Shown here piece after piece: positions 1 through 43,973 of a stretch of DNA of 43,973 nt (its first letter is position 1; each line of letters starts with the position of its first letter). Source of the stretch: a virus. The stretch covers positions 64,001 through 107,973 of the IMG/VR virus record IMGVR_UViG_3300044691_000477; one strand, written 5' to 3'. The notes under the pieces are model-generated. The model did not search any database. It was given only the letters and a program-made list of their open reading frames with translations, and had not been told where the DNA came from. The translations under genes were made by a program, and so were the position numbers.

Positions 1-712
1 GGTAGGACGTGCGTGCGCACCTGGCGGTGCTGATGTGCACGAGCAGCTCGGTGACGTGCTCTTTGCCGTAGCCACCCTGGCCCTGAGTGGCGAGCAGCAG
101 CTCCTCAGCCGCGGTGATGTCCTCCCGCTCGATGTAAGGCAGGTGCCACTCGAACGCCGAGCCGAGCTCCGTGGGTGTGCTCTCGTCCAGCGCCGCCTTC
201 AGGGCCTCAGCGAACACGCGGATCTCGGGCTGCGCGTTCTTGTCGAGTCGCTGGTCGAAGAAGCCCTGCCAGTTGGTCGCGGTGAGCACGACGGTGTGCC
301 ACATGTATGGCTCGAGCACGCGGTTCACCACGCTCTTGTGCAGGCCCTCCGCGACCATCTGCTCGGCGGTGTCAGTGGCGTAGCCGGCCGAGTCGAGCCA
401 GAGGTAACGCACGGGGTTGGTGTCCACGATCTCGTCGCCGCCCTGCATGCCCTTCTGCTCGAGCGGCCACGACACCGGGTACGCCAGCTCGTCGCGGATG
501 CGGTCGATCTGCTTGCTGACGGGGATGGCGCGACTCGAGGCGCTGTTGCGGCTGAACTCCTCCATGTAGAAGGGAGCATCGGCCTGCGGCCTCGAGATGA
601 TGCGGTGGGTGTTGAGCTCGGCCAGCACGAAGCGGTTGAGCACGCCCTGAATCGTGGCCACCTCGCGGCCCTGATAGATGCTGTGCGCGATGACCTTGGC
701 GGACGTGCTCAC
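1..712 (-). CDS. thyX: Flavin-dependent thymidylate synthase ThyX, 3'-truncated by window edge
   Basis: ThyX methylates dUMP to dTMP with FAD and methylenetetrahydrofolate, supplying thymidylate for phage DNA synthesis. I read it from GTG 712; 237 codons are in the window and the C-terminus is outside. Visible motifs are ELNTHR (residues 32-37), SRNSASSRA (about 54-62), a substrate-site-like stretch near WQGFFDQR, and RCARTSY close to the edge (usual form R(S/A)CARVSY). The family's THRxxSRN signature is split by about 14 extra residues between SR and N, which is odd. The start overlaps the stop of the RyR-domain gene as GTGA, so the two are probably translationally coupled. Identity is secure from the motifs; activity is not, because of the insert and the missing end. 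Confidence 0.85.
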   Translation of the reverse strand, partial: MSTSAKVIAHSIYQGREVATIQGVLNRFVLAELNTHRIISRPQADAPFYMEEFSRNSASSRAIPVSKQIDRIRDELAYPVSWPLEQKGMQGGDEIVDTNPVRYLWLDSAGYATDTAEQMVAEGLHKSVVNRVLEPYMWHTVVLTATNWQGFFDQRLDKNAQPEIRVFAEALKAALDESTPTELGSAFEWHLPYIEREDITAAEELLLATQGQGGYGKEHVTELLVHISTARCARTSY

Positions 713-1062
713 TCCGAATGCCCCACGAGGATCGTGACAATGCCACTGAACAGGTGGTCCTTGAGCTGCTGGCTCTTCGGCAGCGAGGCGTACGGGATCA
801 GCAGCGGATGCTGCTTGAGCTCCTCGTCCTTAACCGGCCCGAGAGACCAGCCGTGCTTGAGCTTGAACTCGCACCAGTTCTCGTGGCTCTGCTCCGGGGA
901 GTTGCCGTCGATGATGCCCTGGACGCCACTGATGGCGCTGGCCTTGGTCTCTGCGTCCAGGTCATCCCACAACGGGCTGACAGGGATGCTTGGGTCGGCC
1001 TGAGTGATCTGCAGCGCCCTGTTGGCCTCGTGGCACACGCGGGCAATACCGTTGACGTCCAA
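709..1062 (-). CDS. RyR-domain protein
   Basis: This 117-aa protein is essentially one RyR (ryanodine-receptor repeat) domain. Recognisable blocks are IARVCHEANRAL near the N-terminus, SHENW followed by KHGWSLGPVKDEELKQHP in the middle, and IPYASLP..Q..KD.LF toward the end. RyR domains occur in many bacterial and phage proteins, and their ligand in phages is not firmly established. The start is a TTG, chosen because AGGAG lies 7 nt upstream and no ATG or GTG fits. That Shine-Dalgarno sequence overlaps the stop of the preceding lipoprotein gene. The gene ends in a GTGA overlap with thyX, suggesting co-expression with nucleotide metabolism. Domain call strong, role unknown. Confidence 0.82.
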   Translation of the reverse strand: MDVNGIARVCHEANRALQITQADPSIPVSPLWDDLDAETKASAISGVQGIIDGNSPEQSHENWCEFKLKHGWSLGPVKDEELKQHPLLIPYASLPKSQQLKDHLFSGIVTILVGHSE

Positions 1063-1072
1063 GTGAATGCTC

Positions 1073-1609
1073 CTAGTTGAAGGTGACGTGGAGGTGCTGC
1101 CTGCCCCAGGACAATCCCCGTGCGCAGGAAGTCATGTAGATATCGACGTCGCTGCCGTGCCCGATGTGATCGGTAACGGTGAACGTCCGGTCGTAGTAGT
1201 CGCCGAACAGCCGCTGTGCCTCAGTGCCTTGGATCTGCCCCCAGACATGCGCCTTGGCGTACATCGAGATGCTCCTGTTGAGCACTGCGACCATGCCGTC
1301 AGCAGGCGGGCGACCACTCCATGTTGTGCCCCCAGTGCAGTACGAGGTCACATCTTGTAGTGAACCCTGACGATCCACAGCTTTCTTCACAGGTGTGGAT
1401 CGTGACCTGGAAGCGGGCTTCGGAGTCTCGATATGACACCGCGGCGGGGCGCAGACGTGATCGGACACCAGAGGCGAGCAGCCCGTACAACCGAAGGTGA
1501 TGATTGGCGTGGGAGTTGGTGTGTCGTCCTGCACTCGAGGTACCTCGACCCGTTGACTGCACGCCGTGCTGATGGCCAGAGCCACCAGCACGACGCCGTG
1601 ACGAAGCAC
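1073..1609 (-). CDS. Predicted lipoprotein with 3D/RlpA-like (double-psi barrel) C-terminal domain
   Basis: The 178-aa product starts at GTG 1609, which shares one base with the stop of the protease gene (TAGTG). Its N-terminus is a short export signal ending ALAISTAC-S, compatible with a lipobox with the lipidated Cys near residue 17. A Pro/Thr-rich and Cys-containing linker follows. The last ~90 residues (YCTGGTTWSGRP ... YDRTFTVTDHIGHGSDVDIYMTSC) resemble 3D/RlpA-type barrels: a TxS/TG entry loop and a D-x-G-x-x-x-DI(Y/F) signature. Such domains act in the cell envelope on peptidoglycan. Together with the neighbouring exported genes this suggests an envelope-modifying or superinfection-exclusion role, which is inference. 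Confidence 0.62.
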   Translation of the reverse strand: MLRHGVVLVALAISTACSQRVEVPRVQDDTPTPTPIITFGCTGCSPLVSDHVCAPPRCHIETPKPASRSRSTPVKKAVDRQGSLQDVTSYCTGGTTWSGRPPADGMVAVLNRSISMYAKAHVWGQIQGTEAQRLFGDYYDRTFTVTDHIGHGSDVDIYMTSCARGLSWGRQHLHVTFN

Positions 1610-2421
1610 TACTGGACGCTGGTGCTGTCGACCGCCCAGAAGTCGCTCGTCAGACCAGAGGTGGTGAAGAAGGCGTAGGGCAGCCAGAAGTGGCCGCTCT
1701 GACCCCAGTCGGGTCCCCACGAGTTGCGGACCTTGACGAGCTTCTTCTTGTCGTCGTAGCCAACAGCCAGCACCGCGTGCCCGCCAAGGAGCTGCTCGCC
1801 TGGTGTGGGCATCGGGACGATGCCGCTGGTCGCCACGTCCTGGCTCTCGAAGGACTCGTAGACGCTGAAGCCGAAGACGAAGGGCCTGGCGTCGACTGCG
1901 AGCGATGCCCGGAACTGGATGAGGTTCTTGTCGCGGCTCAGCCTCTTGTAGGTGAGCGCGGTGTCTGTCAGCCCTGCGGTGTAGGCACCTGGGCTCGGCT
2001 TGGTCTTGAAGGTCTTCGCGTCGTCGCTGTAGGGCCACACACTCTCGGGCGGGGCACCCAACTTGGCGACGACCTTGATGCCGTCCCGGATCTGTGCGCC
2101 GGCGTCCTGCCCGACGGTGCCCTCGATGACGCGCTCGCCGTAGTAGATGAACAGACGGCTCGGGTTCTCGTTCAGCGGCTTGCCCTGGATCAGTGCGTCA
2201 AACTGGAGGGCGGCGGCGATGGCGTTGGCCGTGCACGAGCCGAGTTGGAGCTGGTCGTAGCAGCCGAAGTAGCCCTTGGCCTTGGTGATGTCGGCCTTCG
2301 CCGGCAGCGCCGACTTCGCGCCCCGCTTCGGCTTGTAGAGGAAGTCACGGATGTCAGGAAGGTCGGAGACCCACCCGTAGTGCTGGTTGCTGCGAACGGG
2401 CAACGAGACCTTCTGCGCCAT
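1609..2421 (-). CDS. Papain-like (C1A) cysteine peptidase
   Basis: The 270-aa protein carries the full catalytic layout of papain-family peptidases: Q57 (oxyanion) in YDQLQLGSC with nucleophile C63, H215 in GGHAVLAVGYD, and N233 in VRNSWGPDWGQSGHFW. The first ~45 residues (VSDLPDIRDF.Y) match the short leader of bacterial C1A enzymes of the DxRD type. No signal peptide is obvious, so it may act in the cytoplasm or after lysis. Start ATG 2421 has GGAG about 8 nt upstream. It is preceded by a strong hairpin and followed directly by the lipoprotein gene. Phage use could be proteolysis of host proteins or capsid/scaffold processing; the sequence does not decide. Confidence 0.88.
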   Translation of the reverse strand: MAQKVSLPVRSNQHYGWVSDLPDIRDFLYKPKRGAKSALPAKADITKAKGYFGCYDQLQLGSCTANAIAAALQFDALIQGKPLNENPSRLFIYYGERVIEGTVGQDAGAQIRDGIKVVAKLGAPPESVWPYSDDAKTFKTKPSPGAYTAGLTDTALTYKRLSRDKNLIQFRASLAVDARPFVFGFSVYESFESQDVATSGIVPMPTPGEQLLGGHAVLAVGYDDKKKLVKVRNSWGPDWGQSGHFWLPYAFFTTSGLTSDFWAVDSTSVQ

Positions 2422-2472
2422 GTAAGTACTCCAGGTGATGTGTGATCCGACGGTTGCACCCTACCGACAGAA

Positions 2473-2501
2473 CTCCCCGACAGGTACGACATGTCGGGGA
2501 G
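2473..2501 (-). terminator. Perfect 10-bp hairpin between exported HNH gene and protease gene
   Basis: CTCCCCGACA (2473-2482) pairs perfectly with TGTCGGGGAG (2492-2501) around a 9-nt loop. It lies between the stop of the HNH-like gene (2520) and the protease start (2421). No long U-run follows on the minus strand (TTCTGT), so it may be an attenuator or mRNA-stabilising structure rather than a full intrinsic terminator. Confidence 0.6.
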
Positions 2502-2519
2502 CCCTTGCCCTGAGGGTCC

Positions 2520-3074
2520 TTACAGGTGCAAAACAGCCTTGGCGGTCGTCCAGTTGGTCACCATCGCGGCCTGTCCTGTTGCCAGCGTGATCTTCCCTCT
2601 GCAGATCGCGTTGCGGACCTGCAGTTCCAGCGCGTCCTTGGGATTGTGGACGTAGGGCGAGGGTGCCTTGGCGTAGTTCGGTTCGACCCACAGGTTGCGA
2701 GGGTCAGCCGGCGAGCCACCCACCTCGAGCGGGATCAGGTGGTCGAGTTCGGTGCGAGCCGCATCCGAGGACGGCAGACCGTAGTCCTTCAGCGACTGCT
2801 GCTTGATCTTCGCCGTGACCGACTGGGGAGGCCGGATGGTCGCCGTCCAGCCCGCCTTGCAGATGGTCACGTTGATGTTGGCCTGGGTGACGTTGGGGTT
2901 GCGCAGACCTGGGTTGCAGGTCTTGTCAGGCAGCACCTGCAACGGGTCGGTGCCCTGTTGCCTGTAGGAGCACTTAGTGGTAGCCGCACGTCCGTTGTAG
3001 ACAGCCGTGTAGGTCTCAGTCCCTGCCGCAATCAGGAGAACGGCTGTGCCAACCACCAGAGATGTTCTGTGCAC
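2520..3074 (-). CDS. Predicted exported HNH/ββα-metal nuclease-like protein
   Basis: The 184-aa protein opens with a hydrophobic export segment (SLVVGTAVLLIAAG, residues 5-18). A Cys-bearing region follows: TCNPGLRNPNVTQANINVTIC, split here by its two cysteines. The nuclease-like core is ELDHLIPLEVGGSPADPRNLWVEP near residues 110-135, where DH and the later N are the metal/catalytic positions of HNH-type folds. The same layout is widespread in secreted actinobacterial proteins. GTG 3074 is one base from the endolysin stop. Export would place it in the envelope or medium; degradation of external or incoming DNA is a plausible but untested role. Confidence 0.72.
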   Translation of the reverse strand: MHRTSLVVGTAVLLIAAGTETYTAVYNGRAATTKCSYRQQGTDPLQVLPDKTCNPGLRNPNVTQANINVTICKAGWTATIRPPQSVTAKIKQQSLKDYGLPSSDAARTELDHLIPLEVGGSPADPRNLWVEPNYAKAPSPYVHNPKDALELQVRNAICRGKITLATGQAAMVTNWTTAKAVLHL

Positions 3075-3075
3075 C

Positions 3076-3831
3076 TCAGTGCCTGATGGTCTTGAGCACG
3101 GCTAGCGTCTTGGGACCAACAACACCGTCGGCGCCGCCACAGGCTGGGTGGTAGTGCTGGAACTGCTTGACGGCGGTCTGGGTCTGCTTCCCCCACACGC
3201 CGTCGACCGGGACGGCGATGGCCCACTGGACGAAGCGGACAGCGTTGCCCTTGGCACCAGCCGCGCAGGGTGTCGCGTACACCATGAAGGGGTTGGTCTT
3301 GCTCGCCGGTACGGGAGCAGGGGTGCCGCCGAACAGCAACTTGGAGAACTGCACCGCGCCCAACAGCGTCGCGCCGTGGTTGCGGTCGCGGTAGGTCGCC
3401 ATCCCGCCGTTCCACTGGCTGCCCTGGTCGGTCGGGCTGGTGTTCATCTCGAAGGTGCGGACCTTGCCGCCTCCCTCCTCCTTGATGAAGAAGCCGGTGT
3501 GGTCGGGGACGCCATCACCCTTCCAGTCGAAGATGATCGCGTCGCCGAACTGGTACCCCGAAGTGGTCCACAGTCCATGCTTCTTCGCCCAGATGTAAGC
3601 GTCGTTGCAGGAGATGTAGCCGTAGGGCCGATCGATGGCCGGGAGAGCCCCGCCAGCGTGCTTCACGACATAGCTCACACCGCCTGCGCACCACGAGGCG
3701 CCCTGCAGGGGTGGGTCGAGCTCGGCCCAGACCTTGGTGACGTTGCCGTCGGGGTGCTGCGCGTCGCGGGTCTCCCTGTAGCCGTTCATCGCATCGATGG
3801 ACGCCTGCAGGGACTGGCGAGTGATCGTCAT
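3076..3831 (-). CDS. Endolysin: CHAP-like amidase/peptidase plus peptidoglycan-binding domain
   Basis: The 251-aa protein starts at ATG 3831, with AGGAG 4 nt before it. A CHAP/NlpC-like catalytic module spans about residues 40-130: C48 in GASWCAGGVSYV, H111 in VPDHTGFFIKEEG, and an acidic/polar third residue in RTFEMN (about 127-130). The C-terminal ~60 residues form a PG_binding_1-type repeat (AVRFVQWAIAVPVDGVWGKQTQTAV.QFQ ... GVVGPKTLAVL). It has no signal peptide, as expected of a holin-dependent endolysin that cleaves host peptidoglycan at lysis. It heads a run of envelope-directed genes and lies about 32 kb from the holin candidates. Confidence 0.85.
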   Translation of the reverse strand: MTITRQSLQASIDAMNGYRETRDAQHPDGNVTKVWAELDPPLQGASWCAGGVSYVVKHAGGALPAIDRPYGYISCNDAYIWAKKHGLWTTSGYQFGDAIIFDWKGDGVPDHTGFFIKEEGGGKVRTFEMNTSPTDQGSQWNGGMATYRDRNHGATLLGAVQFSKLLFGGTPAPVPASKTNPFMVYATPCAAGAKGNAVRFVQWAIAVPVDGVWGKQTQTAVKQFQHYHPACGGADGVVGPKTLAVLKTIRH

Positions 3832-3862
3832 GCTGCTCCTTGTGGTGTACCGGATGCGCGCC

Positions 3863-4114
3863 TTACTGGAAGGTGATGCCGCCCGGCTGAAGCGGGTTGG
3901 TGAGGTAGTCCGGGGTGACGTGCACGCTTCCGTCGGGCAGATGCTTGACGCGTGCCTCGTGAATGCCGAAGTGCGCGTCAGACAGGTCGGCCTTCGCCTC
4001 CCAGGTCTCAGGCGAGATAGGACCCCCACGGTCGGTGGTGATCTTCTTGTAGGTGCCGTCGCTCATGCCCTCGGCGAGCTCGGCGTTCTGGCTGCGGCTG
4101 TTGTTGACCGTCAC
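3863..4114 (-). CDS. Hypothetical protein, 83 aa
   Basis: The product is hydrophilic with no recognised family. It reads MTVNNSRSQNAELAEGMSDG at the N-terminus, and a middle HFGIHEARVKHLPDGSVHVTPD looks like a short beta-rich segment. GTG 4114 follows the stop of the previous gene by 2 nt, so coupling is likely. There is no signal peptide or membrane segment. It sits just upstream of the endolysin in transcription order. Confidence 0.6.
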   Translation of the reverse strand: MTVNNSRSQNAELAEGMSDGTYKKITTDRGGPISPETWEAKADLSDAHFGIHEARVKHLPDGSVHVTPDYLTNPLQPGGITFQ

Positions 4115-4116
4115 TG

Positions 4117-4647
4117 CTACCTCCGTCGAACCTTCTGGGCGAAGGACGCGCCCATCTTGAGTTGCTGACCGACGAAGCTGCGGGTCCCCGCCATCGGGCG
4201 GCGGCTGACTGGCAGCACAGTCTGGGCGGGCTGGCCGCTTCGCATCATCGGGCTGCCAGGCAGAATCGTCTGGGAGCTGGGCATCGACCCGGCAGACCAG
4301 GCGTCTCGCCTCGAGGGAGCACCGACCCCACGCGGGTTCATCTGCCGCTGCTCACCAGGGCTGACGATGTTCGGGGTGAACGCGGTCGGCGATGAAGGTG
4401 CGGGCGGCACTCGAGGAGCGTTCATCTGCCCTGGCAGGACGTTGGGGGCCGGGTGCATGGGCCGGGTGGGCGTCAGTACGGCTGCGAGTCCCGCTCGAGC
4501 ATCAGCGTGTGCACTGGCCCATCCGTGCAGACCAGCAGCAGGGTCGTGGTCGGGCGCTGCGTTCATCCCGATGTCGTGAACGACGTTGCTGCGGCGGTCG
4601 GTGAAGAGGGCCATGCGTGCATCGTGCCCCACCGGGACGACGATCAC
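4117..4647 (-). CDS. Hypothetical Pro/Met/Gly-rich protein
   Basis: The open frame allows GTG 4647 (176 aa) or ATG 4614 (165 aa, beginning MALFTDRRSN); neither has a strong Shine-Dalgarno sequence. The sequence is rich in Pro, Met, Ser and Gln and low in predicted order, with a basic C-terminus (FAQKVRRR). It shares this composition with the other proteins of the 4849-8417 stretch, which suggests a common, perhaps virion-associated or scaffolding, context. No family recognised. Confidence 0.5.
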   Translation of the reverse strand: MIVVPVGHDARMALFTDRRSNVVHDIGMNAAPDHDPAAGLHGWASAHADARAGLAAVLTPTRPMHPAPNVLPGQMNAPRVPPAPSSPTAFTPNIVSPGEQRQMNPRGVGAPSRRDAWSAGSMPSSQTILPGSPMMRSGQPAQTVLPVSRRPMAGTRSFVGQQLKMGASFAQKVRRR

Positions 4648-4848
4648 GGGGAGAGTGAACCTCGGCCCCCACCAGTTGACGGACGGGCGTGCTGCACATC
4701 ACCGAAGCGATGGGGTGGCCTCTCGGAACCCACCCAGCTCCTCCCGCGACCCGTGAGTCGGTGGGGGCCAAGCTTTTGCGGAGGCGTAGGCCCGAATGGT
4801 TCCGCTACAAGCTCCGAGGTGCACCTCGGCGGGCCGCTGGGAGAAGTT
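4648..4848. other. Non-coding gap of about 200 bases
   Basis: I find no convincing start with ribosome-binding site in either direction and no cloverleaf. Besides the 16-bp palindrome at 4814-4829 the only structure seen is a weak hairpin near 4698-4715. Confidence 0.5.
4814..4829. promoter_or_regulatory. Perfect 16-bp palindrome CCGAGGTGCACCTCGG
   Basis: The palindrome lies 20 bases downstream (transcription sense) of the stop of the 116-aa gene, inside the only sizeable non-coding gap of this gene group. With no loop bases it is better suited to a dimeric protein-binding site than to a terminator hairpin. Confidence 0.4.
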
Positions 4849-5199
4849 CTACCACCAACCGAGTGAAGGTGTCGAACTGCCTGCGTAGCCACCGCTGGTG
4901 CCACTGAACTGGGCGCTGGAGTCTGGGTAGCGCCGGTCGACTTGAATGACGTCTCCAATGCCCGGCTGCGTGCGCTCCCCGATGAACCGCGGGGGGAACA
5001 GCACACGCTGCTGATTGTTCGCCCGGATGATCGCACTCGGGGCCAGCGCTGATGACATGGCCTCGCTGACGAGTCGTTCCTCATTGCTCGAGTAGCCACT
5101 GGCACTGACATACGCCTCACCCGCTGACCGTTGCCCTGGAGCGTTGCGGTCGTAGACACCATCGGCGTAGCGGCCCGCGCCACCAGGCTGCACCATCAT
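4849..5199 (-). CDS. Hypothetical protein, 116 aa
   Basis: No family recognised. Gly, Ser and Tyr are abundant (GGAGRYADGVYDRN at the start, SGTSGGYAGSSTPSLGWW at the end), with an ordered-looking core (NEERLVSEAMSSALAPS ... RVLFPPRFIGERTQPGIGD). ATG 5199 overlaps the stop of the 609-aa gene as ATGA; ATG 5196 is an alternative. The compositional likeness to its neighbours suggests they belong to one functional set. Confidence 0.6.
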   Translation of the reverse strand: MMVQPGGAGRYADGVYDRNAPGQRSAGEAYVSASGYSSNEERLVSEAMSSALAPSAIIRANNQQRVLFPPRFIGERTQPGIGDVIQVDRRYPDSSAQFSGTSGGYAGSSTPSLGWW

Positions 5200-7025
5200 C
5201 GCTGGTTCCTAGGCGCCCACGGGTCCTCGTCCCCGAAGTGCTCATCACCTGCGAGCTTGACGCCACGCTTCTTGGTGATGGCTGCGCTTCGTGCTGCGAC
5301 GCCGCGCTCGAGCTTGTCGCGGTCCTTGCCGGCGACGTCAGGCTCTGCTGCCGCAGACGCGGCGGACATCGTTCGGTTGGACACCGCTGCCGCCGATCTC
5401 TGCTGCGAGGGCGGCGTGTACGGGGTGTGGGTGTAGAAGTGCGCCTGAGTTGGCTCGGTGCCTTGACTCACCCGCTCGTTGCCGGCGGGCACTCGCAGCG
5501 GGTCCCGCTCATCGCGGGAGTAGGCAGTCTTCTCGGTGCGGTCGGTGATGTCCTTGCGGAGTACCTGCTCCTCACCCCAGTCAGTCGCCTGCAGGAAGTG
5601 GGTGGCGCCGGCGTTGTGCACGGAGTGACTCAAGCCCAAGTCGACGGCGACCTTGCGTGCGATGTGGTCGTGCAGTGCTGACAGTCCGACGGGCTCCTGC
5701 GCGAGATAGTTCTCGGTCTCGCTCTTGCTGGTCTTGACCTTGCCCTTCGAAGTGGTCATCGGCACCGCGCCCTGCGGCACCTTGTCGCCAGGCAGGATGG
5801 CCTTGGTCGAGCCGTTCTTGAGCTGATGCACTACAGGCTTGGCGGTCCCGAGGTGTGGCATCAGGCTGTGCGTGGAGTGCACGTCACTGACGTAGCGGCT
5901 GTCTGGGCCGGTCGGGTCGTTCCAGGCGCCGAGGTAGTCGGTGGTCTTCGGGGCGTTACTCGGATCGAAACCCTTGGCTCCCTCAGGCGAGAACTTGCTG
6001 GTCGGTCCGGTGAGTTCACGCACGCTCTTGCCGGCTGCGATCTGGCTGACGTGGTACGCCGCCTTCTGCATGTTCGCGGGGTAGGCAGCGATGCCCATCT
6101 CACCTGGTGTCGGCGGTCGGTCGACAGAGCCCCCGGCCATGACGTGTCGGACGGCGTGCATCGCAGCTTCGTGGTTGGGGAACCGCTGGCCCTGCTGGAA
6201 CTTCACGTTGGGGCTGGTGTCGCTGTTGGCGGTGGCGACAGCGATGCGTGCTGTCTGGCGGTCGGTGAAGCCGTGCTGCATGGCCTCGTCCGCGCCCTCT
6301 TCGATCTTGCTGTGCGGCAGCGACGGTCCTTCGTAGAAGTGGCTCGAGTACGGCGCTGCGGTTGCGTTGCGCCCGGCTCGAGCATGCGCTGACAGCACCT
6401 GGTCTCGCAGGTCTGACTGCATCTTGTCCGGGCTGCTGCCGTGCATGGCGACGTGCTTCAGCGTGTCCTTCTGCTCGAGGTCGGACAGGTCTTCCCAGCG
6501 CCGGGCGGGGATGACACCTGGGTGTACCTCGTGAGGCTCGTTGATGTTGGGGGTGCCCTGGCGGACAGTGCGCGGGACCTTCTCGCCACTGCCTGCCTGC
6601 GCCGTACTGAGGTGCGCCGGATCGGCCATCATCGACGTGCCGCGAACGGCGTCGAGGACGTGCTTGGCCGGAACGCCAGAGGCGAGCATCCCCTGGGCAC
6701 CAACATGCTGCAGGCTCATGCCGTGTCCGACAGGTGTGTCGGGCAGCACATCAGCACGACCTGGGCGCCCGCCTTGCTCTTCGAACGTCTGCCGCTTCGC
6801 GGTAGTACTGCGAGTGAGATCCTCCCCGCGGCGGGCGAATCCGAGGTCGCGCTGCGCACGGGAGTGGTCCGCAAGCGCCTTCTTGGTGTCACCCTGGGGG
6901 CCTGCGTTGACAGTGCGGGCGAGGCTGCGGGAACTCGGCAGCGGTGCCTCAACAGTGCGTGGTACTGCAGGGATCGGGACAGCGCTGAAGGTGTTGCCCC
7001 CGCTGTTGCGGACTCGGGTCACCAT
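5196..7025 (-). CDS. Large conserved-type phage protein of unknown function, 609 aa
   Basis: Start ATG 7025 is chosen because the previous gene ends at 7030. The first ~130 residues are low-complexity and basic. The core (about 170-520) contains helices with ARIAVATANSDTSPNVKF, a middle YLGAWNDPTGPDSRYVSDVHSTHS, and a late ALHDHIARKVAVDLGLS ... FLQATDWGEEQ. The order SPN ... D-x-H ... LQAxxW is reminiscent of a helical phage domain that I know only loosely (DUF7178-type), so I do not name it firmly. The C-terminus is Ala/Arg-rich and disordered. It is the largest protein of the 3863-8417 group; a virion-associated role is possible. Confidence 0.65.
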   Translation of the reverse strand: MVTRVRNSGGNTFSAVPIPAVPRTVEAPLPSSRSLARTVNAGPQGDTKKALADHSRAQRDLGFARRGEDLTRSTTAKRQTFEEQGGRPGRADVLPDTPVGHGMSLQHVGAQGMLASGVPAKHVLDAVRGTSMMADPAHLSTAQAGSGEKVPRTVRQGTPNINEPHEVHPGVIPARRWEDLSDLEQKDTLKHVAMHGSSPDKMQSDLRDQVLSAHARAGRNATAAPYSSHFYEGPSLPHSKIEEGADEAMQHGFTDRQTARIAVATANSDTSPNVKFQQGQRFPNHEAAMHAVRHVMAGGSVDRPPTPGEMGIAAYPANMQKAAYHVSQIAAGKSVRELTGPTSKFSPEGAKGFDPSNAPKTTDYLGAWNDPTGPDSRYVSDVHSTHSLMPHLGTAKPVVHQLKNGSTKAILPGDKVPQGAVPMTTSKGKVKTSKSETENYLAQEPVGLSALHDHIARKVAVDLGLSHSVHNAGATHFLQATDWGEEQVLRKDITDRTEKTAYSRDERDPLRVPAGNERVSQGTEPTQAHFYTHTPYTPPSQQRSAAAVSNRTMSAASAAAEPDVAGKDRDKLERGVAARSAAITKKRGVKLAGDEHFGDEDPWAPRNQR

Positions 7026-7029
7026 GGCG

Positions 7030-7560
7030 TCACTTCCAGCTCGGTGCATACCGCCGCAGGCTGGCAGCGACATCGGGGTTGACGTCGTACACCGTCGGCG
7101 GTGGTCGCATCTTCCCACGTGGTGTCATCGGGATCTGCTCACCACCGCTGGCGAGCATCTGCTCCTGCACCGTCATCATCGGTGCGAAGCGCAAGGTGGC
7201 AATCGTGCCGTCTGGCTGCGGAACGGCTGTCTGCATCTGGCGAACGAGACCTGCCTGAGGCTGCATCTCACTCGGCCAGAAGTAGTCGCTGGGGTCGATG
7301 CGCTCGCCCTTGTGCACGCCGCGCGAGTAGCTGCGCTCATTGACCTGACCCTGCAGGTTCTGTAGGAATCGGTCCTCGCGTCGGCTCTGGATCGTGCCGA
7401 GATAGCCCGACGGATACTCGGCTGACGGGACGAAGCCACTCATGCCCGAACGGGCTGCGTCGAGCGGGTCGCGGAACTGGATCTGCTGCGCGCCGCCCTG
7501 CTGCACGCTCTGCCCACCCGCACCGAACGGTGGCAAGTACTGCGAGTTCTGGCCGATCAC
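7030..7560 (-). CDS. Hypothetical protein, 176 aa
   Basis: No family recognised. The N-terminus is Gly/Gln-rich and disordered (PPFGAGGQSVQQGGAQQIQF). A charged middle follows (YLGTIQSRREDRFLQNLQGQVNERSYSRG), then a Pro/Met-rich C-terminal half. GTG 7560 overlaps the stop of the upstream 55-aa gene as GTGA. Gln and Met richness is shared with the 4117 and 4849 genes. Confidence 0.6.
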   Translation of the reverse strand: MIGQNSQYLPPFGAGGQSVQQGGAQQIQFRDPLDAARSGMSGFVPSAEYPSGYLGTIQSRREDRFLQNLQGQVNERSYSRGVHKGERIDPSDYFWPSEMQPQAGLVRQMQTAVPQPDGTIATLRFAPMMTVQEQMLASGGEQIPMTPRGKMRPPPTVYDVNPDVAASLRRYAPSWK

Positions 7561-7724
7561 TTGATGGCCAGCGGGGTGGCGTCGAGCAGCTTCACACCAA
7601 GCTGCGAGAGCAAGTGCGACGGGATGTAGAGGTTGAACTCGTGGGTCTGCAGGACGACCTCATGCGTCTCAGGGTTTTGCACGAGGCCGAACTCACCAGC
7701 GACGAGTTTGAAGTCCTGCGCCAT
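7557..7724 (-). CDS. Small hypothetical protein, 55 aa
   Basis: ATG 7724 starts MAQDFKLVAGEFGLVQNPET and the protein ends LLDATPLAIK. It shares a base with the preceding stop (TGATG) and a GTGA with the next start, the same coupling used throughout the operon, and this is the main support. The pattern of alternating hydrophobic and polar residues suggests a small beta-rich fold. Function unknown. Confidence 0.6.
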   Translation of the reverse strand: MAQDFKLVAGEFGLVQNPETHEVVLQTHEFNLYIPSHLLSQLGVKLLDATPLAIK

Positions 7725-7840
7725 CAGCGTCCGCTCTTCTTGCGTCGCTGCTTCTTGCGGTCACGCTTCGGATGTCCTGTCCGCGCGCGCTGCCGCTCGA
7801 CAGGACTATCGCCGACGTACCCCAACCATCCGCACGGCAT
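7724..7840 (-). CDS. Very small basic protein, 38 aa
   Basis: ATG 7840 overlaps the stop of the 64-aa gene by one base (TGATG), and its own stop overlaps the next start by one base (TGATG). Two consecutive coupling junctions make it credible despite its length. It begins MPCGWLGYVGDSPVERQR and ends in a Lys/Arg cluster (KRDRKKQRRKKSGR), so it could bind nucleic acid. No family recognised. Confidence 0.55.
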   Translation of the reverse strand: MPCGWLGYVGDSPVERQRARTGHPKRDRKKQRRKKSGR

Positions 7841-8034
7841 CAGGCACTCGTCTCATGACTGTGAGTGGCCACCATCTCGTGCAGCGCGTCGTGCAGGTCG
7901 TGCAGATCGTTGAGACGGCTGCCAGAGCTGGCGACGTGGGCGTGACCGCTGAGCAGGTGGTCGCGTACCTGCGCGCGAGTCTGGACCGAAGGAGCTTCCC
8001 GTCGGTCCTTGAACAGAGGTACGACCTTGCCCAT
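7840..8034 (-). CDS. Small hypothetical protein, 64 aa
   Basis: ATG 8034 begins MGKVVPLFKDRREAPSVQTR, two bases after the previous stop. The second half is His-rich with a repeating LNDLHDLHDALHEM helix and ends THSHETSA, which could bind metal or form a short coiled coil. Tight spacing on both sides supports it. Function unknown. Confidence 0.6.
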   Translation of the reverse strand: MGKVVPLFKDRREAPSVQTRAQVRDHLLSGHAHVASSGSRLNDLHDLHDALHEMVATHSHETSA

Positions 8035-8036
8035 GA

Positions 8037-8417
8037 CTACATGGGGCCGTATCGGCCAGCGGCGAGGAAGTTCTGCCTGCTGCCCATCACGGCAGGAAGG
8101 ATCTTTCCCGCCGCCAGGGTGCCTGGGTACGGCCCTTCGGACGCAGGAGTGCGCTTGGCGGTGATACGGAACTGCGCACTGGCGTTGGTCGCGGTACGCC
8201 CGCGTGTGCCCTTGACACCCAACGCCGCTGCGTCGCCGGCGCCAGTAGCGCTACCTGCTCGAGCAGGACGAAGCACGCCCTTCCCGATGTCGGTGGCCGA
8301 GGCGTCGTCCACCTTCATGCCGGTGCCCTTGACCTGGCCGACCACCGGGCCGAGCGGGCTGTGCTTGGTCATGGAGCCCCCAGTCGTGCCGGGGGCCTTC
8401 ATCGGTCGCTTCGCCAT
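8037..8417 (-). CDS. Hypothetical basic protein, 126 aa
   Basis: The product is Gly/Ala/Lys/Arg-rich with little predicted order (MAKRPMKAPGTTGGSMTKHS ... TGAGDAAALGVKGTRGRT). No family recognised. ATG 8417 is followed by 126 codons, and the gene leads the 8417-3863 group. About 60 non-coding bases separate it from the SpoVS-like gene. Confidence 0.55.
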   Translation of the reverse strand: MAKRPMKAPGTTGGSMTKHSPLGPVVGQVKGTGMKVDDASATDIGKGVLRPARAGSATGAGDAAALGVKGTRGRTATNASAQFRITAKRTPASEGPYPGTLAAGKILPAVMGSRQNFLAAGRYGPM

Positions 8418-8479
8418 CAGGACTCCTGTAGTCGGAATGCTCAGAGCGTAGGTCGTTCACGCCATCTCAACAGGGAGAC

Positions 8480-8812
8480 CTACTCCAGAATCACGATTCT
8501 GAAGGTCATCGCCGACACCTGGTCCCCGAAGTTTCCCTCGGCAGTGTCCCAGCCAGGCACCACAGCGATGTCAAAGCCGCGGGGGCCGACGTATCCGCGT
8601 GCGATGGCCACTGCCTTCATGGCCTGCCCGACGGCGCCGTGACCGATGGCCCGCAGCGTCACCTTCTTGTTGTCGTAGATGGCATGGCTGACGGCGCTGG
8701 CCAGACTCGAGGGGTTGGAGCTGCTCGAGACCCGCATGATGTCGCGATCACCCCGGCGCTGCGCGACTTCAGCGGGTGCCTGCACCTCGCTGGGCGCTGC
8801 TGCTGTGGTCAC
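8480..8812 (-). CDS. SpoVS-like small DNA/RNA-associated protein
   Basis: About 85 residues match stage V sporulation protein S: IMRVSSSSNPSSLASAVSHA, then the hallmark AIGHGAVGQAMKAVAIARGYV, and FDIAVVPGWD...G...SAMTFRIVILE. The SpoVS family has an Alba-like fold and regulates development in Gram-positive bacteria. I prefer GTG 8812 (110 aa) over ATG 8842, because GGGAG lies 8 nt before the GTG and the same leader precedes the GTG of the gene at 15403. A phage could use it as a nucleoid-like or host-development regulator; this is inference. Confidence 0.78.
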   Translation of the reverse strand: MTTAAAPSEVQAPAEVAQRRGDRDIMRVSSSSNPSSLASAVSHAIYDNKKVTLRAIGHGAVGQAMKAVAIARGYVGPRGFDIAVVPGWDTAEGNFGDQVSAMTFRIVILE

Positions 8813-8847
8813 CGTGTCATCTCCCGCCGAGTCATGGTCCATCTACT
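8809..8847 (-). repeat. Leader repeat A (start region of SpoVS-like gene)
   Basis: Read on the minus strand it holds AGTAGATGGAC, then ACTC, then GGGAGATGACACGGTGA ending in the GTG start. The copy at 15400-15431 has the same blocks, one substitution and 7 fewer spacer bases. Confidence 0.7.
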
Positions 8848-8865
8848 CCATGACCCTACGGGAGG

Positions 8866-9360
8866 TCAGGAGCCGCGACAGGGAGAGACGATGGCGATGG
8901 CTCTGGCCTCGGTCTTGTCGAAGATGTAGCGCTTGTAGACGTGGGCGTCCACGATGCGCGCGTCGTCCACGATCACGCCGCCCTCGGTGAGCCCGTCACC
9001 TATCGCCCTCGAGAGCTTGTCCCAGTCGTAGGTGGTCTTCGTGCACGGCAGGTCACCGGGCTTGGCACTGGCTGGCGGGTCGAACCAGAACCAGAGTTCA
9101 AGGACGAGAGGACCGTCGAGCTTCTCCCAGTTGTCGGGGAGCTTCTTCTCGCAGACGGTACGGATCATCTCGCGCCATGGTCGTGTACGTGGGTTGGCCT
9201 CCATGCCGAGCGGTGACTTGCTGCCCTGTGGTGCTGGTCGACCGAGGATCGTCACGACGATGGTCTCGTCGGCGATCACTTGACATGAGCCGATGACAGG
9301 GCTGGGCGCCTTCACCGGCAGCACACCGCGCTCTCGAGTGCGTCGGCGGATCTCGGTCAT
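8866..9360 (-). CDS. RusA-family Holliday junction resolvase
   Basis: The 164-aa protein holds the RusA layout: a beta strand ending ILGRPAPQGSK (about residues 40-50), then DPPASAKPGDLPCTKT and the catalytic acidic set in YDWDKLSRAIGDGLTEGGVIVDDARIV. The aspartates before the D-K-L and in the VDDARI turn correspond to the metal-binding acids of the family. It resolves four-way junctions in recombination or before packaging. ATG 9360 overlaps the previous stop as ATGA. Its first residues, MTEIRRR, are repeated on several unrelated proteins in this window. Confidence 0.85.
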   Translation of the reverse strand: MTEIRRRTRERGVLPVKAPSPVIGSCQVIADETIVVTILGRPAPQGSKSPLGMEANPRTRPWREMIRTVCEKKLPDNWEKLDGPLVLELWFWFDPPASAKPGDLPCTKTTYDWDKLSRAIGDGLTEGGVIVDDARIVDAHVYKRYIFDKTEARAIAIVSPCRGS

Positions 9361-9662
9361 CGGCGCTTCCTCACCCGCACGTCGAAGACGCCTGCAAGAT
9401 CAGGTTCCTGCTTCATGATGAGCCTTGCGTAGAGAGCGGTGTAGTTGTTGTTCAGCTTGTAGGTGTCGTCTGTGGTTCTGACGTAGAAGTCCCAACGAGC
9501 GCGCTCCCAGACCATCTTCATGCCGATCTTGCGACGACCCACCGCCAACGCCTCCCCAGCGAGTTGCACGCACAGTCGGTAGACCTCTGGGTTGGCCTCA
9601 TGGAAGACCCAGAACGCCACCTCGATGGGGTCCATCTCACGGCGACGCTTGAGCACTGTCAC
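9357..9662 (-). CDS. Conserved-type small phage protein, 101 aa
   Basis: After the shared start MTVLKRRRE the sequence reads FWVFHEANPEVYRLCVQLA ... RRKIGMKMVWERARWD, then KLNNNYTALYARLIM. I know this helical pattern from actinophage hypothetical proteins, often beside recombination or HNH genes, but have no function for it. The basic ends (RVRKRR) and the RusA/Cas4-like neighbours suggest a nucleic-acid role. GTG 9662 overlaps the preceding stop as GTGA, and the gene couples to RusA by ATGA. Confidence 0.65.
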   Translation of the reverse strand: MTVLKRRREMDPIEVAFWVFHEANPEVYRLCVQLAGEALAVGRRKIGMKMVWERARWDFYVRTTDDTYKLNNNYTALYARLIMKQEPDLAGVFDVRVRKRR

Positions 9663-10210
9663 CGCGCGCCACCGTGACGTGCAGTCCTCCGCTCGGACGG
9701 GCTACGCTCGAGACGCCGGGTGAGCTCACGACTGACGACAGCAGCGTCCCGCTCGAACGCCTCGTGCCGGGCCGAGAGCAACTTGCGACGTGCGTACGCG
9801 TTGAGTTGCTCCTGCACTGCGGTCTGATAGATCGGATCAAGTGTCTTGCCGGCGCGCGCCACTGTCACACCTGGCCGCTTGCCCTTCGGCTCATCGGTGT
9901 CCTCCCCGCTCTGCCACGACTCAACGAGACCCTGTGCCTTGAGCTGGTCGACGTAGGACTTGGCGAACGCCTCATCGACATCAGCGACGGCGAGCTGCCC
10001 GCCCGAGTAGTCCGCCCACCTGGTCAGCAGCACGAGTTGGTCCATCAGCGCGCTGTCCTCCAGATCGGTCAGATCCAGCCCGGCGAGGTCGGGGATGTCG
10101 GTCCTCGGCTTGCTCGGCAACGGCAGGCTCTGCTTCTCGAGCTCGGCGGCGACCTCGAGGCTCTTCTTCAGTCGCTCTGCCTGCTTGCGTCGCACCAGTG
10201 TTGTGGCCAT
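9659..10210 (-). CDS. Hypothetical helical protein, 183 aa
   Basis: Start ATG 10210 is set by AAGGAG placed 7 nt upstream. The protein begins MATTLVRRKQAERLKK and is mostly helical: a charged N-terminal coil, an acidic region (DIPDLAGLDLTDLEDSALMD), a middle resembling a small alpha/beta or helical domain (WADYSGGQLAVADVDEAFAK) and a basic C-terminal coil. No family recognised. Its first 230 nt overlap the 3' end of the Cas4-like gene in another frame, unusually long for this genome. It couples to the next gene by GTGA. Confidence 0.6.
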   Translation of the reverse strand: MATTLVRRKQAERLKKSLEVAAELEKQSLPLPSKPRTDIPDLAGLDLTDLEDSALMDQLVLLTRWADYSGGQLAVADVDEAFAKSYVDQLKAQGLVESWQSGEDTDEPKGKRPGVTVARAGKTLDPIYQTAVQEQLNAYARRKLLSARHEAFERDAAVVSRELTRRLERSPSERRTARHGGAR

Positions 10211-11237
10211 TCCCCGACTCCTTGTTCCCAGTGACCAGTTCCTCGTAGGGCTTGCACTGATCGCACGGCCCGTCGCGCTTGATGCACTTCGGTGGCCGTC
10301 CCCCCTCGAGGGCGTACTTGATGTCCTTGCACATCTCCCAGAGGTCATCGACGGCTTCGTCATCGCGGACGATCTCGAACGCCTTCACCATCGACGTGGG
10401 CTTGAACTCGTAGATGAACGTGAGCCGCTCGACGGGTGATAGGCCGTACTTCTTGGTCATCAGCGCGCGCATGCGCAGGTAGATCAGGCCCTGCCGCAGG
10501 TGTGGTCCGAACGGGCTGTTGATCTCCTTCCATACTCCTCGGGTGTCGAGCACCTTGGTGGTCTTGCCCCAGTCGCCTGGCACGTCGTGGGTGTGCTTCT
10601 GCAGCAGCCGTGGCAGCTCCATGCGGATGGTGCCCTCGCCGATGCTCTTGACTTCGATGAGGCGATCCTCGGTGGTGATGACGCTGTGCATCCAGTCAGC
10701 GGCCAGCACCTCGCCGTCCGCGTTGCCGACGATCAGATGCTCGTCGTCGCGTAGCGGCACCTCGTGGTAGTCGATGGCGCTCGCGCCGACGTGGCACTTC
10801 GGGCACTCGATGGGGCTGACGTCAAACCAGCGATGCCAGCAGGCGTTGCAGTACCACCGCCCCTGCAGCCGACCCATCCGCCTGAACCGGGCCTGCCACT
10901 TGCGGTGGTACTCGTGCCCTTCCTCGAAGATGTTCTCGAGTTGGAAGTGGTGTGGGTCGACAGGCGGCAGCCTGTCTTCCATAGCCAGCGTGATCCGTAG
11001 CCAAGTCGACCTGGGGCACCAGTTGCTCTTGGCCATCTCGCTGGGGTGGATGACGTCGAGCCGGCGCTCCCCGCCGTTTTGCATCTGGGGCTTGGTGGCC
11101 TCGTGCAGCAGCAGCCGCTCGCAGTCAGCGAGCAGGTCGTTCTCGTTCTTGCGGGCCTGCGCGAAGCGCGCGCTGGACCCGATTGGCTTCTCCCTACGCG
11201 GACCTGCGACGCCTGGCTGGCGCTTCTTGGGTGGCAC
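9981..11237 (-). CDS. Cas4-like PD-(D/E)XK exonuclease with inserted zinc ribbon
   Basis: In the 418-aa frame, residues ~60-350 form a nuclease core. DVIHPSEMAKSNWCPRSTW carries the first Cys; HLIVGNADGEVL and LIEVKSIGEG supply the D and E-x-K catalytic residues; CIKRDGPCDQCKPYEE near residue 340 is the C-terminal Cys triplet of Cas4-type Fe-S nucleases. A zinc ribbon (CNAC ... CPKC) is inserted between. Such phage enzymes process DNA ends in recombination. GTG 11237 has AAGGGG upstream. The last ~76 codons overlap the next gene and read as Arg-rich overprint, so the functional protein probably ends soon after the Cys cluster. Confidence 0.75.
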   Translation of the reverse strand: MPPKKRQPGVAGPRREKPIGSSARFAQARKNENDLLADCERLLLHEATKPQMQNGGERRLDVIHPSEMAKSNWCPRSTWLRITLAMEDRLPPVDPHHFQLENIFEEGHEYHRKWQARFRRMGRLQGRWYCNACWHRWFDVSPIECPKCHVGASAIDYHEVPLRDDEHLIVGNADGEVLAADWMHSVITTEDRLIEVKSIGEGTIRMELPRLLQKHTHDVPGDWGKTTKVLDTRGVWKEINSPFGPHLRQGLIYLRMRALMTKKYGLSPVERLTFIYEFKPTSMVKAFEIVRDDEAVDDLWEMCKDIKYALEGGRPPKCIKRDGPCDQCKPYEELVTGNKESGNGHNTGATQAGRATEEEPRGRRRAREAEPAVAEQAEDRHPRPRRAGSDRSGGQRADGPTRAADQVGGLLGRAARRR

Positions 11238-11649
11238 GTTGCCCCTTGCTCTTCTTCTTGGCTCCGAGTGCGACCACCTTGGCCGCGTGCTCCTGCTGAC
11301 GTTCTACCGCGCGGCGCCGACGGTTCTCCCAGCCGCGGCGAGCTGCTGCCGCTCGCTTCACCTGCGCGGCTTCGACCTCCAGCTCACGCTTGACGGCAGC
11401 CACACGACGGTTGCGAGCGATAGCGGCGCGTTGACGTTCGGACATGCCGCCCCAGATACCGAACCGCTCCCTGTTCTCGAGGGCGTACTCCAGGCACTTC
11501 TCCCGCACCGGGCAGACTGGCGAGCCATCCTCGCCGTTGCAGATGGCCTTGGCGTCTCGGGCAGTGACCTGGGCAGTCCCCTTCGCGGGGTAGTAGGCGT
11601 CGCGATCATCCCCGAGACACTTGGCCCCGGTGAAGTCCATCGTCGTCAC
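11194..11649 (-). CDS. WhiB-family Fe-S transcription regulator
   Basis: The WhiB core is clear: [13 protein letters not shown] (first Cys), AKAIC...C-PVREK-C-LEYAL (three further Cys) and the family hallmark FGIWGGMSERQR. The spacing between the second and third Cys is eight residues rather than the usual two. A ~75-residue basic Ala/Arg-rich C-terminal extension, ending APARRRRSA, is unusual in length. WhiB proteins bind a 4Fe-4S cluster and act with sigma factor; phage members can modulate host genes. GTG 11649 (GGAGG 9 nt upstream) is preferred; ATG 11640 is the alternative. It overlaps both neighbours by 44 nt. Confidence 0.88.
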   Translation of the reverse strand: MTTMDFTGAKCLGDDRDAYYPAKGTAQVTARDAKAICNGEDGSPVCPVREKCLEYALENRERFGIWGGMSERQRAAIARNRRVAAVKRELEVEAAQVKRAAAARRGWENRRRRAVERQQEHAAKVVALGAKKKSKGQRATQEAPARRRRSA

Positions 11650-11995
11650 CTTGTGCTGCCTCCAGGAGAGCGGTGTAGTCGTGCTCCTCCAGCACGACGT
11701 AGTGGCGTCCTCCGAGCTCAATGCCCATCAGATGCCTACGCCCTTCCAAGAGCGCCTCTCCCCTGATCTTCTCCAGCTCGCTGATCTTTAGGCTGAAGCT
11801 CCGACTGTCCGTGCGCTTGTACTCGATAAGTACCCCACATTCTTGCAGAGGGACACCAGGCGCGCGCGGGACTCTCACATCCCCCTTGGCGCTGGGCTTA
11901 CTGCCCGAACCGGGACGAACTGCGCCTCCCATGACACGAGCGCCGCGCTTCTCCTGGGCCTGACTTGCACGGATGCGCCGACGGATCTCGGTCAT
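11606..11995 (-). CDS. Putative PD-(D/E)XK-type nuclease/resolvase-like protein
   Basis: After the shared start MTEIRRRIR and a disordered basic region (to about residue 50), an ordered core reads [20 protein letters not shown] followed by [19 protein letters not shown] and [12 protein letters not shown]. An E-x-K followed by a helix and a strand is the usual end of a PD-(D/E)XK nuclease, and similar short phage proteins resemble Hjc-type resolvases. The proximal D of the motif is not obvious, so the assignment is tentative. ATG 11995 overlaps the HNH gene's stop as ATGA. Confidence 0.5.
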
Positions 11996-12522
11996 GCTGC
12001 CGCCTTCCTGGCTTGCTTCTGACGCCAGCGTTCACGATCACACGCCTTGCATCGACGTGTCACCGACCCATCCTTGCGGGTGTCGTAGGCGGTGTTCTCC
12101 TCGTCGTAGGCATGCCCATGGGCGCACTGCTGCTTCGAGGCCATCGGGTGCGTGCCATGCAAAAGCTGATCGCGGGAGTTCTCGGACGGAGTTCCCCACT
12201 TCAGGTTGACGAGACGGTTGTCGGTCGGGTTCCCGTTGAGATGTCGGGCTTGCCAGTTCTTCTCAGGGCGAGGACCGACGAACGCTTCCAGTACAGCGCG
12301 GTGCACGAACTTGACCTGCTGCTTCCCACCATTCGGTGTGACGTGGCAGAAGAGGTAGGGGTACTGCTTGGCACTGCAGAGCACCAGCACCTTGCCCTTC
12401 GTGCGTCTTGGTCGGGGAAGACTTCGGACACGACCGAGAGAGCTGACCTCGTAGGCTCCCTCGCACCCCACGACAGGACGCCACTGCTCTTGGTCCTTGA
12501 TACGCCGGCGGACGGTCGTCAC
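11992..12522 (-). CDS. Free-standing HNH homing-type endonuclease (NUMOD4 + HNH_3)
   Basis: The 176-aa protein begins with the shared MTTVRRR peptide. A NUMOD4-type segment follows ([21 protein letters not shown]), then the HNH core ([13 protein letters not shown] ... [20 protein letters not shown]), where H, N and the later N are the catalytic positions. A Cys/His C-terminus (CAHGHAY ... [13 protein letters not shown]) may bind zinc. Such genes are typically selfish, cutting phages that lack the insertion. It is inserted without disrupting the overlapping-stop organisation: GTGA at its start and ATGA at its end. Confidence 0.88.
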
Positions 12523-12713
12523 GGGCTCTCGCCTCCCTGTAGCCGGGCCATGACGTCGGCCACCGAGAGCCCCACGAAGACGCTCGCGCCGCCCCGCAGG
12601 TAGACCAGTGAGCCACTCCCGCTGGCACCCACAGCTATCACTGACTCAACCAGGACCCAGCAGTCCTTGCTCATCTCCACAAGCATGCGGTCAATCTTCA
12701 CTGAAGAGCTCAT
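12519..12713 (-). CDS. Small hypothetical protein, 64 aa
   Basis: ATG 12713 (or GTG 12716) begins [20 protein letters not shown] and the protein ends [19 protein letters not shown]. The pattern of strands ([20 protein letters not shown]) suggests a small beta-barrel-like fold. It overlaps the upstream gene's end by about 20 nt and joins the HNH gene by GTGA. No family recognised, no strong ribosome-binding site. Confidence 0.5.
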
Positions 12714-12999
12714 CACTGTCTTCGAGAGGAGCCTGTGGAGGTTGCGCGAAGGCTAGCGGCTGCTCGGACTGGAGCCGCTCGAGCAACTGGCTGTTGGCCT
12801 CGGCTGTCTTCTGCAGACTGTCGTCCATCCAGTCCATGACCATGACGGCCATCGCGGGGTCGGTGAAGACGGCGGCGAGTTGAGTACTGCGGTCCTGCTG
12901 CATGAACAGCCCGACCTGCTCGTCATCGATTGGTGTGATGAACAGGGCCGCGTTGCCGTTGGCGTAGCCATGCCATTCCGCCAGGTCGGCGAGACTCAC
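12691..12999 (-). CDS. Hypothetical acidic protein, 102 aa
   Basis: GTG 12999 overlaps the preceding stop as GTGA, which fixes the start. The sequence (VSLADLAEWHGYANGNAALF, then FTDPAMAVMVMDWMDDSLQK) is mostly helical, Gln/Ala-rich and ends with an acidic tail ([11 protein letters not shown]), like many tails that contact DNA-binding partners. No recognised family. It is one of four small genes between RecA and the HNH gene. Confidence 0.6.
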   Translation of the reverse strand: MSLADLAEWHGYANGNAALFITPIDDEQVGLFMQQDRSTQLAAVFTDPAMAVMVMDWMDDSLQKTAEANSQLLERLQSEQPLAFAQPPQAPLEDSDELFSED

Positions 13000-13163
13000 T
13001 GGCGTCCTCGCCAGAGTTTGCGCCAACCCCGCTTGACCTTGGCCGTGCCAGTCGCCGGCAAAACATTGCCGCGGGTGCATGGGCTGCACAGCACTGGCAG
13101 CAGTGACGAGGCGTGGATGTTGGTCGGTCCGTTGCACCGCATGCAGGGCTTGTAGTCAGCCAT
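12996..13163 (-). CDS. Small zinc-finger-like protein, 55 aa
   Basis: Two Cys pairs, CMRC and CSPC, separated by about 18 residues form a likely zinc-ribbon or treble-clef knuckle. The C-terminus is strongly basic (AKVKRGWRKLWRGRQ), so nucleic-acid binding is plausible. ATG 13163 overlaps the membrane-protein stop by 8 nt (ATGGCTGA). No named family. Confidence 0.62.
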   Translation of the reverse strand: MADYKPCMRCNGPTNIHASSLLPVLCSPCTRGNVLPATGTAKVKRGWRKLWRGRQ

Positions 13164-13536
13164 CCAGCTTTCCGATCTCGCGGAACTCCGAGTCAGGGAT
13201 GATGACTCTTGGGGGCCTGTTCTCCAGATGCATCTGCAACCTCTCCCCCTCACTGGCGACGGCCTCGAGTTGCTCGTTGACGTACACCTCACTGGCCCTT
13301 GCAGGGGCAGTCCCACTGAAGGAGTAGGACGTCTTGTGTCGTCTCATCGAGATTGCCTGATTGGCCAATGCCAGTGCCTTGAGTTGTAGCGCACTGAAAT
13401 CCTTCTGCAGTTGCTCCTGTTCGGCAAAGCGCTGCTGCTGAATCGCCGCCCGAAGTTGGCTGACCGAGAAGAAGACGAAGCAGACGACGATCATGGCAAT
13501 GAACTGCACGATGTTCAAGATCGCTAAGATGCTCAT
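13156..13536 (-). CDS. Single-pass membrane protein with coiled coil, 126 aa
   Basis: Residues ~4-25 (LAILNIVQFIAMIVVCFVFF) form one membrane segment. A Gln/Glu-rich helix follows (AIQQQRFAEQEQLQKDFSAL) that should be a cytoplasmic coiled coil, and then a charged C-terminal half. ATG 13536 follows the RecA stop with no gap (TAAATG). The role is unknown; a membrane anchor for replication proteins or a lysis-associated protein are both possible. Confidence 0.6.
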   Translation of the reverse strand: MSILAILNIVQFIAMIVVCFVFFSVSQLRAAIQQQRFAEQEQLQKDFSALQLKALALANQAISMRRHKTSYSFSGTAPARASEVYVNEQLEAVASEGERLQMHLENRPPRVIIPDSEFREIGKLDG

Positions 13537-14769
13537 TTAGATGGCCTTCCTTCGCCTGAGTGGTTTCTTGCTGGGGGCGTCCTCGTCTTCGACAACGTGC
13601 AGATCCACCACGTTGTCTTCCTCATCGATCTCGATGGGTGCCTTGCCCCTCTTGGCCAGGTCGAGCACGCTGGCCTCGACGGCTGCTCGCCAGGCGACGT
13701 CTGACTGCAGCCTCGCGATGAGCAAATCCTTGCTCTTGATGAACTGCTCCTCGGGGCCGAGGTAGCCGTTTCCGCGGCGTCCGATGACGTCGAAGTAGAG
13801 CGCGAGGTTGACGATCTGCTTGAAGGTGTCGTAGTCACCAGCGTTGAACTCGCCGTGTTCCACGAAGTAGAAGTCGGCAACGCCCACCTGTTGCGGGCGG
13901 GCGCCTTTCATCTTGATGCAGACGATCTTGATGGCCTGCCCGACCTTCTCGCCTCGCTTGTTGACGATCCACTCGTCACGCTTGACGTCGAGCCGGGCGT
14001 ACATCCAGTAGTTCTTGCCCTTGCCGCCCGAGCTGGTGCGCGGGTCGCCGTGCAGCACACCGATCTTCTCACGCCACTGGTTGACGATGACGCCGGCGAA
14101 GGGGCGGTCCTCGAGGTCGGTCAGCGAACGCTTCGACGCCTTGGTGCACTTGCGCATGAACAGATTGAGCACCTTCGCCCCGCCCATGCTGATCTCGTCC
14201 ACACCCTTGTCGTCTTCGAGCTGGGTGACCATGGCTGGGTAGGAGTCGATGACGAGCATGTCGCAACCACGGCCCTCGATGAACTTCAGTGCCACGGTGA
14301 ACGCGAGTTCCATCACGTTCTCCTCGACCAGGTAGACCCTGGTGCGGTCGACGCCGCACTTGTCGGCGAGATCGGGATCGAACGCCTCACTGGCCACCCA
14401 CACGCAGAAGTACTCAGGGTCTCGCCGCTGCTGCTCGGCCAGCGCCTTGAGGATGAAGGTGGTCTTCCCACTGTTCTCCAGCCCCAGCACCTCAGTCCAC
14501 TGATTGACCGGCAGACCACCGGACATGGCGACGTCGAAGGCCAGCGCTCCAGTACCCCAGCGATCGGCCACCACGATGTCGGAGGCGATCACGACGGTGC
14601 CCTCGCCGAACCGCTTGTCTCGGTTGACAGCGGCAGCAATGATGTCGGATTGCCGACGACGGTCGCCCTTCTTCGCTACGGCTTTGACAGGGGCTGCTGT
14701 CTTGCGTGGCGTGGTCTTACGTGCCCGCGGTGCGGCCTTGGCAGGGGTAGCGCGCTTGGTGGGGGGCAT
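13537..14769 (-). CDS. recA: RecA-like recombinase
   Basis: The 410-aa protein has a basic Lys/Ala/Pro-rich extension (residues 1-50), then the RecA core. Walker A is GLENSGKTT (96-104; host RecA has GPESSGKTT). Walker B is CDMLVIDSYPA, preceded by an invariant-type Glu (VASEAFD for the adenine loop). The L2-region VNQWREKIGVLHGDPRTSSGGK carries the allosteric Gln. Phage RecA pairs homologous strands in replication-coupled recombination. Start ATG 14769 with GGAG 5 nt upstream. It follows the zinc-ribbon gene and lies downstream of the polymerase. Confidence 0.92.
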   Translation of the reverse strand: MPPTKRATPAKAAPRARKTTPRKTAAPVKAVAKKGDRRRQSDIIAAAVNRDKRFGEGTVVIASDIVVADRWGTGALAFDVAMSGGLPVNQWTEVLGLENSGKTTFILKALAEQQRRDPEYFCVWVASEAFDPDLADKCGVDRTRVYLVEENVMELAFTVALKFIEGRGCDMLVIDSYPAMVTQLEDDKGVDEISMGGAKVLNLFMRKCTKASKRSLTDLEDRPFAGVIVNQWREKIGVLHGDPRTSSGGKGKNYWMYARLDVKRDEWIVNKRGEKVGQAIKIVCIKMKGARPQQVGVADFYFVEHGEFNAGDYDTFKQIVNLALYFDVIGRRGNGYLGPEEQFIKSKDLLIARLQSDVAWRAAVEASVLDLAKRGKAPIEIDEEDNVVDLHVVEDEDAPSKKPLRRRKAI

Positions 14770-14785
14770 CAGGCTCCAATCTTCT

Positions 14786-15403
14786 TCACGAATTACCGCC
14801 AGGCGGTTCGAAGGTTGCGTACCCGCCGCCTTCGACGGCGACGGTGACGCGGTGGTTGCTGGGGAGTTGACGTGCTTGCCTGGCTGGCCCCGAGCTACGC
14901 GCGCTGGCTAGAGACCCTCCTGTGCTTCCTGCCTGCACCTTGGGGAACCCGCAACTCGCGCACTGCTTGGCATGCACCGTCCCGCCCGCGAGCTTGCTGA
15001 AGATGCCCCCTTCCTGGATCTCGAAGAAGGTGTCCTTGAAGCAGTTCGGGCACTGGGTGGTGTTGGCCCTCACCACCGTGCTGCCACCCGTGCGCGCCGC
15101 GCTGTCGTGCAGCATCTTGATAGTGCCGTCGTCGGCGACCTGCGCGCCGGTCTGGGCGTCGTAGGAGAAGTATTGCGACGGTTGACCCTGCTGGTACGCC
15201 GGATCCTGCGGCGTACCTGGGGCTGGTGGCTGGTAAGCCTGCGGCGGCGAGGCGTAGGGAGCCAGATGCGGTGGGAGTTGCCCTGGCGCCACTGGAGGGG
15301 CCACCGGAGGGTAGTGAGGCGGCTGGCCAGTTGGGGGTGCTGTGGGGGCGGGCTGCTGCCGTGCCTGCGCCAGCTTCTGTGCATACCAGTCCGCGTTACT
15401 CAC
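14786..15403 (-). CDS. Proline-rich protein with C-terminal zinc ribbon, 205 aa
   Basis: Residues ~15-75 are a Pro/Gln/Ala-rich disordered arm (PPTGQPPHYPPVAPPVAPGQ). The C-terminal half holds CPNC ... CASC (about residues 118-148), a two-knuckle zinc ribbon, and ends with a beta-rich HRVTVAVEGGGYATFEPPG. The type is common next to replication genes in actinophages but its role is not known. GTG 15403 uses GGGAG within the duplicated leader also found at 8809. It sits between polymerase and RecA. Confidence 0.68.
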   Translation of the reverse strand: MSNADWYAQKLAQARQQPAPTAPPTGQPPHYPPVAPPVAPGQLPPHLAPYASPPQAYQPPAPGTPQDPAYQQGQPSQYFSYDAQTGAQVADDGTIKMLHDSAARTGGSTVVRANTTQCPNCFKDTFFEIQEGGIFSKLAGGTVHAKQCASCGFPKVQAGSTGGSLASARSSGPARQARQLPSNHRVTVAVEGGGYATFEPPGGNS

Positions 15404-15431
15404 CGTGTCGTCTCCCGAGTGTCCATCTACT
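15400..15431 (-). repeat. Leader repeat B (start region of zinc-ribbon gene)
   Basis: Minus-strand blocks AGTAGATGGAC, ACTC and GGGAGACGACACGGTGA match repeat A at 8809-8847. The first block overlaps the polymerase stop TAG, so part of the repeat is coding-end sequence here and purely intergenic in repeat A. Confidence 0.7.
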
Positions 15432-18240
15432 TAGCGTCGCTCCAACGCTGCACAGTGTGCATGTCGATCTTCATCGGCACACTGAGCAGCTTCTGGATGC
15501 CGGGGCCAAGCATGGCCTCGTTGAGTACATCCTGCCCGTCTTCGATGCGGTCGTCAGGTACAACGAGCACGAGTTCGTCGTGCACGCTCAGACTCAGACG
15601 CAGTTCCTCATCACAGAGCCGATGTCCTCGCACCATGGCGAGCTTGATGATGTCGGCGGCGCTGCCCTGCACGACGGCGTTGACCGCCTGCCGCTCTGCC
15701 TCACTGCGGGGCCACCAGTCCTGCGCCATCAGAGCAGGCAGTCGACGCTTACGACCGAGCAGGGTGGTGACGTGCGGTGGACGTTGACGACGGGCATCAG
15801 CGACGGTGCGCTCGGTCCACTTGTAGAGCCGTGGCAGCAGCCTTCGGTGTGCCTTACGGAACGCAACAGCGTCGTCCAGAGAGATCTTCGACATGGACGC
15901 CACCTTGTCGTCACCGGCGCCGTAGGCCACTGCGAAGTTGGTGTTCTTCGCGGTGGTGCGCTGGGTCTTGGTGACATCCTCAGGGTCGATCCCGAAGACC
16001 ATCCCGGCGACGAGCTTGTGCAGGTCGACACCTTCATCGAACGCCTTTACCAGCACTGGGTCCCGACTGAAGTGCGCCATGACGATGTACTCGATCTGGC
16101 CGTAGTCGGCGACCACGAGACTGTGACCTGGTGGAGCAATGAACAGACCGCGCACCTTGGTACCGAGGTTGTCGACGTCATCTTTCTCGCCAGGTCGTGG
16201 GATGTTCTGCAGGTTTGGCTCGCTGCAGTTGTGGTTGTAGAACCCCTGCGTCAAGTAAGAGTGGTCTCCTGCGACTTCAACGTCCCAGACACCCATTGTG
16301 CCCAGAGAGGCGATCTCGCGAATGCTGACCGTCTGCCGTGCAGGTGCCGGTGGCCGACCTTCGTCACAACCGCGAGGTTGTCCCAATCGTTGTTCGTCTT
16401 GTCCTCGTCTATGTGGTGCACCTCCACCCAGTCGGGCAGTTTCTTCAGCCCGAGCGCCTCGGCCATCACCAACCGATGTACGTACTCGTACTTCCTGCCG
16501 ATCTTCCGCTGCAGGTAGCCATGGCCGTCGAAGATGTCCCCCTTGTGGCCGTGGTGCTGAGAGCCACTCTTTCCGCTCATCGGGTTCTCGTGCATCTTCG
16601 ATCTGGAGTAGCGGAGCGCCTGCTCGGCCTTGAGTTGCTCCCTCGGCAGACCGTGGTTCACGATGTGCTGCACGTTGTGGAACGTCGTCCCCAGCCGCAG
16701 AGCGAGCTGCTGCAGAGTCGGCTTGTCTGGTGCGAGGTACATCTCCAGCACTTGGTCGCCATTGGCTTGCACGAACGCCTTCGACACCGACATACCCAAG
16801 CACCTCATCGCCTTGCGTCATGTCCCCGACAGAGCGCCACCCGGTCGGGGTGAGCAGCCTGTGCTCACGGGTACATTCAAGCACCGAACCGTTCGACAAA
16901 CATACCCGCAGCATCTCGTCGGTGCCCTTGTAGATCTTCCGCAGCACGGGCTTCAGCGCGCCCGTATGTGTGCGCACGAGGTCGCCCTCCTCGGGCAGGT
17001 ACGAGTCGAAACGGAAATCACCCCGGCTGGTGGGCAGGATCGTCGCCCCCGACACACAGGAGAACCGGCCCGTCACTGTCCCATGCTGTTTGAAGTTGGC
17101 GTGCAACTTGCCCTTGTAAAGGATCGAGGGCTTGATCTCTATGCGCTTCTTGCCGCCGCTCTCCTTGACCACCTCGCCGCCCAAGTAGGCCGTCAGGTAG
17201 GTGCTGTGAATCTTGTCGACGTCCTCGTGCTCGAGGTAGGTGTCGATGAACGGGTGGTCGAGTTTCTCGAGGGTCTCCCGTGCCGTCGACGGAGCACCAC
17301 CCTTCGTCCTGCCTTTGACCTTCAGCCCGAAGCCGCCTTCCTTCTTCGGGCCATAGAACAGGGCTTGCTTCTGGGGGCTGCTGTTGAGGTTCACTTCGCG
17401 GCCAGCGATGCGGTAGAGCTCCCCCTTGAGCTGAGCCAACTTGCGCCCGAGTTCTCCCTTGAGTTTCTCGGCTGCCTTGACGTCGAGGAGCGCACCTTGC
17501 TGTTCCATGTAGAGCAGCACCTCGAGCACGTCCATCTCCAGGCGCCACAACCCGTCGAGACCCTGCTCCTCGATCTGTGGTTCGTAAAGCTCCTTGAGCA
17601 GCCAGGTGGACTTCGCGTCGTAATGGTTGTACCTGGCTGCTGCGCGGAACCCGTAACGCTCGGGGGCCTCCCCCATCTTCTTGTCGTAGACGAATCCGAG
17701 CTCTCGCTTGTTGAGTGTGCCGAGGCGGTAGTCGCGGTAGTTCTCGTTGAGCATGTGGGCGGCGATCTGAACGTCGAAGAACGGGCCTGGCATGACTTCA
17801 TCGTCGTAGTACTTCAAGATGGTCTCGAGGTCGAACTTGATGTTGCAGCCGATCTTGAGCACGTCTTCGTCGTAGAACAACGGCTCGAGGATCCCGAAGA
17901 CCTCTCCACGCGGGAGTTGTCGTGGGGCAGGGGTCCAGAGCGGCACCTTGTAGTTGCGAGTCTTACCGTCGTTGCCGACACGTGGCTCGGTGGTGGTGCC
18001 GTTCTGCTCACCGTGCGGATGCCCACTGGGTACAACGAAGGACAACCCCTGCGTGGCGATCCCGGTCCAGATGACTTCATTGCGTCGTGGGTCGAGCCGG
18101 AACTGATCGAAGGTCTCGCCGGCGCCGGGGACGGTCTCAACGTCGAAGGCGAACTCGCCCTTGTCCAGTACGCGATCCACCAATTCTTCGAGCTCGCGGT
18201 CGTCGGTGACGATGCGTGTAGTGGTGAGCAGCCTGGTCAC
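15427..18240 (-). CDS. polA: Family A DNA polymerase (Pol I/T7-like) interrupted by an intein
   Basis: The 937-aa precursor would splice to about 660 aa. The 3'-5' exonuclease shows FAFDVETVPG (DxE), IGCNIKFDLE and YNHYDAKSTWLL. The polymerase shows motif A VADYGQIEYIVMAHFSRDP, motif B RTTAKNTNFAVAYG and motif C SVHDELVLV. The intein occupies residues 395-671, immediately before SEPNLQNIPRPG, a highly conserved primer-template contact. The +1 extein residue is Cys. GTG 18240 overlaps the 48-aa gene's stop as GTGA. This is the replicative polymerase; DnaB-like helicase, primase and SSB-like genes are encoded upstream in the same direction. Confidence 0.93.
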   Translation of the reverse strand: MTRLLTTTRIVTDDRELEELVDRVLDKGEFAFDVETVPGAGETFDQFRLDPRRNEVIWTGIATQGLSFVVPSGHPHGEQNGTTTEPRVGNDGKTRNYKVPLWTPAPRQLPRGEVFGILEPLFYDEDVLKIGCNIKFDLETILKYYDDEVMPGPFFDVQIAAHMLNENYRDYRLGTLNKRELGFVYDKKMGEAPERYGFRAAARYNHYDAKSTWLLKELYEPQIEEQGLDGLWRLEMDVLEVLLYMEQQGALLDVKAAEKLKGELGRKLAQLKGELYRIAGREVNLNSSPQKQALFYGPKKEGGFGLKVKGRTKGGAPSTARETLEKLDHPFIDTYLEHEDVDKIHSTYLTAYLGGEVVKESGGKKRIEIKPSILYKGKLHANFKQHGTVTGRFSCVSGATILPTSRGDFRFDSYLPEEGDLVRTHTGALKPVLRKIYKGTDEMLRVCLSNGSVLECTREHRLLTPTGWRSVGDMTQGDEVLGYVGVEGVRASQWRPSAGDVPRTRQADSAAARSAAGDDVPQRAAHREPRSAEGATQGRAGAPLLQIEDAREPDERKEWLSAPRPQGGHLRRPWLPAAEDRQEVRVRTSVGDGRGARAEETARLGGGAPHRRGQDEQRLGQPRGCDEGRPPAPARQTVSIREIASLGTMGVWDVEVAGDHSYLTQGFYNHNCSEPNLQNIPRPGEKDDVDNLGTKVRGLFIAPPGHSLVVADYGQIEYIVMAHFSRDPVLVKAFDEGVDLHKLVAGMVFGIDPEDVTKTQRTTAKNTNFAVAYGAGDDKVASMSKISLDDAVAFRKAHRRLLPRLYKWTERTVADARRQRPPHVTTLLGRKRRLPALMAQDWWPRSEAERQAVNAVVQGSAADIIKLAMVRGHRLCDEELRLSLSVHDELVLVVPDDRIEDGQDVLNEAMLGPGIQKLLSVPMKIDMHTVQRWSDAK
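16228..17058 (-). other. Intein in DNA polymerase (277 aa)
   Basis: Block A begins CVSGATILPTS directly after extein GRFS; C1 is encoded at 17058-17056. Block B is SNGSVLECTREHRLLTPTGW with the TxxH pair. Block F/G is MGVWDVEVAGDHSYLTQGFYNHN, ending in His-Asn at 16230-16228, followed by extein Cys (16227-16225). These are the residues needed for class 1 splicing. The central ~150 residues (after DEVLGYVG, up to RQTVSIREI) are Arg/Ala/Gly/Glu-rich with no domain in this frame. The same DNA encodes an HNH endonuclease in the +1 frame. Confidence 0.88.
16251..16793 (-). CDS. HNH endonuclease nested out of frame inside the intein
   Basis: This 180-aa ORF lies wholly within the intein, in the +1 frame relative to polymerase. 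ATG 16793 (MSVSKAFVQANGD) has GAGG 8 nt upstream; a TGA in this frame lies just above, so it is not a continuation of an upstream ORF. Residues ~10-60 look like a helix-turn-helix (TLQQLALRLGTTFHNVQHI). The HNH_3 core is HRLVMAEALGLKKLPDWVEV-HHIDEDKTNNDWDNLAVVT with catalytic HH...N...N. The 3' end overlaps codons for the intein's C-terminal splicing block. It probably mediates intein homing, translated separately from the polymerase. Confidence 0.85.
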   Translation of the reverse strand: MSVSKAFVQANGDQVLEMYLAPDKPTLQQLALRLGTTFHNVQHIVNHGLPREQLKAEQALRYSRSKMHENPMSGKSGSQHHGHKGDIFDGHGYLQRKIGRKYEYVHRLVMAEALGLKKLPDWVEVHHIDEDKTNNDWDNLAVVTKVGHRHLHGRRSAFARSPLWAQWVSGTLKSQETTLT

Positions 18241-18383
18241 CGGGTAACCCAGCGAGCGATGAATCGTTGCAGCACTTCGCAGTAGGCGCGGTTCTCGGTG
18301 TAGTCGCTGACACGCAGACCGTGCTCGGAGAGTGCCACTGCCTCGGCGAGCGTCGTCGGTCCCACCCAGACCGGCTCAGCCAT
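18237..18383 (-). CDS. Small hypothetical protein, 48 aa
   Basis: ATG 18383 begins MAEPVWVGPTTLAEAVALSE and the protein ends VLQRFIARWVTR. It overlaps the upstream stop by 8 nt (ATGGCTGA) and the polymerase start by GTGA, so it is sandwiched by two typical coupling junctions. It is a short helical protein; no family recognised. Confidence 0.6.
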   Translation of the reverse strand: MAEPVWVGPTTLAEAVALSEHGLRVSDYTENRAYCEVLQRFIARWVTR

Positions 18384-18645
18384 GTGTCACCAAGTCCTCG
18401 CTGGTAGTCAGCTCGTCGCGACTCGGCTCGAGTTGAGTGATCGTGGCTACCTGGGCACCAGTCAGGTCAACTTGTACGGCTAGCTCATTGCCGCGCCAGC
18501 AGGGAAGTGCAGTGAAGAGTTTCCCCTCGTATTCCACCGAGTCCCCGACGTCGAGATGCACTCCCTCTTGTTGCAAACAACCGATAAGATCCCGCGGCCT
18601 GACTGGCGGGTAGGCGACGTAGAGATGGATGTGTCCTTTCTTCAC
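18376..18645 (-). CDS. Hypothetical protein, 89 aa
   Basis: GTG 18645 overlaps the previous stop as GTGA. The sequence (HIHLYVAYPPVRPRDLIGCL ... VGDSVEYEGKLFTALPCWRG) alternates strands and turns like a small beta-barrel and ends with an acidic tail. No family recognised; it lies directly upstream of the polymerase. Confidence 0.6.
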   Translation of the reverse strand: MKKGHIHLYVAYPPVRPRDLIGCLQQEGVHLDVGDSVEYEGKLFTALPCWRGNELAVQVDLTGAQVATITQLEPSRDELTTSEDLVTHG

Positions 18646-19001
18646 AGCGACAGCCCGAGTTCTACGTCGGCCATGACCTTCACGATGTTGCCGGCGGTCG
18701 CCTCTACCTTCAGCGCCAGGTCATCGAACGAACGCAGCACGGGCTTCTCCGGGTTACCGACTCCCAACTCTGCGGGGTCGAAGGTTTCGGTGCGGATCAG
18801 GATAGGCCCAATTGGCATGTGGCCTTTGGCATGTGCGTGCAGCAGTACGGCGTCATGCGCTGCTGCGTCGAAGTCATCCCGCAGGGTGTCCTGCACGTTG
18901 ACGAGGAAGGAAACTTCCAGCGACCGCGCACCTGTGTCGGAGGTGTGTACCACCATCTCAAGCCTTGTCAGCTCGGGAAGTGCGCGGTCGCTGAAGTCCA
19001 T
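18642..19001 (-). CDS. Hypothetical protein, 119 aa
   Basis: The product begins MDFSDRALPELTRLEMVVHT and is predicted mixed alpha/beta with an internal AAAHDAVLLHAHAKGHMPIG segment rich in His. No family recognised. ATG 19001 follows the SSB-like stop by 8 nt; no clear ribosome-binding site is visible, so its expression may rely on coupling. Confidence 0.58.
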   Translation of the reverse strand: MDFSDRALPELTRLEMVVHTSDTGARSLEVSFLVNVQDTLRDDFDAAAHDAVLLHAHAKGHMPIGPILIRTETFDPAELGVGNPEKPVLRSFDDLALKVEATAGNIVKVMADVELGLSL

Positions 19002-19009
19002 AGGAGAGG

Positions 19010-20194
19010 TCAGTCCCGTTCGCGGAGTTGCTTGGCGATGTCCTTCATCTGGGCCAGCGTCGGGTACTTGACGTAGTTCTCGTCCTGCATGTCCTTCGCG
19101 TAGTCGTCCAACTCGTCGTCGGTGAACGGCTCTTCCTCCCAGTCCGCCTTCAGGTCACGCTCCCGAACGACCTCGACGGCGTACTGCGGCGGGCCGTCGT
19201 TCTTGCCCGGCGTCTGGGACAGCGAGTAGTACTCCTTGGTCATCGGGCCGGTCTTCAGGCTGGCCTTCTTCTCGATGAGCTCCTCGAGCATCGGGCCAGC
19301 CTTGAGCACCTTGACCTTGGGCTCACCCTCCTCGGGGATGACCAGCACGTTCCAGAGAGCGACAGCACGGGAATCATGGCCAGTGTTGCAGACTGGGCAG
19401 TCCTTGGGCTTCAGGCAGATCCAGACACGCTGGCCCTTGTTCAGCGCCTTGAAGAGACCGTGCTCACCGTAGGTGGCGAACGGCTCGTCATCGAGGAACT
19501 TCACCAGCGTCTCGTCTTCTGTGAGTTTGAAGTCATCGAAGTTGGACGTTTCCTTGCGGGTCTTCTTGAAGCCTTCGAAACCACGTGAAGGCTTGCGGGT
19601 GGTGTCGTACTCCTCCTCCTTAGAGCCGCGACCGCGCCCACGTGACGGCTTCTCGTCTTCGTCATCGCGACTGCGGCCTCGTCCTCGACCACGAGACGGC
19701 TTCTCGTCTTCAGGCTCGTCGTCACGACTGGAACGACTACGACCTCGCCCACGCGCCGGCGGCTCGTCTTCAGGCTCGTCACGTCGACCACGACCACGGC
19801 GAGGGGTGTCGCCCTCGTCCTCGCTGGATCGACCTCGACCCCGTGAGGGGGGTGGCTCGTCTGCTGGCTGCCGGTCCTCGATGGCCTCCCAGACGACCTC
19901 CTCACTGTCGCTTGGCTCCAGACCGAGGAACTCGGTCAGCTCGTCCCACTCCTTGTCGCTGAGCTGGGTCAGCGCACGCTTGCTGGTTGGGAGCTCAGGA
20001 CCCTCGGGCTCCCTACTGCGGCTACGGCCTCGACTCTCCTCAGGCAACTCGCCACGGCTTCTGCCACGACCGCGGGGGCGGCGCTCGTCCGCGTCCTCGT
20101 CGTTGGAACTGGATCGGCGGCTGCGGCTCTCGTACGCGTCAGCCTCGGGTGCATCCTCGTCGCGTCCTCGGCGGCGGGGCAGTGGTCGTGCCAT
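19010..20194 (-). CDS. Putative single-stranded DNA-binding protein with long RS/RG-rich arm
   Basis: Residues 1-200 are a disordered arm of SR, RGRGR and acidic DDE clusters, broken by a short helical segment (TQLSDKEWDELTEFLGLEP, about 77-95). The C-terminal ~190 residues look like phage SSB-type proteins: LVKFLDDEPFATYGEHGLF, WICLKPKDCPVCNTGHD with a CxxC knuckle, LWNVLVI strands, and an acidic C-terminal region. Coating ssDNA for polymerase/RecA fits its position upstream of both. The arm is unusual for an SSB. ATG 20194 overlaps the preceding stop by one base (TGATG). Confidence 0.6.
   Translation of the reverse strand: MARPLPRRRGRDEDAPEADAYESRSRRSSSNDEDADERRPRGRGRSRGELPEESRGRSRSREPEGPELPTSKRALTQLSDKEWDELTEFLGLEPSDSEEVVWEAIEDRQPADEPPPSRGRGRSSEDEGDTPRRGRGRRDEPEDEPPARGRGRSRSSRDDEPEDEKPSRGRGRGRSRDDEDEKPSRGRGRGSKEEEYDTTRKPSRGFEGFKKTRKETSNFDDFKLTEDETLVKFLDDEPFATYGEHGLFKALNKGQRVWICLKPKDCPVCNTGHDSRAVALWNVLVIPEEGEPKVKVLKAGPMLEELIEKKASLKTGPMTKEYYSLSQTPGKNDGPPQYAVEVVRERDLKADWEEEPFTDDELDDYAKDMQDENYVKYPTLAQMKDIAKQLRERD
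19620..19850. repeat. Degenerate short tandem repeats coding the RS/RGR arm
   Basis: GACGGCTTCTCGTCTTC occurs at 19644-19660 and 19695-19711, with related CGACCACGA and GGCTCGTCTTCAGG units between and beyond. On the minus strand the units encode EDEKPSRGRGRG-type blocks. The pattern suggests slippage-driven expansion. Confidence 0.6.
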
Positions 20195-20487
20195 CAGCGG
20201 TTCCTCGTCTTCTCACGGCGCGCGGGCCGTGCTGGTGGGTTGTCGAAGAGCATGCTCTTGTCTGCCTGCGACAACTTCGCGGCTTCCTCGAGCTCGGGGT
20301 CCAGATTCTGATCCAAGTACTGCTCTGCGGCCTTCTTCAGTTCGGTCATGAGCTCGTCGGGATCCATGTCCGCGAGCACTTCTTCGGTGAACAGGTCGAG
20401 CGGCTCGATCGTCACGGTCGCCATGATCTCGGTCGACTCGAAGTTGCCCATGTTCATCTTGTAGGCGCGGGTGCGGGACAACTTCAC
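20194..20487 (-). CDS. Hypothetical acidic protein, 97 aa
   Basis: The product (IEPLDLFTEEVLADMDPDEL ... KKAAEQYLDQNLDPELEEAA) is helical and acidic with a basic tail (RPARREKTRNR). GTG 20487 overlaps the previous stop as GTGA, and it couples to the SSB-like gene through TGATG. No family recognised; a partner of the SSB-like protein is plausible from the tight linkage. Confidence 0.6.
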   Translation of the reverse strand: MKLSRTRAYKMNMGNFESTEIMATVTIEPLDLFTEEVLADMDPDELMTELKKAAEQYLDQNLDPELEEAAKLSQADKSMLFDNPPARPARREKTRNR

Positions 20488-20720
20488 TGCTGCATCGCAG
20501 CCACCGCCGACAGACCAGCGCGGTCAGCCTCCTCCCCGTAGTGGCCAGCCATGTCGGTGACATCGCCGGTGTCTCCACAGGAGCAGATGACCTGGCGGTT
20601 GTCTGTCCTGCTTGCCGGCGTCATGTCGTGGTTGCCCATGACCGCGGCGTAGGCAGCGCGATACACACGCTGCTCGTCGGTGACGTCTTCTTCGACAGGC
20701 ACCTCAATCGGCTCGCTCAC
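20484..20720 (-). CDS. Hypothetical protein, 78 aa
   Basis: The product starts MSEPIEVPVEEDVTDEQRVY and contains CSCGDTGD and MAGHYGEEAD, so a single CxC/His metal site is possible. GTGA overlaps join it to both neighbours. No family recognised. Confidence 0.58.
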   Translation of the reverse strand: MSEPIEVPVEEDVTDEQRVYRAAYAAVMGNHDMTPASRTDNRQVICSCGDTGDVTDMAGHYGEEADRAGLSAVAAMQQ

Positions 20721-21187
20721 CCGAGTACTCCCATCTCGTTGAAGAGCGCCTCGACCCGCTCAGAGAACTTCGTGTTGCCGACTTTCCTAGAACTCGCGTT
20801 GCCGAGCACGCCTTCTTCACGGGCGATCTTCACGATGCCCTCGATCATGAGCCTGGTGTAGATCCTCTTCTGGCCATTCTTGGTACGACCTGGGGTGCGG
20901 TACTTGCTGACAGGGAGATAGCCCTGCCGTTCCCACTTACGCACCGTCTGTGGAAGCCGGTCGAGCATCTCGGCGAGCACCCCGAGGGTGTAAAACTCCA
21001 CGTCCTTACCGCGCACTTCAAGAGTGAGCTTCGGGATACTGTCCCAGCCGCCTTTGGTCTCGGCACCCGTCACTGCCTTGCGCTTCTTCTTGCTGCCGGG
21101 GTAGTAGTCCTCGGCAACGACATCCGTGTCGGACGACTTCGCTTCAAGCATTTCCTCGAAGCGCGCCATCGGATCTCGGGCGGTCAC
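20717..21187 (-). CDS. MerR-like helix-turn-helix DNA-binding protein
   Basis: Within 156 aa, residues ~65-120 read YTLGVLAEMLDRLPQTVRKW-ERQGYLPVSKYRTPGR...G.KRIYTRLMI, the winged helix of MerR/excisionase-type proteins: helix-turn-helix, then a wing. The N-terminus is disordered and basic (GSKKKRKAVTG), and the C-terminus (KVGNTKFSERVEALFNEMG) could dimerise. It may regulate the replication operon or serve as an accessory DNA architectural factor. It couples by GTGA on both sides. Confidence 0.72.
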   Translation of the reverse strand: MTARDPMARFEEMLEAKSSDTDVVAEDYYPGSKKKRKAVTGAETKGGWDSIPKLTLEVRGKDVEFYTLGVLAEMLDRLPQTVRKWERQGYLPVSKYRTPGRTKNGQKRIYTRLMIEGIVKIAREEGVLGNASSRKVGNTKFSERVEALFNEMGVLG

Positions 21188-21741
21188 TCCGGGTTGAAGG
21201 AGTAGGTGATGTCAGTGTCGTAGAGGCTGTCGAGCATCTTCTCGGTGAGCTTGGTATCGCGGTGCCGCTGGTGGAAAGCGAGCAAGCGCTCCTGGCTGAA
21301 CTGCTGATCGGCCCCGACCTTCACTCCGTCGACCTCGAGCAGTCCGCTGTCCTTGATCTGCTTGAGCACCTGCCGTGCGGTCCGAGGGTCGCCAGCAAAC
21401 ATCAACGTGACGCGGCCCTCCTGGATCTGCTCGAGGAACTTGCCTTTCTCGGCCATGGCCTCGGCGCGGTCCACGTTGATGAAGGTGGTCTTGTTGGCCC
21501 GGCGCACGAGCTTGGTGCAGCCATCGACTGGCTCGGGCAACTCGATGACCTTGTGCTGGCCCTTGTCACCGTGCGGGGTGCCGAACTTCTCAATGAGCGG
21601 CGTGATCTCGTCACGCTTGGCGTTAGCCACAGCGGTAGCGGCTGTGGCCGCTGCCTTTGCCCGGCGATGCTCAGCGAAGATGTTGACGAGGTTGGCCAGG
21701 TCGACCTTGGACGTCGGCTTCCGCCGCTTGACGGTGGTCAC
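21184..21741 (-). CDS. Hypothetical helical protein, 185 aa
   Basis: GTG 21741 is chosen from AGGAG 8 nt upstream; the first residues VTTVKRRK belong to the shared N-terminal peptide family of this window. A helical, Ala-rich part follows (AEHRRAKAAATAATAVANAK), then a middle with GDKGQHKVIELPEPVDGCTK and a second helical part ending DTDITYSFNPE. No family recognised. A ~100-nt gap with a hairpin precedes it, so it may head an operon. Confidence 0.6.
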   Translation of the reverse strand: MTTVKRRKPTSKVDLANLVNIFAEHRRAKAAATAATAVANAKRDEITPLIEKFGTPHGDKGQHKVIELPEPVDGCTKLVRRANKTTFINVDRAEAMAEKGKFLEQIQEGRVTLMFAGDPRTARQVLKQIKDSGLLEVDGVKVGADQQFSQERLLAFHQRHRDTKLTEKMLDSLYDTDITYSFNPE

Positions 21742-21794
21742 GCAGTGTGCTCCTGGTGTGTGTCCCGAATGGTGGTTCGTACCTGCTACGCCAA

Positions 21795-21813
21795 GGGACC
21801 GTACCAGGGTCCC
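21795..21813 (-). promoter_or_regulatory. Hairpin GGGACC/GGTCCC in a leader region
   Basis: GGGACC (21795-21800) pairs with GGTCCC (21808-21813) around a 7-nt loop, in the ~100 bases between the 71-aa gene and the 185-aa gene. It could terminate the upstream transcript or serve as an operator; no clear U-run or -10 box decides this. Confidence 0.4.
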
Positions 21814-21840
21814 ACGACAGTTCGCAGCAACCGCCACCAC

Positions 21841-22056
21841 CTAGTTGAGACTGGGGGTGATCCCCTTGCGGTGGACGTCTGCATGGACGTCGTAACCGCG
21901 TCCAGCACCCATCAGTCGCTGCTGAGCCGTCACACGATCAGGGGCTTGCTTCCAGCCCTTGGTGGGGTACCCAGGGTCCTGACGGTAGGTGCCAGAACGT
22001 GGCACGAAACGGTCTGGCCACTGTCTCCCCAGCGCGTCCTCGGCTGCCACCTGCAC
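21841..22056 (-). CDS. Hypothetical protein, 71 aa
   Basis: The product (DALGRQWPDRFVPRSGTYRQ ... RLMGAGRGYDVHADVHRKGI) is basic and Gly/Arg/Tyr-rich. No family recognised. GTG 22056 has no strong Shine-Dalgarno sequence; GTG 22050 is an alternative. It stands alone between a terminator hairpin and the 21.8-kb hairpin. Confidence 0.5.
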   Translation of the reverse strand: MQVAAEDALGRQWPDRFVPRSGTYRQDPGYPTKGWKQAPDRVTAQQRLMGAGRGYDVHADVHRKGITPSLN

Positions 22057-22065
22057 AGGTTACGA

Positions 22066-22101
22066 CGAAGGCCCCCACCCCGTCAGGAGTGAGGGCCTTC
22101 G
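22066..22101 (-). terminator. Terminator hairpin after the 474-aa gene
   Basis: CGAAGGCCC (22066-22074) pairs with GGGCCTTCG (22093-22101); inner bases CCACCCC and GAGTGAG extend pairing partially. It lies 30 bases past the stop at 22131 and separates two minus-strand transcription units. Confidence 0.7.
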
Positions 22102-22114
22102 GCCCAAGCAGTAA

Positions 22115-22140
22115 GGTCAGACGCGGTAGGTCAGACGCGG
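22115..22140. repeat. 12-bp direct repeat spanning a stop codon
   Basis: GGTCAGACGCGG occurs at 22115-22126 and 22129-22140. The second copy contains the stop (TGA) of the 474-aa gene and its last codons; the first is a downstream duplicate with a second in-line TGA. Confidence 0.7.
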
Positions 22141-23555
22141 ACGGCCCACTCCTGCAGGACGAGGCCGATGGCCGGGTCGATGCCCTCGATCAGTGCGACC
22201 CAGGCGTCGGTCTCGAGGTACTCGGGATAGCCGTCGTGCTGCAGGACCATCTCGCGGTAGACGATGCCAACCTGCTCATCGGTCGGGTCCTGCAGATACT
22301 GACGAATCTCGCGCTTGGCGTTCTCGAGGTCGAGCCGCGCGGCGATCTCCTCCCCGCCGTCGAGCAGCGGGTAGGTGCCAACCGAGATGCCAAACTCGAC
22401 CACCCGCAAGTAGGCAGGGTGCAGGTTGTCGATGCTGAGCGGCTTGGTCTTGTCGAGCAGCACGGGCACGACGATCTGGTCGATGTGACCGACCGCCCAG
22501 TGCCCCGCGCCGAAGACGTAGATGGCGGGCCAGGAGTTGAAGTCCCGCGATGGGTAGCCCTCGTCATCGAGGTCGGCGTCGAACAGCGACGGAAACTCGG
22601 CCTTCAACGTGGTCCAGACGACCTCAAAGTTGGCAACCTCCTCGTTGCCGGAGTCGCGGTGCTTGGTCCACGTCGGCGCGCTGGCGACCCAGAGCTGCTC
22701 GTCGTTGCCGAAGTAGCCGAAGTCACCCGGCTTGGTCAGCACGTCCTTGGCCTGCTCCAGGGCGTGCTCCAGCAGGTAGGTATTGGTGGTCGGCTCCGAG
22801 GATCGGGACAGCCGCTTGATGAGGTACACCTTGAGGATGTCGAGCAGGCGGTCCTGCCCGTAGAGCAAGTTGTTGACGAAGGTCTTCTGTGGCTCGCGGA
22901 AGCCCTTGTCGCGGAGCGCGACGATGAACAGCGACGGGAAGACGTAGCCGTCCCGCAGGTGCGCCCACAGGTGGCTGTCGTCCTCGGCCACACGCCCGTC
23001 GGTCGTGGTAACGATGCCTTGACAGTAGAAGCAGTCACCAGCGGTGTTCAGGTGGCCCTGCTCGCGCAACGTTGCCACCCAGCGGGGGAAGGACTCAGCC
23101 GCCTTGGTGAGGTATGCCTTGACATCGGCGGTGACCTTCCTCTTGGCCTCGCGCGCAGCCTGTTCCTGAGTCGGGTCGGGGTAGGTGCCCTCGACGGGCG
23201 CCCAGAGATAGTCGCGGGTGACCCGCAGGCGGATGCCGTCGGCGAAGGGAACGTTGAAATGGCCTGGCACGTCGATGGCGTAGCCCGACACGAACCAGTC
23301 ACCCTTGTTGCTGAACAGCCGCACACCAGGTGGTAGGTGGTCGTTGATGCGTGCCTTGGTGGTAGAGGTGTGCCAGCCACCCGTGTTGAGGGTGACGTCT
23401 TCGCGGGTGTAGCGGGCAACAACAGTGTCGTGGAGCTTGACGCCGAGCGCGCCGCCAGCCAACCGCACGACGTAGGTGTTGTTGCCGATCCTCTTGCGGT
23501 CTGTCGGCTTGCCGCGCGCGACGGCGAGCTTGTCAAGTTGTGTGTAGCTGGACAT
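22131..23555 (-). CDS. Conserved-type phage protein, 474 aa, two-part
   Basis: The first ~120 residues (YTQLDKLAVARGKPTDRKRI ... TYVVRL, GVKLHDTVVARY, VTLNTGGWHTSTTKARIN) are a recurrent actinophage module of unknown function. Residues ~140-250 hold GDCFYCQG and HLWAHLRDGYVFPSLF, a Cys pair plus His resembling another small phage family. The rest (about 255-474) is a separate acidic, mostly helical region. The length suggests a fusion of families often seen alone. ATG 23555 has GGAGGAG 5 nt upstream, and the gene is transcribed from the divergent promoter at 23590-23619. Confidence 0.65.
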   Translation of the reverse strand: MSSYTQLDKLAVARGKPTDRKRIGNNTYVVRLAGGALGVKLHDTVVARYTREDVTLNTGGWHTSTTKARINDHLPPGVRLFSNKGDWFVSGYAIDVPGHFNVPFADGIRLRVTRDYLWAPVEGTYPDPTQEQAAREAKRKVTADVKAYLTKAAESFPRWVATLREQGHLNTAGDCFYCQGIVTTTDGRVAEDDSHLWAHLRDGYVFPSLFIVALRDKGFREPQKTFVNNLLYGQDRLLDILKVYLIKRLSRSSEPTTNTYLLEHALEQAKDVLTKPGDFGYFGNDEQLWVASAPTWTKHRDSGNEEVANFEVVWTTLKAEFPSLFDADLDDEGYPSRDFNSWPAIYVFGAGHWAVGHIDQIVVPVLLDKTKPLSIDNLHPAYLRVVEFGISVGTYPLLDGGEEIAARLDLENAKREIRQYLQDPTDEQVGIVYREMVLQHDGYPEYLETDAWVALIEGIDPAIGLVLQEWAVRV

Positions 23556-23589
23556 GTGAGCTCCTCCGAGTAGGTGTTCCGATGACACC

Positions 23590-23619
23590 ACTGTAGTTCA
23601 TAGCAACACAGTTGTACAA
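23590..23619 (-). promoter_or_regulatory. Minus-strand promoter of the 474-aa gene
   Basis: On the minus strand, TTGTAC (23619-23614) is separated by 18 nt from TACAGT (23595-23590), which fits a sigma-70-type -10 (TAnnnT). About 35 nt remain to the ATG at 23555. Its -35 shares the palindrome TTGTACAA with the plus-strand promoter. Confidence 0.5.
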
Positions 23620-23640
23620 GTACCTTGCACCTGATACGGT
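23612..23640 (+). promoter_or_regulatory. Plus-strand promoter of the lone forward gene
   Basis: TTGTAC (23612-23617), 17-nt spacer, TACGGT (23635-23640), followed by GGAGG and ATG 23675. It uses the other half of TTGTACAA (23612-23619), so the two divergent promoters cannot be occupied by polymerase at once. CAACACAGTTG immediately upstream (23604-23614) repeats in the 30.9-kb regulatory region. Confidence 0.5.
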
Positions 23641-23674
23641 TCTTGCTATCGGAGCATTGACCTGGAGGAACACC

Positions 23675-24277
23675 ATGGACCACACGCCACGTACGGTGAT
23701 CGATCGCATCAACGAAGGATTGCCCGAGGGCTTCACCGCCTACGAGAACATCGACCTCGGCCCCGCCGCGTTTCACATCTATGTGGAGGACGGGTACGGG
23801 ATCTACTTCACCTTCGCAGCGGGCTTCAACACGGACGGCTGGGAGGTCGTTCTGGACATCGCAGGTGACTACACCGCGCTCCCTGACGGCCCCGAAGCGG
23901 ACGCCGCCGACGAGGCGCTGGCGAAGTGGGCCATCGGCATCATCAAGTCCTATGCCTCACGCGGCGAGCAGTCTCGCGAGGACTGGGCTGCAACGCTGTT
24001 CCGCTGCACCGTCGGCACCGACTGCCCCCACCACCCCGGAACGGACCACGAGTCCTACGACAACCGCACCGACTTCGAGAAGGAGACGGCGCGGCCTTAC
24101 CTTCGACCAGGCAAGGAGGTGAACGTGGACACCTACAAGATCGTGCGGTTCTTCAGCGACGACCGTCCGAGGCAGACCCGCAAGACCGGACTCTCCCTCG
24201 AGGAGGCGCAGGCACACTGCAACGACCCAGACACCCGCAAGGACGGCGAGTGGTTCGACGGCTACGAGTCCGAGTAA
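23675..24277 (+). CDS. Lone forward-strand gene, two-domain hypothetical protein, 200 aa
   Basis: Start ATG 23675 has GGAGG 6 nt upstream. Residues 1-150 (VIDRINEGLPEGFTAYENID ... HIYVEDGYGIYFTF) are acidic with a CTVGTDCPHH motif and no known family. Residues 151-200 (DTYKIVRFFSDDRPRQTRKT, then GLSLEEAQAHC...WFDGYE) are a small module usually seen as a separate actinobacterial/phage protein. A perfect AAGGAGG at 24113-24119 sits 5 nt before in-frame GTG 24125, so the C-terminal module may also be made alone. It is the only plus-strand gene, with its own promoter and terminator, like a moron. Confidence 0.75.
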   Translation: MDHTPRTVIDRINEGLPEGFTAYENIDLGPAAFHIYVEDGYGIYFTFAAGFNTDGWEVVLDIAGDYTALPDGPEADAADEALAKWAIGIIKSYASRGEQSREDWAATLFRCTVGTDCPHHPGTDHESYDNRTDFEKETARPYLRPGKEVNVDTYKIVRFFSDDRPRQTRKTGLSLEEAQAHCNDPDTRKDGEWFDGYESE

Positions 24278-24287
24278 TCCCCAGAGC

Positions 24288-24399
24288 GCACCCAGTAGGG
24301 TGCTCCGATGGCGAGGCCCCTGGCCTGCCTGGTCCCCCTTCGTCACCGACGCCGCATTGCGCGGAGGTCGCGGATCGGAGGCCCCAGGCGCCCAGGGGC
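24288..24399. terminator. Bidirectional terminator between convergent genes
   Basis: GCACCC (24288-24293) pairs with GGGTGC (24298-24303) just after the forward gene's stop. A larger stem joins GCCCCTGG (24316-24323) with CCAGGGGC (24392-24399), extended by GCCTGG (24327-24332) with CCAGGC (24384-24389). TCGGTTTT follows on the plus strand. It separates the convergent stops at 24277 and 24411. Confidence 0.65.
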
Positions 24400-24410
24400 T
24401 TCGTCGGTTT

Positions 24411-26315
24411 TCAGGCCACGTCATCCTCGGCAGCACCCGGATCGTGCTCGCGCAAGAACTCCGCAAGGCTGGCGGCGGTGATCTTCACCTTCTCCATCGC
24501 CTGACCAGTTCGGACAGCCTGCACCACGGCCTCTTTCGTCTGGGTGATGTTGGCGTAGTAGACCTCGAGGGTGTTCCAGATCAGGTAGTCACGGACGTTG
24601 ACAGCAGTGTGGAAGTCGAGGTTGGCGCGACGGACACGGGCATTGCGCTGCGTGACACGACCAGCAGTGAAGGGCTTGTCGTAGTTGAACAGATGGTTGC
24701 CCTGTGGCAGATCGACGCCGTACCCGCCGGCGTCGGACGTCAAGAACAGCCTGGTCTCAGGCTCTCGCTGGAAGCGCTGCTTGGACAGATTGCGAGCCTT
24801 CAACGGCATATCCCCGTCGTACCGGGTGGAGAGCTTCTCGCCGTAGCGCTCCTCGAGCACCCGGAGCGCCATCTTGTGGTAGCTGAACACGACGATCTTG
24901 TTGAGTGCCCGGCGCTCGGATGGAGTGCGGTCGGCACATGCTGGGCACTCGCAGGTGCCGTCGAGAACCTTGTCGATGTCGAGACACAACTCGTCCATCT
25001 TCGGGGTCTCGATCAGGTCATCAAGCTCCCCTTCATCGAGCAACTTGGCGGCGTAGGCCGAGCCACTGTGCCCCTTGGGGACAAGAACGATGGCGTCCCC
25101 GCGCTTCCGCTTCACCTTCGGCCAGCCGGTGGGGTGGTAGGGCTTGGGGCACTTGTGGCTCTTCGCCGTCGAGCACTTGTGGTCTGGAATCGGTGACGGG
25201 CAGTCCTCTTCGTCGTGCTCGCCATAGGTGGCGATGTGGTGGTCTCGAGCGGCATCCATGTCGGCGTGCAGTCGGAGTTGGGCGAAGTACTCCTCGCCGG
25301 AGTTGATGAGCTGGTCAGGGTGCGCACAGAGCATTCGCATGCACGAGATCTTGCTCATGATCTTGCCTTGGGTCTCGGCGTCGGAGGTCTCGCCGGCATA
25401 GTGGGCATAGATGTCGAAGCCCCCGCGGGCTCGCTTGGCTGCGTCGGTGAGTTCCTGCTGCAGATCCTTGCTCATGAGCTGGTAGACCCGTGCTGTCTCG
25501 GGGTCGAAATCGATGAGGATGCGCTTCGGCTTGCGCATCGTCGGCATGTAGTCGCGGACACCTGGGTCGTCGGCGTCGATACTGGCCGAGCAGTCCTGCA
25601 TCATCTCGTGGAACAACGACAGGTTCATGTACTTGCGTACCGTGCCCCACTTGTTTCGCTCCACGAAAGTGCTGTCGAAGATGTCGGGGCGACCTAGCAC
25701 TGAGTCATCGATGAAGGACATGATCTGGAACAGCTCTTCGGGCTTGCCGTTCTCCATCGGTGTGCCTGTCAGGCCGAAGCGGAAGGGCGCATCACCGAGG
25801 GTGCTTCGGCATGCCTGCGTGACCAGGGCGTTGGGGTTCTTGATAGTCGTGATCTCGTCCACCACGACGAACATCATCGGGAGCCCCGCAACCTTGTTGT
25901 TGTCATCGATCACCTGGTCATAGCCGACGATGACGTACATCGGCTGAGTGCGCTCAGCCTGTTCGTAGAGATCCCATCGCTTGTCGGGTGACCCGTCGAT
26001 AACGAGCACGTCGCTGGCCCCTACGTGGACGTGTGTGCTGTCGTGGTCGGGGTGGGTCGGGTCAGTGATGTCCTTGCCGCAGCACTCCTCGCAGGTGAAG
26101 GCGAGAATCTGGTCGCGCCACTGGTCCTTCAGCCCACCAGAGCAGACAACGAGACCGCAGAAGTCCGGGAACTCGTCAGCGAGCTCCTCGAGAGCGGCCA
26201 CGGTCATCGGGGTCTTGCCGGTTCCCACGCCGGCTGTCAGGAGGAACAGCCCGCGGTCGACCATTCGCTCGACTGGATCGACCTGATACGGCCTGAGTTT
26301 TCCGGTGAAAGCCAT
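24411..26315 (-). CDS. SNF2-family DNA-dependent ATPase/helicase
   Basis: ATG 26315 has AGGAG 7 nt upstream. The 634-aa protein holds superfamily 2 motifs: LRPYQVDPVERM (Q-like), Walker A TAGVGTGKTPM, DEIT for the DExx box (VVVDEITTIKN), LTGTPMEN (III), a C-lobe with GYGVDLPQGNH, and QRNARVRR (VI). Two Cys/His-rich inserts, CEECCGKD...H..H and CPSPIPDHKCSTAKSHKCP, plus CECPACADR, may bind zinc and are unusual in this family. Likely roles are remodelling of stalled replication forks or displacement of DNA-bound proteins. It follows the primase, whose 3' end overlaps it. Confidence 0.87.
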   Translation of the reverse strand: MAFTGKLRPYQVDPVERMVDRGLFLLTAGVGTGKTPMTVAALEELADEFPDFCGLVVCSGGLKDQWRDQILAFTCEECCGKDITDPTHPDHDSTHVHVGASDVLVIDGSPDKRWDLYEQAERTQPMYVIVGYDQVIDDNNKVAGLPMMFVVVDEITTIKNPNALVTQACRSTLGDAPFRFGLTGTPMENGKPEELFQIMSFIDDSVLGRPDIFDSTFVERNKWGTVRKYMNLSLFHEMMQDCSASIDADDPGVRDYMPTMRKPKRILIDFDPETARVYQLMSKDLQQELTDAAKRARGGFDIYAHYAGETSDAETQGKIMSKISCMRMLCAHPDQLINSGEEYFAQLRLHADMDAARDHHIATYGEHDEEDCPSPIPDHKCSTAKSHKCPKPYHPTGWPKVKRKRGDAIVLVPKGHSGSAYAAKLLDEGELDDLIETPKMDELCLDIDKVLDGTCECPACADRTPSERRALNKIVVFSYHKMALRVLEERYGEKLSTRYDGDMPLKARNLSKQRFQREPETRLFLTSDAGGYGVDLPQGNHLFNYDKPFTAGRVTQRNARVRRANLDFHTAVNVRDYLIWNTLEVYYANITQTKEAVVQAVRTGQAMEKVKITAASLAEFLREHDPGAAEDDVA

Positions 26316-27309
26316 GCTGCTTCTCCTGCTCCGAACGTACGCCGGCTGCGATGTAGTGCTGGGCTTCGTACAGCCCATACGTCACCAGCGCGGCGTCCAT
26401 GGTCCCGATGTCCTTCTCGTCGCTGCGACCGTAGTTGAAGTGCCTGACATGAAGGAGCTTGCGGACCGTTGGGTCAACCAACTCGGCGGCTGCCTGCCGA
26501 CCTGCCTTGTCGTTGTCGAGAGCCTCGACCAACTCCTCGGTGCACTCGATCAACAGCCGTTTCTGCGCCTGGCTGACCGAGCTTCCCATCGTGGCCAACC
26601 CGCCTTCGTAGCCGATGGTGAAGAGCCGCAACACATCGAGCGGTGACTCGAGCACGACCGCTGGCTCCCCGATGGGGAACTCGCAGTATCCGAAAAGGGT
26701 GAGGCTCTTCACCATCTCCTTCGGGGTGTTGATGAAGCGACGCTTCTTCTCCCACTTCTCCTGCCAACCCATCAGATCCCCGTTGGGCGCGCGGACAGGG
26801 ATGATCCAACTCTCCCGCTTGGTGCTCCAGCGAACGCCGTAGTGATCGACGGATTCACGGTCGAGGTGTCGCGCCTCAAGCGCCCAGTCTGGCGCTTCGT
26901 CGTACATCGCGAGCTTGGTCTCCGGGACCATCTCCAACCTGGCGATCTCAGCGTCGAGATCTTCACGCTCCCGGCTGGCGAAATTGCCGAGCTCGCTGGC
27001 CCTTGCGAGGTTGGTGCCGAACTGCCGCAGCCACCGTGCCGCCCGGAACACGTCGTTGGGGAACTGTAGGTACATCACGAGTTCGAGAAAGGTCCCCTGG
27101 AAGCCGCACGAGTAACAGTTGTGCAGACCACTCTCCCGGTTGACCGACCACGACGGGTGCCGCTCTTCGCGGCCAAGGCGTTCCATATGACCTGGGCAGT
27201 AGCCCGTGATCTCGTCGTCATTGGTCTTCCAGATGCGCACCTGCAGGGCGTCCAGGGCTTCCTCAATGTCCTTGGGCGCCCGGTGGTGAGTGCGACGTAG
27301 CTCAGCCAC
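26176..27309 (-). CDS. DNA primase (CHC2 zinc finger + Toprim)
   Basis: The N-terminal zinc-binding module reads TGYCPGHMER ... LHNCYSCGFQGTF (C, H, C, C) around residues 35-70. A bridging domain (VDHYGVRWSTKRESWIIPVR) and the Toprim core follow: AVVLESPLDVLRL with the catalytic Glu, then ALDNDKAGRQAA with the D-x-D. It makes RNA primers for the DnaB-like helicase encoded just upstream. GTG 27309 overlaps that gene's stop by 8 nt. The last ~46 codons overlap the SNF2 gene for 140 nt and read as Arg-rich overprint. Confidence 0.88.
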   Translation of the reverse strand: MAELRRTHHRAPKDIEEALDALQVRIWKTNDDEITGYCPGHMERLGREERHPSWSVNRESGLHNCYSCGFQGTFLELVMYLQFPNDVFRAARWLRQFGTNLARASELGNFASREREDLDAEIARLEMVPETKLAMYDEAPDWALEARHLDRESVDHYGVRWSTKRESWIIPVRAPNGDLMGWQEKWEKKRRFINTPKEMVKSLTLFGYCEFPIGEPAVVLESPLDVLRLFTIGYEGGLATMGSSVSQAQKRLLIECTEELVEALDNDKAGRQAAAELVDPTVRKLLHVRHFNYGRSDEKDIGTMDAALVTYGLYEAQHYIAAGVRSEQEKQHGFHRKTQAVSGRSSRANGRPRAVPPDSRRGNRQDPDDRGRSRGAR

Positions 27310-28615
27310 TTGATCGCGCCCTGTTTCTCACATCGATCTTGCCGTCATCATGTTCATCAGGGTCCGCAGTGCTGCCGGTGAACGCGTACTCCTGGAACTG
27401 GCTGGTATCCCAGTCGAAGTAGATCTGCACCTCGACTTGGGGACCTGACCTGGACAGCAGCACCTTGATCCAGTGTTCGTCCTCAGCCCCGTCGATGCCG
27501 TCTCGTGGCTCGATGGCGATCACCACGTCGGAGTCCTGGCCGAAGCTGCTCGAGTAACCGATGGAAGATGCCTTGATGCTCTGGCCACGCATCTTGGAGT
27601 AGAGGGTCTGCGTCGTGATGACGACGGGGATCTTCATGAGTTGTGCTGCTCGCTTCAGCGCCCTCGTGATGTTGGTGATGGCGGCGGCGCTGCCCTTCGG
27701 CTCCCCTTCCTCGTCGTCCATCATGTAGACACCATCGATGAACACGGCCCTTGGCCGGTACTGCTGGATCTTGGCGATGACACCGCTGACGGTGGTGGTG
27801 CTGGAGATGTCCTCGCTCATGATGAACGGGGCACTGTCTCGTTGGAGGTTCTTCTCCAGCCGGCTGAGGCGCTTGCGGTCGAAGTCGTTCATCTTGCCCT
27901 TGAGAAGCCGGCGGTAGTTGGTGTGGGCACGCAGGCCGACCCAGCGGGCCACCATCTCGTCGTAGCTCATCTCGAAGGAGATCAGCAGCACGTCATTCCA
28001 CTGCAGATTCACCTCGTCTGCCATCGACAGCAGCACGGTGGACTTACCACCCTTGGGAGGGCCGACGATGGTGATGAGTTGACCTGGCTGCAGTCCCATG
28101 CAAGCCATGTCGATGGTCGGCCAGCCGGTCGAGACACCGCGCAGTGAACCAGGGTCTTCGGTGAGCTCCTCGTAGTAGTCGTAGACCTTGGCGAACTGCT
28201 TGGGGTCGGTCAGGTCGTGGTCGCGCATCGGGTTGATCAGATCGGAGATGCCAGTGATGGCGCGCTTGAGAACCTTCTCGGCGTCGTCGGTCTTGTTCAC
28301 ATCGTCAGCAAGGAAGTCTGCTGCCTCTGCGACAGCGTTCTGAATCACGTCGTAGCGGAAAGCGAGCCGGGCACGGTCTACGTAGTAGTCGAGAGGTTCT
28401 GGGGTGTCTGGCAGCGTCCACGTCGGGTGGTTGGCCTTCAGTGCCTGTGGACTGGGTGCCTTGCCGTAGGTCCGGTAGTGCGTGTGCATCCAGTCGAGAA
28501 CAAGCAGATGCTCCTCGTCCACGAAGTAGTCGCGGGTGACTTGGCTGTCGAGGAAGCCGAGCATGTCCTCGTCGTTGATGACCTTGGCCAGCAAGAGGCG
28601 TTCAACATCAGCCAC
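27302..28615 (-). CDS. dnaB: DnaB-like replicative helicase
   Basis: The 437-aa protein starts at GTG 28615 (VADVERLLLAKVINDED). It has the N-terminal helical domain (about 1-130) and the RecA-fold ATPase: GVSTGWPTIDMACMGLQPGQ, Walker A GPPKGGKST, LISFEMSYDEM (the DnaB SxE(M) motif), AVFIDGVYMM for Walker B, and PVVITTQT (motif III region with Gln). It unwinds the fork with the primase (next gene). The DnaC-like loader is encoded three genes upstream. The start overlaps the 55-aa gene's stop by 8 nt (GTGGCTGA). Confidence 0.9.
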   Translation of the reverse strand: MADVERLLLAKVINDEDMLGFLDSQVTRDYFVDEEHLLVLDWMHTHYRTYGKAPSPQALKANHPTWTLPDTPEPLDYYVDRARLAFRYDVIQNAVAEAADFLADDVNKTDDAEKVLKRAITGISDLINPMRDHDLTDPKQFAKVYDYYEELTEDPGSLRGVSTGWPTIDMACMGLQPGQLITIVGPPKGGKSTVLLSMADEVNLQWNDVLLISFEMSYDEMVARWVGLRAHTNYRRLLKGKMNDFDRKRLSRLEKNLQRDSAPFIMSEDISSTTTVSGVIAKIQQYRPRAVFIDGVYMMDDEEGEPKGSAAAITNITRALKRAAQLMKIPVVITTQTLYSKMRGQSIKASSIGYSSSFGQDSDVVIAIEPRDGIDGAEDEHWIKVLLSRSGPQVEVQIYFDWDTSQFQEYAFTGSTADPDEHDDGKIDVRNRARSSG

Positions 28616-28775
28616 GCCCGAGCTCCAGACGAACTTCCATGACTTGGGCGAGTGCATCGGTGAAGAGTTCGCCGTCGTCGTCCCGGACACCCATCAGCCG
28701 GTCGACCTCGCGGTTGCATTCGAGCACAAGCGTCTGCAGCGTGTGCATGTACCGCTGCGTGTCGGGCCAGTTCAT
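28608..28775 (-). CDS. Small hypothetical protein, 55 aa
   Basis: ATG 28775 follows the previous stop without a gap (TAGATG) and begins MNWPDTQRYMHTLQTLVLEC. It is helical and acidic (VRDDDGELFTDALAQVME), ending RLELGRG, and couples to dnaB by an 8-nt overlap. Its place between loader/HAD-like genes and the helicase suggests a small replication accessory protein. Confidence 0.62.
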   Translation of the reverse strand: MNWPDTQRYMHTLQTLVLECNREVDRLMGVRDDDGELFTDALAQVMEVRLELGRG

Positions 28776-29216
28776 CTAGAACAACCTCAGATGGTTGGGA
28801 TCGGTGACGAGCAACCCACGATTGCCGTAGGCCAGGTGCCTGGAGGGGTCCGAGTGGATGACGTACAGAACGTCGGGCATGGTGGCCAAGCGCTTCGACA
28901 ACGATGCCTCATCGACAGACCAGAGGTTGGAGAACGGGAGTGACTCTCGCGCGAGCCGACGTTCGAGGGCGTCGCAGAAGGGCTGGCCGAGGAAGGTCAC
29001 GATGTCGAAGCGGTAGTCGCGGCGCCAGGTCAGATCCCAGATGATCTTCTGGACGTGCGGGATCAACTCGAAGCAGTCCGCAGCTCGGCGCCAGCGCTTC
29101 ATCCGCATGGCCAACTTGAACGGTGCAACGGCGTCGGGGCGCAGGTCTCCGATGACTCCCTCGAAGACGAACAACCACCGCGGTGGGAGTTGGTTGGACA
29201 GATCACCTCCGCGCAC
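28776..29216 (-). CDS. HAD-like phage protein, 146 aa
   Basis: The core reads WLFVFEGVIGDLRPDAVAPF, a HAD-type motif I position (usual DxDGVI) in which the first Asp appears as Phe-Glu. It continues to DIVTFLGQPFCDALE and DVLYVIHSDPSRHLAYGNRG, with the late DP..H...YG..G typical of small actinophage relatives. The changed motif I argues against a classical phosphatase. I used GTG 29216 (VRGGDLSNQL), which overlaps the DnaC-like gene's end by 14 nt. Function unknown; co-transcribed with replication genes. Confidence 0.55.
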   Translation of the reverse strand: MRGGDLSNQLPPRWLFVFEGVIGDLRPDAVAPFKLAMRMKRWRRAADCFELIPHVQKIIWDLTWRRDYRFDIVTFLGQPFCDALERRLARESLPFSNLWSVDEASLSKRLATMPDVLYVIHSDPSRHLAYGNRGLLVTDPNHLRLF

Positions 29217-29907
29217 GCCGCGCCGCCCGCTTGGGCGGAACGATGAAGTCGCGCTTGTCAACGGCATCGGTGACGTCACAGACCTCGGACATCTGCGCCA
29301 GGAACGAGACCATCGACGGGCTGTACATCGAGAACTCCTCGCTCGTCATGTTGCTCGAGAGGAACGTGAGCCTCCCAGAAGTGTGGCGGCTGCGCAGGAT
29401 GTGGTCGAGCTGGTTGTCACTGAAGCGTGTCTCGGTTCGGTGTTCCTTGCCGAGATCATCGAGGAAGAGCGCATGGCAGTCCTCGGTGATCCACCGAAAC
29501 TTCATCTCGGCCTTCTCGTGCTCACCCCAGTCACCCTGTTGCTCTGCCTCCTGCTGGAGCTGGAAGATCTCGATGCGCTTCTGCATGAGTTGCTCGAAAG
29601 AGACCCAGCGCACCCAGCATCCTTTGGCAATCAGATCCTTCGCCAGGAGTGCCAGCCCCATGGACTTACCGACTCCTGGGTCACCAAGCAAAACGAGGCT
29701 CATGCGATCGGACATGTCCCAGGACTTTCCGTAGTGCATCAGGATGCTCTTGAGCTTCTCGTCATCGACGTCAGCATCCCCGTCGTAGTCGTCCCAAGTC
29801 TGGTGCTGATGCTCGACGGGGATACCAGCGAGGCGCACGCGCACATCGAAGGGCTGCTCTTGTTCTCGCTCGCGGTAGTACTCCTCCATCGTTCGCAACC
29901 GCGCCAT
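29203..29907 (-). CDS. DnaC/DnaI-like AAA+ helicase loader
   Basis: The 234-aa protein has Walker A GDPGVGKSMGLALLAK (about residues 74-82 for the P-loop), a Walker B LFLDDLGKE, sensor I FLSSNMT, and a C-terminal sensor II-like arginine run. This is the layout of DnaC/IstB loaders that place DnaB on the origin. The N-terminus (MEEYYREREQEQPFDVRVRL) would contact the helicase. ATG 29907 follows the previous stop by one base. It sits directly downstream of the winged-helix protein, a common origin-binding pairing. Confidence 0.85.
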   Translation of the reverse strand: MARLRTMEEYYREREQEQPFDVRVRLAGIPVEHQHQTWDDYDGDADVDDEKLKSILMHYGKSWDMSDRMSLVLLGDPGVGKSMGLALLAKDLIAKGCWVRWVSFEQLMQKRIEIFQLQQEAEQQGDWGEHEKAEMKFRWITEDCHALFLDDLGKEHRTETRFSDNQLDHILRSRHTSGRLTFLSSNMTSEEFSMYSPSMVSFLAQMSEVCDVTDAVDKRDFIVPPKRAARRARR

Positions 29908-29908
29908 T

Positions 29909-30859
29909 TCAGATCCCCTTCTGCTGTGCGTAGCGTGACGTGCGCTTCTTCGGGCGAGCTGCAGCGACTGTCCTCTTGCCATCAACCACGAGTTTCTGTC
30001 GAGCGTTGATGAAGCCGCGCCATGGGATGGCGTCCGCTGCCATGTACCGCTGTGGGCTGGCGACGAAGACGTCGACCATCCCCTCAATAGTCGCGAGGGT
30101 AACGCCGTCGGCTTCCATCCAGGTTCGCATCGACCTGGATACAGCCGGCACGTTGACGCTGCTGGGGTAGCCCTTTCCCTCAAGGCCGAGCAAGAGACGG
30201 CATGCCTGCCCGTAGGCCGTGGTGCCATTGATGGCTGCCCGTTCCATCCGGTCTCGCTTCTTTGCCGCTGATTCGGTACGCGCGTCATCACTGACCTTGC
30301 GCTTTCCTGCCTTCTTCTTCGGCTGCTGGTCTTCAGACTGCTGAGGAGTGCCGTCGTTCGAACCAAGTGCTGGTCCCTCGGCATCGGAGTCGAACTCTGA
30401 GGCAACGACACGGCGACGCCGTGGCGTTGTAAGTACTTCTTCCTTCTGACGGTTCTTACTGATGGTTCTCGTAGAGGGTGTCCCAGATTCACCCTCCCCC
30501 CTGCTTCTGGGACGGGGGGAGGGTGTCCCAGAAACAGGGGGGTATTTATCAGCCAGCACGATGCGGTAGACGTTTGAGGTCTGCCGACCAGCCGGTTCGT
30601 AGTCTGGTTGCACCTCGAGATAGCCAGCGTTCTCGAGGGTCGTGATGGCCTTGCTGACCGTGCGTTCAGAGATTTCCGTCATCTTTGCGACGGTCCCCAC
30701 ACGCGGCCAGCAGTACCCGTCCTCATCGGCGAAGTTCGCCAGTGCTAGCAGCACGGCTTTGCGTGATGCCGATCCACACAGAGAGCCACCACTGGCTTGC
30801 GTTTCGATGCTCTCGCCGACCTCGGTCTCGTAAACTGCGCTCATCCACTGCACGCTCAT
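29909..30859 (-). CDS. Winged-helix replication-initiation-like protein, 316 aa
   Basis: Residues ~30-85 form a helix-turn-helix/winged helix (SASRKAVLLALANFADEDGY, TVAKMTEISERTVSKAITTL-ENAGYLEVQPDYE), the N-terminal type of phage primosomal or RepA-like initiators. A disordered Lys/Ser-rich linker follows, then a C-terminal helical domain (GQACRLLLGLEGKGYPSSVN ... DVFVASPQRYMAADAIPWRG) suited to contact the loader. ATG 30859 lies just below the GTTGTACAAC element. It may bind the origin; no iterons are recognisable nearby. Confidence 0.7.
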   Translation of the reverse strand: MSVQWMSAVYETEVGESIETQASGGSLCGSASRKAVLLALANFADEDGYCWPRVGTVAKMTEISERTVSKAITTLENAGYLEVQPDYEPAGRQTSNVYRIVLADKYPPVSGTPSPRPRSRGEGESGTPSTRTISKNRQKEEVLTTPRRRRVVASEFDSDAEGPALGSNDGTPQQSEDQQPKKKAGKRKVSDDARTESAAKKRDRMERAAINGTTAYGQACRLLLGLEGKGYPSSVNVPAVSRSMRTWMEADGVTLATIEGMVDVFVASPQRYMAADAIPWRGFINARQKLVVDGKRTVAAARPKKRTSRYAQQKGI

Positions 30860-30872
30860 GACTTGACCTGGG

Positions 30873-30889
30873 CAACTGTGTTGTACAAC
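30873..30889 (-). promoter_or_regulatory. Operator-like element in front of the replication operon
   Basis: On the minus strand it reads GTTGTACAAC then ACAGTTG, two overlapping inverted repeats (GTTG-TA-CAAC and CAAC-ACA-GTTG). It ends 14 bases above the ATG at 30859. The same blocks occur at 23604-23619 in the opposite order. It does not place a -10 box well for this gene, so it looks like a regulator site. Confidence 0.5.
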
Positions 30890-30921
30890 TCTGTCTCCTG
30901 ACGGGCACCAACGTCCACGAC

Positions 30922-30952
30922 GACCCTCCCCGGCATGGCGTTGGGGAGGGTC
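30922..30952 (-). terminator. Perfect 10-bp hairpin in the 30.9-kb leader
   Basis: GACCCTCCCC (30922-30931) pairs with GGGGAGGGTC (30943-30952) around an 11-nt loop. It lies between two regulatory elements and could act as a second terminator or an attenuator of the replication operon. Confidence 0.6.
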
Positions 30953-31002
30953 TCGTGCTGCTTGCGGTAAGAGGTACGTCCTACACCCGTCGGCAACGGG
31001 CT

Positions 31003-31021
31003 GTACAACGTAGTAACTACG
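31003..31021 (-). promoter_or_regulatory. Second TTGTACA element with adjoining palindrome
   Basis: The minus strand reads CGTAGTTACTACG (31021-31009), a 13-bp palindrome, directly followed by TTGTACA. A -35-like TTGTAC has only a poor -10 17 nt on (TGTAGG), so promoter activity is uncertain. Confidence 0.4.
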
Positions 31022-31028
31022 AACGGAA

Positions 31029-31050
31029 GCCCCACCCCAAGATGTGGGGC
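31029..31050 (-). terminator. Terminator hairpin after the AT-hook-like gene
   Basis: GCCCCAC (31029-31035) pairs with GTGGGGC (31044-31050), 8-nt loop, 25 bases beyond the stop at 31075; outer CGGA/TCCG bases may add pairing. Confidence 0.65.
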
Positions 31051-31074
31051 AGGGCCTCCGAACGGGCACTACAT

Positions 31075-32274
31075 CTAGCTTGCGCGGCGCCGTCGAGGAG
31101 TTGCCTTCTTCGGCTCATCATCGGTGTCACGTGCCTGCGCTTCGCTGCCGTCCTTGCGCGGTCGACCAGCGCTCTTGGGCTTGCGAACCTCAGTGATGAT
31201 GTGCTCGGCGAAGAGCATCATGCTCACCGCAAGGGCAGCAGAGGCGCGCTCGAGAACCTGATCTTGGTCACCCTCCTCGGCGATGGCCTTGAGACTGACC
31301 ACCAGGTTCTGGCTGATCTGCTCAGCGGCCTCCCTGCTGCTGCGCAAACGGGCGAACACAGCCTCCTTGGGGTCCTCAGCGTCCTCGTCCTCCACCGGCT
31401 CGTCACCGGGCTCTGCAGCCTTCGCTGCGCGGCCACGACGAGTTGGTGCAGCCGGCTGCTGCGCCTCGTCACCGTCGCCGTCGAGTGGGAGTTGGTCCTC
31501 CTTGGCCGCGCGCTCGGCGAGGATGATGGCGTCGGCAACGAACTCCTTGTCGGTGCCCTTCAGGGAGTCGGTGGTCACCGACTTGTCGACGTCCTTGAGC
31601 TTCCTCTTCAACTCGGTCAGCCCGAGCTTCAGCAGGTTGGTGTGACGTCGCTTCTCGACCGCGGTGTAGTCGCCCTTCTCCTCCTGGGGCTCCGCAGCCG
31701 CTGCTGCGCGTCCCCTACCACGACGTGTCGGCTCCTCTGCGGGCTCCGTGGGCTCCTCGGGTTGGCCGTCCTCCTCGAAGGAGACCAGAGACAGCCCCTC
31801 CACGATGTTGTAGCAGGCCACGTCCGCTTCGTCAGCCGCCTCGGCGATGGCGACGTCATCCTCGCTGTCGGCGTCGAGGAACAGGATCAGCCGACCGTCG
31901 GCCACCTCCTGGTCATCGCTCGAGGTGAGGAAGTCCAGCATCGCCTCGTGCATGGACGGGTACTCGTCGGCGTCGTAGTCGTTGCCCTCACCGGCGAGCG
32001 CGATGACCTTCTTCAGCGAACGGTCCTTGTTGGCGTCCGCGTCCGAGAGCGTCGAGAACGGGATCTCATACTCCGTGCACCAGGCCACCACGGCGGCGAT
32101 GCCGTCGGTGTAGGTGTCCTTGGTGACCGGCACGACGAGCAGGTCGACCTCGGTGTCCTCAGTGATGAGGTCATCGAGTTGTGCGGCAACCGCCTTGGGG
32201 TCGAGCTCGGCGGAACCGAGGAACCCGAGCGTCAGCGGCTTCTTGGGCGTGCTACGCCCCCTGCGTGATGGCAT
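31075..32274 (-). CDS. Two-part protein: alpha/beta domain plus AT-hook-like basic motifs, 399 aa
   Basis: Residues ~12-170 form an alternating alpha/beta domain (LTLGFLGSAELDPKAVAAQL, VDLLVVPVTKDTYTDGIAAV, EVADGRLILFLDAD) that looks Rossmann-like (SLOG/TIR type possible). The rest is disordered, with basic RG motifs (RRGRGRAAAA about 184, RRGRAAKAAE about 277) and AGRPRKDG near 369, which matches the AT-hook GRP core, ending RRRRAS. A helical segment (EQISQNLVVSLKAIAEEGDQ) lies between. It could be a nucleoid-like DNA binder or silencing antagonist. Its ATG lies inside the methyltransferase's 3' end (23-nt overlap). Two terminators follow. Confidence 0.6.
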   Translation of the reverse strand: MPSRRGRSTPKKPLTLGFLGSAELDPKAVAAQLDDLITEDTEVDLLVVPVTKDTYTDGIAAVVAWCTEYEIPFSTLSDADANKDRSLKKVIALAGEGNDYDADEYPSMHEAMLDFLTSSDDQEVADGRLILFLDADSEDDVAIAEAADEADVACYNIVEGLSLVSFEEDGQPEEPTEPAEEPTRRGRGRAAAAAEPQEEKGDYTAVEKRRHTNLLKLGLTELKRKLKDVDKSVTTDSLKGTDKEFVADAIILAERAAKEDQLPLDGDGDEAQQPAAPTRRGRAAKAAEPGDEPVEDEDAEDPKEAVFARLRSSREAAEQISQNLVVSLKAIAEEGDQDQVLERASAALAVSMMLFAEHIITEVRKPKSAGRPRKDGSEAQARDTDDEPKKATPRRRRAS

Positions 32275-34138
32275 TTTTCATCCTCTCTGCCCACTCGATT
32301 CCTCGAGTGGGACGCGCCGCCTCGATAGCGACGTGGCTTGCAAGCAGCACAGGCACGGCGTTTCCGACCTGTTCGAACTGCTTGGTTCTTGATCCCTGCC
32401 ACGGATAATTGGGCAAGAAAGACTGCAGCACACCAGCCTCAGCGACTGACACCCGCAGCCCGTCGTTACGGCTCTTGGTCTTGCCGTTGAAGCGGTTGGC
32501 GTTGGCGCCGGGGTGCTGCACCAGGTCGCGAGTGGCCAGCACGGTCGCTGGGCGCTTCGATGGCCAGTCGTGGTCCCAGTCGGTCCCTGTCTGATCGTTA
32601 ACGCGCTCGTAGCCATCAGGTGTCTTGTCGATCCACTGCCACTGACTGGCATCGTGGCCGAGCGCCACTGTCGGGGCGGGCTTGTCGATGGTGCGCGGGA
32701 CACTGCGGTCGTTAGCGCGGACGTGCGCCCCTGTCCCGAGCACCCACACGGCACTGCCTTGCCCGGTTATCGTGGCGGCAGGCGCCCTAGATGGATGACG
32801 GGTCCGCTGCCTCGAGGTAGCCCCGTATCCGGCAGTGCGCATACCGACCTTCTCCACCAACTCGAGCATCCCGGTGGTCAGACCGATCATGATCTCGAGG
32901 GCTACCTCGAGAGGTAACTTCTCCTCTTCGAGAAGCCAGTGCATGGAGTTGAGTCGCGCACCGAAATACATCGTCGGTGCTGGACGGTCGATGTCACGAA
33001 CTGCCGCCTTCTTGCTGGTGTTGTTACGCAGCGCGGTGATCCGAAGCGCACGTTGCACGGTCGGGTCAGGGTCTGCGTCGTCGTAGATGTCGAGCCACTG
33101 CGGAGGTTTTCCGGTCAGTGTGAGGCTCGGTTCGTCCACCAGCCGCACACCGCGACCTCGTTCCTGCGCCTTCGATCCGTGGGCGCCGTGGCTGTAGTTG
33201 CTGCGTTGGACACGGAGCGGGTGGTCCTCAGGCTGCTCGATCCATGCACCGCTGTCGTGCGCGTCGTTGACGACCTTGCGGGCGCCGCTACCGCCAGCCA
33301 TCAGACTGTCGGCTCCACCTGCTGCTGTTCCGGCTGCGATGGTGATGTAGGGCCGCTTCGGCATCCCCCATCCGAGTGCGTCAGCCATGCTGACCCACTT
33401 GCGCACGCCACTGTCCAACTTGTCGGGGGTCCTGGCGTAGTAGCGGCTGTGCGTCGGTGCCGGCTTGCTGACATCACCGACACGCGACGCGATGAGGATG
33501 GCACGCTCACGGGTCTGCGGAACGCCGTACTGCTCGGCGTAGAGCTTGCCCGTCCAGACACTGAACCCTCGAGCCTCGAGCACGGCCTTGCAGGCATCCC
33601 AGATGATCTGCACGAACGGGACCTGTTCCCAGACCATCCACTCTGGGTTCATCAGGAACGCCCAGCGCAGCGGCTCGAGTACTAGTCGCGAGCGCGGGTC
33701 CTCCCAGCCCTCGGACTCCTCAAACTCGACCCAGGCGTTGTCTTGCAAGCACATCCCGATATGCGCCAGGATGCGGGCCGCGTCGCCGAGACCTTTCTGC
33801 AGACCGGCCTTGCTGAATCCCTGACACGGTGGTGATGCCCAGAAGCCAGGGATGCCGCGATAGAACGTGGGATCCAGGATCGACACGTCGGCCTGCAGTG
33901 TCGCCAGTCCTGCCGCGATGCGTGTCTTGCAGGCCGCATCGTCCTTCTCGATGCCGAGGCCCTTCAGGCCGATGTTGTGCAGCCCCATGCTGGCGCCGCC
34001 CGGCCCGGCGAAGATCTCCACCACGTCGTACTTGACCTCGGGCGCTGACGGCTGGTCGTAGAGCTCCTGCAGGAGCTTGACCTCATTCGCGGTCAGCCGG
34101 GGGTCAGCCAGCTTCGGGCGGCGCTTCAGCAGCGTCAC
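32252..34138 (-). CDS. C5 cytosine DNA methyltransferase with repeat-rich target region
   Basis: The 628-aa protein begins with the shared MTLLKRR peptide. Motif I is VVEIFAGPGGASMG, IV is ASPPCQGFSKAG (catalytic Cys in PCQ), VI is WEQVPF (usual ENV), VIII is QTRERAILIA, X is EQVGNAVP. Between VIII and X lies a long region with at least five variants of a P-A-P-T-(h)-x-x-G unit: DEPSLTLTG, DRPAPTMYFG, RAPAATITG, DKPAPTVALG, KRPATVLAT. It transfers a methyl group from SAM to cytosine C5, likely protecting phage DNA from host restriction. GTG 34138 lies below an inverted-repeat operator. Confidence 0.9.
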   Translation of the reverse strand: MTLLKRRPKLADPRLTANEVKLLQELYDQPSAPEVKYDVVEIFAGPGGASMGLHNIGLKGLGIEKDDAACKTRIAAGLATLQADVSILDPTFYRGIPGFWASPPCQGFSKAGLQKGLGDAARILAHIGMCLQDNAWVEFEESEGWEDPRSRLVLEPLRWAFLMNPEWMVWEQVPFVQIIWDACKAVLEARGFSVWTGKLYAEQYGVPQTRERAILIASRVGDVSKPAPTHSRYYARTPDKLDSGVRKWVSMADALGWGMPKRPYITIAAGTAAGGADSLMAGGSGARKVVNDAHDSGAWIEQPEDHPLRVQRSNYSHGAHGSKAQERGRGVRLVDEPSLTLTGKPPQWLDIYDDADPDPTVQRALRITALRNNTSKKAAVRDIDRPAPTMYFGARLNSMHWLLEEEKLPLEVALEIMIGLTTGMLELVEKVGMRTAGYGATSRQRTRHPSRAPAATITGQGSAVWVLGTGAHVRANDRSVPRTIDKPAPTVALGHDASQWQWIDKTPDGYERVNDQTGTDWDHDWPSKRPATVLATRDLVQHPGANANRFNGKTKSRNDGLRVSVAEAGVLQSFLPNYPWQGSRTKQFEQVGNAVPVLLASHVAIEAARPTRGIEWAERMKNAITQGA

Positions 34139-34166
34139 AAAGATGCTCCGAGTGTGGTTCCGAGTA

Positions 34167-34192
34167 GTTGGTACGCGAGAACGTACAGCAAC
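34167..34192 (-). promoter_or_regulatory. Inverted-repeat operator upstream of the methyltransferase gene
   Basis: GTTG-GTACG-N6-CGTAC-AG-CAAC is a near-perfect inverted repeat 29 bases above the GTG at 34138. Its GTTG/CAAC and GTAC half-sites recall the TTGTACAA elements at 23.6 and 30.9 kb. Confidence 0.45.
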
Positions 34193-34212
34193 TCACCGAC
34201 AGACCGCGATGC

Positions 34213-34231
34213 CTCGCCGTAAATCGGCGAG
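34213..34231 (-). terminator. Hairpin after the ParB-like gene
   Basis: CTCGCCG (34213-34219) pairs with CGGCGAG (34225-34231) around TAAAT, directly beyond the stop at 34233. No U-run follows. Confidence 0.55.
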
Positions 34232-34232
34232 A

Positions 34233-34688
34233 TTAGACGTCGAGGATACGGGCCTTGAAGGCGCGACCCTTTGCTCGAGCGGCACCCATGCGATGCAAGC
34301 CATCGACATGCCAGAGCTCGCCGTCGTGTCGGATCAGCCGCGGGCGCCCGTTGTCCTGGTCCTCAGGGTCAACGTCGGGGTACTTGAAGTCGACAGGCGT
34401 CTTCGCGCCCTCACGCAGTCGCTTGCTGTAGGCGATGACGTGCTCCACACCGACGCTCGGTTGTGTGGTTTTGACTGTCGTGCTCGGGTGGATCGTCTCG
34501 GTCGTGCTGTCATCCCACTCACGACCGTGCTTGTCGTTGTTGGGGCCGAGCAGTCCGATGCTGGCGACGACCTCTTTCGGGGCTTGATTCGCCGGGACAT
34601 GTGTGACGCCGAACCTCTCGGGGCTCGCCGGCGTGGCGTTTCGGTAGTGCTCCGCTGTCCCGTCGGCGAAGTGATCACCGCGGCCCAT
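34233..34688 (-). CDS. ParB-like domain protein, 151 aa
   Basis: The C-terminal part (LIRHDGELWHVDGLHRMGAA-RAKGRAFKARILDV) is a ParB/Srx-type fold signature with the DGxHR motif; the preceding VGVEHVIAYSKRLREGAKTP fits its first half. Phage proteins with this domain are nucleases, modification-associated enzymes or partition proteins. The N-terminal ~50 residues (MGRGDHFADGTAEHYRNATP) are unstructured. ATG 34688 overlaps the previous stop by one base (TGATG). Confidence 0.65.
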   Translation of the reverse strand: MGRGDHFADGTAEHYRNATPASPERFGVTHVPANQAPKEVVASIGLLGPNNDKHGREWDDSTTETIHPSTTVKTTQPSVGVEHVIAYSKRLREGAKTPVDFKYPDVDPEDQDNGRPRLIRHDGELWHVDGLHRMGAARAKGRAFKARILDV

Positions 34689-35182
34689 CAGTCACCCTGC
34701 GGCTTGAACTGGTCTCCCAGCGGGCCAGGCATCTTGCGCTCGGTCTTCATCTTCTCCATGTCGTTGCGCAGCGCCGCGCGGACCTGGGGGTGCTTCAGGA
34801 ACGCGTCGACGTGACCTGGCAGATCTCGAGGATGCGAGGTGACGGCGGCGTTGAACTCGTCGTCGCGGGGCTGCCTGTTCTCGGGGCCTGGAGAGGGCAC
34901 CCTGTTCATCTGGGTACGCCCGAGGTGCAGACCCTCCTGCTCGTATCCAGGGTCGTCTGGGTGGCGCACGACGCGCATGTGCCAGGAACCGTCGCGGATG
35001 TCGGGGTGCTGACCCACCTCGAGTTGATGGCCGGTCTCCAGCGGCACGACGACGCCTTCGGTCCCACCGCCCCAGCCCTCGGTGCGCGCGCTTGCGTGAC
35101 CAGCCATCTGGAGGTGGGCTGTAGCAACGGCGTTGTTGCGACGGTAGGCGTCTGACCGGCGTCCGCTCATGGTCCACATCAT
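34688..35182 (-). CDS. Hypothetical protein, 160-164 aa
   Basis: Possible starts are ATG 35182, 35179 and 35170 (MSGRRSDAYRRNNAVATAHL); none has a strong Shine-Dalgarno sequence, and 35170 gives the more natural N-terminus. The middle (GVVVPLETGHQLEVGQHPDI, SWHMRVVRHPDDPG) is beta-rich with many His; the end is helical and basic (HPQVRAALRNDMEKMKTERK). No family recognised. It begins just below the strong hairpin at 35189-35218. Confidence 0.55.
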   Translation of the reverse strand: MMWTMSGRRSDAYRRNNAVATAHLQMAGHASARTEGWGGGTEGVVVPLETGHQLEVGQHPDIRDGSWHMRVVRHPDDPGYEQEGLHLGRTQMNRVPSPGPENRQPRDDEFNAAVTSHPRDLPGHVDAFLKHPQVRAALRNDMEKMKTERKMPGPLGDQFKPQGD

Positions 35183-35188
35183 GACAGC

Positions 35189-35218
35189 GCCCCGCTCCCA
35201 TAGGGGTGAGAGCGGGGC
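35189..35218 (-). terminator. Strong hairpin closing the tail/lysis operon
   Basis: GCCCCGCTC (35189-35197) pairs with GAGCGGGGC (35210-35218) around a 12-nt loop, 10 bases past the stop at 35228. It separates late tail/membrane genes from the early block. Confidence 0.7.
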
Positions 35219-35227
35219 CAGCCGATT

Positions 35228-35581
35228 CTACAGCGTCTGAACGCGTCTCCCAGGGGCTGACGGCCCTTGTGCCTTCATGCTCTTACGGGCCACCGTGGAG
35301 ATGACGTTGGCCTTGTTGGCGTCACTTTGGGTCGTCAGTACGGCGTAGCCCTCGTGCAGCACCGCAGCCGTCCCTGCGATGCCGCTGGTGAGCAGCAGGC
35401 GCTCCCGCCAGCCGTCCGCGTAGGCCACGGCAGCCAGGGCGCTCAGCGAGGTCGCCAGGGCGCTCTTGAGGTACGGCTGGACACCCTGCCCGGTCACCCG
35501 GTCGAAGACCTCCTTGGCGAGGTCTGTGGTCTTCATGACGCCGGCGCCGAGCAGGATGACCTCTCGCCATCCTGCGCTCAT
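35228..35581 (-). CDS. Small membrane-associated protein, 117 aa
   Basis: Two hydrophobic stretches, LKSALATSLSALAAVAYA (about 38-55) and LLLTSGIAGTAAVLHEGYAV (about 62-81), are separated by a charged GWRER turn, giving a hairpin topology with a basic C-terminus (SAPGRRVQTL). It is tightly coupled (ATGA) to the holin-like gene, so it could be the second component of a holin pair or a tail-associated protein. No family recognised. Confidence 0.58.
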   Translation of the reverse strand: MSAGWREVILLGAGVMKTTDLAKEVFDRVTGQGVQPYLKSALATSLSALAAVAYADGWRERLLLTSGIAGTAAVLHEGYAVLTTQSDANKANVISTVARKSMKAQGPSAPGRRVQTL

Positions 35582-36000
35582 GCAGCGAGGTGCTTCGCGA
35601 CGAACGCCCTCTTCTCGACGGCTGTAGCCATGTCGACGGCCTTCAGCTTGGCTTCCTGCGCAAGCTGGCGACGGTGCGCCGCAGCATCTGCGAGCACGTG
35701 CACCTTGGCGACCTGGACCGCGGCGTTGGCCGCGATGACCGCCTTCTTGTGCTGACCACGCATGACCAGCAGCACTGCCGTTGCGACCAGCGGCGCGAGC
35801 TGGCTGATGGCCTGGGCGTAGGAACTGAAGTCCTTGTGGAACAGGGTGCTCAGGATCGGCAGCAGGTAGGTGGCGACGGTGACGTAGCTGCTGGGTGACG
35901 TCCAGAACGCCGAGCTGGTCGGATCCGGTGTCGTGGTGACGGGCGGCATGGGATCGCTGGTCGCTGTAGTCGGGTCGGTCTCAACGTCGGGGCTGGTCAC
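35578..36000 (-). CDS. Holin-like two-segment membrane protein, 140 aa
   Basis: GTG 36000 is set by GAGGAG about 6 nt upstream. A Thr/Pro-rich N-terminus is followed by two membrane segments, YVTVATYLLPILSTLF and ISQLAPLVATAVLLVM, with a short FHKDFSSYAQ turn. A charged helical C-terminal half follows (KAVIAANAAVQVAKVHVLAD, RRQLAQEAKLKAVDMATAVE). This resembles class II-type holins of actinophages, which permit endolysin release. Position right after the tail genes fits. The endolysin itself lies at 3831. Confidence 0.6.
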   Translation of the reverse strand: MTSPDVETDPTTATSDPMPPVTTTPDPTSSAFWTSPSSYVTVATYLLPILSTLFHKDFSSYAQAISQLAPLVATAVLLVMRGQHKKAVIAANAAVQVAKVHVLADAAAHRRQLAQEAKLKAVDMATAVEKRAFVAKHLAA

Positions 36001-36055
36001 AGTGCGCTCCTCGAGTGGTGGTCCAAGTGGTGCGATGAGCCTAGTGCGGCTAGCG

Positions 36056-36601
36056 CTACACGTTGGGAGAGGTCTGCACGTGCCCGTCGGTGTCGACCGA
36101 GAGTTGCCACACGTTGCCGTCGGTGTCTTCGAAGAAGGCAATGGTGTTGAAGGGGTTGGTCTCGGTACCGATCACCTCGCCCCCGCCACTGCCTCCGCTG
36201 CCGGTGACTAGCAGACCCCAGTGGAAGGTGCCGTCGTCGTTAGAGATCAGGGTCTGACCGGCAGCTGTCGGGTTGCCGAGGATCGTGATGACAGTGCCCG
36301 TGGTGACGACCAGGTTGTTGCCCGCCGGCAGGAACTCGTGGTCCTCGAGGTAGAACTCGGCCTGGCCGGTCGGCTGAATGCCGACACGAACCCGCTTTGG
36401 CTTGGCGAGGTAGGCGTCGACCACCCCACTCTCGAAGGACACAGGCTGAGACAACTCGCTGCCACCTGAAGGCAGTGCGTAGATGGTCTCGCTGATGGGT
36501 GTCGTCGTCCCCGGCTCGTAGAAACGTGCAGTGATGCCCGACTGCACGTCGCCATGGTTGTCGACCACGGGGAAGTACATATGCGCTCGGAGCAGTGGCA
36601 T
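36056..36601 (-). CDS. Tail-associated protein, 181 aa
   Basis: The beta-rich sequence (ITARFYEPGTTTPISETIYA, AEFYLEDHEFLPAGNNLVVT) ends with GSGGSGGGE and a Trp/Asp-rich strand set (FFEDTDGNVWQLSVDTDGHV). This resembles the neck or connector part of phage tail-fibre-associated proteins. ATG 36601 lies 27 bases below the stop of the 715-aa adhesin. Probably part of the baseplate/fibre assembly. Confidence 0.58.
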   Translation of the reverse strand: MPLLRAHMYFPVVDNHGDVQSGITARFYEPGTTTPISETIYALPSGGSELSQPVSFESGVVDAYLAKPKRVRVGIQPTGQAEFYLEDHEFLPAGNNLVVTTGTVITILGNPTAAGQTLISNDDGTFHWGLLVTGSGGSGGGEVIGTETNPFNTIAFFEDTDGNVWQLSVDTDGHVQTSPNV

Positions 36602-36627
36602 GGCTTAGACCTCCCTCGTGTCGGACA

Positions 36628-38775
36628 TCAGAAGTTCTGGGAGACCACGATGCCGATCCACCCGCCCCCACCGTCGGAGATGAACTCGTAGACGTCCCCC
36701 TTGTTGGCGGTCGAAGTCTGGGTCGGAGCAGACCCACCAGCCCAGAGGATCGAACCGCTCGGAGTTGCGAAGGCCCTTGTCCAACCACCCGTACCGTCCT
36801 GGATCACCACGACGTAGAGCCGCTTGCTCTGCGGCGTACTCGCAGCCGCGGGAGCAGGCAAGGTGATCGTCGTGTTGGCGTTGAGCACGATGCGCGTCAG
36901 CGTGATGCCAGTCGTTACCGGGTCCTGAATGCTCTGCGTCGATCCCGACGCCGACACCTGCGACGTCGGCTCTGAAGGACTCACGCCGAGTGTCCATGCC
37001 AACGTGCCGGGGTTGAGCGCTACGAAGTTGTCAATGGTGGTGACTTGCCCACTCGACCCGTTTCCGAGAGCGGCACCTGCCGAGGTGTTCGTTCGTGCAT
37101 TGGTCGTTTGGTAGGTAGCAAGAACAGATCCGTTCACCCTGACTGTAATAAGACCGTTGGCGTCGATGTTGGCGGCATAAACACCGCTCGAGGCGGCGAC
37201 GCTCGACAGGGTGGCGATCTTGGAGCCGTTTTCCCAGACCGTGACGCCCTTATCACCGCTAACGCTCCACGGGTCAATCTTGATGTGGTAGCCGACCGTT
37301 GATCCAGTGGAAGTGCAACGCAACGCCAATCGCGCCTCATTACCTGTTGTACCGCTGAAAGCCACATCAGCCTGCACACTCTGCGCGAGTGAGGCGAGTG
37401 GGACAACGAACCCAGCCAAACCGCCAGAGCCGTCCTGGTACAGGTGGTTGGTGTTGATGGTCGGCACGGCCAGACCAGCCAACTGCACGTAGGTATAACC
37501 ACCTGATTCAGTGGTACTTCCGACGATCGTGCCATTGGCGCGCGTGTAAGTATCAGTTGCTGTCGCACCACCCGCTACACCTGTCAGTACATAATCCTTG
37601 CCAATCGAAGTGTCGAAGTGATGGTCCCCAGGGACCCGACCAGCAAAAGAGGGGAGACCAGATCCCTGCGTTGTGACAGATCCTGATGTCGGAATCCATA
37701 CGCCACTTGAAAGCACGTATTCCCGCTGGCCTTGGGTATCAAAGTGCAGATCACCGTCATTGCGAGACGCAGTGGTTGGAATACCAAACCCAATGGTGCT
37801 CTGCGGACCAGCAGCAACGGTGGGGGTCCAAGCCAACGTGCCTGGTGTGCCGGCCGCGAAGCTGTCGAAGTACGCGGTGCTTGGGTTGGAGCCGTTGAAC
37901 ACGGCGAAGGCATAGGTGCTCGCCGCTGCACCGCCACCAGTACCAGTGCCGTAGAGCGCGCCGTCGCGGTAGATGCTGAAGGTCGTTCCGACGACGCTGA
38001 ACTCCCATCGCCGTACTGTCCCGATCGTGTGTGCGAGGGCGTCGGTGACGACGAACTGTGTCGTGCCGCTGGGGTCCACCACGTTGAGTTGGTTGGCAGT
38101 ACCGCTGTGTGTGAACCTCCATCGTCCGCCACCGTTCCCTGATGTCGCACCGAGAATGAGAACGAACCCGTCGCTGCCGGCCTGGCGGAAGAAGTCGACG
38201 CCGACCGATCCTGTTCCGCTCAGCAGATCGACACCGATGCTGCCGGTACCAGGACCGGAGAACAGGTGGTTGCTGGTGATCGTGACGGTGCCACCCGTGA
38301 CGATGGTCTGGCCTGTCTCGAACGTCGACCCGAGAGAGCTGCGGTCGAAGGAGTCGAGGACCGACACCCCGCCGGCACCTGTCAGGATGTAGTCCTTCTT
38401 GGCCGTCGTGTCGAAGTGCCGGTCACCATTGATGCGCCCCGTGAACGACGGCAGACCACTGCTGGCCGAGTTCACCGACCCTGACGTGGTGACCCAGGCC
38501 GCACTGACCAGCGTGTATTCACGAAGGCTGAGTCGGTCAAAGTGCAGATCGCCGTCTGCACGGCCCGAAGTTGTCGGCAGCCCGAAGCCCGTCGTGCTCT
38601 GCGGCCCGGACACAAGCTGCACGAAGGTCAGCGTGCCGCTGATGTTCTGCACGACGTACTCGGTCGTGGTGGTGCCGACGACCAAGGTGTGCCGGTCCCC
38701 GACGGCGCGCTTGGTGGCCACAGGGTCGGGCAGGGTGCCACTGACGGTGTTGACGCTGCTCTTCAAGACGGTCAT
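36628..38775 (-). CDS. Tail fibre/adhesin with tandemly duplicated module, 715 aa
   Basis: The N-terminus (MTVLKSSVNT) attaches to a Gly/Thr/Ser-rich, all-beta protein. Residues 57-322 and 323-599 are a duplication: both begin GPQST-x-GFG, contain two GDxHFD units, run through a ~150-residue sandwich of concanavalin/LamG-like character (SFDRSSLGS..., YTRANGTIV...), and end PGTLAWT. The last ~115 residues form a C-terminal tip (TGGWTRAFATPSGSILWAGG). It is probably the receptor-binding component, with sugar-binding sandwiches. ATG 38775 follows the 121-aa gene. Confidence 0.75.
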   Translation of the reverse strand: MTVLKSSVNTVSGTLPDPVATKRAVGDRHTLVVGTTTTEYVVQNISGTLTFVQLVSGPQSTTGFGLPTTSGRADGDLHFDRLSLREYTLVSAAWVTTSGSVNSASSGLPSFTGRINGDRHFDTTAKKDYILTGAGGVSVLDSFDRSSLGSTFETGQTIVTGGTVTITSNHLFSGPGTGSIGVDLLSGTGSVGVDFFRQAGSDGFVLILGATSGNGGGRWRFTHSGTANQLNVVDPSGTTQFVVTDALAHTIGTVRRWEFSVVGTTFSIYRDGALYGTGTGGGAAASTYAFAVFNGSNPSTAYFDSFAAGTPGTLAWTPTVAAGPQSTIGFGIPTTASRNDGDLHFDTQGQREYVLSSGVWIPTSGSVTTQGSGLPSFAGRVPGDHHFDTSIGKDYVLTGVAGGATATDTYTRANGTIVGSTTESGGYTYVQLAGLAVPTINTNHLYQDGSGGLAGFVVPLASLAQSVQADVAFSGTTGNEARLALRCTSTGSTVGYHIKIDPWSVSGDKGVTVWENGSKIATLSSVAASSGVYAANIDANGLITVRVNGSVLATYQTTNARTNTSAGAALGNGSSGQVTTIDNFVALNPGTLAWTLGVSPSEPTSQVSASGSTQSIQDPVTTGITLTRIVLNANTTITLPAPAAASTPQSKRLYVVVIQDGTGGWTRAFATPSGSILWAGGSAPTQTSTANKGDVYEFISDGGGGWIGIVVSQNF

Positions 38776-38782
38776 GACATCC

Positions 38783-39148
38783 TCAGACGATGTAGTAGTT
38801 GGTGCCGTCTGAGTAGACGGTCAGGGCGTTGTACTGAGCGATGGGTTGGGTGGCCACCCCGTCGATGTTCCCACCCGCAGTCGCCAGCGTGGCGAGAGTG
38901 GCGTGGATGTTCTTCACTACGAAGTAGCGATCGGCCACCGTCGTGGCGTCAGGCAGCGTCTGTGTCAACGAGGCGCCGTTGGAGATCACCAGATAGTCGG
39001 AAGTGGTCAGGGCATAGTTGGCCGTCTTGGTGACGCCTGACATCCCACCGACTCGGTTGTGGAAGGCATGCAGCCCGGTGTCGTGGTCGGAAAGATGCTC
39101 GGCGGCGGTGTTGGCGACCGTCCGAGTCACCGACAATGGTGCGGCCAT
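38783..39148 (-). CDS. Small fibre-associated protein, 121 aa
   Basis: The N-terminal ~35 residues (TRTVANTAAEHLSDHDTGLH) are helical. The rest is a beta-rich head (YLVISNGASLTQTLPDATTV, RYFVVKNIHATLATLATAGG) like the repeated 'DGT...YYIV' ends of fibre proteins. ATG 39148 overlaps the stop of the 919-aa gene by one base (TGATG). Likely a fibre tip or chaperone-like companion of the adjacent adhesin. Confidence 0.62.
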   Translation of the reverse strand: MAAPLSVTRTVANTAAEHLSDHDTGLHAFHNRVGGMSGVTKTANYALTTSDYLVISNGASLTQTLPDATTVADRYFVVKNIHATLATLATAGGNIDGVATQPIAQYNALTVYSDGTNYYIV

Positions 39149-41907
39149 CAGTAGCCTCCTGCGTAGCCACCGGCATAGCCAGTGTCGTTGATGTTCCAGA
39201 CCTCACTGTGATCCTGGTGCACGGTGTGCAGGTCTCTCCAGAGCAGTGACAGATCGGCGTGCGGTCCGGCCAGCACGTTCCACTTCAGCCGCAAATCGGT
39301 GCGTGTCGAGAAGTCGGCTGATCGGTTGTACCAGTGGTAGATCTGCTCGCCAAAGATCCCGTAGAACACGACGTCGCGCACCGCGGTACGCAGCCCGCCA
39401 GGTGCCTGCACGAGCAACGTGAGTGTGTCGCCGACATTCGGGATGGCGAAGCTGCCCGTGCGGGTGATCCCGTCGGTGCCGATCTCTACGTACATGCCGG
39501 TCTGGTGCACGGGTCCGGTGCCTGAGTAGACGTAGTTGCTGTCGCTGACGTTGTTCAAGGTCCAGCCGTTGGTCGAGGACGGCGCATTGCTCCAGCCCCC
39601 AGATACGGTGTCGCTGGCCGGGGCCGCACCGAAACTCGTGAGCTGAAGTTGGTTCCACAGCAGATCCAGGTTGGCGCCGGCGGTACCAGACAAGTCGATG
39701 TCATTCCAGGGCAGCACCAGGTCAGCCGTGACCTTCTTGGCGGTGTCCCACTCGAGAGCCAGGTCGCTGTGCACCATGAGCGACTCGACGTTCCAGATCA
39801 GCCCGAGCGAGTTCGTGTTGTTGCCCTCAACGTTCCAGAGCAGCTCGAGCGACCGGCCTACAGGCGGCGGCGGGGGTGGCTCCCCGGTGTTGACGTCAAG
39901 GCCCTCGACCGCAGCAGGGCTGGCGTAGAGCGCGCTGACGGGCTGCGCGAACTCGAGCGAGAAGCACGAGCCGGTCGGTAGGAAGTCCCTGAGCAACGCG
40001 CGCAGCCGCTGGGTGCGTACCACCCGTTGGGTGTAGTGGTAGCTGCGGCTGGCGTACTGCAGCCCCTCCCAGATGTTGTCGAAGGTCTGCGAGGCGGTCG
40101 CGCCGTCGAAGTAGTCGACTGCCACGTTGCTACGGAACACGCCGATGCGTGTGTAGGACACCGCGTCTCCGACGCCGAAGCCCCCTTCGAAGCGAAGACC
40201 GAAGGCGATGATGACGATGTTGTCGCCGAACATGTCGGGCGGGATCTGGGCGGTGACGGCAGTCGTGGCGGGATCGACGTTGATGGCGCTAGTGGTATGC
40301 ACGGTCGAGGTGCCGTTGTTGTCATAGGCCACCATGACGAACCGTGCTGTGCGAGCGGTGGCGACATGCACCTCAGCGGACAGTGAGTAGCCAGTACCCG
40401 CCTTGTTCACGATTCGGTAGGTGCCTGGGAAGGCGTCTATGTTGGAATGGCTGCTGGTGGCGGTCGAGGTGAAAACTGTGCCATCGGTGGTGTCGTCGCC
40501 GGCGTTGCTGGTCCACCTCGACACCGTGTCGTCAGGGGCGGGCTGTGGGTAGACCATCTCATTGATCAGCTCGGCGCGAAGCTGGACGATGATCTCTCGA
40601 GCGCACTGCCAAGGCCGAAGTGCATTGCTCTCGTCGACCATGAACCCGACTGCGCGCAACTTCTCGTGTGCTGCGATGAAGCCCGACTGCGCTGTGATGA
40701 CAAGCGCTGCCTTGAGGTAGCGGGCGCCGAGGGGCGCTGTCAGGGTGAGGTAAGGGCGAGCGGTGTAGATGTTGGACAGGATCTGGTCAGCACCGTCGGT
40801 GTCATACCCGAGACTGCGGCCCTTGACGTCGAGCCAGGTGATGCGAATGCGCGCAGCGAGACTGCTGTCATCTCGAGGACCAGCAACGTACTGACTGGTG
40901 GTGTAGGTGCGCCCCTGCACGATAGGGATGGCGTACTGCAGCGCACCGTAGTTGTCTCCAGAGACACTGTGGTCCATGTCGATGATGGCGTCGACACGCC
41001 CGCCAGTCGCTGTGATGTCGAGGTAGCCGGGCAGGTCGATGGGAAGCGCGGCGTTGTTGCGGCGGGCTGCATAGGTGACCTTGGCGCTGCCGTCGACACC
41101 GTGCCAGCGTCCTTCGCTGCCCTTGGGGCCAGCGTCGAGGTCATCGAGGGCAAGGTTGTACCCGACGCGGACGCTGCAGTCCCAGCCGGTCACGGTGGAG
41201 GCGAGTTCACGGGTGCCTGGCAGAGTTCCTCTGATGCCGTAGAGGTGCACGGCGTTCGCGACCAGTCGTCGTTGTGCTCGGGCACCCAGTTGCGGCTCGA
41301 AACTCATCCCGACCTGGCGTGACAGCGCTGGCAGCAGAGTCATGCTGATGGTGCGGGCGTCGAGAGCGTGACGCAGCGCCTCGTATTCCGTACGCAGGAA
41401 GTCGAACTCGTTGCCGAACACCGACAGGAAGCGGTACAGGAAGGAGCTTGTCGTCGCCAACGCACCGGAGCCGAGTTGCTCGGTGTCGGCGGTCTTGAAG
41501 ATCTCGGGAAGTCGGTTGAACAGCCGGTCGGTGTACCCGAAGTCCTTCGGGACGAGTACTTCATCAGCGCCGGCCAGCCGCCAGATGCCTCGGGTGTCGA
41601 GGACGAACAAGGCGTAGTAGTAGAAGCGTCCGCTGGTGAGCGCGGTGTCCCCGACGACGTGAGTGTTGGTGGCGCCGATGGCGAAGGCTTCGGTCAGCAG
41701 CGTCACACCGTCATCGACGGAGACTGGCGTGCCGTTGCTGTTGCGGATCAGCCGCTGCTTGGTCCACGACCCACCTGGTACTCGCCAGTTCACCTCGACA
41801 GTGGAGTAGGACGTCGCGACCGCGGTGAAGGGCGTGGCGTCGAAGGCGTTGTTGACTACTTCGCCGTAGTAGTCCTTTCCATAGAGGGCCGCTCCGTACC
41901 TGCTCAT
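39148..41907 (-). CDS. Minor tail/baseplate protein (Tail_P2_I-like), 919 aa
   Basis: An FN3-like start (FTAVATSYSTVEVNWRVPGG) is followed by a region resembling the P2 gpI/Tail_P2_I family: RLFNRLPEIFKTAD, FLYRFLSVFGNEFDFLRTEY, LPALSRQVGMSF and RRLVANAVHLYGIRGT (about 135-245). Beta-rich domains continue to about residue 670. A Pro run (EPPPPPPVG) then leads into tandem LxLxWN-type units: LELLWNVEG, LGLIWNVES, LALEWDTAK, LVLPWNDID, LDLLWNQLQ, LRLKWNVLA, LSLLWRDLH, SEVWNIND. It ends YAGGYAGGY. Probably a tail-tip or baseplate component. Confidence 0.75.
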   Translation of the reverse strand: MSRYGAALYGKDYYGEVVNNAFDATPFTAVATSYSTVEVNWRVPGGSWTKQRLIRNSNGTPVSVDDGVTLLTEAFAIGATNTHVVGDTALTSGRFYYYALFVLDTRGIWRLAGADEVLVPKDFGYTDRLFNRLPEIFKTADTEQLGSGALATTSSFLYRFLSVFGNEFDFLRTEYEALRHALDARTISMTLLPALSRQVGMSFEPQLGARAQRRLVANAVHLYGIRGTLPGTRELASTVTGWDCSVRVGYNLALDDLDAGPKGSEGRWHGVDGSAKVTYAARRNNAALPIDLPGYLDITATGGRVDAIIDMDHSVSGDNYGALQYAIPIVQGRTYTTSQYVAGPRDDSSLAARIRITWLDVKGRSLGYDTDGADQILSNIYTARPYLTLTAPLGARYLKAALVITAQSGFIAAHEKLRAVGFMVDESNALRPWQCAREIIVQLRAELINEMVYPQPAPDDTVSRWTSNAGDDTTDGTVFTSTATSSHSNIDAFPGTYRIVNKAGTGYSLSAEVHVATARTARFVMVAYDNNGTSTVHTTSAINVDPATTAVTAQIPPDMFGDNIVIIAFGLRFEGGFGVGDAVSYTRIGVFRSNVAVDYFDGATASQTFDNIWEGLQYASRSYHYTQRVVRTQRLRALLRDFLPTGSCFSLEFAQPVSALYASPAAVEGLDVNTGEPPPPPPVGRSLELLWNVEGNNTNSLGLIWNVESLMVHSDLALEWDTAKKVTADLVLPWNDIDLSGTAGANLDLLWNQLQLTSFGAAPASDTVSGGWSNAPSSTNGWTLNNVSDSNYVYSGTGPVHQTGMYVEIGTDGITRTGSFAIPNVGDTLTLLVQAPGGLRTAVRDVVFYGIFGEQIYHWYNRSADFSTRTDLRLKWNVLAGPHADLSLLWRDLHTVHQDHSEVWNINDTGYAGGYAGGY

Positions 41908-41911
41908 GGCA

Positions 41912-42982
41912 TCAGCCCGGAATGCGCGTGAAGGTGGCGAACGTCGGCGTGGTGGAGGTGTGGCCGCGCAGGCTCAAAGTGGCCCCGCTGTTCTGCAGCA
42001 CCTCAGGCACGATGTAGTAGTTGAGACTGCCCGACAGACGTCCGACAAACACGACCGACAGCGCTTCGTCGTTGGGGTCCTGGTTGGCGTTCTTGATGAA
42101 CTCGGCCAGGGTGGACCCGGCTGTCGTCCTAATGCGTACGCCACGAACACCTGCATTAGAGGACCCTCCGGTGCCTTGCCAGGTCACCGTCACGGTCAGG
42201 CAGTAGATGTCAGAGACGCCGCTGAAGTCACTGTAGAAGCGCGTCTGCGGACCAGCGATCTCGACCAGGTGGTGCCCGTCTCCGTGTGTGGTCCCGTAGT
42301 CGTTGGTGAGGAATGACTGGTTGGGCAGGTAGAGGCTCTGGTAGGCAGAGCTGGTGACGTAGTTGCGAGAGGTGTTGTTCTGGAACTGCGCCTCGGCAGC
42401 CTTGAAGCGGTTCTCCAATGTCGTGACGCGGCTACCAAGAGACGTGTCGGCGCCTCCTCGTGACGAGGCTTCGCTGTTGATGGCCGCGATGCGGTTGGCG
42501 ATCTCGTTGTCGATTTGGGTCTGCAGGTCCCCTGAGGTGCTGCTCGAGCTGCCACCGAGGCTGCTGATCTGCGCCTGCAGCCCGTTGTCGGCATTGGTGC
42601 GGTTGGTGGTCTCGGTGTTGATGCTCGACGTCACCGTGGAGATGGCACTGGCCAGCGCGGTGACTGTAGCTGCGTTGTTGACGCCATCCGTCAGTGTCGA
42701 AAGCAGAGTGCCGAGACCACTCACCTGGGACTGGTTGATGGTGCCACCGGACATGAAGTAGCCAGCGATCTGGTTGAGCAGCACGTCCGCCGCAGCGAAG
42801 CGCTCCTTGACGGACGCGTAGGCGGTGGGGAAGACCGTGCTCAGGTGCGGATTGGTGCCCAGGATCGTTTGGAGGGCGGTGACCTCATCTTGCAGGTCAT
42901 CAACGTCGCCGGCCTCGACCACATCAGTGATGTCCTGCTTGACGGTGAACTGCTTGACGCTGGTGGGGTAGACGGCGGGCAT
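41912..42982 (-). CDS. Tail fibre protein with coiled-coil stalk, 356 aa
   Basis: The N-terminus (MPAVYPTSVKQFTVKQDITD ... GDVDDLQDEVTALQTILGTNP) is the recurring start of phage fibre proteins that attach to the tail. Residues ~105-205 are heptad-like Ala/Ser/Thr-rich coils (SLGGSSSSTSGDLQTQIDNE, SRVTTLENRFKAAEAQFQNN). The C-terminal ~140 residues are a beta head (YCLTVTVTWQGTG ... NYYIVPEVLQNSGATLSLRG). A trimeric fibre with a globular tip is the usual architecture. The stop lies 4 bases before the 919-aa start. Confidence 0.75.
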   Translation of the reverse strand: MPAVYPTSVKQFTVKQDITDVVEAGDVDDLQDEVTALQTILGTNPHLSTVFPTAYASVKERFAAADVLLNQIAGYFMSGGTINQSQVSGLGTLLSTLTDGVNNAATVTALASAISTVTSSINTETTNRTNADNGLQAQISSLGGSSSSTSGDLQTQIDNEIANRIAAINSEASSRGGADTSLGSRVTTLENRFKAAEAQFQNNTSRNYVTSSAYQSLYLPNQSFLTNDYGTTHGDGHHLVEIAGPQTRFYSDFSGVSDIYCLTVTVTWQGTGGSSNAGVRGVRIRTTAGSTLAEFIKNANQDPNDEALSVVFVGRLSGSLNYYIVPEVLQNSGATLSLRGHTSTTPTFATFTRIPG

Positions 42983-42993
42983 CTTCAGTCCTC

Positions 42994-43973
42994 TCAGAAG
43001 CTCGCGTGCACGGTGGTGCTGTTGGTGTCAGCCCCACTGCCAGCGTTGTTGCGTGCCTGGACATAGACGTCGACCCCGGTGAAGTCGTCGGCATCGGTGT
43101 ACTGCTGCGTGTAGTGGTAGGTGAACGTGCCTGGGCCGGTGTTGATGACGTTGGTGTCGGTGTAGCCAGTCGGCTGCCAGGTCGTGTGCACGGCCACCTG
43201 GTCAGTCGGTGCAGCGAGCGTGACAACGACGTCGAAGGTCACGGTGAACTCACTACTCACCGGCCCGGTGCGCGTCAGGTTCGTCACTGACAGCCCTGTT
43301 GGGAGTCCTGCTGGCGGGTGTCCGCCACTGCCCCCCGAGAGCGTCTGACGAACAGAAGACGCGCTGTATGGGCTGGCCACAGCACCACCGGAGAAGGCCG
43401 CGGCCTGGATCTCGTAGAACGCTGGTGTCCCACCGAAGGAGCTGCTCAGTGCCCTGGTGAGCGCCAGCGTGCCACCGACGGGCGCGCTTCCGATGCTCGA
43501 GGTGTAGAGCAGCGTGCCGCTGGAGTCGTAGACGAGCTCCTTGTAGATGACGTCAGTGGTGGTGCTGTCACTCGAGGTGTCGTGCACGGTCATCGACACA
43601 CTCGAGGTACCCGAGTCATAGGTGAAGGAGTCGAAGACTGGCGCGTTAGGTGCGCTCTGGGTGAAGCCACCGGACGTATAGAGCGGAACGTTGGCGATGG
43701 CGTGGTTACTCTCAGCGCCAAAGGAGCCGTCGTCCTCAATCACTTGCAGCCAGAACTCGATCTTGTCCGCGGCGCCTGGCACACCCTGACTGTTGACGTT
43801 GCGACTCGTGGTGCCGACGTACTGCGGGCCGCTGGCTTGCCCACCGCCGAGCACCGCGTTGCTCGAGTCGAGGAACCTGTAGTTGAAACGCCATGCTGTC
43901 GTCGGCGGGTTGGCAGGCGTCGTCCAGTTGACCACGCCGTAGGTGATCGTCGCTCGGTCCGAACCGCCGTCGG
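42994..43973 (-). CDS. FN3-type tail protein, 5'-truncated by window edge
   Basis: The frame is open to the last base, so the N-terminus is outside. The visible ~325 residues are all-beta and Ser/Thr/Gly-rich with at least two fibronectin type III-like repeats: APNAPVFDSFTYDSGTSSVS ... FYEIQAAAF, and LPTGLSVTNLTRTGPVSSEF ... DVYVQARNNAGSGA. Such repeats build tail-tip and fibre proteins and may bind host surface sugars. The gene leads the tail-fibre group in transcription order. Confidence 0.7.
   Translation of the reverse strand, partial: DGGSDRATITYGVVNWTTPANPPTTAWRFNYRFLDSSNAVLGGGQASGPQYVGTTSRNVNSQGVPGAADKIEFWLQVIEDDGSFGAESNHAIANVPLYTSGGFTQSAPNAPVFDSFTYDSGTSSVSMTVHDTSSDSTTTDVIYKELVYDSSGTLLYTSSIGSAPVGGTLALTRALSSSFGGTPAFYEIQAAAFSGGAVASPYSASSVRQTLSGGSGGHPPAGLPTGLSVTNLTRTGPVSSEFTVTFDVVVTLAAPTDQVAVHTTWQPTGYTDTNVINTGPGTFTYHYTQQYTDADDFTGVDVYVQARNNAGSGADTNSTTVHASF

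Follow-up and report, generated by a model that had tools for sequence, protein, structure and literature searches.

An HNH endonuclease gene nested out of frame in a viral DNA polymerase intein, and a family of inteins of the same design

Inteins normally carry their nuclease in frame, an arrangement that ties nuclease production to protein splicing. In the window analysed here (the whole stretch of 43,973 nucleotides, positions 64,001 to 107,973 of the viral record IMGVR_UViG_3300044691_000477), the segment 16228-17058 of the minus strand raises the question of whether an intein can instead hold its nuclease as a complete gene in another reading frame and, if so, how such a nuclease would be made and how old the design is. 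We find that this segment is a class 1-type intein containing a complete out-of-frame HNH gene, as the original prediction had proposed.

The host gene is a family A DNA polymerase whose reading frame (15427-18240, minus strand, as are all polymerase, intein and HNH features of the window given below; 937 aa) is free of stops over its full length and matches Pfam DNA_pol_A at E 2e-87. The intein contributes 277 aa to this precursor (residues 395-671) and is flanked by VTGRFS on its N side and CSEPNLQN on its C side. The N-extein (17059-18240; Pfam DNA_pol_A_exo1 and DNA_pol_A) comprises the exonuclease and the start of the polymerase domain and ends in TGRFS, and the C-extein (15427-16227) starts at CSEPNLQN and is identified by the DNA_pol_A match. 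In the nearest relatives (L008, L009, L010 and L012) the site is empty and reads TGRFS followed directly by C[RK].PNLQN, and the element is thus delimited by its alignment gap as a precise in-frame insertion at a conserved site, which is what is expected of an intein. The splicing blocks originally predicted for the polymerase frame are indeed there, in an open frame: Cys1, a block B reading CTREH (TxxH) and a C-terminal YNHN before the Cys of the C-extein. Contig L005 (Phage DP SC_2_H4_2017) carries a conventional in-frame HNH intein at 3022-4011, at least one codon upstream of the same polymerase motif. An imprecise loss or an assembly gap at ~4990 in L044 leaves the polymerase without about 19 codons, TGRFS among them, at the position of the intein. 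Alignment gaps in the window methyltransferase (32252-34138) and helicase (24411-26378), checked for hidden elements, look ordinary.

Structure prediction agrees with the splicing residues. An AlphaFold model built from the intein alignment gives residues 1-91 and 237-277 a Hint fold with pLDDT 90-97, and residues 92-236, with pLDDT below 50, are predicted to be disordered. The predicted fold matches solved inteins in Foldseek (TM-score by target length ~0.8) and an eight-member profile finds solved inteins at E 1e-15, the Mtu RecA intein among them; the window sequence alone matches Pfam Intein_splicing only weakly (E 4e-5, below the curated cut-off). On the DNA, the N-terminal splicing half with Cys1 and CTREH occupies 16786-17058, the stop-free linker 16351-16785, and the C-terminal half, a conserved block in the alignment with pLDDT >90, 16228-16350, the last of these also encoding the C-terminus of the HNH protein down to 16251. 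The class 1 residues (position 1, block B TxxH, His-Asn, and Cys, Ser or Thr at +1) are present in the window and conserved in the family. What departs from an ordinary intein is the nuclease, which lies in the +1 frame throughout rather than in frame with the splicing domain; because mini-inteins lack a nuclease, this does not exclude intein status but marks the variant.

The HNH gene itself (16251-16793, 180 aa) runs in the +1 frame of the polymerase from an ATG at 16793 to a TGA stop, and its identity as a complete gene is borne out by matches to Pfam HNH_3 (E 2e-11) and phrog_7545 (E 4e-18) and by a family alignment. AlphaFold predicts four N-terminal helices and an HNH core, that is, a helix-turn-helix plus HNH, with a mean pLDDT of 75.6. 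The model's best PDB structure match is I-HmuI (probability 0.99, E 0.035), a nuclease from a group I intron of the polymerase gene of SPO1; the HNH profile gave no match against PDB sequences. Residues 1-65 (16599-16793; helices over 5-65, pLDDT mostly 86-94) form a helical, helix-turn-helix-like and putatively DNA-binding part, and residues 86-153 (16335-16538; VHHIDED..NN..DNLAVVT..GHRHLH) form the predicted catalytic core, delimited by residues invariant in eight members, by the model and by the I-HmuI match. With an HNH motif and a fold that includes a DNA-binding part, the product has the features of an HNH homing endonuclease and we regard it as a putative nuclease. Its tail (residues 156-180), which overlaps the Hint C block, is predicted at low confidence and varies in length across the family, and a function for it is doubtful. 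The low-complexity Arg/Ala/Gly centre of the polymerase frame is simply what GC-rich HNH-coding DNA gives when translated in that frame, and in AT-richer family members the composition of the linker centre differs from that of the window. A second HNH gene in the window (11992-12522; NUMOD4 and HNH_3) is apparently free-standing and falls outside the nested family.

The window is not alone in this arrangement. A scan with its HNH gave no matches; a C-extein scan returned the empty-site relatives and L062, which carries the same element with an HNH 57% identical to that of the window, and scans with two- and eight-member alignments were needed for the remaining members. With the duplicates L160 and L185 left out, 32 further distinct IMG/VR contigs have the nested arrangement (33 including the window), and all family members are metagenome contigs. 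In every one of them the HNH occupies the polymerase's +1 frame, and in the 29 that are sufficiently complete its stop codon is 8-98 nt short of the intein end. Cys1, the block B His and a terminal HN followed by C or S are kept over the family. Every host gene scanned matches DNA_pol_A (32/32, window included) and 30 of the 32 match Intein_splicing, with the insertion nearly always at one polymerase motif, TGR[LFM][SA] followed by C or S. The nested design is a conserved kind of mobile element, neither a sequencing error nor a recent accident. Among the inspected matches of protein searches with four nested HNHs there was no cultured phage with a nested intein, the matches being group I intron versions only, and a nucleotide search of phage isolates gave only short polymerase matches.

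Several contigs show variations on this theme. The intein lies one codon earlier than in other members, between TGRF and S, in L090 (4736-5578) and L093 (4657-5514), and L187 and L188 (97-98% mutual identity) have a nested HNH in an intein at another polymerase site, with a C-extein starting CPSKTVLFEK. L168 (3800-4550), possibly a decaying intein, retains an intact nested HNH but is missing about 33 residues after Cys1 in its N-terminal Hint half. Nine of 32 host polymerase ORFs also have a uracil-DNA glycosylase superfamily domain, and one host ORF also matches LAGLIDADG families, which suggests a second element. In L181, L193 and L236 both other frames are closed and the HNH is not nested in an intein. 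The last of these, an Erythrobacter litoralis contig, has, in the region 3340-4510, an intein-clade HNH directly following a polymerase N-half whose frame ends at the same motif (TFRTNRL and then a stop); the C-half was not found nearby and there was no Rfam group I match, so that a remnant or an undetected intron may be present.

The length of an open frame says little in DNA of this kind: in this GC-rich genome other genes, examined as a control, also have alternative-frame open runs of 160-220 codons, and ORF length alone was accordingly rejected as evidence for a nested gene. We regard the gene as beyond chance because there is homology in both frames, because 32 contigs share the architecture, and because of a synonymous codon shuffle. 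In that shuffle, which ignores shared ancestry, 221 polymerase-frame stops were expected over the HNH region of the 33 members and none was seen, so that no intein carrier has a polymerase frame closed across the HNH, an outcome that would have counted against the original prediction; the third frame in the same shuffle had 427 stops vs 369 expected. For the window alone, the polymerase frame has 0 stops where the shuffle predicts 4.1 (P=0.005). Of the 15 substitutions between L187 and L188, 10 are synonymous for the HNH and 2 for the polymerase frame, which suggests purifying selection in the HNH frame. Polymerase-frame identity is 0.227 across the centre, as compared to the 0.202 imposed by HNH codons alone, and 0.315 in the C-terminal overlap, as compared to a null of 0.170, and in the HNH frame the Hint C block shows an identity of 0.265 vs a null of 0.166; since all of these nulls ignore shared ancestry, it is safer to rely on how the centre differs from the overlap. 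On this comparison the polymerase frame seems to be kept open across the centre and little else. The HNH shares about 33 codons with the Hint C block, not the 35 or so first estimated, and of HNH residues 156-180 only about the first ten codons firmly bear out the accompanying claim that ~100 bases encode two constrained proteins.

How, then, would the nuclease be expressed? A GAGG (16803-16806), resembling a Shine-Dalgarno site, precedes the HNH ATG by 9 nt (the motif had been predicted correctly, at a spacing of 8) and is placed inside the Hint codons for GDEV. The predicted TGA in the HNH frame is found at 16818-16820, 24 nt upstream of the start, and a second in-frame ATG at 16808 lies between the two. 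Across the family the HNH starts align at an MSVSK-like motif just past the N-terminal Hint half, and a four-base Shine-Dalgarno core stands at a suitable distance from 20 of 29 starts, about eight of which were chosen by that motif, as compared to 13% of other start-like codons in the same frame and genes (p 7e-11 by duplex energy); the other nine starts are without such a core. In several members the site falls in the codons for the Hint GDxV motif, and in L091 and L095 stop codons lie directly 5' of the start. Together the conserved start, the enrichment and these stops make internal initiation the likely route, in line with the original prediction, and we infer that the HNH is made in this way.

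Two other routes to the same protein were weighed. The HNH might be translated from a transcript of its own, from an internal promoter, which would alter expression and leave the architecture the same; phage intron-borne nuclease genes are often expressed separately, and we consider this route unlikely though worth keeping in mind. Programmed ribosomal frameshifting, yielding a fusion to the N-terminal Hint half, strikes us as distinctly less probable again. Frameshifting is common in phages and the HNH frame of several members opens shortly upstream of the start, but in L091 and L095 the stop abuts the ATG, and therefore any shift would have to fall within the HNH gene; the conserved MSVSK-like start with its Shine-Dalgarno enrichment also argues against a shift, as does the fact that the fusion product would terminate within the C-terminal Hint block.

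Taking these observations together, it is very probable that the element is a mobile intein with a self-contained homing endonuclease gene nested out of frame. In the mechanism we propose, a ribosome would read the polymerase frame through the whole element to give the 937-aa precursor, and the two Hint halves would fold around the disordered linker of ~145 residues and splice, leaving a 660-aa polymerase. The same mRNA would yield an HNH protein of ~20 kDa by internal initiation at the Shine-Dalgarno site embedded in the Hint codons. This protein would nick or cut intein-free polA alleles near TGRFSCxEPNLQN, and repair of the cut allele would copy the whole element. Selection would presumably act on the HNH protein in one frame and, in the other, on the Hint blocks and little more than openness across the centre. 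Protein splicing, nuclease activity and homing are here deduced from sequence comparison and structure prediction.

There is a very slight chance that the insert is not spliced and that the polymerase tolerates it as an additional domain, the interpretation put forward for the ShiLan insertion. Out-of-frame HNH insertions of that type, which have no splicing domain, are on record (PMC11855218), and L168 lacks part of its N-terminal Hint half; against this, the residues for splicing (Cys1, block B His, terminal HN before C or S) are retained, the Hint fold is confidently predicted, and an insert of 277 aa within the conserved TGRFS..PNLQN would probably be damaging. A group I intron with an HNH gene, removed from RNA, is more improbable still: the closest HNHs of cultured phages do sit in polA group I introns, detected by Rfam in five cases, but no Rfam match was found in E-value mode in window 16000-17300 or in L062, L091, L095 and L096, the polymerase frame has no stops in the 33 members, and the Hint halves have both their splicing residues and a confidently predicted fold. 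That the HNH is truly in frame and displaced by sequencing or assembly error, for which the ordinary in-frame HNH inteins of phage polymerases such as that of L005 offer a precedent, has a negligible chance, since two compensating indels cannot explain the same offset in 33 contigs, and the HNH has its start and stop with no in-frame continuation.

The comparisons also bear on the age of the nested intein. HNH and Hint distances are correlated (r=0.67; partial 0.63 given the C-extein) more closely than either is with C-extein distances (0.38 for HNH, 0.30 for Hint), and mean identity across members is 44% for the HNH and 41% for the Hint domain as compared to 27% for the C-extein. This co-divergence, with conservation better than that of the C-extein, suggests that HNH and Hint move together and across polymerase lineages, and the element is, as judged from these distances, an old, mobile, dual-frame one that appears to spread as a unit. 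The proposal of a young invasion of a mini-intein by a free-standing HNH gene is not sustained, the arrangement being common to contigs with C-exteins only ~27% identical and with co-diverged HNH and Hint. As regards expression, the further suggestion that nesting uncouples homing from splicing is a reasonable one; the HNH and Hint nevertheless still travel together.

The nearest HNHs in cultured phages are found in group I introns of polA (Pf-WMP3, PhAPEC7, phiL7 and Acinetobacter phages). Rfam detects an intron in five of those polA loci when used in E-value mode (E 2e-6 to 5e-3), established group I introns being lost at its gathering thresholds, and in an unrooted tree the five intron HNHs cluster together (99/92), separately from those nested in inteins. 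The Pf-WMP3 intron junction, between SSSKP and NIQQ, lies 12 nt further downstream than the intein site; the nick made by I-PfoP3I is 4 nt upstream of the Pf-WMP3 intron site (PMC3428280), and the SPO1 intron lies between N675 and L676 in E. coli numbering (PMC2814812). Two splicing vehicles thus hold related nucleases at nearly coinciding sites in polA. This leads us to lean, if only slightly, towards the view that one HNH lineage targeting polA at TGRLS..PNLQN has used two unrelated vehicles, group I introns and Hint inteins, and that in the intein form it stayed an independent gene by dual-frame coding, a stable, widespread and horizontally moving solution missed by gene callers.

Among known systems, hidden out-of-frame HNHs have been described in phage methylases, namely the ShiLan domain or Pacc40 gp60 insertion (PMC11855218) and, in phage Applejack, another methylase HNH (PMC12613952); the former paper, where it cites Gosselin et al. 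2025 and Gorbalenya 1998, states that overlapping frames are found in actinobacteriophages. Like ShiLan, the nested intein has a complete out-of-frame HNH in an insert that is open in the host frame, and the two share a disjunct distribution that suggests homing. Unlike ShiLan, which has no detectable intein or intron splicing domain, it has both Hint halves, and its host gene is a polymerase rather than a methylase; for ShiLan, moreover, no Shine-Dalgarno site is reported. The polA intron HNHs of the I-PfoP3I type (PMC3428280) are the nearest by sequence and share the host gene and the habit of a separate ORF in a splicing element, but they are carried by a ribozyme that is removed from RNA, and stops interrupt the polymerase frame there. 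With ordinary inteins, such as those of the CL131 dCTP deaminase with HNH_3 (PMC6293099) and L005, the nested intein shares a Hint domain, a conserved site and a nuclease between the halves. In those, however, the nuclease shares the reading frame of the splicing domain and is excised as part of the intein, whereas here it is out of frame. Dassa et al. 2009 reportedly described fractured genes in which split inteins are accompanied by a separate gene for a homing nuclease; these likewise have the nuclease as its own gene between intein halves, but host gene and intein are split into two genes, whereas in the window they form a single continuous ORF. No account of an out-of-frame nuclease in an intein came up in our literature search, and Gosselin et al. 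2025 or Gorbalenya 1998 may already describe such an intein: the former, a preprint, is said to concern actinobacteriophage inteins with a 'non-canonical architecture', and the latter reportedly deals with 'Non-canonical inteins'.

Throughout the family one stretch of DNA holds two complete coding layers, one for a splicing protein and one for a separate nuclease, where standard annotation shows just a low-complexity linker, and the family offers a natural example of overlapping genes with one layer reduced to staying open. Homing could in such elements be regulated separately from splicing. With related nucleases in RNA- and protein-splicing elements near the same spot in polA, how homing nucleases change vehicles becomes directly testable.
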